NCBI RefSeq assembly: GCF_000023325.1
Contig: NC_012785.1
Location: 62,001 to 126,000, forward strand
DNA from: Kosmotoga olearia TBF 19.5.1
Lineage (GTDB): Bacteria > Thermotogota > Thermotogae > Petrotogales > Kosmotogaceae
Length of the DNA: 64,000 bases
Reading direction: 5' to 3'
In this document: positions 1 to 64,000 of the stretch, piece by piece
Layout: each line of letters opens with the position of its first letter
How positions within the stretch are numbered: position 1 is the stretch's first letter
Notes under the pieces: generated by a model
What the model saw: the letters and a program-made list of their open reading frames with translations, nothing else
What the model was told of the DNA's origin: nothing
Database searches by the model: none
Translations under genes and position numbers: made by a program

Positions 1-180
1 GAGAGAACGATTAACATTCTACAAGAATATTTCAATCTGGAATACATTTGGTATGTGAGAAACAGGAATTATGATGCGGTATTGGGTTTGGCCATATTGG
101 CATACAATCTTTGTGTTATGTTCAATATCTTGAACAGCCGTCCTCACAGAAAGGTGGCTGATATTATTGGCTGTTACTGA
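1..180 (+). pseudogene. Transposase C-terminal fragment (runs off window start)
   Basis: Reading frame 1 is open from the first base to TGA at 178-180 and encodes about 59 residues, including LAILAYNLCVMFNILNSRP, which resembles the C-terminal helix region of DDE transposases. The 5' part lies outside the window, so I cannot tell whether the gene is intact upstream. The family (IS4/IS5-like) is a guess from residue pattern only. It marks the left edge of the accessory region. Confidence 0.5.
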
Positions 181-581
181 TTTTTGAGACACCCTAAGTT
201 CAAAGGGTAATTGAATTTTGTGAAAAGAACGGAATAAAATATCACATTAAACATGGGACTCCACTCAGTAAAAACACAACTACAAACATTTTTATTGAAG
301 AAAGTGAATAACCCAATAGAATTACAAGAAAAGGAAAATAGGGACAAACACGTATGTCCAGAAAAGGCAAGTGCATTCAGTGGGGGATAAACCCACCAGG
401 ACAAAAGCCAGAACCTTGTAGCTTGGTCAGCATGAAGAAGGGATTGGAAATAGGAAATCCAGACTTTATTGCATGAAGAGTGTTTATCCTATTATTGACT
501 AAATGCTAGATTTTTGTTTTGCTTAAAATAATCTCATTTTATTAGCTAGATGCTAGGAGTATGCATAGGTGGTGGGTGGAC
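181..581. other. Intergenic region with one dispersed-repeat copy
   Basis: About 400 bases without a convincing gene. The first ~60 bases probably belong to the end of the preceding insertion sequence. Bases 338-415 carry a copy of the GGGACA/GTCCAGAAAAGGCAAGTG dispersed element also found near 4,404, 32,393 and 37,724. I see no clear promoter for the next gene, although an AT-rich stretch precedes it at 490-545. Confidence 0.6.
338..415 (+). repeat. Dispersed GGGACA-type element, copy
   Basis: Contains GTCCAGAAAAGGCAAGTGC followed by a GTGGGGGATAAACCCAC inverted repeat. The same block recurs at 32,393-32,490 and in part at 4,404, 19,738, 25,700 and 37,741. It has no coding content. It probably belongs to a non-autonomous mobile or REP-like family; that is inference. 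Confidence 0.75.
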
Positions 582-3500
582 ATGAGTTTGTTTAGTTTGG
601 AAATAAAAGATTTAACTAATTTGGGACCGGATAGAGCTGTTAGTTTCTTTAGGAAATTGCTATGGGCTGAAGCGTTGCAGGTTGGAATTAGTAGAAATAT
701 GATTGATGTTCCAGAAAATATTAATGTTCCCGATGGTGGAATAGATGCTATTATTAGAGACGCAAATCCTACAAGTGACGAAGTCATACCCCAAGGATTA
801 ACTGGATTCCAGATAAAGAGCTCAGACTTATGTCCTTCCCGGTGCAAACAAGAACTTCATATTAACGGAGATATTCACAATGATCTAAAACCTGAAATCA
901 AACAGATTTTGGAGAGTGACGGAACCTATGTTCTTGTTTTGTTTGCTGATATTACAACTCAGCAGAAAAGAAAACGTGAAGAAGCTATAAAACAAGAGTT
1001 GGAAGAATTTGGTTACCGAAACCCGAAAATTCGCATATATACAGCTTCCCAAATAATTGAATTTGCTAATCGTTTTCCCGCTGTCATCTGCTATTTGAAA
1101 CCTCATATAACATCTTGCATGCCTTACGAATTGTGGCATAAGAATTTTGATGTAAGTAATCCCTACACATTTGTTGTAGATCCAGAAAGAGAAAAAATAA
1201 TAAATGATATAAGAGAACTAATAAGGTCGGCAAAATCTACTACTATTATTAGAATAGAAGGTTTATCCGGTATCGGTAAGACTCGCTTGATATTTGAGGC
1301 ATTATCCCCAAATGATCTTAAAAATAAGGTTATTTACTTTAAAAGCTCCGAAGACTTTAAAAATTCCACTTTGTTTAATCAGTTTAAAATAGATGAAAAT
1401 TTAGATGCCATAATAGTGGTTGATGAGTGTTCTTCAAGTGACCACGATATATTTAAGAATTCTTTTGTTAACGTGGGCAAAAGGATAACACTAATAACTC
1501 TCTCTCATGAAATAAGTAATTATAACTCGTCGTTTCCTACTCATTACTGGAAATTAGAACCTCTGTCTCAAGAAAAGATAAAAGAATTATTATCTGAAGA
1601 GTTTCGAGGATTGCCACGCGAAGCAATAGATAGAATATCAGTATTTTCAGGAGGTTGTCCAAGAATAGCTGTTCTTATTGCTAACAATTACGCAACTGTG
1701 CCTACTTCATATCAAGGAGATTTTCTTTTTATAAGTGATGAAAGTCTTGTAAATAGATTAATAGCAGGCAGGATGGACACAAATTCAGAAAGATTTAAGA
1801 TAACCAAAAGAGTTCTAATGGGATTATCACTTTTTGAAAAGATAGGTTATAGGGACAAAGTAGTGGAGGAATCTAAATGGTTAGCTGAGTATTTAAGAAT
1901 CGATTGGATTGAATTCCAAGAAATAATTGCGGAGCAAAAAAAGAGAGGAATTGTTCAAGGAGAACACTATATTTATATCACTCCTTTCGTTCTTGCAGTG
2001 CATCTTTTAAAAGAATGGTGGGAAATTTACGGAAATGATTTCAATCTTGAGAATTTTGTTGGTAGTTTTCCAGACAAATTTAGCAAAGATATGTTTGAAA
2101 GGTTCATTTCAAGATTTCCTTATATTAGTTCAACAAGTCAGGGGAAGAAAACCATTGAAAAACTTCTTTCATCTAATGGTATATTCTCAGATGGCTCTTT
2201 GTTTAAAACAGAAATTGGGGGTAAGCTTTTTTTAAAATTAACAGAGGCAGATCCAAAAGCAGCACTCGAACGTCTAAAACGAACGATTGGACGCTGGAAT
2301 AAAAAGGAGCTGCTTGAATTTATTACTGGAAGAAGATATGTAATTCACGCTCTTGAGAAAATAGTGGTATGGAGGGACTTTTTTCAAGATGCAGCAAGAT
2401 TATTGCTTGCACTTGGGGAGGCAGAAAACGATTCATATGCTAATAATGCAAGTGGGGTGTTTGCTAGTTTGTTTTCTCCAGCTCCAGCTCCGGTAGCACC
2501 TACAGAGGCTTCTCTCACAGAGAGGTTACCGGTGCTTGAGGAAGCCATAAATTCATCTTCCAAAGAACGTAAAAGACTTGCTTTAAAAGCGTTTGAGAAA
2601 GCATTACAATCTACCAATTTTCTGAGAATGGTAGAGGCAGAATATCAAGGTGGAAAACCCTTACCAAAACTGTGGAAACCAAAGGATTTGAACGAGATAA
2701 TTAAGTACTATAAACAGGTATGGAAAAATCTTGAAGAACATTTGGAAGTGCTTGAGGAAGACTTACGAGAAGAAGGTGTTGAAATACTTTTATCTTCAAT
2801 TAGAGGATTAAGTGTTATACATCCTGAGCTTGATGAGATGGCAAGAGCGACTATTAACAAAATGAGTTCCATACCTTGGATAGAAAAAGAAAAATTAATC
2901 GAAGTAGTATCCCAAATTCTCCATTATGAAAGGTCAAAAATGGATGAAGATACTTACGTGAAGTGGAATAAATTAAAGGATAATTTAATTGGTTCTGATT
3001 TTTCCAGTTTATTAAAGAGATTTGTGAGTATGAATTTGTTGGAAGATTATCTTATGGATAGCGATAGATACAACACTAAATGGGTAGAAATCAATATTGA
3101 TAAGTTAGTTAAGAAATGCTTGGAGAACCCGGATCTTCTTGAGTCGGAATATGAATGGTTGTTGACTGAAAAAGCGAAAAGAGGATATCTTTTTGGATAC
3201 AGAATGGGTATTAAGGACATCAATCTTATTTTTTTGGAAAAACTGATAGAAAAATACAAAAAGATTAATGCTATTAATGCTAATGTATCTATGCAAGTTT
3301 TTGGTGGTTATCTCAATGCAATGTATGAAAAAGATAGCGCTCTTTGGGAGGAGAAAATTGAGGAACTCTCCAATGATCAACTCTTTAGGAAGTTTATACC
3401 TGAGTTAACTGCGTTATCTGGAATGACAACTAAAATTGCTTTGAACATCTTGAATCTAGCGAAAAATGGATATATAGAGATTGAAGCTTTTCGTGTTTTC

Positions 3501-4382
3501 CAATATAGAAGCGTTATCGAATCTATGTCTCAAAAAATATTCAACGAATGGATAAAATTCCTTCTGAGTGACAAAACCCATAAAGGAGCACTTATAGCGT
3601 TGGAATTATTTTACTCTTACTATCATGATAAGAAAGAAGTTCCATACAAGCTTACTTTATCAATTTTACTACATCCTGTCTTCTGGAATAATCCTAAAAA
3701 TGTCCTGCATTATCAAATGATAGATTATTATTGGAAAGAGATCGCTCTCAAATTAGTGGACCAATATCCAGATACTGTTGAGAAAATTGCTGAGCAAGTT
3801 ACAAAATATTTGGGAAATGCTAAAAGTATTACAGTAAAAACTCACTTTGTGGTTCAAGAAGTACTATATGAATTGAGTATTCGAGAACCCAAATCTATTT
3901 GGAGAATAATATCAAAATATTTAGGTCCTCCGATTGATGAAAGAGCGTTTTATCTAAATGAATGGCTTCGAGGGAAAAAATGGGACGGAACAAAGGGTAA
4001 AGGTGCTTTGGACCTGTTTGATCCAGAAGATATATGGAATTGGGTAAACGAAGACGTTGAAATGAGATCGCGGTATTTAGCGACCTTTATACCTCCTTTC
4101 CTTTTCCATTCAGAAAAAAAGGTATGTCTTGCGCGAGAAATGCTTGCAAGGTATGGAGACAGAAAAGAGGTGCGAAGAAATTTTTCTGCAAACTTTGCTT
4201 CGGAAGCATGGAGCAGTTCCTCGAGCTTACATTATAAAAAGGTTAAAGAAGAGCTTTTAGAATTCGGAAAGAAAGAAACAAACAAGAATGTTCTCATATG
4301 GATAGAAGAATATGTAGATTGGTTAGATGAATCAATTGAATATACAAAAATAGAAGAGGAAAGAAGAGGTTGGAACGAATAG
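582..4382 (+). CDS. STAND-type NTPase with N-terminal PD-(D/E)XK-like nuclease, candidate anti-phage sensor
   Basis: A protein of 1,266 residues. Residues ~50-85 show PDGGIDAII (D55) then GFQIKSSD (Q77-x-K79), the D...QxK arrangement of PD-(D/E)XK nucleases. A P-loop follows at ~227-234 (GLSGIGKT) and an acidic Walker B (IIVVDE) at ~277-282. The remaining ~950 residues are helix-rich without motifs I can name, as expected for the repeat-type sensor arm of STAND proteins. This nuclease-NTPase-long-helical-arm order matches Avs-like defence proteins, which recognise phage proteins and then degrade DNA; that role is inferred from architecture. The start at 582 is preferred over ATG 561 because AGGTGGTGG lies 6 bases before it. 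No partner gene is needed in that model, but a DUF262/HNH gene and further nucleases follow. Confidence 0.75.
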   Translation: MSLFSLEIKDLTNLGPDRAVSFFRKLLWAEALQVGISRNMIDVPENINVPDGGIDAIIRDANPTSDEVIPQGLTGFQIKSSDLCPSRCKQELHINGDIHNDLKPEIKQILESDGTYVLVLFADITTQQKRKREEAIKQELEEFGYRNPKIRIYTASQIIEFANRFPAVICYLKPHITSCMPYELWHKNFDVSNPYTFVVDPEREKIINDIRELIRSAKSTTIIRIEGLSGIGKTRLIFEALSPNDLKNKVIYFKSSEDFKNSTLFNQFKIDENLDAIIVVDECSSSDHDIFKNSFVNVGKRITLITLSHEISNYNSSFPTHYWKLEPLSQEKIKELLSEEFRGLPREAIDRISVFSGGCPRIAVLIANNYATVPTSYQGDFLFISDESLVNRLIAGRMDTNSERFKITKRVLMGLSLFEKIGYRDKVVEESKWLAEYLRIDWIEFQEIIAEQKKRGIVQGEHYIYITPFVLAVHLLKEWWEIYGNDFNLENFVGSFPDKFSKDMFERFISRFPYISSTSQGKKTIEKLLSSNGIFSDGSLFKTEIGGKLFLKLTEADPKAALERLKRTIGRWNKKELLEFITGRRYVIHALEKIVVWRDFFQDAARLLLALGEAENDSYANNASGVFASLFSPAPAPVAPTEASLTERLPVLEEAINSSSKERKRLALKAFEKALQSTNFLRMVEAEYQGGKPLPKLWKPKDLNEIIKYYKQVWKNLEEHLEVLEEDLREEGVEILLSSIRGLSVIHPELDEMARATINKMSSIPWIEKEKLIEVVSQILHYERSKMDEDTYVKWNKLKDNLIGSDFSSLLKRFVSMNLLEDYLMDSDRYNTKWVEINIDKLVKKCLENPDLLESEYEWLLTEKAKRGYLFGYRMGIKDINLIFLEKLIEKYKKINAINANVSMQVFGGYLNAMYEKDSALWEEKIEELSNDQLFRKFIPELTALSGMTTKIALNILNLAKNGYIEIEAFRVFQYRSVIESMSQKIFNEWIKFLLSDKTHKGALIALELFYSYYHDKKEVPYKLTLSILLHPVFWNNPKNVLHYQMIDYYWKEIALKLVDQYPDTVEKIAEQVTKYLGNAKSITVKTHFVVQEVLYELSIREPKSIWRIISKYLGPPIDERAFYLNEWLRGKKWDGTKGKGALDLFDPEDIWNWVNEDVEMRSRYLATFIPPFLFHSEKKVCLAREMLARYGDRKEVRRNFSANFASEAWSSSSSLHYKKVKEELLEFGKKETNKNVLIWIEEYVDWLDESIEYTKIEEERRGWNE

Positions 4383-4403
4383 ATGTAAACACTTGTGAAT
4401 AAA

Positions 4404-4445
4404 ACATGGGGACAGACACATATGTCCAGAAAAGGCAAGTGCATT
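4404..4445 (+). repeat. Dispersed GGGACAGACAC element, short copy
   Basis: GGGGACAGACACATATGTCCAGAAAAGGCAAGTGCATTC-type sequence directly after the STAND gene stop. It is followed by ATCCGGAGACCGAGATTCG, which resembles the GAGATCCGAGAATC tracts seen near the hairpin arrays. Confidence 0.7.
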
Positions 4446-4590
4446 CAATAATTCGAGAATTGGGATCCGGAGACCGAGATTCGCGGCAGCGGCTTTTGTG
4501 CCAACAATGAGAATGGCTGAAGAAAGAGGTTTATTAACTGATGTTTTGTTATTAGCATTGTTAATTATATTTTTTAGGGGGGGGAATATT

Positions 4591-5436
4591 GTGAAAATGG
4601 GGATATTTGTCTCAGGTATATTGCTTGCTTTGCTAATCCTTTCAAACTGTTCAATTACTGCTTTCGCTGACGCAAATATTGGTTCTATAAGTAAAATCAA
4701 AAAGGATTATGAGGTGATAAATGATTTATACCGTCAGGGATTGAATGGACCAGTTAGGGCCGTTAAATTAATTAAGAAGCGACAATGGGTTGAAAAAATA
4801 GGCAGCGAAGAGGTATATGGTTCTGACACAAACATGTACGTTTATTTTTATAATCCAAATGGTTATTTGGTTAAAGAACTAATAAATCCTTCCACTGCTG
4901 ATTGGACATTGATTATTTTTGTAAATGAATATGATTCCAAAGGAAGACTCTCAAAAAGATTGGAACTTGAGACATACTGCGATTTCAATGTTGATTCGTT
5001 GCTCAGCGAAGAATACGAGAAAATAGATGAAATAGTCAACATGGGTACTATTAGTGCTTTAAGAAATACAAAATACACATACGATTCTTCCGGACGCCTA
5101 GTTCTTGAGGTTAAAAACTTTTTTTACGAAAAGAAAAGCCGTTATTCTAAGCAGTGGATCTTGGGTAACAAAGAGAAAATAGAGTATATTACTGATCCTT
5201 CAGGTACAGCAATCGTGAAAACGGTTTATGATTCTCATGGGGAAAAAATAGATTACAGAGTCACAAAATACGAAAACTATAAACAAGCTATAACCAGAGG
5301 TAGAGTAAATTTAAGTTATTGGACAACCGTAAAATACGATGACTATGGAAACTGGATTGAATTAGAGCTTCGTGATACTTCAGATGAAATAGATGAAACA
5401 ACAATTTGGAAGAGAGAAATTTATTATTTTGAGTAA
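4591..5436 (+). CDS. Secreted YD-repeat-like protein of unknown function
   Basis: 281 residues from GTG 4591, chosen because a G-rich AGGGGGGGG tract lies 6 bases upstream; the in-frame ATG at 4498 would put a long unlikely leader before the signal peptide. The N terminus (MGIFVSGILLALLILSNCS, then AFADA) is a typical signal peptide, and a cysteine in it could also suit a lipoprotein. The mature part repeats NPNGYLVKE, YDSKGRLSKR, YDSSGRLVLE, YDSHGEK and YDDYGNWIEL. These YDxxGxL units resemble the YD/RHS strand-turn-strand repeat, but there are too few for an RHS toxin shell. It sits between two nuclease genes; whether it belongs to the defence island or is a passenger is unknown. Confidence 0.65.
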   Translation: MKMGIFVSGILLALLILSNCSITAFADANIGSISKIKKDYEVINDLYRQGLNGPVRAVKLIKKRQWVEKIGSEEVYGSDTNMYVYFYNPNGYLVKELINPSTADWTLIIFVNEYDSKGRLSKRLELETYCDFNVDSLLSEEYEKIDEIVNMGTISALRNTKYTYDSSGRLVLEVKNFFYEKKSRYSKQWILGNKEKIEYITDPSGTAIVKTVYDSHGEKIDYRVTKYENYKQAITRGRVNLSYWTTVKYDDYGNWIELELRDTSDEIDETTIWKREIYYFE

Positions 5437-5439
5437 TTT

Positions 5440-5483
5440 GAAGACAACCCACTTTTTCAAGACAAAATATTGGATCAAATTAA
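5440..5483 (+). repeat. 44-bp repeat upstream of the DUF262 gene
   Basis: Matches 7324-7367 at 38 of 44 positions, with every difference a transition. Shared core: ACCCACTTT, then TCAAGACAAAA, then CAAATTAA. Both copies lie directly before a nuclease-like gene (56 and 30 bases before the starts). A shared control site or duplication scar is possible. Confidence 0.8.
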
Positions 5484-5538
5484 AAACCGTGGACTCGTGT
5501 TGGAAGAGTGTTAAAACTAAAGTATGAGGGGGAAAAAT

Positions 5539-7281
5539 ATGGAATTAGAATGGTCAAAGAAGAAACTGTTGGGGCTTGTCAGAAGAGCCTATCGTGGAGA
5601 AGTAATGCTCCCTGATTTTCAAAGAAATTTTGTTTGGTCAAGAAGCGATATAGAAGAACTAATTTGCTCTTTACTTGAGAAAATGTTCATAGGTACCTTT
5701 CTTATACAACGAGTAAATCCAACAGATGTTCCCTTTAAAGTAATTCCAATCGAAGGTGCTAACAAAGTAAACGGCGGTTTTTCATCAAGACCTGAAATTA
5801 TAGTACTTGATGGGCAGCAAAGACTTACATCATTATTTTATGCTTTATATTCTCCTGACATTCCATTAAAAAATACGACGAATCCATATGCATTTTTCAT
5901 AGATCTACAAGAATTGTGTAAAGATAACATCGAAAGTGCTGTTTTCAGTTGGTCAAAACAGTGGAGAGAATATAAAGCATTATTGGATGGGAATGGAAAA
6001 TATATCTTATCAGAATTGAAGAAAGAAAAAATATTGCCATTAACGTTTCTAGCAGACGATGATGAATTTGGAGATCTGTGGCATGAATCTTTCAAAAGTC
6101 TATTTTCAAGAGAGGATGCAAGGAAAGTAAAAGGTTATTTAGATCATTTAAGGCATTATGAAATTCATGTATTAAGCATTCCATTAACAGAAAAACCTGA
6201 AGATATAGCTATATTGTTTGAAAGGATAAACCGTACAGGAATTAAACTATCTATATTCGACTTACTCACAGCCCGACTATACAAGTTCATTAACTTAAGA
6301 ACAGAGTGGGAGACTGCGTTTGATAAAAAATATTGGCTAAAACAAATAGCTTCAAATGATATAAAAAACACAAAAATTCCTTACTACATTATTCAAGGGT
6401 TAGCCTTGGGTAAAGGTATGAGTATAAAAGCTAGAGACATAATAAAAATAGACTCTACTATCCTAAACAAAGAATCTTGGGAAAACGCAATAGATATATT
6501 AGAAAATAAAATCTTGAGTAGACTCTTCGATGTTTCTGAGTATGGCATCGCAGATTATAGATGGTTGTCTTATCCATCAATGATTTCCATATGGCTTGGA
6601 TTATTCATCAAAGCGGAGAATGGAGAAATTAATATTGATGTCGAGAAGATAAACAAATGGTATTGGAGTGTGATATTTACAGAAAGATATTCGGGTTCTA
6701 CTGAAACAAAACAAACGAAAGATTTTAAAGATTTAATAAAATGGTTAAATGATTCAAGTGAAATTCCAGAGACTGTTTTAGATATAAGGAACAAATTGGG
6801 TGTTATGAAAATAGATACAAGATATCCTGGAAGTTCCATCTATAAAGGCGTTTTCAATTTGCTTTTTAGAAAAGGAGCATGGGACTTTTATGAAAAGGAT
6901 AAGATTAAATTTTCAGCAAAGGACTTAGAGGATCACCATATTGTTCCCAAAAAGTTCTTGGAAAATAAAGGAGTAGATGTGGATAAAGATATTGTTCTAA
7001 ATAGAACGCTTATTTTATCATTGACAAATAAGAAAATCAGCAAGAAAGCACCTGCTACTTATATTGCCGATATGATCAAAATACACGGAAGTGAAGAAAG
7101 AGTAATGGAAGTTTTAGAAAAGCATTTTATAAATAAAGAAATGTTTGAACTATTAAAGAGTATAAAAGAAGATTCTCCTCCCAATGAGATAAAGGAAAAA
7201 TTTGAGTGTTTCATAAGTATGAGAGAAGAATTAATTAAAAACGAAATAACACAACTCGTAGGAGACAGGATTAAAGACTAA
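5539..7281 (+). CDS. DUF262 and HNH-type (DUF1524-like) protein, GmrSD-like
   Basis: 580 residues from ATG 5539, which has AGGGGG 6 bases upstream. Residues 25-29 read PDFQR and 91-95 read DGQQR, the two signature blocks of the DUF262 (ParB-like NTP-binding) domain; a third block, FERINRTGIKLS, lies at ~225-237. Near residue 464 the sequence DHHIVPKKF followed by LNRTLIL resembles the His-rich HNH centre of DUF1524. This pairing is that of GmrSD-type type IV restriction enzymes, which cut modified phage DNA using NTP; the substrate here is unknown. Length agrees with single-chain GmrSD relatives. It lies in a row with an HNH gene downstream and a STAND nuclease upstream. Confidence 0.8.
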   Translation: MELEWSKKKLLGLVRRAYRGEVMLPDFQRNFVWSRSDIEELICSLLEKMFIGTFLIQRVNPTDVPFKVIPIEGANKVNGGFSSRPEIIVLDGQQRLTSLFYALYSPDIPLKNTTNPYAFFIDLQELCKDNIESAVFSWSKQWREYKALLDGNGKYILSELKKEKILPLTFLADDDEFGDLWHESFKSLFSREDARKVKGYLDHLRHYEIHVLSIPLTEKPEDIAILFERINRTGIKLSIFDLLTARLYKFINLRTEWETAFDKKYWLKQIASNDIKNTKIPYYIIQGLALGKGMSIKARDIIKIDSTILNKESWENAIDILENKILSRLFDVSEYGIADYRWLSYPSMISIWLGLFIKAENGEINIDVEKINKWYWSVIFTERYSGSTETKQTKDFKDLIKWLNDSSEIPETVLDIRNKLGVMKIDTRYPGSSIYKGVFNLLFRKGAWDFYEKDKIKFSAKDLEDHHIVPKKFLENKGVDVDKDIVLNRTLILSLTNKKISKKAPATYIADMIKIHGSEERVMEVLEKHFINKEMFELLKSIKEDSPPNEIKEKFECFISMREELIKNEITQLVGDRIKD

Positions 7282-7323
7282 AATACTGACAGCCAATAAG
7301 TAGTGACAGGATACCCTTTGAGT

Positions 7324-7367
7324 GAAGATAACCCACTTTCTCAAGACAAAACATCGAACCAAATTAA
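7324..7367 (+). repeat. 44-bp repeat upstream of the HNH gene
   Basis: Second copy of the repeat at 5440-5483 (see that entry). It ends 29 bases before the ATG of the next gene. No inverted symmetry is evident within it. Confidence 0.8.
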
Positions 7368-7396
7368 CTTAGATTGAGATATACAGATAACAAATT

Positions 7397-8290
7397 ATGG
7401 ACATCATCGCTTTAACTGATGTTAGTTGGTTTAAATTTCTGAGAAAGAAGAACAGAGAGAAAGACTTTAAGTTAATAAATTTCTGGACGCCAACTGGATG
7501 GGAACCAAAGAAAATAAATCCAGGAGACATGTTCTACCTGTTTTTAAAGAGTCCATACAGAAAAGTTGGCGGATACGCCAGATATGTTTACTCCTTTCAG
7601 TTAACGGTCAGAGATGCCTGGAACAAATTTGGTCAGGCAAATGGTGCTCCAAACATCAATATAATGTTGGAACAATTATCTGCAATTAGAGGAACTCGCA
7701 TAGATGAAAATACCATTATTGGTTGCATAATGCTTCAGGATCCAGTTTTTTTACAGGATGACGAGTTTTTCGATTCTCGGGAAATAGGTGTTGAAATCAA
7801 GCAGGCTATGCAGAAGTTCAAGTACATCAAAGGTGCAGAAATAATTAGACCGGAATATACCATCGATAAAATAGGGAATTATGTTCTAAATGAGAAAGTA
7901 ACGGTTGAATATACATTATCAGCGCATAAAAAGAGAATTGGTCAAAGTACATTTAGGGAAAGATTGTTAGAGCTTTACAGAAAATGTGCTGTGACCCGCG
8001 AAGACTACCCACTGGTCCTTGAGGCTGCTCACATAGATCCATACTTGGGAGAAAACAGCAACCATCTACAAAACGGGCTCATTTTAAGAAGCGATGTTCA
8101 CAAACTATTCGACGCGAACCTTCTGACTATAGATACTAACTACCGTGTCAGATTGAGCAATATTTTGACGGGAACCAGCTACGAAAGATTTGAAAACAAA
8201 CCGATTGAATTACCTAAAAACAAAAACTACTACCCATCTGAAGACGCTTTAAAACGAAGAATGGAAAAACTAATTGTACTTAATTACTAA
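7397..8290 (+). CDS. HNH endonuclease with N-terminal PUA/EVE-like domain
   Basis: 297 residues. The C-terminal third holds CAVT (~195), EAAHIDPY (~208-215), NHLQNGLILRSDVHKLFDANLL (His ~235) and a final YYPSEDALKRRMEKL, the layout of the HNH_2 family of restriction-type nucleases. The N-terminal ~130 residues (WTPTGWEPKKINPGDMFYLF, then YRKVGGYARYV) suggest a small PUA-superfamily fold such as EVE, which in related proteins reads modified bases; this part is inferred by eye. A modification-dependent restriction enzyme is the most likely role. The ribosome site is weak. The gene follows the DUF262 gene by 115 bases containing the 44-bp repeat. Confidence 0.78.
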   Translation: MDIIALTDVSWFKFLRKKNREKDFKLINFWTPTGWEPKKINPGDMFYLFLKSPYRKVGGYARYVYSFQLTVRDAWNKFGQANGAPNINIMLEQLSAIRGTRIDENTIIGCIMLQDPVFLQDDEFFDSREIGVEIKQAMQKFKYIKGAEIIRPEYTIDKIGNYVLNEKVTVEYTLSAHKKRIGQSTFRERLLELYRKCAVTREDYPLVLEAAHIDPYLGENSNHLQNGLILRSDVHKLFDANLLTIDTNYRVRLSNILTGTSYERFENKPIELPKNKNYYPSEDALKRRMEKLIVLNY

Positions 8291-8412
8291 TTGGTAATTG
8301 GGAAAAAACAAAGAGTGACTGACAGTTTTTCCGCCCAATTATTGGATAAGCTGTATAAAGTCAATAGGTTTTTGACCCGGGAGGGCCATAAGGAAATGAC
8401 CCGCTACCCACC

Positions 8413-9159
8413 TCAGGTATCTTCTAAAATATCCCTTCTTCGGTAACTTCTTCCAGACATATTGAGAATCACGGCATTGTGTGTGATTCTATCTAATAAT
8501 GCCATGGTTAGGGCTTTATCATGGAAGATCTTTATCCATTCCGAGAACACGAGATTCGTTGTAATTAACGTGCTCTTTGTCTCGTATCTCATTGCCAGGT
8601 ATTGGAAGAGCAGCTCTGCACCTTCAATGTCAAAGGAAATGTATCCCAATTCGTCTATTATCACCAGATCGAGCTTTTTGAATTGTTTTGCGTATCTCAC
8701 AAGTTGTTTTTCGTCTTTTGCTTCTTTCAGTTCGTTAATCAGGCCTGCCGCTGTTTTGAATAGAACGTTATATCCTTCTTCACAGGCTTTTATTCCTATT
8801 GCCGTTGCCAGATGTGTTTTTCCTGTACCGGAGTTACCCAGCAGTATTAGGTTTCTATTCTCGCTTAAAAATTTCAACGATTTCAGTTCTTTAAGATGTT
8901 TCCTGGCGTCTTCTGGAAGGGCTGCTTCGTTGAGTTCTTCAAATCTTTTGGGTGTTGGAAATCCAGCCCGTTTTATTTTTTTCACTATGTTTCTGCTTTC
9001 TCTGGATTGTACTTCCGATTCCAGTATCTCCAGAAGGAATTCAATGTAACTCATGCCTTCTTGTTGAGCTTGTCTAGTGATTCTCTCGTAACTGTTGAAT
9101 ATTCCCGGTGTTTTCAGCCTTTTGCACAATCTCATTAGTTTTTCATCCACGGTGAACAC
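8413..9159 (-). CDS. istB: IS21 helper ATPase IstB
   Basis: 248 residues of the DnaA-like AAA+ helper type. Walker A is GNSGTGKTHLA near residue 107, Walker B is LVIIDELGY, followed by a sensor-1 TTNLVFSEW. IstB assembles on target DNA and stimulates the IstA transposase. The GTG start at 9159 overlaps the end of istA by 17 bases, which suits translational coupling. Length is normal for the family. Confidence 0.92.
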   Translation of the reverse strand: MFTVDEKLMRLCKRLKTPGIFNSYERITRQAQQEGMSYIEFLLEILESEVQSRESRNIVKKIKRAGFPTPKRFEELNEAALPEDARKHLKELKSLKFLSENRNLILLGNSGTGKTHLATAIGIKACEEGYNVLFKTAAGLINELKEAKDEKQLVRYAKQFKKLDLVIIDELGYISFDIEGAELLFQYLAMRYETKSTLITTNLVFSEWIKIFHDKALTMALLDRITHNAVILNMSGRSYRRRDILEDT

Positions 9160-10612
9160 CTACCAATCTGTCGAACTCAGAAGGATCACCGTGGTCTATC
9201 TGTATCTTCAAAGGATAGTCAAAGGTTTCATATTGTATGGGCTTTTGTTGTAATAGGTTTCTCATTATGTCTGCTGTTGGGATAATCCCGTTTTCAAAGA
9301 GCTCTTCTATTTTTTCGCAGAAGGTTTTTTCGTCATAATCGTTCAATAATTCCAGTAATTGTACGAATTCCCTTGGCTTAGTGGTATAATATTTGCCGAA
9401 CACGACTTTTAGTGTGTCGTTTAATGCCTGGAAGGCTCTTGATCCTGCAAGGGCTCCAGGCTTTTTTCTTAGGGTGTTCAGGTAGTGAGCTATCTGTATG
9501 GCGTATTTACCTTTACCTCTTAAGCGTTTGTGAACCGCAACGACTTTGCCTTCTTTCAATATTTCTATACGGTCTGGATATATCTTCAGCTGCACTCTCT
9601 TCCCGGGGCAATCCTCAGGAACAGAATAGTAATTACCGTCCAGCATTATTAACGAATATCTGGATATGATCCTTTCTTCAAGACGATAGTTGTTGTAGCT
9701 GGCGGTAGGTAATGCATTTAGTTTTTCTTCATTGAGAGCTTTTACCGGAACTAACTCTCTTCCATATACAGGAGAAGCATTTAGTTCTGCCAGTTTTTCT
9801 TTTAAATATTCATTCGCTTCTTCCAGGGAATCGAATTCATTCCTTTCACTGAATACCCAATTTCTAACGAAACCAACACTTTCCTCATCTGTCCCCTTTT
9901 CCTGGGGTGAATAAGGATTACACAACCTGGGAGTGAATCCAAAGAAGGTGGCAAATTTGACGAAGTTCTTGTTCAGGTTCTTCCTGTCTTTCACCACCTT
10001 CATGTTGTCGTAGAATATCTCCTGTGGTACACCACCAATCTCCTCGAAAAAGTCTATGTGTGCCTGGATTACCTCCTGGGCAGTTTCTCTTTCAAAGACC
10101 CTGGAAAAACGATACAGCGAACGATTCAGTACCATGAATGCAGCAGGGTATTTCCCTTTTTCACCGGCAATGACCAGTTCCACCTCTCCCCAATCAAATT
10201 CAGCTCGTTTACCATCCGGCTTCTGAATGATGTAGACATCCCTTTGACCGTGTTCTTCCTTCCATTTGCGAACAATCCTTTTCACCGAGGTATAACTTAT
10301 CTTGTGTCCTTCCTTAACCACCATTTGCCAGATTTTCTTCGCGGTGAATTGCAAATTCTTGGGTTTGTCCTTGTTGGAATCCAGGAGTTCTTCAATCCTC
10401 GCTACTGTCCTTGGCTCAATCGTCCGACGCTTAAAAGGAACGGGCTTCCTAACAATCACTTCCTTTGCGCTTCCTAATTTCACTGCTTCGATTCTGCGTA
10501 AATACTTCCTAACAGTGTTCCGGGATATCCCGGTGAGTCTTGTTACCTCACGAATAGAACCATATTCCTGATAGAGCCGTTGAATCTCTTTGACCTCGTA
10601 CACGTTTTTCAC
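9143..10612 (-). CDS. istA: IS21 transposase IstA
   Basis: 489 residues from GTG 10612 behind GAGGGGTG. An N-terminal HTH (YGSIREVTRLTGISRNTVRKYLRR) precedes an rve/DDE core: D in EFDWGEVEL, D in IFYDNMKVV, and E in the YSPQEKGTDEESVGF block. A Mu-type C-terminal domain follows. It catalyses strand cleavage and joining at the element ends together with IstB. Confidence 0.92.
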   Translation of the reverse strand: MKNVYEVKEIQRLYQEYGSIREVTRLTGISRNTVRKYLRRIEAVKLGSAKEVIVRKPVPFKRRTIEPRTVARIEELLDSNKDKPKNLQFTAKKIWQMVVKEGHKISYTSVKRIVRKWKEEHGQRDVYIIQKPDGKRAEFDWGEVELVIAGEKGKYPAAFMVLNRSLYRFSRVFERETAQEVIQAHIDFFEEIGGVPQEIFYDNMKVVKDRKNLNKNFVKFATFFGFTPRLCNPYSPQEKGTDEESVGFVRNWVFSERNEFDSLEEANEYLKEKLAELNASPVYGRELVPVKALNEEKLNALPTASYNNYRLEERIISRYSLIMLDGNYYSVPEDCPGKRVQLKIYPDRIEILKEGKVVAVHKRLRGKGKYAIQIAHYLNTLRKKPGALAGSRAFQALNDTLKVVFGKYYTTKPREFVQLLELLNDYDEKTFCEKIEELFENGIIPTADIMRNLLQQKPIQYETFDYPLKIQIDHGDPSEFDRLVGVHRG

Positions 10613-10799
10613 CCCTCGTATACCTCCTTGAGCAGATTGTTTCTATTATCTCGCTCAAGAAGGTCTTTTTTTCCACGGGGTAACGGGTCAATTTTCTATG
10701 GCCCTGGGGGGTCAATTTTATTTGACCACATACAATAAGCTTAGAGCTCTGTGTACAAGCGAAACATTATGCGAATTTGTACTAGTGAGGGAGAATAAA

Positions 10800-11309
10800 A
10801 TGAAAGATATTGTAATTTTAAGGCTGTTGGGTCCTTATAAATTGTTTGGAAATGATGGCAATTCGCTTTTTAACACGGACATTTCCCGCAAGAATGGTAT
10901 CTATTTCTGGACGGTGAAATATAAGAATGGATACTTAATAGACTATATTGGAGAAACCGGAAAAACGTTTTGTCAAAGGATGAAAGAACATCTTATAGAA
11001 ACATTGGGAGGTAATTACCGTATTTGTGATCCAGACAAACTTTTGCAAGGAAAAGAGAAAATTGTTTGGAATGGATTATGGCGTAAAGGTACAAGGGATA
11101 AAATAGGAGAATTCATTAGAAAAAAAATAGGGAAAAAAAATAGGGACAGACACCTTTTTCGGTGTCTGTCTCGTGTGTCCAGAAAGGCAAGTGAGAAAAA
11201 AGGTCTTGCGGTTTTCCAGCTTCCTTCCTACCAAGGGTTATGCTACCTATCGGCCTGGAAGTGCTTTCGGGATGTAATATCGTATTTCGTAGCCGTTGTA
11301 TATTCCTGA
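10800..11309 (+). pseudogene. GIY-YIG nuclease-like gene with 3' end replaced by repeat sequence
   Basis: The true start is ATG 10800 with GAGGGAG 6 bases before it; the frame remains open upstream only because it runs into the IS21 end. Residues ~32-60 read GIYFWTVKYKNG then DYIGETGKTFCQRMKEH, the GIY-YIG core with its following Arg/His. From about base 11,121 the sequence is no longer family-like: it is the dispersed GGGACAGACACC element, so the last ~60 residues are repeat-encoded. The nuclease core may survive; the original C-terminal part is gone. It may once have been part of the defence island. Confidence 0.65.
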
Positions 11310-11310
11310 A
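11121..11310 (+). repeat. Dispersed GGGACAGACACC element fused into the GIY-YIG gene
   Basis: AATAGGGACAGACACC and GGTGTCTGTCTCG form a near-perfect hairpin, followed by GTGTCCAGAAAGGCAAGTG. Downstream, CTATCGGCCTGGAAGTGC and TTTCGGGATGTAATATCG are shared with 20,115-20,152, 26,078-26,113 and 63,150-63,186. Confidence 0.8.
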
Positions 11311-11344
11311 CCCTTCCGGGTCAAAAACCTATTGACTTTATACA
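11311..11344 (-). mobile_element. Solo left end of the IS21-A element (relic)
   Basis: These 34 bases are the reverse complement of the first 34 bases of the IS21 copy at 8352, with one mismatch (GGGTCAAAAACCTATTGAC and flanks). No transposase genes accompany it. It abuts the IS256 fragment, so an IS21 copy probably inserted there and was later removed by deletion. Confidence 0.85.
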
Positions 11345-11581
11345 TATCCCAAAGAGATTAGAAAATTGATTTACACAACCAATCCAATAGAATCCCTGAA
11401 CAGCCAACTCAGGAAGGTAACAAAGAACAGAGGTGTTTTTCCCAATGACATGGCTCTCATGAAACTGGCATATCTCGCCATTAACAATATAACTAGAAAA
11501 TGGACCGTGAGAATAAATGAATGGGATAAAATCCTTGCCACTTTGATGATAGAATTTGATTGGGTGAAATCCTATGTCTGA
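11345..11581 (+). pseudogene. IS256-family (mutator-type) transposase C-terminal fragment
   Basis: In frame from 11,345 the sequence reads YPKEIRKLIYTTNPIESLNS followed by RKVTKNRGVFPNDMALMKLA, the conserved C-terminal block of mutator-type transposases. Only ~78 residues remain and the N-terminal catalytic part is missing. The stop is followed by GGGTTTACACAAAATATGTG at ~11,599-11,618, which looks like the right terminal repeat of the same element. Confidence 0.85.
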
Positions 11582-11637
11582 TCTTTTCCGGAGTTTGGGG
11601 TTTACACAAAATATGTGACACGCCCGCTATCTCAATT

Positions 11638-14265
11638 TTATAAGCCTAGTTTTTTCTTAAACTCATTTATAAACTCATTTTTCCTGCCTTCATTATAAAA
11701 TGGCAACCCAATTAATCTATATTTTTCATTCTCTCCAAATATAGTAGCTTTAAGATTGATACTATATTTTTCTTCAATTTCTTTTAAGAAATCTTCTTTC
11801 CATTGATCAGTTTTAATCAAATGTTCTCCTTTAGTCTCTATGAAAAGTTGATACTGTTCTATTTCTTTAGAATCTTCCCTTCTTAGAAACAAGACAAAAT
11901 CTGGTTCCATAGCTTTACCATCTGAGAATCTATAAATTTTAAATAGATTTGCATTTCTTAACAAATATACTTCACTATATTTTTGTCTCAATTCATTTAT
12001 GACACCATCAATAAACTTAACAAAAGATTTTTCTTCGTATGTTCCATAATTCTCGTCATAAATATACCAATCTTTATTAGCAAGGTTCAATTGTAAATAT
12101 GGGTGCTTCGCATTACTCATAGGTATCCCATACTCCTGATCTCCATAGTCTCCAACATTTATTTTAAGCTGTTTATCTTTTACAACTTCCTTGATCTCAA
12201 TCGGAACGAAAACTTCAGTCCCTTTATACTCAACATATTCATTCAGAATTTCATTTTCCAGTTGTAGCAACACATTTAAACATGCTTTTAATTTATCATC
12301 AGGTGTTAAGTCATCTAACTTCTCTCTAGAACTGGTAATATCAACATTTATTTTTTTTAAAGACTCGATAAATTCCTTTGAAGAATTCAAATCAGGAAAG
12401 TATCTTTTAAGATTGCTGAATCTATAAAAATCAAGTTTTGCCATGGCTTTTCTTATAACCACATCCCCAAAATCACCTAAACGAAATGTCCGTGTAGTTG
12501 TTTCAAAAGAATTTCTTCTGGTAGTTTCTTCTTGTAAAACAATATCTTCTCTCAAAAATCCCGTTGGAAGGATGTATTTATATGTTCTTTCTATTTCTAT
12601 ATCATCAATAGTTTTAATGCCTCTTCTGTCAGCCTCAACCTTTTTATTTACAAATAAAAATCCTTTTTTCCAAAACTCAGTGTTTTTTATATCAGGTTTC
12701 ACTCTTAATTGAATCTCTTTTTCTTCATAGGGCATAATACCGTATTCCTTGAGAGCCGTAGTAAGTTCCTGTATGTATCTGGGATTATATTTGCTGTGAT
12801 AATAAAGCTCTTCAAGGATTTTCAAGGGATTTTCCGGTTGGTTATCAAATTTTCTCTTAAATAGATCATCCTCTTCATTGATTTTGAATGGATAATACCT
12901 TGCACCTCTTCCTATCAACTGCCTCTCTGCAATAGTGGTATTACCAGGGATATATCTACCATCCCTTGTCCACCGTCCATCCCTTGTATCATAAAGCCTG
13001 ACTATATCAAAGAGATTTAACACATCCCAGCCTTCATCAAGCATCTTAACAGCAAAAATAGCTCTTATCTCATTATTTTCATCCTCAAGGGTATTAAGTC
13101 TAATCTGTTTCTCTTTATCTATGTTTTCAGAATCAAGCAAAATACATTTTTCCTCTGAAAAATCCTCTTTTAACTCGGTTATAAGATTATCTACATTTAT
13201 TCCCTCGTTTTCAAAATAATTAAATACTCTCTCCAATACAGTTCCAGTGGAATTTGATTTTATCGCCTCTATGTCTGCTTCACTCATATTGTCCATTCTT
13301 TCTCTAAATAATTCATAATTCTCTTTGGATTCTTTAATGCTCCTTGATTTAAAAAGTATCACAGGTTTTAATCTAATCCCATTTCTCTCCGCTATTTTTC
13401 TTCTATACTGGCTTAAAATAACCGCCTGCAACATCCTTTCCCAGTTTTCAAGATCTGCCTGTAAAACCTTCACCTCTTTTGAATAACCGTCAATTCTAAA
13501 TTGCTTGAGATCATACTCAAAAATTATCTTATCTTTGTATTTGCTGTAAATACTGGGATTCTCTAAATCAATGGTGGCGGTATATTCAAGCAATATATTT
13601 TCAGGATTTGAGTTTAGAATCTGCATAACGGTATATTCCCAAGAAGTTTTTTTCATCTCCTCGGTTTTGCTCAATCTATTCCTCGTCCAGGCGTTGATAT
13701 GATGGGCTTCATCTGAAATTAAAACGATTTTCTTATCCTTAAGATCTTCAAAAGTAATGGAATTTTCCCTGAAAAGATTTAACTGGCTATGCAGTCCCTG
13801 TATTGTCGTGAAGATTATATTTATGTCTTCCTCATTTGCTTCATCAAAATTGGAAACCTCTCTTATTACAACTTCTTTATCCTCAAATTTAATTCTCTGA
13901 TTAAAAAGATATTTAGGAGAGAGGAGATTTAAAAAGTTGTCTCTTGTTTTCTCTATTATGTTGGTGCTGTTCACGAAAAATAAGAAGTTTCTATAGCCTT
14001 TATTGTAAAGATAAAGAATATTTGCAGCCATCAATAGAGTTTTACCAGAACCGGTTGCCATATTAAAGAGAAGTTGTGTTGGTCTTTTTCTATTAGGATT
14101 TTCTTCAAGATAATGTATAAACCTTGCTATAGCCTCGATCTGGTATGGTCTTAATTTAAACCTTGGATTGAGATTATCTTCAATGTATTTAGGAATGTCC
14201 TTTTTAAGATACCCCATTTTTGAAAGAATATCATATTCCTGGTTTAATCTTTGATTATCAGGCAT
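11638..14265 (-). CDS. res: Type III restriction enzyme, Res (helicase-nuclease) subunit
   Basis: 875 residues from ATG 14265, which overlaps the mod stop (ATGCCTGA) and has GAGGAG just upstream. Walker A ATGSGKT lies at 70-76 and DEAH at 185-188, with later SF2 motifs such as DEGWDVLNLFDIV and QLIGRGARYYPF. The C-terminal part has EPDFVLF then FIETKGEHL, a PD-(D/E)XK centre. Res uses ATP to communicate along DNA and cuts when two unmodified Mod sites face each other. Its neighbours mod and a small HTH gene form one minus-strand operon. Confidence 0.92.
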   Translation of the reverse strand: MPDNQRLNQEYDILSKMGYLKKDIPKYIEDNLNPRFKLRPYQIEAIARFIHYLEENPNRKRPTQLLFNMATGSGKTLLMAANILYLYNKGYRNFLFFVNSTNIIEKTRDNFLNLLSPKYLFNQRIKFEDKEVVIREVSNFDEANEEDINIIFTTIQGLHSQLNLFRENSITFEDLKDKKIVLISDEAHHINAWTRNRLSKTEEMKKTSWEYTVMQILNSNPENILLEYTATIDLENPSIYSKYKDKIIFEYDLKQFRIDGYSKEVKVLQADLENWERMLQAVILSQYRRKIAERNGIRLKPVILFKSRSIKESKENYELFRERMDNMSEADIEAIKSNSTGTVLERVFNYFENEGINVDNLITELKEDFSEEKCILLDSENIDKEKQIRLNTLEDENNEIRAIFAVKMLDEGWDVLNLFDIVRLYDTRDGRWTRDGRYIPGNTTIAERQLIGRGARYYPFKINEEDDLFKRKFDNQPENPLKILEELYYHSKYNPRYIQELTTALKEYGIMPYEEKEIQLRVKPDIKNTEFWKKGFLFVNKKVEADRRGIKTIDDIEIERTYKYILPTGFLREDIVLQEETTRRNSFETTTRTFRLGDFGDVVIRKAMAKLDFYRFSNLKRYFPDLNSSKEFIESLKKINVDITSSREKLDDLTPDDKLKACLNVLLQLENEILNEYVEYKGTEVFVPIEIKEVVKDKQLKINVGDYGDQEYGIPMSNAKHPYLQLNLANKDWYIYDENYGTYEEKSFVKFIDGVINELRQKYSEVYLLRNANLFKIYRFSDGKAMEPDFVLFLRREDSKEIEQYQLFIETKGEHLIKTDQWKEDFLKEIEEKYSINLKATIFGENEKYRLIGLPFYNEGRKNEFINEFKKKLGL

Positions 14266-14474
14266 CTTTTCTCTCCTCGTAAAAGTCTTTATTGAGCTTT
14301 TTGTCTTCTTCACTCACATTGTAAATAACATCATCAATTTCGCTGTAATTTACATAAAGGTCGTTGTATTCCAGCATCTCAAGTAGTAATTTCTTTTGTT
14401 CATCCAGACTAAGAGCCTTAAACTCTTCAATGTTTTCATCAAATAATTTTGAATCAACCCTATAGCTCAAAAAT
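14222..14474. repeat. 253-bp direct repeat across the mod-res junction, copy 1
   Basis: Nearly identical to 16,483-16,735 (two mismatches seen), offset 2,261 bases. It covers the 3' end of mod and the first 16 codons of res. Recombination between the copies would remove the HTH gene and the intact mod and join the second mod allele to res. Confidence 0.9.
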
Positions 14475-16309
14475 CCGTTGTGGTTTATATCTTTCCAAAT
14501 ATTTAGAAGTTCTTCTGTTGTTTTGGCATTTTCAATCTTTTCAATATAAATCTCGTTATTTTTCATCAGCCCCATGTATATGAAATCGCCGCCACCTTGC
14601 CAGCCTACAGCTTTAGAAATACCTGTTTGATCACCATTTATAACATTTTTTAATCTCACAACTGCACTATTTTCGCCGTAATCAAGTTGTTCTACACCAA
14701 TGTATTGTCTTCCCATTTTATGGGCAACTGCACAGGTTGTGCCAGTGCCCATGAAGAAGTCTAAGACTATATCATTTTCTTCAGTTGATAGCTCTATAAT
14801 ACGTTTTAAGAGGGCCTCTGGTTTTTTCCCTTCCTTTAGACGAACGCCACCTTCATTAGCTATGCCTGCCCAACTTATATCTCCCCAAAAATCTGTTAAT
14901 AACTCTGTTGGCACTTCTCTGCCACCAATATTTTTTACCTTATTTTTATAAAATGCTAATGCACCACCGTTTATTACAAATATTGGGTCTGCACCTTCTC
15001 TTCCATATACAAAAATCCTGTCTCTCTCCTTTTTAGATTTTATCAAAAGTTGTTTCAAACTTTCAGAAGGTTTGTGAGGGTCTCTAATACTTACAATTCG
15101 TTCTTTGTTCCTCAAGGCAAATTCTGCAATTAATTGATTAAAAATAATCTTCCAATATTTGCCCCACCGTCTTTGGGCTTCTTTGTATGCTTTTCTCAGA
15201 GAGCCTGTTACAGGAATTCCATTTTCTTCTAAGACAACTTTTTTGATTGATTCTAACTTCCAATTTTCAGGTTTATCTTCAAAATTAAGAATAACACGAT
15301 CATAATTCTCATGATATTCTACTTCTACATATTGGAGTTTAAAATTAAACTTCTTTTTATCTCTGGCATAAAATAGTATATACTCTGTTACATCTATTGG
15401 ACCAGGATTTACAACTTTGAATCCAGCAGGGGATGCCGTCTTAATGGCAATTATCTGAACCTTATTGCCCCTTCCGAAAGTTTCATCCATCAGAACGTTT
15501 AGATATCCTATTTCATGATGATCTAATTGAACAAAAATAGCCCCATCATCTTTTAATAGTTCTTTTGCAACTTCTAGTCTATTTTTCATAAAAGTAAGCC
15601 AAGTAGAGTGTCTGAAATTATCATTATATTGAAATTCATCACTCCCTGTATTGTAAGGGGGGTCAATATAAATTAGCTTCACCTTCCCTCTAAATTCTTT
15701 TAAAAGCGAATATAATACAAGAAGATTATTTCCTTTAATAATCAAATTATCTGTTATCGTATCTTCGGGCAGTCCTCTTTTCCTGTTTATCTCATCATCT
15801 CTCCTGAATCCGTCAAGCTGGTGTTCTCCGTCTTTATCTATTCTTTTAAAATTAGTAAATACCTTAGGTTCTAATAATCTATCAATCTCATCCGGAGCAA
15901 GAATTACATTATGAAAAATTTCTTTTCTTTTTTCATCAGATTTTTCCTGCCCACCTTCAAGAACACAATCTTTATAGGGCCATACCAAAACAATTTCTTT
16001 GCTTTTTGCTAAATACTTTCCTTCCTTATTAGCAAGACCAATTTTATTTTTAAAAGCAGTATATGAATCCGGTAAAAATTCTTTGTTATCAATGAATTTC
16101 ATAAACTTCTCTTTGTCAAAAACTAAAACACCATCTACATCCTTGAAGAAATGTTCCTTTATCCGTTTGTTTTTTAATAGAAGTTTTATCAAACCCTTAT
16201 CAAGTTTCAAAGCATGTTCTACTATTTTGTTTTTTAATAGTTTTCCTTCAGTATCGACAAACCGCGTATCTTCCTTTAAGAGTTCTTTCAATTCTTCCAT
16301 CAATGTCAT
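14258..16309 (-). CDS. mod: Type III DNA adenine methyltransferase, Mod subunit
   Basis: 683 residues from ATG 16309, preceded by GGGAGGGC. The catalytic motif DPPYNTG lies near residue 216, ahead of the SAM motif DFFMGTGTT near 510, the order of beta-class N6-adenine methyltransferases. The region between them (~300-480) is the probable target recognition domain. Mod methylates the recognition site and gives Res its specificity. The stop overlaps the res start. The last ~60 residues are identical to those of the fragment at 16,519-17,148. Confidence 0.92.
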   Translation of the reverse strand: MTLMEELKELLKEDTRFVDTEGKLLKNKIVEHALKLDKGLIKLLLKNKRIKEHFFKDVDGVLVFDKEKFMKFIDNKEFLPDSYTAFKNKIGLANKEGKYLAKSKEIVLVWPYKDCVLEGGQEKSDEKRKEIFHNVILAPDEIDRLLEPKVFTNFKRIDKDGEHQLDGFRRDDEINRKRGLPEDTITDNLIIKGNNLLVLYSLLKEFRGKVKLIYIDPPYNTGSDEFQYNDNFRHSTWLTFMKNRLEVAKELLKDDGAIFVQLDHHEIGYLNVLMDETFGRGNKVQIIAIKTASPAGFKVVNPGPIDVTEYILFYARDKKKFNFKLQYVEVEYHENYDRVILNFEDKPENWKLESIKKVVLEENGIPVTGSLRKAYKEAQRRWGKYWKIIFNQLIAEFALRNKERIVSIRDPHKPSESLKQLLIKSKKERDRIFVYGREGADPIFVINGGALAFYKNKVKNIGGREVPTELLTDFWGDISWAGIANEGGVRLKEGKKPEALLKRIIELSTEENDIVLDFFMGTGTTCAVAHKMGRQYIGVEQLDYGENSAVVRLKNVINGDQTGISKAVGWQGGGDFIYMGLMKNNEIYIEKIENAKTTEELLNIWKDINHNGFLSYRVDSKLFDENIEEFKALSLDEQKKLLLEMLEYNDLYVNYSEIDDVIYNVSEEDKKLNKDFYEERKDA

Positions 16310-16310
16310 T

Positions 16311-16526
16311 TTATTGCCCTCCCTGTTTTTCATATTTCAGATTTTGCTCTAACCACTCTTCAATCATCATTTTCTTAAACCGCCACTGTCCTGCTACCTT
16401 GTAAGCAGGAATTTCTCCTTTCCTTGCCATCCTATAAGCAGTATGTTCATCAAGCCTTAAATATGCTGCAACCTCTTTCTTTGAAAGAATATCATATTCC
16501 TGGTTTAATCTTTGATTATCAGGCAT
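16311..16526 (-). CDS. Small excisionase-type helix-turn-helix protein with res-derived N terminus
   Basis: 71 residues from ATG 16526. Residues 16-60 (SKKEVAAYLRLDEHTAYRMA, then GEIPAYKVAGQWRF) are a MerR/Xis-like winged HTH of the HTH_17 family. The first 16 residues, MPDNQRLNQEYDILSK, are identical to the start of Res, so this gene is a fusion produced by the duplication described for 14,222/16,483. It ends one base before mod and is probably co-transcribed; a regulatory role for the R-M operon is plausible. A different true start just before the HTH is possible. Confidence 0.75.
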   Translation of the reverse strand: MPDNQRLNQEYDILSKKEVAAYLRLDEHTAYRMARKGEIPAYKVAGQWRFKKMMIEEWLEQNLKYEKQGGQ

Positions 16527-16735
16527 CTTTTCTCTCCTCGTAAAAGTCTTTATTGAGCTTTTTGTCTTCTTCACTCACATTGTAAATAACATCATCAATT
16601 TCGCTGTAATTTACATAAAGGTCGTTGTATTCCAGCATCTCAAGTAGTAATTTCTTTTGTTCATCCAGACTAAGAGCTTTAAACTCTTCAATGTTTTCAT
16701 CAAATAATTTTGGATCAACCCTATAGCTCAAAAAT
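16483..16735. repeat. 253-bp direct repeat across the mod-res junction, copy 2
   Basis: Partner of 14,222-14,474. Here it covers the 3' end of the truncated second mod and the N terminus of the HTH gene. Confidence 0.9.
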
Positions 16736-17148
16736 GAATGTTGTTTCATCTCATCCCATATATTTAGAAGTTCTTCCATAGTATTAGCATCTTCTATTTT
16801 TTGGATAAAACCTTCATTTAGTTTCATCAGCTCCATGTATATAAAATCGCCACCACCTTGCCAACCAACATCTTTAGAAATACCAGTCTGTTCGCCATTA
16901 ATAACATTTTTTAGTCTTCCTACTTGCATTTCCATATGTTCATCTAATTGTTCAACCATAATCCACTGTCTTTTTAGTTTATGTGCCGCAGCTGCCGTTG
17001 TTCCTGTCCCACTAAAGAAATCTAAAACGATATCATCTTCTTTCGTATGAGCCTCTATTATTCGTTTAATTAAAGCTTCAGGTTTTTGTCCTTTAAAGTT
17101 GCCGACTTTTTCCTTAGAAAAACTATAATAGCAATTGAATTAAGTTGG
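16519..17148 (-). pseudogene. Second mod allele, C-terminal third only
   Basis: The open frame runs from a TAA near 17,149 down to the stop at 16,519. It contains GQKPEALIKRIIEAHTKEDD, then DFFSGTGTTAAAAHKLKRQW and NVINGEQTGISKDVGWQGG, all aligned to Mod but with many substitutions until the last ~60 residues, which are identical. DPPY and the recognition domain are missing. It is therefore a distinct allele cut short, with an IS21-type element starting 58 bases further on. It could serve as a donor cassette for recombination; that is inference. Confidence 0.85.
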
Positions 17149-17271
17149 TCTAATTCACTACAATTCCCAAACTATGCACTTAGAAGATAAAAGAGAAAAG
17201 AAGGTCTGTTTTTGGCAATATAAAAATCCAGCGTTTGGAAAAATAAAAAACCAGCACCCGGGGTAAAAAAA

Positions 17272-17994
17272 TTAAGCCTTAATACTCGAATGTTCCAATC
17301 GGTAACTCTTGCCTGTAAACACCAACAAATGGCAATGGTGAATCAATCTGTCTATTATGGCACTGGTGAGTTTCTCATCGTAGAATATCCCATTCCATTT
17401 GCTGAACTCAAGGTTCGTTGTGATTATTACGCTGTTCCTCTCATATCTTTCCGCAATCACTTGAAACAAGAGTTGCGCTCCTTCTCGGTCTAAAGGTATG
17501 TAACCCCATTCGTCGCATATGAGCAAATCTGTCTTTCTGAGTGTCTTCAAGAACCTCTTCAATGTTCCGTTGCTTTTTGCTTCCACAAGTTCATTTACCA
17601 GTGTGGCCGTTCTGTAAAATCTGACTTTCTTTTCCCGGTTACAAGCTGCGATACCTATGGCTGTTGCCATGTGTGTTTTTCCTGTTCCTACAGGGCCATA
17701 CAGTATTAGGTTCTCTTTCTTTCCCAGAAACCTCCCTTCTTGTAATTCTTCCAATGTTATACTCTTGGGTATCTGTACGTTTTCAAAACTGTAGTCTTCG
17801 AAGGTTTTCATTACCTCGAAATTCGCCTGTTTTAGATAACGATTTTTACGTGATACCCGTCTGTTTTCAATCTCCAGCTTCAGTAGTTTCACCAGGAATT
17901 CCTCGTTGGTTTCTGTCTGTATCTTTTGGTAGTTTTCCACTATACTTTTTCCCAATCTCAGTTCTTTGCAGTATTGAGCGATGAGTTCTTTCAT
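17272..17994 (-). CDS. istB: IS21 helper ATPase IstB (element B)
   Basis: 240 residues. Walker A GPVGTGKTHMA near residue 93, Walker B LLICDEWGY and a TTNLEFSKW sensor block define the IstB family. Sequence is clearly different from the IstB at 8,413, so this is a separate IS21 lineage. The ATG is preceded by AAAGGAA. Function: target capture and stimulation of IstA. Confidence 0.9.
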   Translation of the reverse strand: MKELIAQYCKELRLGKSIVENYQKIQTETNEEFLVKLLKLEIENRRVSRKNRYLKQANFEVMKTFEDYSFENVQIPKSITLEELQEGRFLGKKENLILYGPVGTGKTHMATAIGIAACNREKKVRFYRTATLVNELVEAKSNGTLKRFLKTLRKTDLLICDEWGYIPLDREGAQLLFQVIAERYERNSVIITTNLEFSKWNGIFYDEKLTSAIIDRLIHHCHLLVFTGKSYRLEHSSIKA

Positions 17995-18024
17995 TTCCTT
18001 TCACCCACCAGGGCATCGTATTCC

Positions 18025-19101
18025 TTAAAATCGGTTGCGTACGCTCGTAATCTCGGTACTTCGTTCCCTTGCCCCTATCTTCAACCACACTTCTGTTTCA
18101 GCATGTTTTGGTGACACGGAGTATCTGTTGTTTTCAAAACGAAGCATCCCATACTTGTCTGTCTTTGCTTTCTGTACCCTGGAAATATCCAGAGGTTTTT
18201 CGTTGAGTAGGAGCATCTTTTTCTTTTCTTCTAAAAACAGTTCTTTAATGCTCTTTTCCTTTCGGTAATGGGGTCTTTCCATATCTTTCTCCGAGAGGAT
18301 TAAGAGCTCTTTGTTGTAATCTTCAAGATTCTCTATCCTGGGTATGGGAACAAAGAAGTTCCGCCTGTTATATCCAACCTTGTTTTCCACATTGCCTTTT
18401 TCATTGCCACAACCAGGATTACAAAACACAGGTTCAAAACCATAATGTAGGCAGAATCTGTAAAACTTCTCCGTTACCTCCCTTTCCCCTCCATCCAGAA
18501 TTTTTTTCACCACGGGAGATAGGTTGTCGAACCATATACGCCGGGGTACCTTTCCAATATGTTCGAATATGTTCTTCAGCCCCTCGAGCAAACATTCAAG
18601 GTTTTCCCCTCTAAACAGTTGAAAGTATCCCCCGTTGCTGTATGGAAAAGAAAGATTCAGATAATGCAGCGTCGTTCCCTTACCCTTTTCAATGAACTCA
18701 GCCTGTCCAAAATCTGCTTGTGCTTCGCCACCAGGATGGTCAAGAGGTAAATAACCTTCGTTGGAATACAGCTCCTTCTTTTTCTTTCTCACATATGCTC
18801 TTACCGTACGTTCGCTGAGCGGAAAATTCGGATATTCCTCACATAGTCTCTTGTAAATCCTTCTAGCAGTATGACGTTGTTTTGCCTTTACCTTTTTATC
18901 TTCTTCCAGCCATTCATCTATTTTGGGCTTGTACGGATCGAGCTTGGAGGTCTTCTTTCTACGTTGAACATGCTCGTTCAAATCATCCATTTCGTCGTAT
19001 TTCTTTACCGTTCTGAAATCATGCCCCGTCTCATTGGCTATGCTCCTCAATGATTTCCCTTCAAATTCTCGCAAATATTTGATATGATGTACCTGGATCA
19101 T
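18025..19101 (-). CDS. istA: IS21 transposase IstA (element B), C-terminally shortened
   Basis: 358 residues from ATG 19101, with AAGGAG 8 bases upstream. It shows an N-terminal HTH (FEGKSLRSIANETGHDFRTV), a DDE core (D in EAQADFGQAEF, D in RRIWFDNLSPV, E in CGNEKGNVENKVGY) and the beginning of the C-terminal barrel (FENNRYSVSPKHAETEVWLK). The family normally continues for many more residues; here the frame ends in ARERSTEITSVRNRF about 30 bases before istB, so a deletion has probably removed the C-terminal tail. Activity is doubtful. Confidence 0.85.
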   Translation of the reverse strand: MIQVHHIKYLREFEGKSLRSIANETGHDFRTVKKYDEMDDLNEHVQRRKKTSKLDPYKPKIDEWLEEDKKVKAKQRHTARRIYKRLCEEYPNFPLSERTVRAYVRKKKKELYSNEGYLPLDHPGGEAQADFGQAEFIEKGKGTTLHYLNLSFPYSNGGYFQLFRGENLECLLEGLKNIFEHIGKVPRRIWFDNLSPVVKKILDGGEREVTEKFYRFCLHYGFEPVFCNPGCGNEKGNVENKVGYNRRNFFVPIPRIENLEDYNKELLILSEKDMERPHYRKEKSIKELFLEEKKKMLLLNEKPLDISRVQKAKTDKYGMLRFENNRYSVSPKHAETEVWLKIGARERSTEITSVRNRF

Positions 19102-19250
19102 TGTCAGCACTCCTTTCTAACCCCCTTTAACTGTTTTGGTGTGCAATTAAAGGGTAATGGATTTTCCGGGTGCTGGCAATGATCTTTTTCTTTTCCTTAC
19201 TGCTGGATTTTTATCCTGCCACTTGCTGTATTTTTATTTTGCCATACACA

Positions 19251-19582
19251 CTAAAAAAATTCTTGAAGAAGAGAAGCGTCCTCTTACGGTAGAAGAGATA
19301 TGGGAAAACGCAGTAGAAAAAGGATATGATAAGCTCTGTGGCTCTCAAGGCAAAACACCGTGGAGAACAATCGGAGCTCAAATATATGTAGATATAAGGG
19401 ACAACCCTGATTCGCCTTTTGTAAAAATCGATTCTAAACCGAGAAAATTTTTCTTAAGAACTGTAGTTTCAGATGCGGAACTGAAAGAGATAGAAGAAAG
19501 AGAAAGAGGCAAGGTGGAAGCACCAAGAAAATTAAAGTATTCCGAAAGAGAACTACATCCGTTTCTAGCATATTTTGCTTAA
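19251..19582 (+). pseudogene. HARE-HTH (restriction-endonuclease-associated) fragment, truncated at both ends
   Basis: In frame from the base after the IS21-B right end: PLTVEEIWENAVEKGYDKLC, then GKTPWRTIGAQIYVDIRDNP and FVKIDSKPRKFFLRT, the HARE-HTH winged-helix pattern found at the N terminus of some restriction-type proteins (COG2958-like). It ends LKYSERELHPFLAYFA*, where relatives continue into a nuclease-like domain. The stop lies right where a GGGACAGACACC element begins. The original 5' end is missing because the IS sits there. Confidence 0.75.
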
Positions 19583-19586
19583 AACA

Positions 19587-20438
<852 letters not shown>

Positions 20439-20498
20439 GACCTGCAAACAGGTCGTGATTTTATAATATTGACCTGTGCGGAGGTCATATGTTATAAT
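20439..20498 (+). promoter_or_regulatory. Promoter with two operator-like inverted repeats before ATPase copy 1
   Basis: TTGACC (20,469-20,474) and TATAAT (20,493-20,498) are separated by 18 bases. Inverted repeat GACCTG-CAAA-CAGGTC lies at 20,439-20,454 and GACCT-GTGCGG-AGGTC at 20,471-20,486, the latter overlapping the -35 and filling the spacer. The first ATG is only 13 bases after TATAAT, so the mRNA should have almost no leader. Repressor binding here is inferred. Confidence 0.72.
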
Positions 20499-20511
20499 TT
20501 CTTCGGTGATT

Positions 20512-21846
20512 ATGATGAATGATGAAGAATTTTTCGAGGTTTTATTAAGGTGGAACCTCTGGGGTAATCAGCAACTAAATATAATTCCGAGGAGGGTGCT
20601 TTCACAGATAAAACCCTTTATGGATTACCACGGAGCGATTGTAATTCAGGGGCCCCGTAGAGCCGGGAAATCAACTTTGCTTTATCTTATAATTCAGAAT
20701 CTGATGAAAGAAATTGCACCGGAGAGGTGTCTCTACATTAACTTTGAAGATTATGCCCTATCATCTTTAGAGCTCACCCCATCAACTATTCAACGTCTTC
20801 TAGAAGTATACGGAGAAAAGGTTTATAGTGGAGAAGATTTCTTTCTATTTCTTGATGAGGTACAAAACGTAAAGGACTGGCACAGGTGGGTAAGAACTTT
20901 TCTTGATACTCATCACAATAATACTGTTTTTATCTCCGGTTCTTCGTCGAGACTCCTGAGTTCTGAACTTGCTGGTTTGCTCACAGGCCGGCATGTTGTA
21001 TTCGAAACCTTACCGTTTAGTTTCAGCGAGCTTGTCATAAATCAAGGGTATAGCACAGATAGCATATACATAAGAAAAAACAAGAATGCCATCAAAGGAC
21101 TCCTTGCCGAATATATGAGGTTCGGTGGCTTCCCAGAAGTGGTACTCAGAAGACCTATAAACGAATCAAGAGCCAGGCGAATCCTCACTCAGTATGCAGA
21201 AGACATCCTGTTTAAGGATATTTCTACGCATTACAATGTGCTGAATATGAAGATACTCAAGTTTGTTTCTTTATTTCTAGCTCAAAACAGTGGTTGTAAG
21301 CTATCAATTCGCGGGCTGCAAAAAGTTATAGAAGCTGAGTTTGGCGAGAAATCATCAACAACCACTATTGCCAATTATATTCAATATCTTGAAGAGGCTT
21401 ATATGAGTTTTGAGGTACGTCATTTTGATTATTCTATAATGAGAGCCATAAGAAGACCTTCTAAATATTACATGGTTGATACTGGCCTTCGTAACGCTAT
21501 GTGTGGTTCGTTAACTCCGGATCGTGGAAAACTGCTTGAATATGTTGTGTATCTCTACCTTAGGACAATATACGATGATGTTTTCTATTGGTCAGGTAAA
21601 AGAGAGATCGATTTTGTATGCCGTGAGGGTAAAGAGATTGACCTGTATAATATCACATATGTATCTGATGTCAACGAAATATCTGTAAGGGAACTGGAAG
21701 GGTTCCTGGAGTTTCCTTCTGGCAAAGCGGTTCGAAAAAGATATTTGATTACATGGGACCTTCAAAGAACCATAACACACAAAAATATTACTATAGAAGC
21801 AATTCCTGCATATGTTTTACTTCTTCAAAAATCTGAGAATTGGTGA
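20512..21846 (+). CDS. AAA_14/DUF4143 family ATPase, copy 1
   Basis: 444 residues. Walker A GPRRAGKS lies at 47-54 and Walker B FLFLDE at 111-116, followed by the SGSSSRLLS sensor block and FGGFPEVVL. The C-terminal half is DUF4143: a winged helix (~260-310), YYMVDTGLRNA, then FYWSGKREIDFVC, a nuclease-like D/E pattern without an obvious downstream lysine. Members are common accessory ATPases of unknown role. The start at 20,512 follows from the promoter position; longer upstream starts would lie inside the promoter. The second copy at 26,310 differs at six residues. Confidence 0.85.
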   Translation: MMNDEEFFEVLLRWNLWGNQQLNIIPRRVLSQIKPFMDYHGAIVIQGPRRAGKSTLLYLIIQNLMKEIAPERCLYINFEDYALSSLELTPSTIQRLLEVYGEKVYSGEDFFLFLDEVQNVKDWHRWVRTFLDTHHNNTVFISGSSSRLLSSELAGLLTGRHVVFETLPFSFSELVINQGYSTDSIYIRKNKNAIKGLLAEYMRFGGFPEVVLRRPINESRARRILTQYAEDILFKDISTHYNVLNMKILKFVSLFLAQNSGCKLSIRGLQKVIEAEFGEKSSTTTIANYIQYLEEAYMSFEVRHFDYSIMRAIRRPSKYYMVDTGLRNAMCGSLTPDRGKLLEYVVYLYLRTIYDDVFYWSGKREIDFVCREGKEIDLYNITYVSDVNEISVRELEGFLEFPSGKAVRKRYLITWDLQRTITHKNITIEAIPAYVLLLQKSENW

Positions 21847-22060
21847 ACACGCTGCGCGTGGGTAAGCTTGGCTGCGCCGGGAGAGCTACGCGCGAGGCTG
21901 TGCGCTGCTTCGCGGCGGCTATGCTGAGCTAAGCTCAGGCTGTGCGTGACTCCGTCACGGCTATGCGCAACTACGTTGCGGATCTTAGAACCGAGAAAAT
22001 CGAGAAATGGTGACCGAGAGTCCGAGATCCGAGACTTGAGATTCGAGAAACAAGAAAATC
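21847..22060. repeat. Phased mini-hairpin array, with GAGATCCGAGA tract
   Basis: Perfect or near-perfect 15-nt hairpins start at 21,847 (CACGC-TGC-GCGTG core), 21,867, 21,924 (CTGAGC-TAA-GCTCAG), 21,945 (CGTGAC-TCC-GTCACG) and 21,966 (CGCAAC-TAC-GTTGCG). The last three are exactly 21 bases apart, joined by GCTGTG/GCTATG linkers. It is followed by repeated CCGAGAxxCGAGA words to ~22,050. Confidence 0.88.
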
Positions 22061-22165
22061 GTTGTATGTTGTGCATTGTTCGTTGTACGTCACAATCCAT
22101 CATATTTACCCCCTTGAAAGTATTGACGGCTTGACCCCCAAATATTGGACAAAAACAGACCAACA

Positions 22166-23104
22166 TCAAGGATTTACGTACACAGGCTCGTTTTGGCTGG
22201 AGAATTCAGTATAGTATCTTGGTGTTTGGTATTTCAATGACCCATGAGGTCTCAGGTTGTTGTAAAAAGACAGATATACCTTTAGTTTTTCACACAAGTC
22301 TTCAAGATTCTTGAATTCGTTGTTTCTTACGAATTCCCTTTTCAAAGAAGAGAATGACGATTCAATAAATGCTTGCGAATCCGGATTCCTTACTATTCCA
22401 AATTCATGGATTATATTTTCTTCATTCATGTATATTCCCGTATCTAATGCTTTAAATTGGCTTCCGTTATCCGTTCTTATTATTTGTGGTTTTGCTCTTT
22501 TTGTGATCGCTATTTTCATTAATTGAATGAAATGTTCCTTTTTGCAGCTTTTACCTACATATGTTCCCACTATGCTTCTGTCATACACGTCTATTATGTT
22601 CAGTATCGCTGCATTCCCATCTTCACGTGTTTTTACGAATGTTATATCCGCTTCCCACAATTGGTTCGCTTTTGTCACTGTTATTGAACGGCTTCGAGTG
22701 TATGGATGCCTTTCACGCCTTTTGTACTTCCCAACAAGTCCGAGCTTTTTCCTGAGTCGGTGCAATTTCTTGTGATTTACTATGATTCCGTATACGTTCC
22801 GGATATATCTGGCTATCTTTTTTGAACCCATGTACTTCAAATAATATTCCTCTTGTAAAGGAGATTCGATCGCATTAAACCACAGCAGCAGTTTTTCTAT
22901 CTCTTCGTCTTTTGTGATACCTCCAAAAACATTAAAGGCATAACCTCTTTCCTTTCTTCCTCTCCTGCCTTTCAGGAAAAAGCCCGGATTCTTGCTCCTG
23001 TAATAGCTGCTTCTTGGTATCTCTAAAACTTCAAGAACGAAGCTTACACGAAATCCCCAATTTATGTACTTGTTAGCAATACAGAGGATCGTAATATCTG
23101 TTAC
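22166..23104 (-). CDS. IS3 transposase OrfB (reached by -1 frameshift)
   Basis: The frame is open for 312 codons from the shift site to the stop. It has a HTH_21-type region (ANKYINWGFRVSFVLEVLEI), then an rve domain with D in QLWEADITFV, D in QIIRTDNGSQF and E in SQAFIESSFSSLKREF, the DDE triad. An internal ATG at 22,840 could yield a shorter product. It lies -1 relative to orfA, and the shift site A-AAA-AAG spans 23,104-23,110 at the end of orfA. Confidence 0.88.
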   Translation of the reverse strand, partial: VTDITILCIANKYINWGFRVSFVLEVLEIPRSSYYRSKNPGFFLKGRRGRKERGYAFNVFGGITKDEEIEKLLLWFNAIESPLQEEYYLKYMGSKKIARYIRNVYGIIVNHKKLHRLRKKLGLVGKYKRRERHPYTRSRSITVTKANQLWEADITFVKTREDGNAAILNIIDVYDRSIVGTYVGKSCKKEHFIQLMKIAITKRAKPQIIRTDNGSQFKALDTGIYMNEENIIHEFGIVRNPDSQAFIESSFSSLKREFVRNNEFKNLEDLCEKLKVYLSFYNNLRPHGSLKYQTPRYYTEFSSQNEPVYVNP

Positions 23105-23502
23105 TTTTTTCCCTGGTTCTCTTCCATGTTCGTTTTTTTTAATTTTTCCTTGAGTATTCTTATTCTCAGGTCTCTCTCAGCAAGTTCCAATTTCAATCTT
23201 TCCAATTCGGCGTTTATTTCTTCAGGATCATCACTGTGTTCCTTTATCTTATCCAGGCCGAGCTCTTCTTTAAGAAAAGCGGGTATCTTGCTTTCATCTG
23301 CTATGAATGAAGGCTTCCTTTTCGGAGGCTGGAACGCATTTTCTTTGTATCTTTCGTAGCGCTTTACCCAGCTCATGATAAGTGAAGCATCCACATCATA
23401 TTCGACTCCCAATTCTCTGTAACTCTTGTTTGTTCCTAAATACTCCTTAACCAATTTGATTTTGAATTCTGAACTGTATCTTCGCGGTGTTTTTCCTTTC
23501 AT
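23101..23502 (-). CDS. IS3 OrfA, HTH protein with terminal frameshift site
   Basis: 133 residues. HTH_Tnp_1 pattern YSSEFKIKLVKEYLGTNKSY followed by VDASLIMSWVKRYERYKENA, then a C-terminal leucine-zipper-like coiled coil (EINAELERLKLELAERDLRI). The last codons GGA AAA AAG TAA contain the classic IS3 slippery heptamer A AAA AAG, placed one codon before the stop, so part of the ribosomes should continue into orfB to make the OrfAB transposase. Confidence 0.88.
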   Translation of the reverse strand: MKGKTPRRYSSEFKIKLVKEYLGTNKSYRELGVEYDVDASLIMSWVKRYERYKENAFQPPKRKPSFIADESKIPAFLKEELGLDKIKEHSDDPEEINAELERLKLELAERDLRIRILKEKLKKTNMEENQGKK

Positions 23503-23580
23503 TCCTTTTACCCCCTTTTTCTTTCCTTTATTCTATGCTGTTGCTCTCCTTTTGTCCAATCCTTTTAGGGGGTAAATATG

Positions 23581-23900
23581 TTGAAAAAGGTTTACGCACA
23601 ACCTACAACCTACAACGAAAAACTGAGATCCGAGAATCGAGAAAAAGAGACCGTGAAGGCGAGAACCCGAGAGCTGCTTTGCAGTTGGCACACGCTTTCG
23701 GTGGTTAAAACTCGGAAGTCATCCGATGTAGGGTTAAGATGGAAGAGGCATAATGGGAACAAACGTTAGTCTATGCTGCGTTGATATGCATGCAGTTTTG
23801 TCAAAGTAAAAAAGATAGCTGAGAATCATAGATAAAACCTAGGTAATTGCGCGTTAGTTGCACATCTATTGCACAGACGAATAGTAGAAACAAACATGTT
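23581..23900. other. Intergenic; GAGATCCGAGAATCGAGA tract only
   Basis: Bases 23,620-23,660 hold CTGAGATCCGAGAATCGAG, the word family seen beside the hairpin arrays. No ORF, terminator or promoter that I can support. Confidence 0.55.
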
Positions 23901-25112
23901 TCAATACATCATCCCGATCAAATATAGTGGAATAACCTGTGAATAACCACTTTCTATGCCGTCTTTCAGTACAAAAGCATTTTTCTCGTTTTTTATCTGT
24001 TGAAGCGTTTTTCCGGGACCACCTATTTCGAATACGATCCGTTTTCCATTAAACCTTATGGAAAAATCGCCAACGTCTGGCACAGCAATTGAATAAGAAA
24101 AAAATTGGCTGGCAAAAAACGCTTCCCGTATTGTGCCAGTATTTGCTTCAAGACTCCAGATTGGCCTGCTTAGTGCATAATAAATATTTGGATTGCTCAA
24201 GAACACTTTTGCTCCGCTTCTGAGGAATTTGTGCCCTATTTTCTCCGGTGGAACACGGGTAATGAGCCGAACATGCTCCATTAAATCGAGGTAGTTGTAC
24301 AGAGTGGGTTTTGTTATACCGAGAGCGTTGCACAATTTTTCAGCAGATATCTTAGGAACAGTACTCGTAGTCAGGAAGGCAATAAGCCGCTTTATCGTTG
24401 CGGCTCCTTCAGGCTTTATACCGCTGACGCCCATAATGTCATCGTAAATAACCTTATCCAGCGTATTAAGGACCTTGTTGTAATAATCCCCTTCGACAAA
24501 ATATGGATATGCACCTTGCTGGAGATACTCAGAGAAAAACTTCAAAGGTTCATAATGCAATAAAGATGCTGAGATTTTCCTGTGATTTATCAGCAGCTCA
24601 TCCAGTTTCACCGATTCGATACGGTCACCTGTTCTAATCTGAAGGTACTCTCTGAACGAGAGAATGTTCAGGTTGTAAATCACAGCTCTACGCGAAAGAT
24701 CCGCTTTTCCTCTCAATATCTCCATTGTAGAACTGCCTGTGAAGATGATTTTCTTATTCGGGAAAGCATCGTAAAGCGCTTTCAGCTCTGAAGACCAACC
24801 AGGATATCTGTGTGCTTCATCTACAACCAAGAGCTTTCCTCCGTACTTAAAAAAAGTATCCCCGATATTGTACAACCCATCCTTCAAAACAAGGGGGTTA
24901 TCCGCTGATATGTACAAATATTCAGAAGAACCCTTTGATTCGTTTGCTAACCATTGCAGCAATAATGTTGTTTTACCAATGCCCCTAAACCCTGTCAACC
25001 CTATCATTCTGGCATCCCAGTTAATAGTGGTATAAAGATACCGTCTAAACTCCGTTGGAACCGCTTTTAATAAACGATCCTGAATTTCAAAATATACATC
25101 TAAGGAAATCAT
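23901..25112 (-). CDS. AAA_14/DUF4143 family ATPase
   Basis: 403 residues from ATG 25112, behind TTAGGGGTTGATCGG. Walker A GFRGIGKT at 41-48, Walker B LLVVDEAHR at ~95-101, sensor TGSSTMEILRG, then a winged-helix segment (KLCNALGITKPTLYNYLDLM) and a C-terminal nuclease-like region with FSIRFNGKRIVFEIGG. Only distantly like the duplicated pair at 20,512 and 26,310. AT-rich upstream DNA (25,130-25,185) holds TATACT and two TAGTAAA direct repeats that may be promoter and operator. Function unknown. Confidence 0.85.
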   Translation of the reverse strand: MISLDVYFEIQDRLLKAVPTEFRRYLYTTINWDARMIGLTGFRGIGKTTLLLQWLANESKGSSEYLYISADNPLVLKDGLYNIGDTFFKYGGKLLVVDEAHRYPGWSSELKALYDAFPNKKIIFTGSSTMEILRGKADLSRRAVIYNLNILSFREYLQIRTGDRIESVKLDELLINHRKISASLLHYEPLKFFSEYLQQGAYPYFVEGDYYNKVLNTLDKVIYDDIMGVSGIKPEGAATIKRLIAFLTTSTVPKISAEKLCNALGITKPTLYNYLDLMEHVRLITRVPPEKIGHKFLRSGAKVFLSNPNIYYALSRPIWSLEANTGTIREAFFASQFFSYSIAVPDVGDFSIRFNGKRIVFEIGGPGKTLQQIKNEKNAFVLKDGIESGYSQVIPLYLIGMMY

Positions 25113-25169
25113 CCGATCAACCCCTAATGTATAATGCATTTTACTATATTCTTGCTTATAGTATATCAT

Positions 25170-25485
25170 ACTTTACTACAATTATTATGATGTCAAGAAA
25201 TTATGAAAAACACCCTTTTTAAATGTGTGATTTGTAGGCATTTTCGCGTTTTGGCCTTACGAAGTTGTCAGCTGATAGAGCAATGCGTGCATAGCTTAAT
25301 AAACCCAAAAAGATAGCGCGGCCTGCTACGTTAGCGGGGAGCCAACAAAGCCAGCAAAAAATGTGGATCTTACCGGTTTTATACTACACTCTTTGATCCC
25401 TGAACATCTGATTATTGGCTTTTCAGAGAGCGTATAAACCGCCTTCGTTTTCCAATTTCATGATATAATATGCTTGGTGATAAAA
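25170..25485. other. Intergenic region
   Basis: No gene supported. The segment just before 25,486 has a GATATAATATG promoter-like stretch (25,462-25,472) that would serve the truncated gene at 25,486. Confidence 0.5.
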
Positions 25486-25554
25486 ATGAAGAAAAATCTA
25501 TCAAAAAGATGTTTTTGGGACGTTGATATCGAGAGTCTTGATATTTCAAAATAG
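25486..25554 (+). pseudogene. DUF6922-like N-terminal stub cut off by a repeat element
   Basis: 22 codons, MKKNLSKRCFWDVDIESLDI then SK and TAG. The WDVDIxxLD pattern resembles the N terminus of DUF6922 (HTH-like, often an antitoxin partner). The stop codon is the TAG inside AAAATAGGGACAG, the first bases of the dispersed element that opens duplication copy 2. A TATAAT-like box and GGTGAT precede it, so it may still be transcribed. Confidence 0.5.
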
Positions 25555-25995
25555 GGACAGACACCTTTTTTTTGGTGTCTGTCCCGTGTGCGTATAAAGT
25601 CAATAAGTTTCAGGTTTTTCCCAGGGAGGCCATAAGGAATTGACCCATTACCCACCTCAGGTGTCCATAATTCTCTTCTTCTGCAACTTCAGAAAAAAAC
25701 GTGTCTAGAAAAGGCAAGTGCATTCGGTGGGAGATAAACCTACTTGGATAAAAACCGAAACCCCTTACTTGATGCGTAAGTAGCGGTTTGATTCTTATTT
25801 CTCCAAACGCTGGTTTTTGTATTGCCAAAATTCCAGAAAAATATGCAAATAAGAAAACAGAGACAAGAAAACAGGGACAGACTGAGGTAAAAAAATAGTA
25901 GGGTCAAGAGATGGCGCCTTAGGTTTAGGCAACACCTATCCGGTTTCTCCCCGTTTCCTTCGGGAGTGCCTCACTAGTATTGCCGTACCCAGGTT

Positions 25996-26046
<51 letters not shown>

Positions 26047-26236
26047 TCCTGTCTGCTTCGTGCCAAGAGTTATGTGACCTATCGGCCTGGAAGTGCTTTC
26101 GGGATGTAATATCGTGTTTCTTAATCGTTGTGTATTCCCGAGCCTTCCCGAATCAAAGATTTGTTATAGACTTTACACGCCACCGTTTTTTCTTACCACC
26201 TGCTATATTTTTATTTTTCTATGCAGATATCTGTAT

Positions 26237-26296
26237 GACCTGCAAACAGGTCGTGATTTTATAATATTGACCTGTGCGGAGGTCATATGTTATAAT
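26237..26296 (+). promoter_or_regulatory. Promoter with two inverted repeats before ATPase copy 2
   Basis: Same as 20,439-20,498: GACCTG-CAAA-CAGGTC at 26,237-26,252, GACCT-GTGCGG-AGGTC at 26,269-26,284, TTGACC at 26,267-26,272 and TATAAT at 26,291-26,296. Confidence 0.72.
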
Positions 26297-26309
26297 TTCT
26301 TCGGTGATT

Positions 26310-27644
26310 ATGATGAATGATGAAGAATTTTTCGAGGTTTTATTAAGGTGGAACCTCTGGGGTAATCAGCAACTAAATATAATTCCGAGGAGGGTGCTTT
26401 CACAGATAAAACCCTTTATGGATTACCACGGAGCGATTGTAATTCAGGGGCCCCGTAGAGCCGGGAAATCAACTTTGCTTTATCTTATAATTCAGAATCT
26501 GATGAAAGAAATTGCACCGGAGAGGTGTCTCTACATTAACTTCGAAGATTATACCCTATCATCTTTAGAACTCACCCCATCAACTATTCAACGTCTTCTA
26601 GAAGTATACGGAGAAAAGGTTTATAGTGGGGAAGATTTCTTTCTATTTCTTGATGAGGTACAAAACGTAAAGGACTGGCACAGGTGGGTAAGAACTTTTC
26701 TTGATACTCATCACAATAATACTGTTTTTATCTCCGGTTCTTCGTCGAAACTCCTGAGTTCTGAACTTGCTGGTTTGCTCACAGGCCGGCATGTTGTATT
26801 CGAAACCTTACCGTTTAGTTTCAGTGAGCTTGTCATAAATCAAGGGTATAGCACAGATAGCATATACATAAGAAAAAACAAGAATGCCATCAAAGGACTC
26901 CTTGCCGAATATATGAGGTTCGGTGGCTTCCCAGAAGTGGTACTCAGAAGACCTATAAACGAATCAAGAGCCAGGCGAATCCTCACTCAGTATGCAGAAG
27001 ACATCCTGTTTAAGGATATTTCTACGCACTACAATGTGCTGAATATGAAGCTACTCAAGTTTGTTTCTTTATTTCTAGCTCAAAACAGTGGTTGTAAGCT
27101 ATCAATTCGCGGGCTGCAAAAAGTTATAGAAGCTGAGTTTGGCGAGAAATCATCAACAACCACTATTGCCAATTATATTCAATATCTTGGAGAGGCTTAT
27201 ATGAGTTTTGAGGTACGTCATTTTGATTATTCTATAAAGAGAGCCATAAGAAGACCTTCTAAATATTACATGGTTGATACTGGCCTTCGTAACGCTATGT
27301 GTGGTTCGTTAACTCCGGATCGTGGAAAACTGCTTGAAAATGTTGTGTATCTCTACCTTAGGACAATATACGATGATGTTTTCTATTGGTCAGGTAAAAG
27401 AGAGATCGATTTTGTTTGCCGTGAGGGTAAAGAGATTGACCTGTATAATATCACATACGTATCTGATGTCAACGAAATATCTGTAAGGGAACTGGAAGGG
27501 TTCCTGGAGTTTCCTTCTGGCAAAGCAGTTCGAAAAAGATATTTGATTACATGGGACCTTCAAAGAACCATAACACACAAAAATATTACTATAGAAGCAA
27601 TTCCTGCATATGTTTTACTTCTTCAAAAATCTGAGAATTGGTAA
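26310..27644 (+). CDS. AAA_14/DUF4143 family ATPase, copy 2
   Basis: 444 residues, same domain layout as the copy at 20,512 (Walker A 47-54, Walker B 111-116, DUF4143 C-terminal half). Six amino-acid differences were seen between the copies: A to T in FEDYALSS, R to K in SSSRLLSS, I to L in MKILKF, E to G in YLEEAYM, M to K in YSIMRA and Y to N in LEYVVYL. Silent changes are of similar number. No frame damage is seen in either, so both may be functional. The gene ends where the duplication ends. Confidence 0.85.
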   Translation: MMNDEEFFEVLLRWNLWGNQQLNIIPRRVLSQIKPFMDYHGAIVIQGPRRAGKSTLLYLIIQNLMKEIAPERCLYINFEDYTLSSLELTPSTIQRLLEVYGEKVYSGEDFFLFLDEVQNVKDWHRWVRTFLDTHHNNTVFISGSSSKLLSSELAGLLTGRHVVFETLPFSFSELVINQGYSTDSIYIRKNKNAIKGLLAEYMRFGGFPEVVLRRPINESRARRILTQYAEDILFKDISTHYNVLNMKLLKFVSLFLAQNSGCKLSIRGLQKVIEAEFGEKSSTTTIANYIQYLGEAYMSFEVRHFDYSIKRAIRRPSKYYMVDTGLRNAMCGSLTPDRGKLLENVVYLYLRTIYDDVFYWSGKREIDFVCREGKEIDLYNITYVSDVNEISVRELEGFLEFPSGKAVRKRYLITWDLQRTITHKNITIEAIPAYVLLLQKSENW

Positions 27645-27943
27645 GCACACCGCGAGTGGGTATGACTGGCTATGCAAGTGATGAGAATTCCTTCGGAGTT
27701 GTTCCGAACCACGAGCGGTTGATTAGGAGAGATCCTGAATCAAGTTCAGGATGACGAATGTACAAAGCACGCTTCGCATGGGTGGACCCAGCTTCGCTAG
27801 TGGTAAGCCTGACTTCGTCAGGGGTGTGCACTCCTTCGGGTAGCGAAGCGACATGAACCGCAAGCGGTTGATATTGCTGAAATTAAAAGGCCATGGGTAT
27901 GCCCAGCTGCGCTGGGGGTGAGCCCAGCTACGCTGGGGGTAAG
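27645..27943. repeat. Phased mini-hairpin array interrupted by the group II intron
   Basis: Clear hairpins: CCTGAC-TTC-GTCAGG at 27,808, next at 27,829, CCCAGC-TGC-GCTGGG at 27,902 and CCCAGC-TAC-GCTGGG at 27,923; spacings within pairs are exactly 21. A CCTGAATCAAGTTCAGG palindrome is at ~27,737. The array continues at 28,711 beyond the intron. Confidence 0.88.
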
Positions 27944-28710
27944 GTGTGCCCGGCATGACATACAACTATAGGGTGAAAGTCCCGAATGCGGGGAGCGAGA
28001 TAAGCATTAGCTGAGGGCAAGGGTGTCACTGGTAACGGTGAATCTGAAGGAAGCCTAAGGCAAAATCCGGAACTGAACGAAAGTGAACCAGCGTTGGCCG
28101 GTAGAGAGAGTAACCTTGCCTTACATGGGGAAGCCCGAGCTCCAACTCTACAGGTTGGGATGGCAGGATTCGGATGAAAGCTGTATGTCTTACCCGGGGA
28201 AGTCCTCACTCGTCCCAAAATGGGTAAGCCGGAACATGGGGAGACCCAAGGACTGGTGAAGCGGAGGAGGATGGCAGACGAACCCGTAGTAGTGTTGAAC
28301 CTCTCTGAAAGGAGAAGGGACTATCGCCTTGAGCGATGGGGGTAACAGGAACCGAAAGGGCCTGTTACTTGCGAAGGGGGGAAGGATTGAGGAAATGGCA
28401 CAAAGGAAAGCGAGTATAACAGGAGCCCGTAACGGAGGCTGAAATGCCGACGGTGGTCTGAAATGGCTGGGGCAGGCAAGTAATCCATTATAGGGTTGGG
28501 TATATTCCTCGAAAGGGGTAGAAAACCGATGCCTGTGTGGAAGAAGAAACCGATTCTGTTATATGCGACTTATTCTGAAGGCCATGCGGAGGTAGTATGA
28601 TGGTATTCTACCACCGTCGGAGAATCCGATACTCAATCCATGAGCCGTGTACGTTGGCCCGTACGCACGGTTCTGTGAGAGGACGGGGGGGATCCCCCCT
28701 CCTACTCGAT
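27944..28710 (+). mobile_element. ORF-less group IIC-type intron
   Basis: The 5' end GTGTGCCCGGCATG, the inner CTATAGGGTGAAAGTCCCGA, TCTTACCCGGGGAAGTC, a domain V hairpin (GAGCCGTGTACG ... CGTACGCACGGTTC, ~28,651-28,682) and a domain VI hairpin ending CCTACTCGAT match the group IIC pattern I recall for the Oceanobacillus iheyensis intron. The 767-nt length leaves no room for a reverse transcriptase. Boundaries are confirmed inside the window: GGTAAG before and CCTGACTTCGTCAGG after are joined without the intron at 27,802-27,822. It needs a protein made elsewhere to move, if it still can. Confidence 0.88.
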
Positions 28711-29091
28711 CCTGACTTCGTCAGGGGTGTGCACTCCTTCGGAGTGGGTAAAAACTGTCATTCTGAAAATCTTTAATCCAGAATCTTTTTTGAAGAATGA
28801 GATCCTGAATCAAGTCCAGGATGACGAGTCAATTCAGGCAATGATTGTGTCTATCCCTACTTTTAATAAGTAGTTATTCAGATATTTAAAGGGACCATAG
28901 AAAATTGACCCTTTACCCAAAACATGAGCAAAGAAAACCTACGCCACTATCGATTGCTCGCATTAAATAATAGCAGAGAGCCTTACACTAAATGCGTTTT
29001 CCATATGAAGTACTCAAGGGTGTAAAATCGTAATGGAATTAGGAGAGAAATGTGAAAAATCTATCGGAGGTAGATTAATTGGGGTGATGTT
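28711..29091. other. Array remainder, REP-like palindrome pair and IS21-end relic
   Basis: Hairpin CCTGAC-TTC-GTCAGG (28,711-28,725) and a following CACTCC-TTC-GGAGTG continue the array. Bases ~28,750-28,830 form a TGTCATTC ... GGATGACG element. Bases ~28,889-28,918 (GGGACCATAGAAAATTGACC) are a relic of an IS21-A right end. No gene is seen before 29,092. Confidence 0.65.
28750..28830. repeat. REP-like element, TGTCATTC to GGATGACG
   Basis: Starts CTGTCATTCTGAAAATC and ends GATCCTGAATCAAGTCCAGG with ATGACG; a second copy lies at 44,050-44,133. A half copy is at 27,729-27,756. Confidence 0.7.
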
Positions 29092-29520
29092 ATGGAAGAA
29101 AATGTGAAGTTAGAGAAAAAAGGTCCAAGCCGTTTGCTGCTGATAGCTAGAATCTGGTCGGTAGTTGTTATAGCGATTGGCGTGTTTATATTCGCCGGTT
29201 ATATCGCTAACTTTTTTACAACGGGGGTAACAGACCCTTATGCGGCTGAGAATTATCCGTTCATCGAAAACATCCCGCCATTTTTCAGCTTTATATGCAT
29301 TATTGGGCTTGCATTAGCGTGGAAGTGGAAACTCATTGGAGGCTGGATTGCCATTATTTTCAGCGCCGCAAATTATGTTATTTTTTTCATCCATTGGCCT
29401 TTAACTGAAAATATAAACTTCCTCTATGCCCCTTACGGAATAAACACTCTCTTGCTTGTTCCGGGAATATTGTTTGTCCTTTACTGGCGGAAAGCCCATA
29501 AACTGCAAAATAATTTGTAA
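29092..29520 (+). CDS. Small four-helix membrane protein of unknown function
   Basis: 142 residues with GGGGTGATGTT before ATG. Hydrophobic stretches at roughly 19-41, 64-78, 82-99 and 111-130 predict four membrane segments, with a charged N terminus (MEENVKLEKKGPSR). The third to fourth segments carry several aromatics (FIHWPLTENINFLY). I do not recognise a conserved function; small proteins of this type are annotated as DUF-family inner-membrane proteins. It stands alone between the intron region and a divergent nucleotidyltransferase gene. Confidence 0.65.
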   Translation: MEENVKLEKKGPSRLLLIARIWSVVVIAIGVFIFAGYIANFFTTGVTDPYAAENYPFIENIPPFFSFICIIGLALAWKWKLIGGWIAIIFSAANYVIFFIHWPLTENINFLYAPYGINTLLLVPGILFVLYWRKAHKLQNNL

Positions 29521-29570
29521 AGGGAGATTTGCCGCAAAATTCAGGGGCATTTTTCTTATGTCCAAAATGT

Positions 29571-30653
29571 TTATTCGACCAAATATTTTCGCTGTTTTAG
29601 GTAATTCCTGTATTCCTCCAAATTATCCATTCTTGTAATGGGAACATTGTTTTCTCCCAACAACTCTACAAGTTCTTTTTCATATCTTACTGCTGCACTT
29701 TTAAGGGGTTTAAGATTCAAAGGGTCAAATGCTCTCAGTGGTTCCAGCTTTGAAAACCTTTCTATGATGTTGCGGTCCCCTATTTTGTTAAGGCAGTATT
29801 TAACTTCATCTTGAAGCATTGCAGAAGCGCAAAAAGCGATCTCAGGCTGATTATTATCGCAAGCTGTCTCAATTTTCAGAAATGTCGATCGCAATTCTTC
29901 ATAGAAATCCTTAAATACAGATTCAAAGGAATTTTTTGAACGAAATTTCTCCTTTTCTTTCTTCAACAATCCTGCGGTCCTATCGCACAATTTTTCAAGA
30001 GCTTCTAACATTTCTTTTTTTGATTTAGCGTTAATAGCCTGATATACCAATTTTTCAAGATCTTCAGGTTGAAGTGGTAATGAGAAGACCTGTTTGAAGT
30101 TTTTCCCCCAGCCGCTTTTCAAATATGTCTGATTGATGAGCGCAACGCTTTGTAAGATGTGGGTTAAAGCATGGAATACCTCTGTTCTCTGTTCTGAGAT
30201 GTCTTTCGAATTTCTTAGATAATGCAGGATTCGATAAGTATCGTTGAATACCCGTTCAGCCTTATCCAACATGGCTTTTCGCTTTTTTGGCGTCTGATAC
30301 GACCGGATAATATCCTGCAAAGATTCCAAGCGCTCTTTGTCTTCTTCAGAGCGAACATAGAGAAGTTTGCAATCGGCAATAACCGAGACAATATTCTCAT
30401 TGAAATTCGCAATGCGTTCCGCTCGATCCCAGGAAATAGAAAAGAAGTCGATTCCGATTCCATCCAGAATGATGCAATCACTCAACTCAAAACCGCGTTC
30501 AGTAGCAGGGATAAAGAAAAGGTCGAAATCTGAATTATGATTTTGGGTTCCCTGGGCGTATGACCCGTAATAAGCGACGATTGATATATCGTCCGGATAT
30601 TCCCTCTTTATGTGATCAACAAATAGCTCTGCCATTCTCATATAGTCCACCAT
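29571..30653 (-). CDS. Nucleotidyltransferase-fold protein (Pol beta superfamily)
   Basis: 360 residues. AYYGSYAQGTQNHNSDFDLF at ~27-46 supplies the GS motif (30-31) and DxD (42-44) of NTP-transferase domain 2, with a likely third acidic residue in GIGIDFFSIS. The remainder is a helical domain (~110-330) like that of substrate-binding HEPN/aminoglycoside-nucleotidyltransferase partners. The reaction is probably transfer of a nucleotide to a small molecule or a macromolecule; the substrate cannot be read from sequence. GGGGGTGG lies 4 bases before the ATG at 30,653; ATG 30,641 also has a GGTGG. It is transcribed alone. Confidence 0.75.
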   Translation of the reverse strand: MVDYMRMAELFVDHIKREYPDDISIVAYYGSYAQGTQNHNSDFDLFFIPATERGFELSDCIILDGIGIDFFSISWDRAERIANFNENIVSVIADCKLLYVRSEEDKERLESLQDIIRSYQTPKKRKAMLDKAERVFNDTYRILHYLRNSKDISEQRTEVFHALTHILQSVALINQTYLKSGWGKNFKQVFSLPLQPEDLEKLVYQAINAKSKKEMLEALEKLCDRTAGLLKKEKEKFRSKNSFESVFKDFYEELRSTFLKIETACDNNQPEIAFCASAMLQDEVKYCLNKIGDRNIIERFSKLEPLRAFDPLNLKPLKSAAVRYEKELVELLGENNVPITRMDNLEEYRNYLKQRKYLVE

Positions 30654-30732
30654 TTAACCACCCCCATACTTCAAATATACACCACATTTATTTTTCAGCC
30701 CAATTGCAGATTTGGTGCATAAAGGTTCGGAA

Positions 30733-30893
30733 AAAAATAGGGACAGGAAAAAAATAGGGACAGACACCTTTTTCGGTGTCTGTCCCGTGTGTCTAGAAAG
30801 GCAAGTGAAAAAAATTCTTGCAGTTTTCCCGCATACGGCTTTCCTATTTGCTTTGTGCCAGAGATCGGGTGGCAATTTTATTTGACTACATAC
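30733..30893. repeat. Dispersed GGGACAGACACC element and IS21 right-end relic
   Basis: GGGACAGACACC (30,757-30,768) pairs with GGTGTCTGTCCC (30,775-30,786). Then come GTGTCTAGAAAGGCAAGTG, a half domain V relic (CAGTTTTCCCGCATACGGC) and CAATTTTATTTGACTACATAC, matching the IS21-A right end. It fills the gap between two minus-strand genes. Confidence 0.82.
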
Positions 30894-30896
30894 ACG

Positions 30897-32258
30897 CTAT
30901 ATCATATATAGAAAAAGCGATACGGGTATTATTTTTATCTCGCCGGAAAGATCGAGGGTTTTCTTAGAAAGCAATATACCTTTTCCAAATACTCGTTTTA
31001 TTGTTCTCAAGTCATCTGCATTGATTTTATTTTGGTATTTCAATTCAATAGGAATTCCATTAACGAGAAAATCTATCTCCTTTCCTTCCTTTGAATACCA
31101 GTAACCAACACCTAAAAAATCCGTGAGCCCATTTTCAAGATTTTTTCCATATCTGTACAACAAGTGAGTTCCAACAATGTTCTCAATAAGAGAGGCTTTA
31201 TCATTGGTGATTCCAAGCTTTTGTCTGAGAGTATAAAGGAGAAAGACATCATAAAAGTAAACTTTCTTTTGTTTTCTTTCTCGTGGACTGAGGGTATCTT
31301 TGTCAAGGAATTTCAAAACCGCGCACATGAAATTGTAAGCCAAAGCATTAATATATTTTTGAAAGGTTTTTGTGTCGATTTCGACTTCAGAAGCTGCCGA
31401 TTTCCAGGAAAATCTTTGAGATAATCTGCTCGAGGTAAAACCCAGAACATCCAAAAGTTTCGATCTTGATAACCCCTGTCTTTCTATATCTCCTAATAAA
31501 ATATCCCACAATGTGTCATAGTGGTTTTCAAGGTCTCCTCCTCCGGATAATGCTGCTTCTATCACAGCCGGAATCCCCCCAGAATTCAAATATTGCTCAA
31601 ACAATATCTCGGTATCTTTGCTTATAAGTCTGAGCTCGTATTCATCATCTTTTCCCAGGGAAATTATTTCGTTGACATCGTATTTTGGGGATTTCTTCCT
31701 TTCTATATTCTCAAAGAATTCAGAGAACATCATCGGCAAAAGTAAAACATCTGACTTTACATTTCCCTTTCTTCCAGGTAATCTTTCTGAAGTCCTTTTA
31801 ATGTCCCAGGCTGAAGATCCTGTTAGTACAAAGAAATCATCTGCGAAGTCAGTGTTATCTCTCAATTCCTTTATTGCTTTTTGCCAATCTTCTACCATGC
31901 TGATTTCGTCCAGAAATATGTATCTCTTCTTTTCAGATTTTGAGAATTTGAGAAAATCAAGGAGGATGTCTCTGAGAACTTTAAAATCTTTTACCGTATC
32001 AAGGGGTATATAGAGAATCGATCTTCTTTCTCCTTTTTCTATTAGCTTGCTTATTGCGATCTTTAAAAGGGTTGACTTTCCAATTTGCCGGGGTCCCCTG
32101 AGGATGTAAAGACCGTTGCTTTCAAAGTCAAAGAAACCACTGTAATTTCTTTTAAATGATGCCTGCACATAGTTTTTTAAGATTTTGTTCTTTATTTCAC
32201 TGGCATTTTTTGATAAATCCCACCATGGATTGTAAATACTTAAAAGAGAGAGATCCAT
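30897..32258 (-). CDS. AAA_14/DUF4143 family ATPase
   Basis: 453 residues from ATG 32258, behind GGTGGTGATATAT. Walker A GPRQIGKS at 55-62, Walker B YIFLDEISM near 112-118, sensor LTGSSAWDI. The C-terminal half has a winged helix and FYDVFLLYTLRQKLGITNDK, then WYSKEGKEIDFLVNGIPIELKYQ, the full D...ExK nuclease-like signature of DUF4143 (EIDFLV, IELKYQ). This is the fourth such ATPase within 12 kb but clearly a different subfamily from the others. Role unknown; a 24-bp palindrome sits 54 bases upstream of the start. Confidence 0.85.
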   Translation of the reverse strand: MDLSLLSIYNPWWDLSKNASEIKNKILKNYVQASFKRNYSGFFDFESNGLYILRGPRQIGKSTLLKIAISKLIEKGERRSILYIPLDTVKDFKVLRDILLDFLKFSKSEKKRYIFLDEISMVEDWQKAIKELRDNTDFADDFFVLTGSSAWDIKRTSERLPGRKGNVKSDVLLLPMMFSEFFENIERKKSPKYDVNEIISLGKDDEYELRLISKDTEILFEQYLNSGGIPAVIEAALSGGGDLENHYDTLWDILLGDIERQGLSRSKLLDVLGFTSSRLSQRFSWKSAASEVEIDTKTFQKYINALAYNFMCAVLKFLDKDTLSPRERKQKKVYFYDVFLLYTLRQKLGITNDKASLIENIVGTHLLYRYGKNLENGLTDFLGVGYWYSKEGKEIDFLVNGIPIELKYQNKINADDLRTIKRVFGKGILLSKKTLDLSGEIKIIPVSLFLYMI

Positions 32259-32311
32259 ATATATCACCACCAACTTGTTTATAAGGGTTTGGAATTACTT
32301 GGACTCATACT

Positions 32312-32335
32312 CCACAAATTTCCGGAAATTTGTGG
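32312..32335. promoter_or_regulatory. Perfect 24-bp palindrome upstream of the DUF4143 gene
   Basis: Half-site CCACAAATTTCC is followed directly by its reverse complement GGAAATTTGTGG. With no loop and no T-run it is unlikely to be a terminator; a dimer-binding operator is more likely. TATTAT/TATAAT boxes lie near 32,350. Confidence 0.6.
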
Positions 32336-32392
32336 ATTGGCACTCCTCTATAATACCATAATGCATACAATTTAATCCAGAACCAAGTTTAA

Positions 32393-32490
32393 AAATTAGA
32401 GACAGACTCGTGTGTCCAGAAAAGGCAAGTGCATTCGGTGGGGGACAAACCCACCAGGGCAAAAGCCAGAACTTTGTAGTTTGGTCTGCG
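32393..32490 (+). repeat. Dispersed element copy (GTCCAGAAAAGGCAAGTGC type)
   Basis: Close match to 338-415 over GTGTCCAGAAAAGGCAAGTG, then GGTGGGGGACAAACCCACC and AAAAGCCAGAACTTTGTAG. It lies between the divergent ATPase gene and the trp transporter promoter. Confidence 0.8.
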
Positions 32491-32536
32491 TCCATTTTCT
32501 TTTTCGAGTGGATTTTTTGTGAGGCAACTCGTGAGC

Positions 32537-32565
32537 TTGACTAAAAATGTAAATTTTGGTATGAT
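32537..32565 (+). promoter_or_regulatory. Promoter of the trp transporter operon
   Basis: TTGACT (32,537-32,542), 17-base spacer, TATGAT (32,560-32,565). The leader peptide ATG follows 30 bases later. Confidence 0.75.
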
Positions 32566-32594
32566 ATGTGAAAAGTATTTATGGAGGCAAGCGG

Positions 32595-32708
32595 ATGTTA
32601 AAGCTAAGAGAAAGATCAGTTTGCAGTAAAAATTCCATATTTGCTTATTATTGGTGGTTTAGGGGATTGCCCTCTTCAGGGGTTCCCCCAATACCACTTG
32701 CTACATAA
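32595..32708 (+). CDS. Leader peptide with Tyr-Tyr-Trp-Trp, attenuator control of the transporter
   Basis: 37 codons beginning ATG TTA AAG, with GGAGG 8-12 bases upstream, ending TAA 32,706-32,708. Codons 18-21 are TAT TAT TGG TGG (32,646-32,657), giving FAYYWWFRG. Tandem Trp codons are highly unlikely by chance and match the classic trp leader arrangement. Low charged tRNA-Trp (or Tyr) would stall a ribosome here. The downstream RNA contains a terminator and a competing antiterminator (next entry). The product itself is probably without function. Confidence 0.85.
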   Translation: MLKLRERSVCSKNSIFAYYWWFRGLPSSGVPPIPLAT

Positions 32709-32768
32709 TTGGGGAACTCATAAGGTAGAAGAAGAGGGCATCTGAAAAAGATGCCCTCTTTTTTTATA
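32669..32768 (+). promoter_or_regulatory. Transcription attenuator (antiterminator/terminator) before trpX
   Basis: Terminator: AAGAGGGCATCT (32,732-32,743), loop GAAAA, AGATGCCCTCTT (32,749-32,760), then a T-run. Antiterminator: GCCCTCTTC (32,669-32,677) pairs perfectly with GAAGAGGGC (32,731-32,739), destroying the terminator stem. A middle stem GGTTCCCC/GGGGAAC (32,681-32,717) also forms. A ribosome reaching the stop codon covers the 5' antiterminator arm; one stalled on the Trp codons leaves most of it free. Confidence 0.82.
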
Positions 32769-32790
32769 TAACTTTACAGGGGGTGTTTGT

Positions 32791-33756
32791 ATGAAAAGGT
32801 TTATTACCGTCGTGGTCATCCTTCTTTCAATTGTCGGTTTTGGTGTTGTCAAGATAGGTGTTACTCAGATTGTCGATCATCCAGCACTCGACGCAGTTGT
32901 AAAGGGTATGATAAGTTTTCTGGAAGAATCGGGTTTTGAAGTTGGCAAGGACATTGTATTGGATAGGCAAAGTGCTCAGGGAAGTGTGCAGAATGCGGTT
33001 GCAATAGCCAAGAAGTTTGCTTCCGAGGACATCGATATTGTTGTTGCCGTGACAACCCCCTCGGCTCAAGCATGTGCGCAGGCTATAACTGACAGGCCGG
33101 TTGTCTTTTCAGCGGTAACCGATCCTGTTGGAGCAGGATTGATCAAACAATTTGGTAAGAATGAAGGGAACATCGTTGGAATCTCTGATATGGTACCAGT
33201 TGCAACGCATTTGAAGCTCATAAGAATGGTGTTTCCCGAGGCTAAGAAGGTAGGGGTGATCTACAATCCGGGAGAAGCCAATTCTGTGACTCTGACAGAG
33301 ATTGCAAAATCAGCTGCCCCAAGTCTTGGTTTTACCATTGTCGATATTCCCGGTACAACCCCAAATGAAATGATAACAGCCCTTAACAGTATTGGACCAA
33401 GCGTTGATGTTATTTACGTTGGAACAGATAATACCGTAGCATCCTCAATTCAAGCAATTGGATCCGCTGCTATCAAGCTTAAAAAGCCGATAGTTGCTGC
33501 GGACATTTCCATAGCAAGAGGAGGAGGAATCATAGGATTTGGATTTAACTATTTTCAGGTAGGAATTGAAACCGGGCGTATAGTTTTGGCTTTGCTGAAA
33601 GGAGCAAAGCCGAGCGAGATTGAATCAAGGATTCTCGGGCCTGATTCTTTGGAGTTGTTTGTGAATTTGGATCTTGCGAAAGCACTTGGAGTGGAGATAC
33701 CAAAAGAACTTGTGGAGAGAGCCGATATAGTTGTTGAAAATGGTGTTGAGAGGTGA
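32791..33756 (+). CDS. trpX: ABC transporter substrate-binding protein, predicted tryptophan (TrpX-like)
   Basis: 321 residues. Residues 1-19 are a signal peptide (MKRFITVVVILLSIVGFGVV), with no lipobox cysteine seen. The mature protein has the two-lobe pattern of the ABC_sub_bind family (PF04392): IGVTQIVDHPALDAV, VVAVTTPSAQACAQ, VFSAVTDPVGAGL, GVIYNPGEANS, IYVGTDNTVASS and IVAADISIARGG. It binds the substrate outside the membrane and delivers it to the permease encoded next. The YYWW leader in front argues for Trp, possibly also Tyr. GTGA overlaps the permease start. Confidence 0.85.
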   Translation: MKRFITVVVILLSIVGFGVVKIGVTQIVDHPALDAVVKGMISFLEESGFEVGKDIVLDRQSAQGSVQNAVAIAKKFASEDIDIVVAVTTPSAQACAQAITDRPVVFSAVTDPVGAGLIKQFGKNEGNIVGISDMVPVATHLKLIRMVFPEAKKVGVIYNPGEANSVTLTEIAKSAAPSLGFTIVDIPGTTPNEMITALNSIGPSVDVIYVGTDNTVASSIQAIGSAAIKLKKPIVAADISIARGGGIIGFGFNYFQVGIETGRIVLALLKGAKPSEIESRILGPDSLELFVNLDLAKALGVEIPKELVERADIVVENGVER

Positions 33757-34721
33757 CAAATGTGATCTCGATTTTTGAGCAGGGGTTGCTCTTATCTATA
33801 GCCGCCATGGGTGTTTACATATCTTTTCGCATTGTTGATCTTCCTGATTTGACACCGGACGGATCCTATGTACTTGGGGGAGCCGTCGCAGTGGCACTCC
33901 TTCGTTCCGGTCATTGGTGGGTCCACTCTCTGATTCTCGCCGTTATCGCATCTGCTCTGGCAGGTGTGGTAACGGCCTTCATAACCACAAGGTTTCGTGT
34001 TAATTCTTTGCTTGCCTCAATAATGGTTATGACTGGACTCTATTCAGTCAATATTAGAGTGATGAAGGCACCGAATCTTCCGATTCCAAGGATTGACACT
34101 GGAGCAGTCATGAATTACGAGCAGATGGCAGGAAAAACTCCTTTGGACGATCTTCTGGGTAGCACTGTTGCTTCTTATCAGGGTTCAGGTGCGAAAGCGA
34201 TTTCAATACCTTTCAACGGTATTTCTGACGGAAGAGATCTATTCATTATAACTCTCTTTGCGGTAGGAGCTCTGCTGCTCATGTGGGTTTTCTTGAAAAC
34301 CGAGTTTGGAATCATGTTCAGGGGTTATGGGCGAAATCGGTTTGCTGTTAAGACACTCGGTATGAACCCTAATCTTTTTGCTTATGTCGGGTTAGCCCTG
34401 GGGAACGCATTCGCTGGTCTTTCAGGAGGTCTTTTCTCAATGTACAGTGGTTTTGCAGATGTCAATATGGGTCTTGGTATCGTTGTCATATGTCTTGCTT
34501 CCGTAATTCTTGGGGAGATACTTCTCGGTAAATTTGGCTGGATGTACGGAATGTTATGCCCACTTTTTGGAGCATTAGCGTATCAGCTCCTTCTCACTGT
34601 CGCGATGAAGTACGGCTATAAGGTGGGTTTTAAACCAACTGATATGAAGCTCCTGACAGCCGTATTTGTGGTTGTTGTCATCGCATTGAGACGCTTTAAG
34701 AAAAGTGAGGTGACAACATGA
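33753..34721 (+). CDS. trpY: ABC transporter permease (TrpY-like)
   Basis: 322 residues from GTG 33753, sharing 4 bases with the trpX stop; a GTG at 33,762 with AGAGGTGA before it is an alternative. About eight to nine hydrophobic segments are visible (for example LLLSIAAMGVYISF, LILAVIASALAGVVTAF, LFIITLFAVGALLLMWVFL, IVVICLASVILGEILL). The GLSGGLFSMYSGFADVNMG region and the FGIMFRGYGRN loop fit the branched-chain/BMP-type permease family. It forms the membrane channel, probably as a homodimer. ATGA overlap with the ATPase gene. Confidence 0.85.
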   Translation: MTNVISIFEQGLLLSIAAMGVYISFRIVDLPDLTPDGSYVLGGAVAVALLRSGHWWVHSLILAVIASALAGVVTAFITTRFRVNSLLASIMVMTGLYSVNIRVMKAPNLPIPRIDTGAVMNYEQMAGKTPLDDLLGSTVASYQGSGAKAISIPFNGISDGRDLFIITLFAVGALLLMWVFLKTEFGIMFRGYGRNRFAVKTLGMNPNLFAYVGLALGNAFAGLSGGLFSMYSGFADVNMGLGIVVICLASVILGEILLGKFGWMYGMLCPLFGALAYQLLLTVAMKYGYKVGFKPTDMKLLTAVFVVVVIALRRFKKSEVTT

Positions 34722-35467
34722 TAAGTGTGAAAAACGTTGAGGTTGTATACAATAGGGGAACGTTGGATGAAAAAACAGCGCTTAAAGGTGTGTCAATGAA
34801 AATCCTTCCAGGTGAGTTTGTAATCATAGTGGGATCAAACGGAGCGGGCAAGTCAACCCTTCTGAAGGTGATTACAGGGGAGATCAAACCACTGCGTGGG
34901 AGTTGCGAGATTATGGGTTCACCTGTTAGAGCTAATCAAATATTCAGAAAAGCGAGTATTGTGTGCCAGGATCCGAATACCGGTGTGTTTCCGAATCTGA
35001 CAATAGAGGAGAATCTCATACTAGCCAGAAGAAAAGGATCGAGAGGCTTAACATTTGGTCGAATTGACAAAAAGAGCATCGAACTTCTCAAATCCACGAA
35101 GTTGGGCTTAGAAAGTGATCTCAAGAGAAAAGCTTCGAAGCTTTCAGGTGGACAGAAGCAAGCGCTTGCCCTTGTGATGGCGGTTTCATCTGATCCTGAA
35201 CTTCTACTCCTGGACGAACACACAGCGGCACTCGATCCCAGGAGCACGGAAACCATAATGGAGCTAACAGAGAGAATAAACAAAGAACTCGGCACTACTG
35301 TAGTTATGATAACTCACGACATGGCAATAGCCGAAAACTATGGCGAGCGTGTAATAGTGATGGAAGATGGTAAAGTATCTGCTATTATTGATAAAACAAC
35401 AAGAAAGGTTGCTGCGTCAGAACTCAAGGCAATGATAGGAACGGCCGCACTGCTTGCAGCAGATTGA
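34718..35467 (+). CDS. trpZ: ABC transporter ATP-binding protein (TrpZ-like)
   Basis: 249 residues. Walker A GSNGAGKST at ~39-47, signature LSGGQKQA at ~143-150, Walker B LLLLDEHTA at ~163-171 and an H-loop TVVMITHDMA near 196. It powers the transporter from the cytoplasmic side. It is the last gene of the operon; directly after the stop the phased hairpin array begins, and no separate intrinsic terminator was found. Confidence 0.88.
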   Translation: MISVKNVEVVYNRGTLDEKTALKGVSMKILPGEFVIIVGSNGAGKSTLLKVITGEIKPLRGSCEIMGSPVRANQIFRKASIVCQDPNTGVFPNLTIEENLILARRKGSRGLTFGRIDKKSIELLKSTKLGLESDLKRKASKLSGGQKQALALVMAVSSDPELLLLDEHTAALDPRSTETIMELTERINKELGTTVVMITHDMAIAENYGERVIVMEDGKVSAIIDKTTRKVAASELKAMIGTAALLAAD

Positions 35468-37080
35468 TTGGGGATACAAAAAAGTGTGAGCTGCTTCGCA
35501 GTTGGCATGCGCCTGCGGCGGAAAGAGCTGGACTACGTCCAGGACGCTTGCAGAGGCAGTCAACTGGTGGAGCGACGCTTGCGAGGCTGAGGCTTGCGGA
35601 CGCTGTCAGTTAATAAAGCGACACGAACCGCAAGCGGTTGACACGAACTCCTTCTGAGTTGTTCCGAACCACTTCGTGGTTGTCTCGAACCGCTTCGCAG
35701 TTGGCATGCGCCTGCGGCGGAAAGAGCTGGACTACGTCCAGGACGCTTGCAGAGGCAGTCAACTGGTGGAGCGACGCTCACGAGGTTGAGGCTTGCGGAC
35801 GCTGAATAAAAGACGAGAATCCGAGAGGGCCGCTGTGCGGCTGGTGAGCACGCTGCGCGTGGGTAAGCCCTGCTACGCTGGGGGTAAGCCCAGCTGCGCC
35901 ATTAGTAAACCTCGAAAAACAGGTACAGTCCACTGAGGTACAGTCCCTGTTTTTCGAGCTGTGAGCACTCCTTTGGAGTGGGCGAAAACTGCTTCGCAGT
36001 GGAAGTGCTGACGACCGAGGCTCACGACGTTGTCAGTTGATGGAGCGACGCTCACGAGGTTGAGGCTTGCGACGCTGTCAGTTAATAAAGCGACACGAAC
36101 CGCATGCGGTTGACACGAACTCCTTCGGAGTTGTTCCGAACCACTTCGTGGTTGTCTCGAACCGCTTCGCAGTTGGCATGCGCCTGCGGCGGAAAGAGCT
36201 GGACTACGTCCAGGACGCTTGCAGAGGCAGTCAACTGGTGGAGCGACGCTCACGAGGTTGAGGCTTGCGGACGCTGAATAAAGGACGAGAATCCGAGAAT
36301 CCGAGAGGGTCGCTGTGCGGCTGGTGAGCACGCTGCGCGTGGGTAAGCTCTGCTACGCTGGGGGTAAGCCCAGCTGCGCCATTAGTAAACCTCGAAAAAC
36401 AGGTACAGTCCACTGAGGTACAGTCCCTGTTTTTCGAGCTGTGAGCACTCCTTTGGAGTGGGCGTAAACTGCTTCGCAGTGGAAGTGCTGACGACCGAGG
36501 CTCACGACGTTGTCAGTTGATGGAGCGACGCTCACGAGGTTGAGGCTTGCAGACGCTGTCAGTTAATAAAGCGACACGAACCGCAAGCGGTTGACACGAA
36601 CTCCTTCGGAGTTGTCCCGAACCACTTCGTGGTTGTCTCGAACCGCTTCGCAGTTGGCATGCGCCTGCGGCGGAAAGAGCTGGACTACGTCCAGGACGCT
36701 TGCAGAGGCAGTCAACTGGTGGAGCGACGCTTGCGAGGCTGAGGCTTGCAGACGCTGAATAAAAGACGAGAATCCGAGAGGGCGAGAATCCGAGAGGGCC
36801 GCTGTGCGGCTGGTGAGCACGCTGCGCGTGGGTAAGCACTGCTACGCTTTAGGTACGAATCCCTTCGGGATTGTAACGAACTCCTTCGGAGTTGTTCCGA
36901 ACCACTACGTGGTTGTCTCGAACCGCAAGCGGTTGACACGAACTCCTGGTAAGAATCGAGATCCGAGAGTCCGAGAAAAAACAAGACGCTTGCAGAGGCT
37001 GTCAGCTGGTGGAGCGACGTTCGAAGACTGAGGCTTGCGACGCAGTCAGCTGATGGTGCGATGTTCGAAGACAGTAGAAT
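35468..37080. repeat. Large phased mini-hairpin array, ~480-bp units in tandem
   Basis: About 1.6 kb without a believable gene. Three tandem units of ~475-480 bp (TTGGCATGCGCC at 35,701, 36,173 and 36,654; AGTAAACCTCG at 35,904 and 36,384). Inside are runs of 15-nt hairpins with 6-nt linkers: starts at 36,858, 36,879, 36,900 and 36,921 are exactly 21 apart, with stems AATCCC, AACTCC, AACCAC and AACCGC each matched by its complement. Other hairpins include CTGGAC-TAC-GTCCAG (35,528) and a long CTCGAAAAACAGG/CCTGTTTTTCGAG pair (35,911-35,959 and again 480 bp later). Confidence 0.9.
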
Positions 37081-37175
37081 AAAAAGCGGGATTGGATGTT
37101 GGATACTGGATCTTAGATGAAGAGCGGGTTTTGGATCCGGTGTTTAGGGTAGAGGATAAAATGGAGGTAAAAATG

Positions 37176-37412
37176 ATGAAACTTAAGGAAATCAGGATTA
37201 AAAGGGGAATGACTCAGGAAGAACTTGCTGAAAAAGCGAAGATAAGCCGTGCCACCCTTTCAAAGATTGAGAACGGCAAGGTAAAACTAACTGATTTTTT
37301 TCTTGCAGATACAATAGCAGCAATTCTTGGAGTTCCTGTTGAAGTTCTTGTCCCGGAATTCCTTGAAAAGCGTCATTCACCACTTTTTAGAAAGGAAGAT
37401 GCCAAATTATGA
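37176..37412 (+). CDS. XRE-family transcriptional regulator
   Basis: 78 residues from ATG 37176, with GGAGGT 7 bases upstream; the ATG just before it is also possible. The HTH spans ~9-40: RGMTQEELAEKAKISRATLS then KIENGKVKLT, with a final FLADTIAAILGVPVEVLVPEF. It is a Cro/CI-type DNA-binding domain with a short tail. ATGA overlap with the second XRE gene suggests the two act together. Targets unknown. Confidence 0.85.
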   Translation: MKLKEIRIKRGMTQEELAEKAKISRATLSKIENGKVKLTDFFLADTIAAILGVPVEVLVPEFLEKRHSPLFRKEDAKL

Positions 37413-37702
37413 ATCTGCTGGTTTATTCGAGATTGCAATTTTCATTGACCCAGAAGGAACTGGGGAGGTTAATCGGAAAGGATAGTAAGTATATATCTGC
37501 TGTGGAGCGTGAGAGAATAAAACCTCCCTTTTATGTTTCTGACAATATAGCTTATGTTCTAAAAATGCCGGTAGAGGTGCTGTTCCCGAATTACGTGAGG
37601 AGATCGCGCCTTCCAAACTGGAAAGAATTAATGTATTTAAGATCCCTTGGTTATAATATAGAGGTTTATCGGGAATTGGTAAGCACGCTAACGCAGGGAT
37701 AA
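37409..37702 (+). CDS. Second XRE-type HTH protein, translationally coupled
   Basis: 97 residues. QFSLTQKELGRLIGKDSKYI followed by SAVERERIKPP is an HTH_3-like pattern, with FYVSDNIAYVLKMPVEVLFP aligned to the end of the preceding protein. The C-terminal ~30 residues (RRSRLPNWKELMYLRSLGYN) are specific to it. The two proteins look like paralogues arranged head to tail and might form a heterodimer; that is inference. Confidence 0.78.
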   Translation: MNLLVYSRLQFSLTQKELGRLIGKDSKYISAVERERIKPPFYVSDNIAYVLKMPVEVLFPNYVRRSRLPNWKELMYLRSLGYNIEVYRELVSTLTQG

Positions 37703-37723
37703 GCATGGCGAGGCCCACAAAAA

Positions 37724-37775
37724 TAGTGACAAGCACGTGTGTCCAGAAAAGGCAAGTGCATTCAGTGAGGGATAT
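37724..37775 (+). repeat. Dispersed element copy
   Basis: ATAGTGACAAGCACGTGTG then CCAGAAAAGGCAAGTGCATTC-type sequence, directly after the second XRE gene. Following it, 37,787-37,873 is an open stretch ending MVTYINQLRDRFKK*, possibly a C-terminal gene relic. Confidence 0.65.
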
Positions 37776-37864
37776 GTGTTACGGGGATTTTCACGCTTAT
37801 AGATGTAACAGTGAAAAACGAAATCGTGATGGTGACATACATCAACCAGTTAAGAGATAGGTTC

Positions 37865-37893
37865 AAAAAATAGGGGCGGTTAATACCGCTCTT
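37865..37893 (-). terminator. Intrinsic terminator of the aminotransferase operon
   Basis: Minus strand GAGCGGTATTAACCGCCCC then TATTTTTT. The stop codon TAA of the aminotransferase gene lies in the loop of the hairpin. Confidence 0.65.
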
Positions 37894-38740
37894 TTTCTTT
37901 GTCCATAAAGTCTCTGTAAAGTTCCATAGCTTTTAAGGTAATTTCACCGGGAGCCTTGAATTCTCTGTCGTCTATTCTTCGCACTGGCATCACCATGGAA
38001 ACGGTACTTACCAGGAAGACTTCATCAGCACTAAGGAATTCCTCCAGATATACTCTTCTTTCCACCACTTCTATTCCACTTTCTTTGAGGAGTTTGATGA
38101 CCTTGCTTCTGGTAATTCCGGGAAGTATGTTATCTATTTCAGGGGTTATCACAGTACAATTTTTTACCAGGAAGTAGTTTGAGCTGCCTCCTTCGGTTAT
38201 ATACTTTCCTTTTGAATTCTCTCTGTACATGAGTGCTTCATAACCTCCACGTTCATAGGCAAAGTTCTTTGCCATCACGTTTGGAAGGAGGTTTATGGTC
38301 TTATGCTCACAGAGTTTGTGGCGTAGATCCGGAAAGCTGAAGACCGCGGCACCCCTTTTCCAGTTTTCAGGATTGATCTCACGCAGGGGAATAGCGAGCA
38401 TGAAAAATGTGGTTTGTGTGCTTCTCGGTGGGTATCTATGCTCACGGTTTGTATCAACACCACGGGTCAGTTCTATGTACAGCTCGCCATCATTTATACG
38501 GTTAAGAGAGATCAATTCGTGGGCTCTGTTTTTTATTTCATCAAGTGAATAGGGAAAGGGAATGCCAAAAAAGGACGCACTGCTTTTCATTCGCAATAGA
38601 TGGTCTTCGAAGAAAAAGATATGCCCATCTTTTACTCTGAGGACTTCGAAGAGCCCATCGCCAAAGGTCAGGCCTCTGTTTTCAAGAGTTATTAGCTTTT
38701 CGTTTTTTTCAACAAATTTTCCATTCAAAAATGCTTTCAT
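37880..38740 (-). CDS. Class IV aminotransferase (D-amino acid / branched-chain type)
   Basis: 286 residues. Pattern ENRGLTFGDGLFEVLRV (~20-36), catalytic PLP lysine K147 in CEHKTINLLPNVMAK, phosphate-binding ITEGGSSNYFLV (~180-192) and LPGITRSKVIKLL. This is fold-type IV PLP enzyme territory: D-alanine aminotransferase, branched-chain aminotransferase or aminodeoxychorismate lyase. The KTINLLPN motif is closest to the D-amino acid aminotransferases I know, but the substrate stays open. ATGA overlap with the upstream DUF6506 gene makes a two-gene operon. Confidence 0.82.
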   Translation of the reverse strand: MKAFLNGKFVEKNEKLITLENRGLTFGDGLFEVLRVKDGHIFFFEDHLLRMKSSASFFGIPFPYSLDEIKNRAHELISLNRINDGELYIELTRGVDTNREHRYPPRSTQTTFFMLAIPLREINPENWKRGAAVFSFPDLRHKLCEHKTINLLPNVMAKNFAYERGGYEALMYRENSKGKYITEGGSSNYFLVKNCTVITPEIDNILPGITRSKVIKLLKESGIEVVERRVYLEEFLSADEVFLVSTVSMVMPVRRIDDREFKAPGEITLKAMELYRDFMDKEKERY

Positions 38741-39081
38741 TGATTCTGACCACTTCCTTTCTGATTAAACCAGCCTGCTCTTTCCATAGCCCTCCTGGCA
38801 GCTACCGCGCTTTTCCCGTCCCCCCTGGCTACATTTACCGAAACACTTTCCCCAACGGTTTCAGAAATTTTTGCGACCTGCTCATGAGTAAAACCCGGAC
38901 AAAGGATTATTGCGTTTCCTCCTCTGTCTGCAAAGTCTTTGCATATATCCAGAATCTTCGAAAATTCGCTGTGTTTTACGAGTACGACCTCAAGTTCCGC
39001 AAGTTCCGTTTTAACTAAAGCCTTATCTTTCTCTGGATTTGCATCTGGAGCACCTGAAAGAAACAGGCTTTTAAAAGGCAT
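38737..39081 (-). CDS. DUF6506-like small protein
   Basis: 114 residues with GGAGGAAT-type ribosome site. The sequence has KSLFLSGAPDANPEKDKALV near the start, then a helix-strand pattern around GGNAIILCPGFTHEQVAKIS and ARGDGKSAVAARRAMERAGW. I recall this as a DUF6506 pattern; no enzyme motif is visible. Cytoplasmic, no signal peptide. Coupled to the aminotransferase gene by a 4-base overlap. Confidence 0.65.
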   Translation of the reverse strand: MPFKSLFLSGAPDANPEKDKALVKTELAELEVVLVKHSEFSKILDICKDFADRGGNAIILCPGFTHEQVAKISETVGESVSVNVARGDGKSAVAARRAMERAGWFNQKGSGQNQ

Positions 39082-39152
39082 AAAAATTCCTCCTTCGGTG
39101 ATACGCTATATAGTTTATACCTATGGCCGCCAGGAATTCAACTTTCAACTTT

Positions 39153-39956
39153 TTATTCTCTTATCCCTGGGTCTAAGGTAATGTCTGTGTCTATTTTTGA
39201 TCGTTTTTCTGTCTTGTCGCTTTTCCCCATATTGAAGGTTGTTCCCAGGGCTAGGACTGTGGCAAGTTCCATAGGAAGTTTATACTTCGCCAGTTTTTCT
39301 ACCGTTATTTTTACCGGATAGCTGATCCTTACAAATTCGTGTTTCAAAGAACCCTTGTTCACATTAACAATCAAATAGCAGGCCCTGGGGTCTCCATCTT
39401 TCGGGCGACCGACACTGCCAGCGTTGAAAATAAGCTTGCCGTTTATCCAGCGTACCATGGGCAAGTGGGTATGTCCGTTGACTATTACATCGGCTGATAT
39501 TCCCTCCGTTATCTCCTTGAGTCGTTCCACAGGAGTATCTGGTTTTATGTACTCCAATAGATTATCCAGAGGACTTCCGTGCACCAGGAGGAATCGGACC
39601 TCTTCAGCCTCAAAATTCAGCTTATGCGGTAACGATTTAAGAAACTCCTTCGATTCCTGGGAAGTGTTGGCGATGGACCAGTTTAAGGTGATGTTGCCTA
39701 CTTCCGTTTCGCGACCAGGGTTGTAGGCACAACCGCAGCTTTTCTTTTCGTGTGCAATAGCGTCATCATAGTTCCCCATCACTGTGGAGATACCCAGAAC
39801 CTTGATCTTTTGAACAACCTTCTCCGGATCAGGTCCATATCCCACAAGGTCTCCCAGGCAATATATCCGATCTACTTCCCGCCTTTTGATGTCTTCGAGC
39901 ACCGCTTCCAGTGCTTCAAGATTTCCGTGTATATCAGAAATGAATGCAAGCTTCAT
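39153..39956 (-). CDS. Metallophosphoesterase (YfcE/MJ0936-like)
   Basis: 267 residues, with GGAGGTCAAC before ATG. Metal-binding motifs in order: SDIHGN (7-12), GDLVGYGPD (~35-43), GNYDDA (~59-65, the GNHD position), a His in LLVHGSP (~123) and NGHTHLP (~158-164). These build the two-metal centre of calcineurin-like phosphodiesterases. Likely a small-molecule or nucleic-acid phosphodiesterase. The C-terminal ~60 residues (MELATVLALGTTFNMGKSDK onwards) extend beyond the core and are charged and low in complexity. Confidence 0.85.
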   Translation of the reverse strand: MKLAFISDIHGNLEALEAVLEDIKRREVDRIYCLGDLVGYGPDPEKVVQKIKVLGISTVMGNYDDAIAHEKKSCGCAYNPGRETEVGNITLNWSIANTSQESKEFLKSLPHKLNFEAEEVRFLLVHGSPLDNLLEYIKPDTPVERLKEITEGISADVIVNGHTHLPMVRWINGKLIFNAGSVGRPKDGDPRACYLIVNVNKGSLKHEFVRISYPVKITVEKLAKYKLPMELATVLALGTTFNMGKSDKTEKRSKIDTDITLDPGIRE

Positions 39957-40410
39957 GTTGACCTCCTTCAGTATCAGTGCCCTTCGATTATTTCAATGTT
40001 TTCATTATAACTAAGAAATTATCTGATTCTACCGCCAGTAAACCACTATAAGTATAAAATAAATGCTGTAAACATATGCATTTTCATCCAGAAGAAAGAC
40101 AAAAATAGGGACAAAAAAAGAGTCTGTCCCTATTTTTTATATTTTTTAAGCTTGTCCCTATTTTTTAAGCTCGGGATGACGAAAGAAATATTGTGGCAGA
40201 TTCTTATCCAGAAGAGATGAAAACACCAAATTTCCACCATGCTATAATACGGTCGTGGTGAGAATATGTTAGCGGTTATAAGGTGCGCTTTTGCTTATCC
40301 AACTTTTATTAGCTTTGTATACACGCATAACATTAGACGAAACGTGTTTATGTGATTTGAAAGATGTTTATAACCACAAGAATTTATAGTGGCTAATAGG
40401 AGGGGTCACA
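39957..40410. other. Intergenic region with GGGACA hairpin
   Basis: Bases 40,101-40,137 form the hairpin AAAAATAGGGACA / TGTCCCTATTTTT, the palindrome of the dispersed element, with another CTTGTCCCTATTTTTTAAGC after it. A CTATAATAC box is at ~40,242 and a short ATG frame at 40,266 encodes MLAVIRCAFAYPTFISF and stops soon; it could be a gene relic. Otherwise nothing is seen. Confidence 0.55.
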
Positions 40411-41001
40411 ATGAAAAAGAAGTTCAATCGTGTGTACCAATTTAAGATTACGCTAAAGGGTATTAAGCCACCAATATGGCGACGAATACAGGTTCCAGAG
40501 ACCTATACATTTTGGGATTTGCATGTTGCCATTCAAGACGCCATGGGATGGTTAGATTATCATCTACATGAATTCGAAATAATAAACCCTTCAACTGGGC
40601 TAAAGGTGAATATAGGGATTCCAGATGAGGATTTTGGTCGTGATGTTCTTCCGGGTTGGAAACAAAAAATAGCTGATTATTTTTCAATGGAAAATCCAAA
40701 AGCAAATTACACCTATGATTTTGGCGATAATTGGGAACATAAGATAGAGCTGGAAAAGATTCTTCCTCGGGAAAAAGGGGTTACTTATCCAGTATGTATC
40801 AAAGGGAAAAGAGCATGTCCACCTGAAGATTGTGGAGGTGTCTGGGGATACGAAGAACTGCTGGAAGCTATAAAAGACCCCGCTCATGAGAGGCACGAAG
40901 AATTGTTGGAGTGGCTTGGTGAGGACTTTGACCCGGAGCATTTTGATGTAAATGAGGTCAGTTTTGACGATCCCAACAAACGTCTAAAAAACATTTTTTG
41001 A
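40411..41001 (+). CDS. Plasmid pRiA4b ORF-3 family protein
   Basis: 196 residues, with AGGAGGGG before ATG. Family signatures: VYQFKITLKGIKPPIWRRIQ (~8-27), TFWDLHVAIQDAMGWLDYHL, the YTYDFGDNWEHKIELEKI block (~98-115) and a cysteine-bearing CIKGKRACPPEDCGGVWGYE. Members are widespread single-domain proteins of unknown biochemical role. Transcribed alone. Confidence 0.9.
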   Translation: MKKKFNRVYQFKITLKGIKPPIWRRIQVPETYTFWDLHVAIQDAMGWLDYHLHEFEIINPSTGLKVNIGIPDEDFGRDVLPGWKQKIADYFSMENPKANYTYDFGDNWEHKIELEKILPREKGVTYPVCIKGKRACPPEDCGGVWGYEELLEAIKDPAHERHEELLEWLGEDFDPEHFDVNEVSFDDPNKRLKNIF

Positions 41002-41139
41002 TGGAAGGCTCACAATGCTTAACGCGACATATACATTACGCTTTGCTTTAGATATACATCATTTTTTCCCTCTTGTACACCGCCTCCGGAATTTGGCAAA
41101 GCTACCTGCTATTCATTAGAATAAAACCGGGAGGTGGTT

Positions 41140-42168
41140 ATGGTGAGAAAACTGACTTTCCTTCTGATATTTGTCATTTTCTCGTCAATCTCCATCTGCC
41201 AGATTCCTTCTTTAAGCAACATACCACAGCTTTTCAAAGGAAAATATCCCATCCCAAGCTGGATAAAGCCCGGGCTTGTTACGGTTTATGAAATGGAAGG
41301 CGGGACGAGAACGCTACCGACGGGACAAGAAAGCAGTGCATTCTATGGAAAGGGATATGCAGTCTTTATCGTTACGCAGGTTGAAAACAACCTGATCTAT
41401 GGATTGACGCTCTTCGCGTACGATTACCCCGGGATTATGGTTACTCCACCGAACCCCATGATACTGTACGGATCTATCTACGTCGATCCGAGAGATATTC
41501 AGGAAATACTTTCTCAAAGGGAAGAATACGAAAGACAGGGCATTATCGTCAAGGGTGGACAATATGGTGAAGGCATCAGATGGGTTAACATCACCTACAA
41601 AAGTACGTCATACACGATCTTTATTTCTGAAGATGGAAAAGCTCAAAAGTTCTTATTCTCGGAAAAACAGGAAAATGGTAGTTCTGTTATAAATATGCAA
41701 CTTATGGGTCTTTTCTACACAAACTGTCCTGAGATCGAAGATTTTCCAGAGGCTGCACGTGAAAATCACTCATATGAAATATACAGCTATGATCCATTCT
41801 ACACAGGGCTTACCACTCCCGCCGGAAGGGAAACCATAGAATTTCAAAACATTCAAAAGCCGATCGCCAGCTACAGATTATCTTACTACACTGCGGACAT
41901 GATGGTTCCGATCTCACAGACGATAAACGGTTTGCCATTGCTTGGACCGCACTACATCCATCCAGAGCTTTTGAATAAAGACACCATCCTTGAAATACCT
42001 GAGATAAATCTCAGCTGGGTAAACGAGGGCGAAGATGGAGAGATCGACTCGATCATATACTTCAATGGCCAAGAATCTTTGAGAATAAACTGTGATCAAA
42101 GGGGACTCGTCACCAGGATGCAATATCCATTTTCTGGATTTATTATTATCACACAACTGGAAAGGTAA
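41140..42168 (+). CDS. Secreted protein of unknown function
   Basis: 342 residues from ATG 41140, behind GGGAGGTGG. MVRKLTFLLIFVIFSSISIC is a signal peptide; the Cys at its end (SICQ) could be lipidated. The mature part is rich in beta-type sequence and aromatic residues (KPGLVTVYEMEGGTRTLPTG, then YGKGYAVFIVTQVENNLIYG) and resembles no domain I recognise. Probably extracytoplasmic. No operon partner. Confidence 0.6.
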   Translation: MVRKLTFLLIFVIFSSISICQIPSLSNIPQLFKGKYPIPSWIKPGLVTVYEMEGGTRTLPTGQESSAFYGKGYAVFIVTQVENNLIYGLTLFAYDYPGIMVTPPNPMILYGSIYVDPRDIQEILSQREEYERQGIIVKGGQYGEGIRWVNITYKSTSYTIFISEDGKAQKFLFSEKQENGSSVINMQLMGLFYTNCPEIEDFPEAARENHSYEIYSYDPFYTGLTTPAGRETIEFQNIQKPIASYRLSYYTADMMVPISQTINGLPLLGPHYIHPELLNKDTILEIPEINLSWVNEGEDGEIDSIIYFNGQESLRINCDQRGLVTRMQYPFSGFIIITQLER

Positions 42169-42384
42169 AGGAATATCATACCCTTCACTTTTCTCCAATC
42201 CATAATTCCATATTCAAAGATAAGCGATGTTGTAAGAAATTGGAAATACATTCAGTAATTCAGTAAAATAATGACAGGCACTTTTTTCCACGTACATACT
42301 TTTGACTCATATAGCTTATCATCGATAAAAAAACTGGACAATAACAGTGATAGCCATTAATGTTTTGAAAGGGGGAGGGGAAAG

Positions 42385-43008
42385 ATGCCTAAATTCATAG
42401 ATTTGACGAGAATTATAGAAGATGGAATGGCCGTATATCCCGGTGATGACGAGACGATTCTGCGGCAGTCAAGACAGCTCGACAAAGACGGTTACAACAA
42501 TCACAGGCTTGAAATAAGTATGCACAGTGGTACACATATCGATGGCCCCATGCACATGACAAATTGCGAAAAACTCATTCTGGATTTCCCGTTAGAAACC
42601 TTGATCGGTGAAGGTGTTGTACTGGATGTCAGAGATCAAGAGGTAATAGAACTTAAAGAAGAATACAAGTCAGCTATAAAGGAAGGAAGCATCCTTCTTC
42701 TCTATACGGGACGCGACAAAATATTCGGCACAAAAGAATATTTCTTAAATAACCCTGTTGTTTCAAAGGAATTCGCAGAATTTCTCGTGGAAAGAAGGAT
42801 CAAAATATTGGGGCTTGACTCATCCTCTCCAGACAGGTATCCTTTCGAAATTCACAAAATACTGTTTGCGGGTGGCGTACTCATTGCTGAAAACCTCACG
42901 AATCTCGACAAACTGCTTTGCGTAGATACTTTTGAAGTGATAGCCCTTCCACTCAGAATAAAGGCCGATTCCTCTATCGCCAGAGTGATTGCCCGTGTGA
43001 TGGGGTAG
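42385..43008 (+). CDS. Cyclase-family hydrolase (kynurenine formamidase-like)
   Basis: 207 residues behind a strong GGGGGAGGGG site. ISMHSGTHIDGPMHM at ~49-63 is the HxGTHxDxPxH metal-binding signature of the cyclase family (PF04199), and ILGLDSSSPDRY and FAGGVLIAENLTNLD are the later conserved blocks. Members are Zn or Mn hydrolases of amides and lactones such as N-formylkynurenine. No tryptophan catabolic genes stand beside it, so the substrate is open. TTGACT at ~42,302 may be its -35 box. Confidence 0.82.
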   Translation: MPKFIDLTRIIEDGMAVYPGDDETILRQSRQLDKDGYNNHRLEISMHSGTHIDGPMHMTNCEKLILDFPLETLIGEGVVLDVRDQEVIELKEEYKSAIKEGSILLLYTGRDKIFGTKEYFLNNPVVSKEFAEFLVERRIKILGLDSSSPDRYPFEIHKILFAGGVLIAENLTNLDKLLCVDTFEVIALPLRIKADSSIARVIARVMG

Positions 43009-43187
43009 GATAAAAACGCGACAGACTCTTCTGTAGGATATTTATGAGGAAACCCCGGATTTTCGCGGGCTGGTAGTTATTAGATATGGAGGATTTTTAT
43101 GTCAAAGGTAATGATGATGTAGAATGGTAAATGAGGTGTTGGAGAACCAAGGCTTTTTATTTTAATACCTGCTACGGAGGGGAAAAT

Positions 43188-43706
43188 ATGGATTATGAGG
43201 CTTTGTTTAAGGTCACTTATGGCATGTACGTGATTACTTCGAAGACGAATGAGAAGAAAAACGGGCAGATTGCTAATGTTGTGTTCCAGGTTGTAGCTGA
43301 ACCGCCAACAATAGCGATCTGCATAAATAAACAGAACTTAACCCATGACTTCATCCAAGAAAGCAGAGTATTTGGAGTGTCAGTTCTATCCCAGGATACC
43401 CCATTAAAACTAATAGGACACTTTGGATTTAGGTCCGGAAGAGAGTTAGACAAGTTCAAAGAAATAAATCACAAAATAGGGGTAACCGGTGTCCCGTTGT
43501 TGGAAGACTACTGCATAGCGAACTTAGAAGCGAAAGTGGTAAACGTAGTTGATGTTGGAACCCATGTGCTTTATATTGGAGAAATCGTTAATGCGGAAGT
43601 TGTCGATGAAAAAGAACCCATGACATATGCCTATTATCATGAAATTAAGGGAGGAAGATCCCCGAAGACTGCTCCGACATATGCAGACGGAGGCTCACAA
43701 CGTTGA
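43188..43706 (+). pseudogene. hrb: High-molecular-weight rubredoxin, copy A, rubredoxin domain lost
   Basis: 172 codons from ATG 43188 (GGAGGGG upstream). Residues 1-~160 are a flavin-reductase-like domain (YGMYVITSK, NGQIANVVFQVVAEPPTIAI, DTPLKLIGHFGFRSG, GVTGVPLLEDYCIANLEAKV). After KTAPTYA the frame enters hairpin-array sequence and ends DGGSQR*. The C-terminal rubredoxin domain present in copy B (from ~55,716) is absent. The flavodomain may still fold, but the intramolecular electron carrier is missing. Confidence 0.8.
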
Positions 43707-44047
43707 GGCTTGCGGAGGCTGGCATTTGATAATACGACGCTTGCAGAGGCTATCAGCTGGTAGAGCGACGTTCGAAGACTGAGGCTTGCGGACGCTGATG
43801 AAATCCGAGAACCGAGAATCGAGAACCGGTAAGCACGCTAGCGCGTGGGTAAGCCCTGCTACGCTGCGAAGTGCTGGACTACGTCCAGGACGCTTGCAGA
43901 GGCTGTCAGCTGGTGGAGCGACGCTCACGAGGTTGAGGCTTGCGACGCTGTCAGTTAATAAAGCGACACGAACCGCAAGCGGTTGACACGAACTCCTTCG
44001 GAGTTGTTCCGAACCACTTCGTGGTTGTCTCGAACCGAAAGCGGTTG
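43707..44047. repeat. Mini-hairpin array after hrb copy A
   Basis: Contains CGCTTGCAGAGGCT blocks, GAGAACCGAGAATCGAGA words, CTGGAC-TAC-GTCCAG at ~43,873, and the phased run AACCGC-AA-GCGGTT, AACTCC-TTC-GGAGTT, AACCAC-TTC-GTGGTT and AACCG-AAAG-CGGTT from ~43,969 to 44,047. Same family as 35,468-37,080. No gene. Confidence 0.88.
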
Positions 44048-44049
44048 AA

Positions 44050-44133
44050 AAAACTGTCATTCCGGAAATCTTCTATCCAGAATCTGGGTTTGTTTTATGA
44101 ATAAGATCCTGAATCAAGTTCAGGATGACAAAC
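44050..44133. repeat. REP-like element, TGTCATTC to GGATGACA
   Basis: Begins CTGTCATTCCGGAAATC and ends GATCCTGAATCAAGTTCAGG with ATGACA; the copy at 28,750-28,830 has the same order. The inner CCTGAATCAAGTTCAGG is palindromic. Confidence 0.75.
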
Positions 44134-44147
44134 CAGATTTAAGACCA

Positions 44148-44176
44148 TTGACAAAACCCAATTTAATTGGTAAAAT
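44148..44176 (+). promoter_or_regulatory. Promoter of the arginine operon
   Basis: TTGACA (44,148-44,153), 17-base spacer, TAAAAT (44,171-44,176), 33 bases ahead of the leader-peptide ATG. Confidence 0.82.
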
Positions 44177-44209
44177 CCCAAAAATAACACTTTTTGGAGG
44201 ACATATTGA

Positions 44210-44311
44210 ATGTTGAATGATTCGTTGAGATCTCAAAAACATTTGAATATAGTAAATGTATTAAACATTCGTAGACGTCCAAAGCGCCGGTGGGTGATTT
44301 CGAGCGCTTAG
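44210..44311 (+). CDS. Arg-rich leader peptide of the arginine operon
   Basis: 33 codons from ATG 44210 with GGAGG 9 bases upstream, ending TAG 44,309-44,311. Codons 20-28 read IRRRPKRRW, with CGT AGA CGT at 44,270-44,278 and CGC CGG at 44,285-44,290: five Arg codons in seven positions. This is the arrangement of amino-acid leader peptides; arginine shortage would stall the ribosome here. It lies between a good promoter and an intrinsic terminator in front of argG. No ARG box was identified by eye. Confidence 0.85.
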   Translation: MLNDSLRSQKHLNIVNVLNIRRRPKRRWVISSA

Positions 44312-44370
44312 CTTTTTGTTGCTTGAACGCCCACACGGCCATATCGTTTTGATATGGCCGTTTTTTTTTT
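44282..44370 (+). promoter_or_regulatory. Attenuator before argG
   Basis: Terminator CGGCCATATC (44,336-44,345), loop GTTTT, GATATGGCCG (44,351-44,360), then ten T. Competing pairs: GCCGGTGGGTG (44,286-44,296) with CGCCCACACGGC (44,328-44,339) with a small bulge, which takes bases of the terminator's 5' arm; and AAGCGC (44,282-44,287) with GCGCTT (44,304-44,309). Stalling at the Arg codons would decide between these folds. Confidence 0.75.
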
Positions 44371-44423
44371 ATACATTCTAAGTCTTCAACATAAACAACC
44401 TAAAAATATTGGAGGTGTTGCAT

Positions 44424-45710
44424 ATGAAAAAAGAAAAAGTTATTCTTGCGTACAGTGGCGGACTGGATACTTCTGTAATCCTGAAATGGCTTTCAGAGAA
44501 AGGCTTCGAAGTCATTGCTTTTGTTGCAAACGTGGGGCAAAGGGACGATTTCGACGCAATCAAGGAAAAAGCCCTGAAAACCGGTGCTAAAAAAGTGTAT
44601 GTTGAAGACTTACGAAAAGAATTTGTCACAGATTTTATCTTTCCAGCTTTGATGGGAAATGCAATTTATGAAGGAAGATACCTCCTTGGAACTTCTCTTG
44701 CCAGACCTTTAATAGCCAAGAAACAGGTCGAAATCGCCGAAAAAGAAGGCGCGCAATACGTCGCCCACGGGGCCACCGGCAAGGGGAACGATCAGGTTAG
44801 GTTTGAGCTCAATTACGCTGCATTGAATCCACATTTGAAAATAATATCTCCCTGGAAGGATCCGGAGTTTCTTGAAAAATTCAAAGGCAGAACAGACCTG
44901 ATAAATTACGCAAAAGAAATGGGAATACCTATAACGGTGAGTGAGGAAAAGCCTTACAGTGAAGATGAAAATCTGATGCACATATCACATGAGGCAGGAA
45001 AGCTTGAAGATCCAATGTACATACCGGAAGAACATATCTTCAATTGGACAGTCTCTCCAAAGGACGCTCCGGATGAGGAAACGCTTCTTGAGATACTCTT
45101 CAAAAATGGAATACCTACAAAGGTAGTCAATCTCGATGATGGAACTGAAAAAACAGATCCATTGGAACTTTTTGAGTATCTGAACGAAGTAGGTGCCAAA
45201 AACGGAGTTGGAAGGGTTGACATGATAGAAAACAGGTTCATAGGGATAAAATCCCGAGGCGTGTATGAAACACCGGGTGCAACTATCCTCTGGATCGCTC
45301 ATAGAGATCTTGAAGGTATAGCCATGGATAAAGAAGTGCTTCATCTCAGAGATATGTTGACTCCAAAATTTTCCGAGTTGATTTACAACGGGTTCTGGTT
45401 CTCTCCAGAGATAGACTTCCTGTTGTCCGCATTTAAAAAAGCCCAGGAAGCGGTGGACGGAAAAGTTGTCGTTTCAATATACAAAGGAAACGTGACACCG
45501 GTTTCAAGATATTCCCCCACTTCCCTTTACGACCAGGCGCTTTCAAGTATGGATGTTGAAGGCGGGTTCAATGCAATTGATTCTAAAGGCTTTATAAACA
45601 TACACGCTCTCAGGCTTAAAGCTCATAATCTTGTTTTAAAAGGAAAAGACCCCTTCGCCTGGAGAAAGGAGATTGGAAATGTCTATAAAACTCTGGGAAA
45701 AGGGATATGA
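44424..45710 (+). CDS. argG: Argininosuccinate synthase
   Basis: 428 residues from ATG 44424 (GGAGGT upstream). The ATP-pyrophosphatase motif [12 protein letters not shown] is at 9-20, followed by [16 protein letters not shown] (~115-130) and the citrulline/aspartate region [17 protein letters not shown]. It joins citrulline and aspartate using ATP. Normal length. First structural gene behind the Arg attenuator; argH starts 32 bases before its stop. Confidence 0.95.
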
Positions 45711-46875
45711 AGTTGATCCCATAATAGAAGCATTTACAATTGGAAACGACTACAAAACGGACATGAGGCTAATAAAATACGATATAAAAGCCTCTATGGC
45801 CCATGCAGAAATGCTTTGCAAAATGGGATACCTATCTCGGAAAGAACTTAAAGAGATTAAAAAAGCCCTTGAAGAGCTTCTGGCTCTTGTCAACAACGGA
45901 AAGTTCGTAATAAAACCCGAAGATGAAGATTGCCATACGGCCATAGAAAATTTTTTGACACAAAAAATAGGAGAAGCGGGAAAGAAAATACACACTGCAA
46001 GATCAAGAAACGATCAGGTTTTAACTGCTCTAAGACTCTTTTACAAAGACGAACTCGAAAACATCGTGCAACTCATAAAACTGCTTCAAAAAGCAATTGA
46101 GGATTTTTCAACGAAGTATGGTCATGTTCAATTTGCAGGTTTTACACACACCCGAAAGGCAATGCCAACGGACTTTAAAACGTGGAGCGAGGCATTATAC
46201 GATTCCCTCGAAGATGACTTGAAACTCCTAAAAACAGCCTATGAAATAATAGACCAATCGCCTCTCGGCACAGGTGCTGGTTATGGTATCCCGATCGAGA
46301 TAGACAGGGAATACACTGCAAATGAACTTGCTTTCTCCAGAATCCAGAAAAATCCTATTTATTCACAAAACAGCAGGGGAAAGTTTGATTATTTGATCCT
46401 TCATGTGCTTTCTCAGATAAGTTACGACCTTAACAGAGTTTCAAGCGATATCATATTCTTCTCACTTCCTGAAGTGGGATATATGGATCTCCCAAAAGAG
46501 CTCTGCACTGGAAGTTCAATAATGCCACAGAAATTGAACCCGGATCCTCTCGAGCTCGTTAGAGGGTATCACAACAGGATCGTATCGAGAATGATGGAAA
46601 GCGTCATTACATCCTCAAATTTGATATCCGGATATCACAGAGATTTCCAGCTTTTAAAAGAAAGTGTCATAGAGTGCTTCGATGTTGCGAAGACTCTTTT
46701 AAAGGTAATGAAAATCGTATTCGAAAGGCTGAGCGTCAACAAGGAAAATTGCGAAAAAAGCATAACGGAAGAGGTCCTTGCGACTCAAAAGGTTTATGAA
46801 ATGGTTAAAAAAGGTACCCCGTTTAGGGACGCTTACAGAAAAATAGCCCAAAGTTACGGAGGCGAGAAGAAATGA
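45679..46875 (+). CDS. argH: Argininosuccinate lyase
   Basis: 398 residues from ATG 45679 with AAAGGAG upstream, overlapping argG. The fumarase/aspartase signature [13 protein letters not shown] is near residue 276, with TARSRNDQV at ~108-116 and [12 protein letters not shown] (usually THLQxAQP) at ~155. It splits argininosuccinate into arginine and fumarate. ATGA overlap with argC. The THTRKAMP variant is as in other short ArgH forms I recall from thermophiles. Confidence 0.93.
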
Positions 46876-47891
46876 TAAGGGTTGGAATAATAGGTGCAAC
46901 TGGCTACACAGGATTGGAACTCGTGAGAATACTCACCAATCACCCTGATGTTAAAATAACCTTTCTTTCTTCCAGGAGTTTTGCGGGGAAAAAATTGAAT
47001 GACGTTTATCCCTTCTCGCTAAAAAATGAAACCCTCGAAGAGATAGACCCTGAAAAAATCTCGAAAAATTGTGATGTTGTATTCACGGCACTTCCAGCCG
47101 GTGTTTCCTATGAAATTGCCAGAAAATTGAAAGATGTTCGAATAATCGACCTTGGAGCTGATTTTAGATTCGATGACCCTGCCGTTTACGAGGAATGGTA
47201 TTCTAAAAAGCTACCTGATTATGATCCTACTGAAAGGGTTTACGGCTTAACAGAGCTGTACAGGGAAAAGATAAAGAATGCCAGATTCGTTGGAAATCCA
47301 GGCTGTTATCCTACGAGTGTTTTGCTTGCAACGGCTCCACTATTGAAGAACGGTTCACTGGATGAAGAAACAATCATTGTGGATTCAAAATCCGGGGTTT
47401 CAGGTGCCGGAAAAAAGGAATCGATAGATTACTCATTTTCTGAACTTAGCGGGAGTCTGAAGGCGTATAACGTGTCAAAGCACAGGCATGTCCCGGAAAT
47501 GGAGCAGGAAATGTCTAAACTTTGCGGTAAAAGACTAAAACTTGTCTTCACTCCACACCTCGTCCCGATGGTTAGAGGAATCCTTTCGACGATATATGTG
47601 AAAACGGATCTATCTTTAGATGAGGTTTATGAATTATACCGGGAATACTATGGAAAAGAGAAATTCATCCACGTCCTTCAACCAGGCGTTTATCCTTCAA
47701 CAAAATGGACTTACGGTTCAAATCACGCTTTCATATCTATGGCAAAAGACGATAGAACCGACACGCTCATCCTGATAAGTGTGATAGACAACCTCGTAAA
47801 AGGAGCGTCCGGACAGGCTGTTCAAAACATGAACGTCATGTTTTCCTTAGCCGAAGATGCAGGGCTTTCTTTCAATCCAATTTATCCATAA
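46872..47891 (+). CDS. argC: N-acetyl-gamma-glutamyl-phosphate reductase
   Basis: 339 residues. NADP-binding [14 protein letters not shown] at 8-21, the catalytic cysteine in [12 protein letters not shown] near 147 and HRHVPEME near 205. It reduces N-acetylglutamyl phosphate to the semialdehyde. Starts within the argH stop (ATGA) and ends 15 bases before argJ. Confidence 0.95.
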
Positions 47892-47906
47892 AAGGAGGTC
47901 GAAAAA

Positions 47907-51260
<3,354 letters not shown>

Positions 51261-51671
51261 ACTACAAACAAAGGATTGTCATTCCGGACTTGATCAACAA
51301 CCGGGATTCGAGAGCTGGAAAGGTGAGAGAGCCGCTTCGCGGCTGAAGTGGTGTGCTTCGTCAAGGACGCTTGCAGACAAGGCTCCTTTTTCTTTTTCCT
51401 ATCGCTGTATTTTTATTTTTCTGTACACACCTGTTAAGTGACGGAATTCATAACGGACACTTATGGCATTTGTGCTGGATTATTCGAAATGGAATAACAA
51501 TACGTGCAACAAAGTAGGTTTTAACAGGGCGGTTACAACAAAAAAAAAAAAAAAAAAAACATAAAGTTGCTGTAAGGTATTATATGATACACTAATGTTA
51601 CGTAGATGTAGTTTTGTTACTGAGCCTCGGGACCCTATTTTCTTCAGTAATATTGGTAAGAGGTCGATAAT
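51261..51671. other. Intergenic region with relics and a 20-base A-run
   Basis: REP-like half element GTCATTCCGGACTTGATC (51,278), repeat words GAGAGCTGGAAAGG, an IS21-B right-end relic (CTGTATTTTTATTTTTCTGT, ~51,404) and an A-run at 51,540-51,559. A TATGATAC box near 51,584 may be the promoter of the next gene. Confidence 0.55.
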
Positions 51672-53282
51672 GTGAGGAAATTCATAAAACATAATGGTGC
51701 TTTTTTATTGATCGTTATAATTCTTACTACACTCTTTTGGATAGTTGTCCACCGCGGTGAGAATCAGATATATGAAAAAGAAGCGAAATGGCAGTACGAA
51801 AGCACGATTTCCCAATTACTCACCGCTGAAGAGATCATCAGAGTGCAATTTCACGATTTTGAACGGGTCTTGTTTTTGCTCAAAAGCATTCCAAATACCA
51901 GAAGCTATGTAAACACCAATTTTGAATCCGTTAGTTATAAGAATAAAGTTAAAGAGATCTTCTTTGAATTAGCAAAGGTTTTCAAGCACTTTTATAAGAT
52001 CAGGATCATCGATTCTTCGGGACAGGAGATAATCAAAGTTGCTCGTGGATCAGATGGTACAGCAATAATTGCTCCCGGTTCACAATTACAGAATAAAAGA
52101 AACCGTTACTATTTTCAAGAAGCCATGAAGATGGATGAAAACCAGATCTACGTTTCTCCGATAGATTTGAACATTGAAAACGGAAAGATAGAAATGCCCT
52201 ATACCCCGGTAATAAGGCTGGCAACCCCTCTGTTTGATTCTAAAGGAGAAAAAAGGGGAATCTTGGTTCTAAGCGTGGAATTTTCAAAAGTCCTTGAATT
52301 GTTGCCCAAAAACGTTTTCATCCAGACTGAAGATGGATACTTAATATCGTCAAACTCAGATAAATCAGTTAATTTCCGTAAATCCGATTACAACTTCCCC
52401 GATGATTCCGGCCATATAGAGCTTTCAGATATAGAAACCATCCACTATTCTACTGTTGACTTTCTTCCAGGCAATCGCCTAATCGTTGCATCATATCACA
52501 AACACCCAACATCGAAAGCGGCACTCCAAAACCTGACATTGATATCAATGCTGATCTTTATTTTATTTCTCGTCCTGATGTTTGCAGGTGTTTATTTGGA
52601 TTTCTCGAAATCAAGAGATCTGTTGGGAGCGCAAAAAGCTATCATGTCTTCTCTTGCTACGCTTGCTGAACGAAGGGATACCGAAACTGGACGCCATTTA
52701 AAAAGAACGAGAGAGTACGCGGTGATACTGACAAAACAACTGCGCAAAAACAAGAAATACCGGAAAATCATCACAAATGAATTCATTGAGAACCTTTACG
52801 ATACCGCACCCTTGCACGACATGGGAAAGGTAGGGATACGGGATTCTATCCTGTTGAAGGAAGGAAAGTTAACAAAAGAGGAATATGAAGAGATAAAAAA
52901 ACACACCATAATAGGAAAACAGATCATTCAGGATGTTATCGGTAGATACAGATTGAAAGGGTCATACATTATCATGGCAAGAAACATCTGTGCGTATCAT
53001 CACGAAAAACACAATGGCGAAGGGTACCCGGAAGGCCTAAAAGGAGAAAAAATTCCTCTAGAAGCGAGAATCTTTGCCCTGTGTGATGCCTACGACGCCA
53101 TAAGGTCAAAAAGACCTTATAAAGATGAATTACCGCATGAAGAAGCGATCAGGAGGATCAAAGCTGATAGAGGAAAACACTTTGATCCCGATATTGTCGA
53201 TGCTTTCCTGGAATGTGAGAAGGAGTTTGAAAGGGTGTATGAAACCTACAAATACGATCAAGGAATCGGCTTTGTAATCTAA
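51672..53282 (+). CDS. Membrane HD-GYP phosphodiesterase with extracytoplasmic sensor domain
   Basis: 536 residues from GTG 51672, AGAGGT upstream. Membrane segment 1 at ~9-25 (GAFLLIVIILTTLFWIVV), a sensor of ~255 residues outside resembling a dCache domain (FKHFYKIRIIDSSGQEIIKV, RRYYFQ-type block, RGILVLSVEFSKVL), segment 2 at ~288-308, then HD-GYP: GRHLKRTREYA, APLHDMGKVGIRDSILLKEG, AYHHEKHNGEGYPEGLKGEK, ALCDAYDAIRSKRPYK. HD and GYP motifs are complete, so c-di-GMP hydrolysis is expected. No GGDEF domain. Ends at a good terminator. Confidence 0.88.
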   Translation: MRKFIKHNGAFLLIVIILTTLFWIVVHRGENQIYEKEAKWQYESTISQLLTAEEIIRVQFHDFERVLFLLKSIPNTRSYVNTNFESVSYKNKVKEIFFELAKVFKHFYKIRIIDSSGQEIIKVARGSDGTAIIAPGSQLQNKRNRYYFQEAMKMDENQIYVSPIDLNIENGKIEMPYTPVIRLATPLFDSKGEKRGILVLSVEFSKVLELLPKNVFIQTEDGYLISSNSDKSVNFRKSDYNFPDDSGHIELSDIETIHYSTVDFLPGNRLIVASYHKHPTSKAALQNLTLISMLIFILFLVLMFAGVYLDFSKSRDLLGAQKAIMSSLATLAERRDTETGRHLKRTREYAVILTKQLRKNKKYRKIITNEFIENLYDTAPLHDMGKVGIRDSILLKEGKLTKEEYEEIKKHTIIGKQIIQDVIGRYRLKGSYIIMARNICAYHHEKHNGEGYPEGLKGEKIPLEARIFALCDAYDAIRSKRPYKDELPHEEAIRRIKADRGKHFDPDIVDAFLECEKEFERVYETYKYDQGIGFVI

Positions 53283-53300
53283 GATGTATGCGTGAATATA

Positions 53301-53334
53301 AAAACAGCTGTCCGATTTCGGACAGCTGTTTTTA
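53301..53334 (+). terminator. Intrinsic terminator after the HD-GYP gene
   Basis: AACAGCTGTCCG, loop ATTT, CGGACAGCTGTT, then T-run; 12 perfect pairs, 20 bases after the stop. Confidence 0.9.
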
Positions 53335-53907
53335 TAAGAATATCTTCCTGACTACCACCTTTATTCTATTAATTCATTCCTTTTATTTCTAAACAACTAC
53401 AACAGACACCTTTTTCTGAGAGCATTGGTCCTGGAGCATTAGAACAGGCGACGTGTTTTTGCCGTATTCGAAAGCATAAATATGACCCCGAAAGAATTCG
53501 TAAGGGTCAAAGAAAAGTTAGAGACAAATTAAAAACTTTCGATGTTAGAAAATTCTGTGAAGAAACCGGCTTTAGAAAGAGATAAGCCAGAGAAAAACCA
53601 GCCCGGATTATCGCTGGTCGGCTGTTATTGGAAATGGAGAAACTAAATGTCAGAGATAGTGATGATGTAGAATAATTAATGAGTGAACCTATAAAGACAT
53701 AAAATCGAGCGAGTGCAGTATTTTTTAACTGTGAAGAGAAGGTACTTCTTTTACAGAAATCAGTGTTAGACAAAGCAGATGACCGGGGAAAAAGTGTTTG
53801 AATACGAAAATATCTGACATCTGAAATTAGCAGAGCATTTTTGAATTACTGTTTAAACAAAGGGAACTGAGATTTTTTGTTTTAGTACCTGGTGCGGAGG
53901 TGAAAAG
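53335..53907. other. Intergenic region with decayed coding remnant and duplicated segment
   Basis: No intact gene. Bases 53,604-53,684 read ARIIAGRLLLEMEKLNVRDS then DDVE* and match 43,058-43,127 upstream of hrb copy A, where the frame is broken. ACAACAGACACCTTTTTCTG (53,399) is a partial dispersed-element word. The segment suggests that the two hrb copies derive from a duplication larger than the gene. Confidence 0.6.
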
Positions 53908-54290
53908 ATGGATTATGAGGCTATGTTTAAGATCACTTACGGTATGTACGTTGTCACTTCAGAAACGAATGGGAAGAAAAATGGGCAGATTGCTAATGTC
54001 GTGTTCCAGGTTGTAGCAGAACCACCGACAATAGCGATTTGCATAAACAAACAGAACTTAACCCATGATTTCATTCAGAAAAGCAAAGTATTTGGGGTGT
54101 CAGTTCTATCCCAAGATACCCCACTGAAGCTTATAGGGCACTTTGGATTTAAATCCGGAAGAGAGTTAGATAAGTTCAATGATATAAATCACAAAATAGG
54201 GGTAACCGGTGTCCCATTGTTAGAAGACCACTGCGTAGCGAACTTAGAGGCAAAAGTGGTAAACGCAGTTGATGTTGGTACCCATGTGGT
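53908..54290 (+). pseudogene. hrb: High-molecular-weight rubredoxin, copy B, 5' part
   Basis: From ATG 53908 (GCGGAGG upstream) to the insertion point of an IS256 element. It encodes the flavin-reductase-like domain up to VDVGTHVV, nearly identical to copy A (YGMYVVTSE, NGQIANVVFQVVAEPPTIAI). As it stands, translation runs into the element and stops after GYVKKVL. Removing the element and one 9-bp duplication restores the frame exactly into the 3' part at 55,567. Confidence 0.9.
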
Positions 54291-55557
54291 TGGCTATGTC
54301 AAGAAAGTGCTGTAAAAATAACCCTGTATCCTAAAACAGGCTAAGATCCCATGTTTAGATATCTCCTTCCAAGCAGCCATTCTTCGTTAATGTCAAGTAA
54401 GATTGCGACAGCCAACCTCAAAAGTGCCGCATCATTTGGAAAAGCTCCTACCACTCTAGTACGCCTTTTTAGTTCTTTGTTTATCCGTTCCAGCATATTC
54501 GTCGTTTTTATCCTTTTCCAATGATCCCGTGGATATTTCTGGTAATTAAACAAGCCGAATATGAATCTTTCACAGGTTTCCGCCGCTTTTTTGAAGCCTT
54601 CTTCTTCAAGTTCCTCAATAAAGGCTTGTAATTTTTTCGCACTTTCCAGGCTCTCGTTCAACCGTTCTGCTATCTCTTTCCAGCGTTTACGAGGTACTTT
54701 TTTCAGCACATCCCTCACAAAATGTACATGGCACATTTGCCAGCTCGCTCCAATAAAGGCCTTTTTCACCGCTGAGATTATCCCCTTGTGACCATCTGAG
54801 ATGACAAGTTCTACTCCTCTCAATCCACGGTTTTTCAATTCTTGGAAGAAGTCTTCCCAAAAGAGTTCATCTTCAACATCGGCGATCTTTGCACCAAGTA
54901 TCTCTCTATGTCCATCTTTTCTCACACCGGCTACCACATAAAGAGCTTTATTGACGTATCTAACCCCGTCCCTGACTTTGAAATAGCTGGCGTCCACGAA
55001 AAGATACGGTATCTCCTCCTCTATTTCCCTGTTAAGAAACTCATACACCTTTTCGTCCAGTTCCCTGGCTATATTAGAAACTGTTCCAGGTGAAAGTTCT
55101 TCTGCTCCTAAGGTGGATATTATTTCCTTTATCCTGCGAGTAGAAACACCCTGAAGATATGATTCGACAATAGCGTTCTTTAATGCTTTCTCTACTCTTG
55201 AGTATTTATCAAAGACCCTGGTTTCGAAGGGGAATTCTCTGAATTGGGGTTTCTTCAACTCCAATTTTCCTAATCTGGTGTTCAAACTTCTTTTTCTATA
55301 ACCGTTGCGGTGTGCTCTTCTGTTTTTTGTTCTCTCGTAGTAGTCTGCTCCAGCCTGTATCCGGGCTTCATATTCCATAACCGTATTCAAAAACCAGGTT
55401 AGAAGATTTCTCATTCCTTCTTCATTTTCTGTGAGAAATTGGAGTATAATATCTTTGATTTCCATGGGCCCTGTATCCCTCCTTTGTATGGTTTATGTGT
55501 TCTTCCTATTCTAGGATACAGGGCTTTTTTTATTTTTACAGCATTTATTTTATACTG
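54291..55557 (-). mobile_element. IS256-family element inserted in hrb copy B, 9-bp target duplication
   Basis: Flanked by CCATGTGGT at 54,282-54,290 and 55,558-55,566. Terminal regions share GCTGTAAAAATAA and CCCTGTATCCTA in inverted orientation. One intact transposase gene on the minus strand. The clean duplication implies recent, possibly reversible, insertion. Confidence 0.93.
54341..55465 (-). CDS. IS256-family (mutator-type) transposase
   Basis: 374 residues. Catalytic blocks: [14 protein letters not shown] (first D), [14 protein letters not shown] (second D) and [20 protein letters not shown] (E). [20 protein letters not shown] closes the domain. It is a DDE enzyme that excises or copies the element. 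Length is normal for the family. Clearly different from the IS256 fragment at 11,345. Confidence 0.93.
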
Positions 55558-55873
55558 CCATGTGGTTTATATAGGGGAAATCGTTCATGCGGAAGTTGTC
55601 GATGAAAAAGAACCTATGACATATGCCTATTATCATGAAATTAGGGGTGGGAAATCCCCAAAGACTGCGCCAACATATGTAGAAGAGAGAAAAGAAAACA
55701 AGGACAGTGGCAAGAAAAAATACCGATGCAAAGTATGTGGCTACATTTATGACCCAAAAAACGGTGATCCGGATTCTGGAGTAGCCCCCGGAACCCCTTT
55801 TGAAGAGTTGCCAGATAACTGGGTATGCCCTGTATGCGGTGTCGGAAAAGATAAATTTGAAGAGGTACGGTAA
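55558..55873 (+). pseudogene. hrb: High-molecular-weight rubredoxin, copy B, 3' part with rubredoxin domain
   Basis: Continues the interrupted gene: [35 protein letters not shown] linker, then rubredoxin [20 protein letters not shown] and [17 protein letters not shown] with both CxxC pairs for one iron. In an intact protein it would take electrons from the FMN domain to reduce partners such as flavodiiron O2 or peroxide scavengers. With copy A lacking this domain, no complete hrb is present in the window. Confidence 0.9.
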
Positions 55874-55933
55874 TCCATTATTGTTGGGTGAAAAATACTA
55901 AAAAATCATAAACAATATGCAGACTTTGAAAAT

Positions 55934-57034
55934 TCAAAAACCTTCAAAACTAAGCCTGCTTATTATTTCATCTATCTCGTCTATGGTTATATTGAGTGCT
56001 GGCAGGAAGCGAATTCTGCCTCCAGCTATGTTCAATAGCACGCCTCTATTATAGGCTTCAGCCTTTACCTTTGAAGCGTTTTCGGTGGTAACACCGATCA
56101 TGAGACCATAGCCATTTACAGACTGGACCCATGGCAATTCAGCCAGTTTTTCTCTAAAATATTTTCCCTTTTCCTGGACCTGCATGAGAAAATTCTCGTC
56201 TAATTTCGATAAAACTATCTTTCCCGCGGCAAGTGCAACGGGGTTCGGGGCAAAGGTGGAGCCATGTTCACCGAATTTAAAGGGGCTGAATCCAGAGAAA
56301 AGAGCTGCACCAAGGGGCAGACCACCACCAAGTGCTTTGCCTACGGTTATTATATCGGGCTTCAGTCCAAAATGTTGATAAGCGAAAGCTTTTCCTGTCC
56401 TGCCCAGACCGGACTGTATTTCATCTGCCACAAGAATAAAACCCTGCTCCCTTTGATACTGTGAAATGGTTTCCAGAAGTTCTTCAGACAGTGGTAATAC
56501 ACCGCTGTTTCCCTGTATGCACTCGATAAAGACTCCGGCTATCTGGTTTTCTCTGGCAAAGCTAGTAAATTTCTCAGGGTCCGGCTTCAGAAAAACTCTT
56601 TCAGTCAGCAGGGGTTCGAAGGGTTCGCGTATTGCTTTGCCATAGGTCAGCGATAGGGCACCGATGGTACGTCCGTGAAAGTTTCCCACAAAGCTCACTA
56701 TCTTACCCTTACGGAGTTTTTTGATTGCCTTTAAGGCAGCCTCGGTAGCTTCTGTACCCGAATTGGTGAAGAAAACCTCTCCAACCTGGCCTGACAGGCC
56801 AACCAACCTCGCAGCCACTTCTTCTGCATCTTCGTCAAGGAAGTAATTTGACAGATGAGTGTATCTTTCCAGCTTTTTCTTCATTGCGGTCAGTACTTCG
56901 GGATTTGAATGTCCAAGAGCCAGAACTCCGATTCCGGAATAGGTGTCGAGAAATACACCCTTGTCTGTGAATATCTCTATTCCCCGGGCCTTCTCAACCT
57001 TAAATTCATATGGTGTATATACCTTGCACAGCAT
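55934..57034 (-). CDS. Class III aminotransferase of the lysine operon (probable N-acetyl-LL-DAP aminotransferase)
   Basis: 366 residues from ATG 57034 (GAGGGTGG upstream, just after lysC). NSGTEATEAALKAIKK, FHGRTIGALSLTYG, FILVADEIQSGLGRTG and PLP lysine in TVGKALGGGLPLGAALF mark an ArgD-like class III enzyme. It is the last gene of the asd-dap-lysC operon, and dapH upstream makes N-acetyl-tetrahydrodipicolinate, so it probably aminates N-acetyl-2-amino-6-oxopimelate. A second acetylornithine aminotransferase role is possible. Somewhat shorter than ArgD here. Confidence 0.82.
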   Translation of the reverse strand: MLCKVYTPYEFKVEKARGIEIFTDKGVFLDTYSGIGVLALGHSNPEVLTAMKKKLERYTHLSNYFLDEDAEEVAARLVGLSGQVGEVFFTNSGTEATEAALKAIKKLRKGKIVSFVGNFHGRTIGALSLTYGKAIREPFEPLLTERVFLKPDPEKFTSFARENQIAGVFIECIQGNSGVLPLSEELLETISQYQREQGFILVADEIQSGLGRTGKAFAYQHFGLKPDIITVGKALGGGLPLGAALFSGFSPFKFGEHGSTFAPNPVALAAGKIVLSKLDENFLMQVQEKGKYFREKLAELPWVQSVNGYGLMIGVTTENASKVKAEAYNRGVLLNIAGGRIRFLPALNITIDEIDEIISRLSFEGF

Positions 57035-57045
57035 ACGAACCACCC

Positions 57046-58245
57046 TCAAAGCTCAAACTCATCTATCAGAGCCTTCAAAGCTCTTCCCGATTCTTCCTTT
57101 GGAACAAGCACCGAAATCTTTATCTCGGAAGTAGTTGTGGCTATTATCCTGATACCTTCTCGCTGCAAAGCAGAGAAGAAACGAGAGGCTACTCCTGAAT
57201 TAGACCTCATTCCGACACCTATGGCGGATACCTTTGTAACATTTGTGTCGGCAGTTATTTTCCAGCCCTTTTCATCCTTCAGAACCGTTTTTATAACCTC
57301 TTCTACTCTATCGGGATTACCGGCTACCGCTGTAAAGGTTATGTGGGTATGGGAATTGTCGTTTACTATGGAGATCATGTCAATATTTATTCGGGCTTCT
57401 GCTACAGCATTGAAGATACCGCTTATAAGGTCTACGTTGTTGGGAATATTGTTAATTGTTATTTTTATCTGGTTCGAATCCATGGCGACACCCGTGACCA
57501 CCGGTTGTTCAAGCCATTCTGGAAGTGTATTCACTATGGTAGTACCTCCTTCATCTGAAAATGAGGATAGACATACTACTTCAACATTGTACTTTTTTGC
57601 AATTTCCACTGCCCTTGAATGAAGGACCCGTGAGCCCTGAGCAGCCAGTTCTAACATTTCGTCGTAGGTTATATATTCAAGCTTTTTTGCTTTGCTATAG
57701 AATTTGGGATCGGTGGTGTATATCCCCGCGACATCGCTGTATATTTCGCAACGGGTACCGAGCTTGGCGGCTATTGCTACCGCTGAAGTATCGGAACCCC
57801 CTCTTCCAAGGGTTGTTAGGTTTCCTTCGGGGGTTATACCCTGGAAACCGGTTACCACTATAACGTCCTTATCCAGCAATTCCTTTTTGACCTTTTCAAG
57901 GTTCATGTCCATTATGCGGGCATCGGTATGGTTGTCGGTGGTCAGAATATTGAGCTGAAAGGCATTATATGAGACCGCTTTGACTCCCATTTTCAACAAC
58001 ATCATTGATAGAAGGGCAGCGGATTTCTGTTCTCCAGTGGCCAGTAACATATCCAGTTCTCTTGGATCAGGATCATCTGATATCTTTTTAGCGACAGAGA
58101 TAAGCTTGTTGGTCGTTTCCCCCATGGCGGAAACTACAACAATGATTTTCTCTCCGGTGTCAACCCTTGCTTTGATTCTATTTGCCACATTAGCTATTCG
58201 CTCCAACGTTGCTACCGATGAGCCGCCATATTTCTGAACCAGCAT
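57046..58245 (-). CDS. lysC: Aspartate kinase
   Basis: 399 residues. KYGGSSVATLERI (5-17) and the TLGRGGSDTSAVAIAAKLG block define the kinase, followed by two ACT domains (IKITINNIPNNVDLISGIFN, and VGMRSNSGVASRFFSALQRE). It phosphorylates aspartate, the first step to lysine, threonine and methionine, and the ACT pair suggests feedback control. Located inside the lysine operon, 12 bases before the aminotransferase start. Confidence 0.94.
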   Translation of the reverse strand: MLVQKYGGSSVATLERIANVANRIKARVDTGEKIIVVVSAMGETTNKLISVAKKISDDPDPRELDMLLATGEQKSAALLSMMLLKMGVKAVSYNAFQLNILTTDNHTDARIMDMNLEKVKKELLDKDVIVVTGFQGITPEGNLTTLGRGGSDTSAVAIAAKLGTRCEIYSDVAGIYTTDPKFYSKAKKLEYITYDEMLELAAQGSRVLHSRAVEIAKKYNVEVVCLSSFSDEGGTTIVNTLPEWLEQPVVTGVAMDSNQIKITINNIPNNVDLISGIFNAVAEARINIDMISIVNDNSHTHITFTAVAGNPDRVEEVIKTVLKDEKGWKITADTNVTKVSAIGVGMRSNSGVASRFFSALQREGIRIIATTTSEIKISVLVPKEESGRALKALIDEFEL

Positions 58246-58264
58246 TTCAGCAACTCCTCTATAT

Positions 58265-58963
58265 TTATAGTTCTCTCAAGTCTTGAACTATCTTTGTCTT
58301 GTCAGCAGTAGTAGCATCAAAGGCTTTAATTACCTTCGCCGGTATTCCGGCCACTACTGTCCCTGAAGGTACATCTTTTGTAACCACTGCCCCAGCAGCT
58401 ACGACGGAGTTAGCTCCAACTCTGACTCCCTCAAGTATCACAGCATTGGCTCCCACCAATACGTTGTCTTCGATTATTACCGGAGTTGCGCTGGGTGGTT
58501 CTATAACCCCGGCCACTACGGCTCCGGCGCCTATATGACAGTTGTCACCTATAATGGCGCGTCCACCGATCACAGCGTTCATATCTATCATTGTACCCTT
58601 TCCTATTACTGCACCAATATTTATTACAGCTCCCATCATTATTACAGCACCCTTGCCTATTTCTACAAGGTCCCTGATGATTGCTCCAGGCTCTATACGC
58701 GCCTCATACTTCGTCAAATCTGCCAGGGGAAGAGCTGAATTTCGAGCCTGAATATCGATGTGATAACCCGTTATTCTCTCTCTTTCTCTTGCAATAAGAT
58801 CCTGAATTTCCTTGAAATCTCCGATTATCACACCGAAGTCTTTGCCTCCAACGAAGTTCAGTGTTCCCGTTTCCAGACCTTCAAGATTTCCGCTAACATA
58901 ACATACGGCCGGAGTTTTCTTCTTTGAGTCCTTTATCATTTTTATTATTGTTTCAGCGTTCAT
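58265..58963 (-). CDS. dapH: Tetrahydrodipicolinate N-acetyltransferase
   Basis: 232 residues. An N-terminal alpha/beta part (~1-80) precedes hexapeptide repeats of a left-handed beta helix ([76 protein letters not shown]). The DapH/DapD-acetyl family type; it acetylates tetrahydrodipicolinate. This commits the operon to the acetyl branch of the DAP pathway. ATG overlaps the dapB stop. Confidence 0.92.
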
Positions 58964-59595
58964 AGTATCACCTCTTCATAGCTGAAAAAGCCTTTTTCTT
59001 TTTTCAACACAAAGTTTGCTGCTTCCTTTGCCCCGATGGCAAAAACCTTTCTTGAAATCGCCCTGTGACTCAACTCCAGAACCTCTCCGTCATTGGCAAA
59101 GATTATCGAGTGGTCGCCAGGAATCCCGCCTTCTCTTAGGGAGTGTATTTTTGCCTCCCTGCCAAGCTCTTTCTGCAGCATGATTGCTGTTCCAGAAGGT
59201 GCGTCCTTTTTTCTGTTGTGGTGTTTTTCTACTATCTCCACATCCCAGTTTTTCATATAAGGCGAAAACTGTCTGAGTATGAGTTTTAATAGGTTTATTC
59301 CCGGAGAAAAGTTATAGCTCTGTACCACGGGTACCTCTTCGGCTAACTTGTGAAGCAATTCGAAATCTGCTTCTGTCAAAGCGGTAGTTCCAATAACCAA
59401 ACCACATTTGAATTCCCTGCAATCTTTGATGGTTTCGGAAAGGGCGCTTCTGTTAGAAAAATCTATTATCACTTCAGGCCTTTTTATAAGGTTACGCCCG
59501 TTTTCATCACGGGTGTAGACTAGCCTTGAGTCTGTCATTACCTCCTGAATGGCCTTTCCCATCTGTCCAGTGTGTCCTATAAGACCGTAATTCAT
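58960..59595 (-). CDS. dapB: 4-hydroxy-tetrahydrodipicolinate reductase
   Basis: 211 residues from ATG 59595, which overlaps the dapA stop. [15 protein letters not shown] (nucleotide binding), [21 protein letters not shown] and the active-site [19 protein letters not shown] are all present. Shorter than the ~250-270 residues of enteric DapB, as in thermotogal forms I recall. NAD(P)H-dependent reduction of the dapA product. Confidence 0.92.
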
Positions 59596-60476
59596 CTGAG
59601 CACCCCACAATCCTGCATTGCCTTTTTGACAACTTCCCTGGTTCGCTTACTGGCCTCAGTCAGTGGTAATCTAAGGGTTTCAGAACCAAATCCCAGAAGA
59701 TGAGTGGCAAATTTAACAGGAATGGGATTGGTTTCTATAAAGAGGGCCTTCATCAGGGGGAATAACTTTAGATGGATCTCCCTGGCCTTTTCCAGATCAC
59801 CCTCAAGAGCCGCTGCAATCATTTCAACGGTCTGTGAAGGTGCTACGTTTGACAAAACGGAAATGACACCGTCTCCACCACTGCAAACTAGATGGAAAGC
59901 CTGATCATCGTTTCCAGACCAGATTTTGAATTCGGGCCTAACTTTTGCCTTTAATCTAAGCAGTTCATCTACCTGAGCCTGATTTCCAGATGCCTCTTTG
60001 ATACCCACGATGTTCTCTATCTGTGCACAGCGAAGGACAGTCTCAGGGATTATGTCGATACCGGTCCTTCCGGGAACGTTATATATAATTACGTGACCGG
60101 GAACACTCTTTGCTATGGCTTCATAATGTCTGTATAGCCCCTCCTGGGTAGGCTTGTTGTAGTAGGGTGTCACGACCAGGACACCGTCTGCACCTAGCTC
60201 AAAGGCTTCCTGACTAAGTTCTATGCTATGGGCTGTGGAATTGCTTCCCGTACCTATTATCACCGGTACTCTGCCGCCGACTTTCTTGACAGCGAAGCTT
60301 ATAATTTCTCTTCGTTCTTCTGAGGTTACAGTTGGAGCTTCACCTGTGGTTCCAAGGACTATAAGCCCGTTTATACCTGAATCAAGCTGAAACTTTAAAA
60401 ACTTATCGAAGCTATCATAATCAATTTCATTTCCTTTAAATGGTGTTATAACTGCACTTGCAGCACCTCTGAACAT
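59592..60476 (-). CDS. dapA: 4-hydroxy-tetrahydrodipicolinate synthase
   Basis: 294 residues, GGAGGTGTTGAAAG before ATG; the start lies 31 bases inside dapF. GTTGEAPTVTSEE (~43-55), YYNKPTQEGLYRHY, YNVPGRTGIDI and the Schiff-base lysine in IVGIKEASGN near 162. Condenses pyruvate with aspartate semialdehyde. Normal length. Confidence 0.95.
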   Translation of the reverse strand: MFRGAASAVITPFKGNEIDYDSFDKFLKFQLDSGINGLIVLGTTGEAPTVTSEERREIISFAVKKVGGRVPVIIGTGSNSTAHSIELSQEAFELGADGVLVVTPYYNKPTQEGLYRHYEAIAKSVPGHVIIYNVPGRTGIDIIPETVLRCAQIENIVGIKEASGNQAQVDELLRLKAKVRPEFKIWSGNDDQAFHLVCSGGDGVISVLSNVAPSQTVEMIAAALEGDLEKAREIHLKLFPLMKALFIETNPIPVKFATHLLGFGSETLRLPLTEASKRTREVVKKAMQDCGVLR

Positions 60477-61159
60477 CTTTCAACACCTCCTCCTAAATAT
60501 ATGTTGCCTTCTTTGAAACTTACAACAAGTTCCCCACCATTGGCCTGCAAAGTAACCTGTAATAGTTTTCTTCCCCTTGCGTAACACCAGGCAGTTGCTG
60601 TGGCACCGGTACCACATGCTCCGGTCTCACCCTCGACCCCACGCTCAAAGGTCCTTATTCTGAGTTTTCCTGGCTCAATCTCTTTGTACACGTTTATATT
60701 GGTGTTGAGTTCCCATCTAATGGGAATCAAAGTCTCCCATTCCAGCTTTTCTGTGTCGCCTTCAATTACAAAATGTGGGACTCCCACAGTAAGGAATTCG
60801 CCCTTTATCCCCTGGAATTCACGGCTTCCATGATAGTTAACAGGAGGCATTTTGACGTTATACAATCCGTCAACAAAACCTTCAATTCTACCGGCGTAGG
60901 ATTCAAAGGTTATCTTAGTTTCTCCTGTTATCTCATGGATAAAAGCAACATAGGTTCGGGCACCATTGCCACAGAATTCAGCACGTTTGCCGTCCCTGTT
61001 GAAGTAATCCATGAAATGGTCTTCCACAAAGATAACGCCATCTTTGTCGGCAACATATTTCAATACCACTGCCTCTTTGATCGAGTCAGTCAATTTTGTG
61101 TTTCTTGAATCTACTACAAAGAAGGTATTTCCCGTGGCAGAGTAGTATGCGCCTGTCAT
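60446..61159 (-). CDS. dapF: Diaminopimelate epimerase
   Basis: 237 residues. Two active-site cysteines are visible: AEFCGNGARTYVAF (~70) and GETGACGTGATATAW (~183). ATGNTFFVVD at the N terminus is also typical. It converts LL-DAP to meso-DAP. Shorter than the ~270-residue enteric form but with all motifs. Starts in the asd stop codon. Confidence 0.93.
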   Translation of the reverse strand: MTGAYYSATGNTFFVVDSRNTKLTDSIKEAVVLKYVADKDGVIFVEDHFMDYFNRDGKRAEFCGNGARTYVAFIHEITGETKITFESYAGRIEGFVDGLYNVKMPPVNYHGSREFQGIKGEFLTVGVPHFVIEGDTEKLEWETLIPIRWELNTNINVYKEIEPGKLRIRTFERGVEGETGACGTGATATAWCYARGRKLLQVTLQANGGELVVSFKEGNIYLGGGVERCSEVLQVQL

Positions 61160-62124
61160 GAGTTCAGCTCCCTGTGCTTCTGCAGTATCCTCACTGCATT
61201 GGTAGCAGCCCCAACCCTGATATTATCTGCCACGTTCCAGATCAAGAAGTGTGTATTGTCGAGACTTCTAACCCGTGATACATATGTAAGATCGTCTCCG
61301 GCTACCTGGCGAGGTGTTATAAGCTGGTTTGTAAGTACAACATCTTCACATCTTCCAAGTTCATCCTTTAGAGAGTCTATGGTAAAGGGTCTCTTTGTCT
61401 CAACAAATATAGACTCTGAATGTCCGTACAGAACAGGAACCCTTACTGTGGTGGGCCAGATAGATATTTCCGGATCGTTGAGAATTTTCCGGGTCTCATT
61501 AATCATCTTCAGTTCTTCCGTGGTGAACCCTGATTCCAGAAAATCTCCGATCTGCGGAACCACGTTCCGATGTATGCGGTCAGCAAAAATCCGGGTTCCT
61601 TCAGAGCCCCGTTCCTGCGCAAATAGCTCGTTCAAGCCCTTTCTGCCAGCCCCAGAGACAGCTTGATAAGTGGATACCACAATCGTTTTGATGCCAAATC
61701 TTCGATGTACTCTATAAAGGGAAAGTACCATCTGAATCGTTGAACAGTTGGGGTTTGCAACAATTCCGCTGTAATCTTTCAACAGGGCACCGTTTATCTC
61801 GGGAACAACCAGAGGAATAGCAGGATCCATTCTGAAGGCTGAAGAATTGTCGATGACAACAGCACCAGCGGCCGCAGCAACTGGTGCAAACTCTCTGGAG
61901 ACGCTAGCCCCAGCCGAAAACAACACGTAATCGAATCCAGTCCTGAGAATTTCTGAAGTCAATTCCTTAACCGTAAATTCTCTAGAGTCTACCTTAAGCT
62001 TCTTTCCCACGCTTTTCTTTGAAGCCAGAAGAACAAGGTCGTCGTTGACAAGTCCCCTTTCATTGAGGACCCTGATCATTGCATTTCCTACCTCACCAGT
62101 CGCACCCACTACGGCAATTCTCAT
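61156..62124 (-). CDS. asd: Aspartate-semialdehyde dehydrogenase
   Basis: 322 residues from ATG 62124, GAGGTG upstream; an in-frame upstream start would run into the riboswitch terminator. GATGEVGNAMIRVL (8-21), active-site cysteine in ANPNCSTIQMVL near 129 and VSGAGRKGLNELFAQE. First gene of the operon, directly behind the lysine riboswitch. Reduces aspartyl phosphate to the semialdehyde. Confidence 0.94.
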   Translation of the reverse strand: MRIAVVGATGEVGNAMIRVLNERGLVNDDLVLLASKKSVGKKLKVDSREFTVKELTSEILRTGFDYVLFSAGASVSREFAPVAAAAGAVVIDNSSAFRMDPAIPLVVPEINGALLKDYSGIVANPNCSTIQMVLSLYRVHRRFGIKTIVVSTYQAVSGAGRKGLNELFAQERGSEGTRIFADRIHRNVVPQIGDFLESGFTTEELKMINETRKILNDPEISIWPTTVRVPVLYGHSESIFVETKRPFTIDSLKDELGRCEDVVLTNQLITPRQVAGDDLTYVSRVRSLDNTHFLIWNVADNIRVGAATNAVRILQKHRELNS

Positions 62125-62142
62125 CTTAGCACCTCTAAAAAT

Positions 62143-62174
62143 GACAAAATGGGTGTCTCCGCATGGAAACACCC
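62143..62174 (-). terminator. Riboswitch expression-platform terminator
   Basis: Minus strand GGGTGTTTCC, ATGC, GGAGACACCC (62,151-62,174) followed by ATTTTGTCATT. It lies between the lysine aptamer and asd and would end transcription when lysine is bound. Confidence 0.75.
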
Positions 62175-62206
62175 GTGGTATGAAATACTAAAATACTATG
62201 TATTTT

Positions 62207-62378
62207 CATGCCCACCAGCGCTCCACGAGACACAGCCCCGTGACAGTTATACGGGTATTCCCCGTATACCCAGGAGTACAGAGCTTGGGGTACCCTGTAT
62301 CCTTCGGCACCTTCGCCTTTCAATCCGTCCCGATCCCCATGATGGACGGTTTACTCATCTCCGGTGCACCTCTGTGGG
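62207..62378 (-). ncRNA. Lysine riboswitch (L box)
   Basis: Reading the minus strand: AGAGGTGCACC near the 5' end, GATTGAAAGGCGAAGGTGCC, GAAGGATACAGGG, GGGTATACGGGGAATACCC, ACTGTCACGGGGCTGTG and GTGGAGCGCTGG. These are the conserved words of the lysine riboswitch aptamer in their usual order. Position before asd agrees with T. maritima as I remember it. The aptamer is followed by a terminator and the asd ribosome site, so it probably turns transcription off at high lysine. Confidence 0.92.
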
Positions 62379-62391
62379 GTAAATTATGTTG

Positions 62392-62397
62392 ATTATA
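62392..62397 (-). promoter_or_regulatory. -10 box of the lysine operon promoter
   Basis: TATAAT on the minus strand just before the riboswitch, with TTGCTA/TTGACT candidates for the -35 further upstream (16 and 21 bases); spacing is not ideal for the better-looking TTGACT. Confidence 0.6.
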
Positions 62398-62724
62398 ACA
62401 TCATTGAATTAAATAGCAAGTCAAATAACAAGTTTTTTCTTTGCCAGCTTCTTGCATTTTCTTTGAGCTAATATTACCTGTGATTTTAGCAACTTCCCGA
62501 CGCTCTTTGAAACAACTTAAATCTTCTTTCTCACCATATGAACCTTCAATCTGAAACAATGATCATAGTTTGAAAAACCACTTCTGGCAGCCAGAGGGTT
62601 GGGGCGAGCAGATTTAATTCACCCTAAAAAACTGGACAAAAAATCAACCAGATTTGTATAAACTCATGGATTCTTCGAATATGTCTTATGGGCTTCGCCA
62701 TCTCAGTTTCTATAAGTCCCAATA

Positions 62725-62754
62725 AAAAAGGCCTACCATCTCGTAGGCCTTTTT
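62725..62754 (-). terminator. Terminator of the cold-shock gene (bidirectional)
   Basis: AAAAAGGCCTAC, CATCTC, GTAGGCCTTTTT; 11-12 pairs with T-runs in both directions. Confidence 0.88.
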
Positions 62755-62768
62755 CAGGTTTATTAGAA

Positions 62769-62969
62769 TTATTCGACTGTTTTAACGTTTACTGCCTGAG
62801 CACCCTTCTGACCGTTTTCAATGTCAAATTCCACTCTTTGGCCTTCTTCAAGTGTTTTAAATCCATCTGAGACAATCCCTGAAAAATGGATAAAAACGTC
62901 CTCTCCTTCGTCTCTGGTAATGAATCCGTAGCCCTTCTGAGCATTAAACCACTTAACTGTTCCTTTCAT
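62769..62969 (-). CDS. Cold-shock protein (Csp family)
   Basis: 66 residues, strong AGGAGG site. RNP-1 KGYGFITRD (~12-20) and RNP-2 VFIHFSGI (~25-32) on a five-strand barrel, ending GPQAVNV-type [11 protein letters not shown]. An RNA chaperone binding single-stranded nucleic acid. Transcribed alone and followed by a strong hairpin terminator. Confidence 0.95.
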
Positions 62970-63599
62970 GTTTCCTCCTGAAAATCTCTTGCACCATTTG
63001 CAAGTAGCGAATTATCCTTTCGGATATAGAAATTGTACCCTATTTCGACGCTTTTATTATGTCTATCACATGTACTCAATGTGCCATTCTCGCTTAGGAA
63101 AAACAGACAAAAAATAGTAGGGTCAAGAGATGTGCCAGAGGTTATGTGACTTATCGGCCCGGAAGTGCTTTCGGGGTGTAATATCGTATTTCGTAGTTGT
63201 TGTATATCCCGGTGGTTTTCTGTATCCCTTCCCTACTCCACTTTATTCTATTAATTCATTCCCTTTGTTTCTAAACAACTACAACAGACACTTTTTTAGT
63301 AAAAGAGTAGCATAATGGTGAATTTACATATACAAAACATAACGCCTGTGAAAGTATAATGCCAATGAAAAGAGAACATAATGGAACAGCATATAGCTAA
63401 AAGTGAAGTGAGTTCAAAGTGCACACTTTTAAGGCGAGATGAAAGGTCATTGAAAAACAGTATGCTGCTTTAAAAAAGTACGGGAAGATAGCCTCGCACC
63501 CGTATAAAACCATCATATCTTCTGTGTAATTAAATACTCACTAAGAACATCATTTTGACAAGATCATCATTGAAGGTTGAAGCATTTTAAGGAGGAATA
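62970..63599. other. Long intergenic region with one dispersed-element relic
   Basis: About 630 bases. It includes the cold-shock 5' leader (to ~63,050), a copy of the AATAGTAGGGTCAAGAGATG ... GCCCGGAAGTGCTTTCGGGG block (63,112-63,215) that also occurs in the 20 kb and 26 kb mosaics, and ACAACAGACACTTTTTTAG (63,282). No gene is supported before the small ORF at 63,600. Confidence 0.55.
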
Positions 63600-63632
63600 A
63601 TGGAAATGTTTGATTTCCTGGAGGCGTTATGA
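63600..63632 (+). CDS. Ten-codon ORF coupled to the sensor gene
   Basis: AAGGAGGAATA precedes ATG 63600; the ORF encodes MEMFDFLEAL and its TGA overlaps the ATG of the next gene (ATGA). A ribosome site this good makes translation likely; the peptide may only serve to couple translation, or be the relic of a longer gene. Confidence 0.45.
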   Translation: MEMFDFLEAL

Positions 63633-64000
63633 ATAAGTTGATGAACGTCTTCAGAATGAGTCTGTTTGTTTCTTTGCTGATCATATTTCTCGCTGTGACC
63701 TTTGGGATTTACCTGCCAATGAAAAATGAACTTACAAAAGAACTCAATGAAAAATTTTCAAACAACGCTAAATTATCCAAGAAGGCCATTGACAATTTTC
63801 TTAAGCGTTGTATTCAGGGAGCAGAAAGCCTTTCTAGCCGTACTATGATCAGAAAGATGATAGTTGAATATCTCAGTGGAAACATCACTTTCAAAGAACT
63901 TCAAAAATATACTGCACCGAAATATCTCGATGGTGCTAATGTTCTCCAAAACTTAAAAAGAGCCACACGGATTGTTTCAGGAAACATCATTGCTTCTGTT
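63629..64000 (+). CDS. Membrane sensor protein, N-terminal part (runs off window end)
   Basis: From ATG 63629 (CTGGAGGCG upstream) the frame is open to the window end, 124 codons. Residues ~10-30 (MSLFVSLLIIFLAVTFGIYL) are a membrane segment, followed by a helical, probably external region (KNELTKELNEKFSNNAKLSK, RCIQGAESLSSRTMIRKMIV). This is the usual start of Cache-type sensors of histidine kinases, GGDEF/HD-GYP proteins or chemoreceptors. The output domain lies outside the window. Confidence 0.6.
   Translation, partial: MNKLMNVFRMSLFVSLLIIFLAVTFGIYLPMKNELTKELNEKFSNNAKLSKKAIDNFLKRCIQGAESLSSRTMIRKMIVEYLSGNITFKELQKYTAPKYLDGANVLQNLKRATRIVSGNIIASV

What the first reader, a model, noticed from the sequence alone, without database searches (positions are those of the whole stretch)
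44148..44423. Arg-rich leader peptide and terminator before argGHCJBD
Seen: TTGACA-17-TAAAAT promoter, GGAGG, a 33-codon ORF with five Arg codons in seven (IRRRPKRRW), and a perfect terminator with ten T just before argG. Known: bacterial arg operons are mostly controlled by ArgR; arginine leader-peptide attenuation is rare in the literature I know. Together with the trp leader it suggests widespread ribosome-mediated attenuation in this lineage.
Basis: partly seen in the sequence, partly recalled or inferred. Interest (0 to 1): 0.85.

Follow-up and report, generated by a model that had tools for sequence, protein, structure and literature searches.

The report
Arginine-sensing attenuator before the arg operon
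Just before its arginine-making genes this heat-loving bacterium carries a tiny arginine-rich reading frame and an RNA stop signal that very probably let the ribosome itself measure arginine supply, and close relatives of the same switch, with other amino-acid codons swapped in, sit before amino-acid genes across the whole phylum Thermotogota.

Summary
Homologous Arg leaders precede argG in eight other Thermotogota genomes, and precede argJ in nine Petrotogaceae genomes. Arg codons change synonymously. Two RNA pairings, an antiterminator (A:C) and a protector hairpin (1:B), covary: in six lineages the true partners beat all 720 possible swaps. The first Arg codon lies exactly 13 or 16 nt before the antiterminator strand, so a stalled ribosome would leave that strand free, whereas one at the stop codon would cover it. 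ArgR is absent from this genome and from all 18 leader-bearing genomes; the 8 genomes with ArgR lack the leader.

Beyond the finding, models built from the leader retrieve sequence-related attenuators across Thermotogota. Their sensor codons mostly match the next gene: Lys before dapF/lysC, His before hisZ, Trp before a trpB-like gene, Arg/Lys/His before amino-acid transporters.

Best explanation: ribosome-mediated transcription attenuation sensing charged tRNA-Arg. The mechanism type is known. Its use for arginine biosynthesis, and a shared chassis with swapped sensors, were not found in the open-access literature searched. There are no expression data. At equilibrium the terminator beats the antiterminator, so antitermination would have to be kinetic.

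The parts
44148..44176 (+). sigma-70-type promoter TTGACA-17-TAAAAT
   Evidence: direct reading; similar TTGAC/-10 arrangements precede most of the other argG leaders
44196..44200 (+). Shine-Dalgarno GGAGG of the leader ORF, 9 nt before ATG
44210..44311 (+). argL leader ORF (name proposed here), 33 codons + TAG, MLNDSLRSQKHLNIVNVLNIRRRPKRRWVISSA
   Evidence: homologous leaders in 8 other genomes and 9 Petrotogaceae genomes
44270..44278 (+). sensor codons CGT AGA CGT (Arg-Arg-Arg), first one 16 nt before the A strand
44282..44287 (+). strand 1 (AAGCGC), pairs with B (protector / anti-antiterminator hairpin)
   Evidence: covariation test; fold
44286..44296 (+). strand A (GCCGGTGGGTG), 5' arm of the antiterminator, inside the leader ORF
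44304..44309 (+). strand B (GCGCTT), abuts the leader stop codon
44328..44339 (+). strand C (CGCCCACACGGC), 3' arm of the antiterminator; its last nucleotides (44335-44339) are also the base of the terminator's 5' arm
44335..44370 (+). intrinsic terminator ACGGCCATATC-GTTTT-GATATGGCCGT plus ten T
44424..45710 (+). argG, argininosuccinate synthase, first gene of the controlled operon
45673..51147 (+). argH, argC, argJ, argB, argD

Best explanation
This is a ribosome-mediated transcription attenuator that controls argGHCJBD by sensing arginyl-tRNA supply. Shown by sequence: promoter, translatable leader with an Arg cluster, three alternative RNA pairings (1:B, A:C, C:D) and an intrinsic terminator. 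Inferred: (i) with ample Arg-tRNA the ribosome runs to the UAG, covers strand A, and terminator C:D forms, so transcription ends before argG; (ii) with little Arg-tRNA it stalls on CGT-AGA(-CGT), opens 1:B but leaves A free, and A pairs with C. This takes the GC base of the terminator stem next to the U-tract, so RNA polymerase reads into argG; (iii) with no leader translation, 1:B keeps A from C and termination is the default. It is one member of a sequence-related Thermotogota attenuator family that reuses the same A/C/terminator core with different sensor codons.
For: Homologous leader and terminator before argG in nine genomes, and a related leader (NN(D/N)RRR...RW(I/F)(I/V)STG) with the same 16-nt Arg-to-A spacing before argJ in nine Petrotogaceae genomes. 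Covariation: the cognate A:C duplex averages -24.6 vs -18.9 kcal/mol for species-swapped pairs; 1 of 100,000 permutations is as good for A:C and likewise for 1:B, and with one sequence per lineage the true assignment is best of all 720. Arg codons vary synonymously while the peptide N-terminus is not conserved. ArgR is found only in 8 genomes of another family; none of those has the leader. Stop-to-terminator distance is 28-33 nt in all nine. In 54 related leaders every A:C pairing reaches into the terminator arm and beats at least 95% of shuffles once the right terminator is used.
Against: No expression, mutant or charging data. At folding equilibrium the terminator with a shortened A:C helix beats the full antiterminator by 2.5-6 kcal/mol at 65 C in all nine, so antitermination must be kinetic. 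A mitigating point is that the upper terminator stem alone has about zero stability at 65 C, so the terminator may nucleate poorly when its base is captured. In the RNA-seq paper on Kosmotoga olearia, Kole_0092-0097 (probably this operon) rise at 30 and 40 C (PMC5674127), which may reflect other inputs. The strict sequence conservation of the A/T-rich upper stem is not required by the model.
Confidence: 0.86

Rival explanations
1. Ligand-induced nascent-chain arrest: the leader peptide in the exit tunnel senses free arginine or ornithine (like fungal AAP or enterobacterial SpeFL) rather than tRNA charging.
For: Arg-rich peptide of 28-36 residues; a conserved C-terminal pattern (RRR..(C/K/G)RW/RRV); the Salmonella speF leader also uses consecutive Arg codons (PMC6386406).
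Against: The N-terminal two thirds of the peptide diverge freely. The conserved C-terminal residues are explained by RNA pairing of strand A. Related leaders swap sensor residues to match their own operon.
Confidence: 0.07
2. A protein or other trans factor that recognises the conserved stem GGCCATATC/GATATGGCC controls termination, and the leader ORF is secondary.
For: The stem sequence is identical in nine genomes with varied loops and closely similar in attenuators of other amino-acid genes, more conserved than a plain terminator needs.
Against: Loop length varies from 4 to 6 nt; stem changes in the wider family are compensatory (CATATC/GATATG, TACATC/GATGTA, TCACATC/GGTGTGA); the Arg cluster, its spacing and A:C covariation would be unexplained.
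Confidence: 0.04
3. Constitutive leader: the terminator belongs to upstream transcription or sets a fixed basal level, and the Arg run has no sensing role in this species.
For: No functional data; the own 1:B hairpin is weaker than in relatives (-9.6 vs about -23 kcal/mol in several).
Against: The promoter lies between upstream DNA and the terminator, no gene end lies directly before it, and all parts are conserved together.
Confidence: 0.03

Closest known systems
E. coli/Salmonella trp, his, leu and thr leader attenuators (ribosome-mediated transcription attenuation)
   Same: Leader peptide rich in the operon's amino acid, pause/protector hairpin, antiterminator, intrinsic terminator, stop-codon placement that masks the antiterminator.
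   Different: Senses arginine and controls arg biosynthesis; lies in Thermotogota; the antiterminator takes only the 4-6 base pairs at the foot of the terminator; the terminator stem sequence is conserved between leaders of different amino acids; no Rfam family matches.
Salmonella speF leader orf34 (speFL)
   Same: Short ORF with consecutive Arg codons whose translation speed changes RNA folding; Lys replacement abolishes the response while Arg synonyms keep it (PMC6386406).
   Different: Controls ornithine decarboxylase (polyamines) through Rho and mRNA decay, without an intrinsic terminator in the leader; no sequence or RNA-core similarity noted.
Bacillus hisS/hisZ leader peptides (Naville & Gautheret 2010)
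   Same: His-codon leader attenuators outside Proteobacteria; that paper knew leader-peptide systems only in Proteobacteria, Actinobacteria and these Firmicutes (PMC2965389).
   Different: Different phylum and no shared core noted; Thermotogota leaders cover Arg, Lys, His, Trp and mixed basic sensors.
ArgR/ARG-box control of arg operons (Thermotoga maritima type)
   Same: Same target operon, in sister families.
   Different: ArgR is absent here and in all leader-bearing genomes; no ARG box near the promoter.
Arg-type T-box
   Same: Would also read tRNA-Arg charging before arg genes.
   Different: No T-box hit in Rfam, even permissive. By contrast the argG locus of a Synergistetes-labelled MAG (L040) carries a T-box-like GGTGGTACCGCGGG.

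Membership tests
ribosome-mediated transcription attenuators | translatable leader ORF with a cluster of codons for the operon's own amino acid | tested here: met
   five Arg in seven; conserved in 9 argG leaders and 9 argJ leaders
ribosome-mediated transcription attenuators | intrinsic terminator between leader ORF and first structural gene | tested here: met
ribosome-mediated transcription attenuators | antiterminator that shares bases with the terminator and is evolutionarily supported | tested here: met
   A:C overlaps 4-6 nt of the terminator's 5' arm; covariation; 54 of 54 leaders
ribosome-mediated transcription attenuators | antiterminator energetically able to exclude the terminator | tested here: inconclusive
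   terminator favoured by 2.5-6 kcal/mol at 65 C at equilibrium; upper stem alone about 0; kinetics not modelled
ribosome-mediated transcription attenuators | geometry: stall at regulatory codons frees A, ribosome at the stop codon covers A | tested here: met
   first Arg codon 16 or 13 nt before A in all nine; A ends 13 nt before the stop codon here; footprint size taken from general knowledge
ribosome-mediated transcription attenuators | read-through depends on charging of the cognate tRNA | not testable with these tools
   needs reporters or RNA-seq
Rfam Trp/His/Leu/Thr leader families | match to the family's covariance model | tested here: not met
   no match at gathering score nor at E up to 5
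T-box riboswitch | T-box motif / Rfam T-box match | tested here: not met
ArgR regulon | argR gene in the genome | tested here: not met
   PF01316 absent in the complete genome, control genomes positive
ArgR regulon | ARG box at the promoter | tested here: not met
   TGAATWWWWATTCA with up to 2 mismatches: none within 8 kb of the leader; 5 in the window vs 10.4 expected
ligand-sensing arrest peptides (AAP/SpeFL) | conserved peptide sequence upstream of the arrest site | tested here: not met
   residues -14 to -7 before A have no column above 5/9 identity

The most novel reading that the evidence does not exclude
Thermotogota carry a lineage-wide attenuator chassis (A strand GCC(C)GGTGG, C strand CCACCGG, terminator GGCCAYATC/GATRTGGCC) that has been copied in front of different amino-acid operons and retargeted by exchanging only the sensor codons (Arg, Lys, His, Trp, mixed basic, aliphatic), replacing ArgR and other DNA-binding repressors in many families.
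Probability: 0.5. Interest if true: 0.85.

Novelty: new variant of a known kind. Interest (0 to 1): 0.72.

Why it matters
Reviews in the accessible literature limit amino-acid leader attenuators to His, Leu, Thr, Trp (plus Ile/Val and Phe), with a likely gamma-proteobacterial origin (PMC3766115), and in 2010 knew leader-peptide systems only in Proteobacteria, Actinobacteria and some Firmicutes (PMC2965389). A conserved arginine-biosynthesis attenuator in a deep-branching thermophilic phylum, together with relatives for other amino acids on a shared RNA core, makes two open questions directly testable: whether attenuators evolve by sensor-codon swapping, and whether transcription and translation are coupled closely enough at 65-80 C for ribosome-controlled termination.

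Tried and rejected
(1) The first orientation-blind scan of argG loci missed minus-strand loci; redone correctly. (2) A DNA operator reading of the palindrome GGCCATATC-N-GATATGGCC: rejected because the spacer varies 4-6 nt. (3) Riboswitch or T-box: no Rfam match; the best sub-threshold hit (DUF3800-I, E 0.5) is far below its cut-off. (4) A second Arg leader before either OTC-like gene of this genome: none seen. (5) A generic MAFFT alignment of whole leaders misplaces strand C, so covariation was tested by duplex swapping instead of column counts. (6) Arg leaders in other phyla among 80 named argG loci: of three candidates (L088, L100, L119) only L088 (Neomarinimicrobiota) also has a supported antiterminator (4/500 shuffles). 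(7) Five apparent failures in the family test were wrong terminators picked by the script; fixed. (8) R2 hits L204, L209, L210 and L211 look like ordinary terminators without a leader.

Full report
WHAT IS THERE. The window lies in a single-contig 2,302,126-base genome. Its size, map position and gene content fit Kosmotoga olearia; that name is inferred from memory, and supported by the K. olearia paper, which lists arginine genes Kole_0092-0097 (PMC5674127). Between 44148 and 44423 stand, in order, a strong promoter, an SD, a 33-codon ORF ending in ...NIRRRPKRRWVISSA, a terminator with ten T, and the SD and ATG of argG. The operon argG-H-C-J-B-D is confirmed by NCBIfam. The leader folds far better than shuffles (z -4.7).

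CONSERVATION. ArgG occurs in 33 of 103 Thermotogota genomes and in no other member of the window's own family. The terminator stem GGCCATATC-N-GATATGGCC occurs exactly once in each of nine genomes, and each time an Arg-cluster sORF precedes it and argG follows 25-64 nt later. A covariance model of these nine then found leaders before argJ in nine Petrotogaceae genomes, most ending ...NN(D/N)RRRxxSRW(I/F)(I/V)STG..., with the first Arg codon again 16 nt from the A strand. So the leader is found in at least two distant groups and before two different first genes of the arg operon.

WHY IT IS A SWITCH. Four strands can be defined without folding: strand 1 (Arg codons onward), A (GCCGGTGGGTG, still inside the ORF), B (around the stop codon) and C (CACCCACACGGC, running into the terminator's 5' arm). 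In each species A pairs with C and 1 pairs with B. Swapping partners between species weakens both duplexes; only 1 of 100,000 permutations matches the observed mean for A:C, and likewise for 1:B. With one sequence per lineage the true pairing is the best of 720. Examples of covariation are GCCGG:CGGC, GCCGCC:GGCGGC and GCCGCG:CGCGGC. Arg codons change synonymously (CGT/CGG/CGA at position -3), while residues further upstream are not conserved, as expected if the ribosome's pause, not the peptide, is the signal. A ribosome paused at the first or second Arg codon would cover roughly 12 nt beyond its A site (general knowledge), ending just before A at 44286. A ribosome at the UAG (44309-44311) would cover the 3' part of A.

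NO ArgR. The Arg_repressor family is absent from this complete genome; the control T. maritima is positive. In the phylum only eight genomes, all in one family (f10), pass the cut-off. All eight have argG and none has the leader; none of the 18 leader-bearing genomes has ArgR; seven argG genomes have neither (one of these, G061, has a contig cut at argG). These counts are not phylogenetically independent. In the ArgG tree the f10 ArgR genomes and the leader genomes form separate groups, with low support at the dividing branch. No ARG-box-like site lies near the promoter.

A WIDER FAMILY. The same model and a terminator-core model retrieve related leaders across the phylum. The ones read in detail carry sensor codons that mostly fit the next gene: Lys (NKKYVK) before diaminopimelate epimerase; Lys (NKKQVK) before aspartokinase; Lys/Arg-His (KKHHVK, RKHHVK) before family-3 amino-acid binding proteins; RKHDK before an amino-acid permease; HHH/HHHH before hisZ in Thermotoga- and Pseudothermotoga-type genomes; WWW before a TrpB-like gene; RRIK before an oligopeptide-type permease; RHHSR before family-3 binding proteins (Pfam/NCBIfam). 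Aliphatic leaders (IIYVVLILPAGG) precede a putative Xaa-Pro dipeptidase-like amidohydrolase, and one leader precedes citrate synthase; for these two the fit is unclear. In all 54 tested the end of the leader ORF pairs with the terminator's foot better than about 95% or more of shuffled controls (49, the other five after correcting the terminator). The shared core could reflect descent with sensor swapping or convergence on one geometry; I cannot yet separate them.

MECHANISM AND ITS WEAK POINT. Best model: ribosome-mediated transcription attenuation on Arg-tRNA (steps in Best explanation). The weak point is energetic: with all RNA made, the terminator plus a shortened A:C helix is always more stable than the full antiterminator (by 2.5-6 kcal/mol at 65 C). 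Antitermination would therefore have to win in time, not at equilibrium. The upper stem has about zero stability by itself at 65 C, so the terminator can hardly start to form unless its GC foot is free, and the foot is what A captures. This is an inference. Why the upper stem is so strictly conserved in sequence remains unexplained.

LITERATURE. Arg codons as sensors are known from the Salmonella speF leader (PMC6386406), but for polyamine genes and without a terminator. Surveys list attenuators for His, Leu, Thr, Trp, Ile/Val and Phe, mainly in Proteobacteria, with others in Actinobacteria and Firmicutes (PMC3766115; PMC2965389), and the T. maritima genome-organisation paper does not mention attenuators (PMC3636130). 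My searches covered open-access papers only; Lopatovskaya 2010 was not available.

VERDICT. Observation confirmed; interpretation supported by comparative evidence; function untested. The mechanism type is known; its use for arginine biosynthesis in a phylum lacking reported leader attenuators, and the retargetable core, are the new parts.

Noticed in passing
window 32596-32709 (+), terminator 32732-32765: A second leader ORF (MLKLRERSVCSKNSIFAYYWWFRGLPSSGVPPIPLAT) with Tyr-Tyr-Trp-Trp-Phe and an A:C antiterminator (GCCCTCTTC/GAAGAGGGC) before an ABC transporter of the PF04392 type (probably tryptophan/aromatic uptake). A related WWW leader with a similar terminator is in G002 (L160).
   Followed up: partly
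L135, L137, L143, L144, L148, L150, L153, L154, L157-L159, L176-L178, L185, L186, L189, L192-L203, L206-L208: Family of related attenuators with Lys, His, Trp, mixed basic or aliphatic sensor codons before amino-acid biosynthesis or transport genes across Thermotogota, including a HHHH leader in a genome with the size of T. maritima (L207).
   Followed up: partly
terminator stem 44337-44359 and homologues: The A/T-rich upper stem ATATC/GATAT is identical in nine argG leaders and nearly so in other-amino-acid leaders, beyond what pairing needs; unexplained.
   Followed up: partly
L205: Leader with NQPEPKVWP before citrate synthase in a genome of family f2 with the same core; which amino acid it senses is unclear.
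   Followed up: no
L088 (also candidates L100, L119), upstream of argG: Arg-run sORFs (e.g. IIRRRRPSLEGTGV) plus a terminator before argG outside Thermotogota; in L088 (Neomarinimicrobiota) an antiterminator is also supported, suggesting independent origins of Arg attenuation.
   Followed up: partly
L040: argG of a MAG labelled Synergistetes is preceded by a T-box-like sequence (GGTGGTACCGCGGG) and terminator.
   Followed up: no
whole genome: No carbamoyl-phosphate synthase small chain (PF00988) was found in this complete genome although all 14 controls have it; the carbamoyl phosphate source for arginine is unclear.
   Followed up: no
window 53908-55873: A second copy of the flavin reductase-like gene (cf. 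43131-43706) is split by a transposase ORF (54341-55465, minus strand).
   Followed up: no
window 43690-44048: Degenerate repeats (GACGCTTGCAGAGGCT..., CGAACCGMAAGCGGTTGA) fill the DNA upstream of the arg promoter.
   Followed up: partly
window 62208-62382 (-): Lysine riboswitch (RF00168, 96 bits).
   Followed up: no
window 28026-28710 (+), 19937-20087 (-), 25898-26048 (-): Group II intron parts.
   Followed up: no
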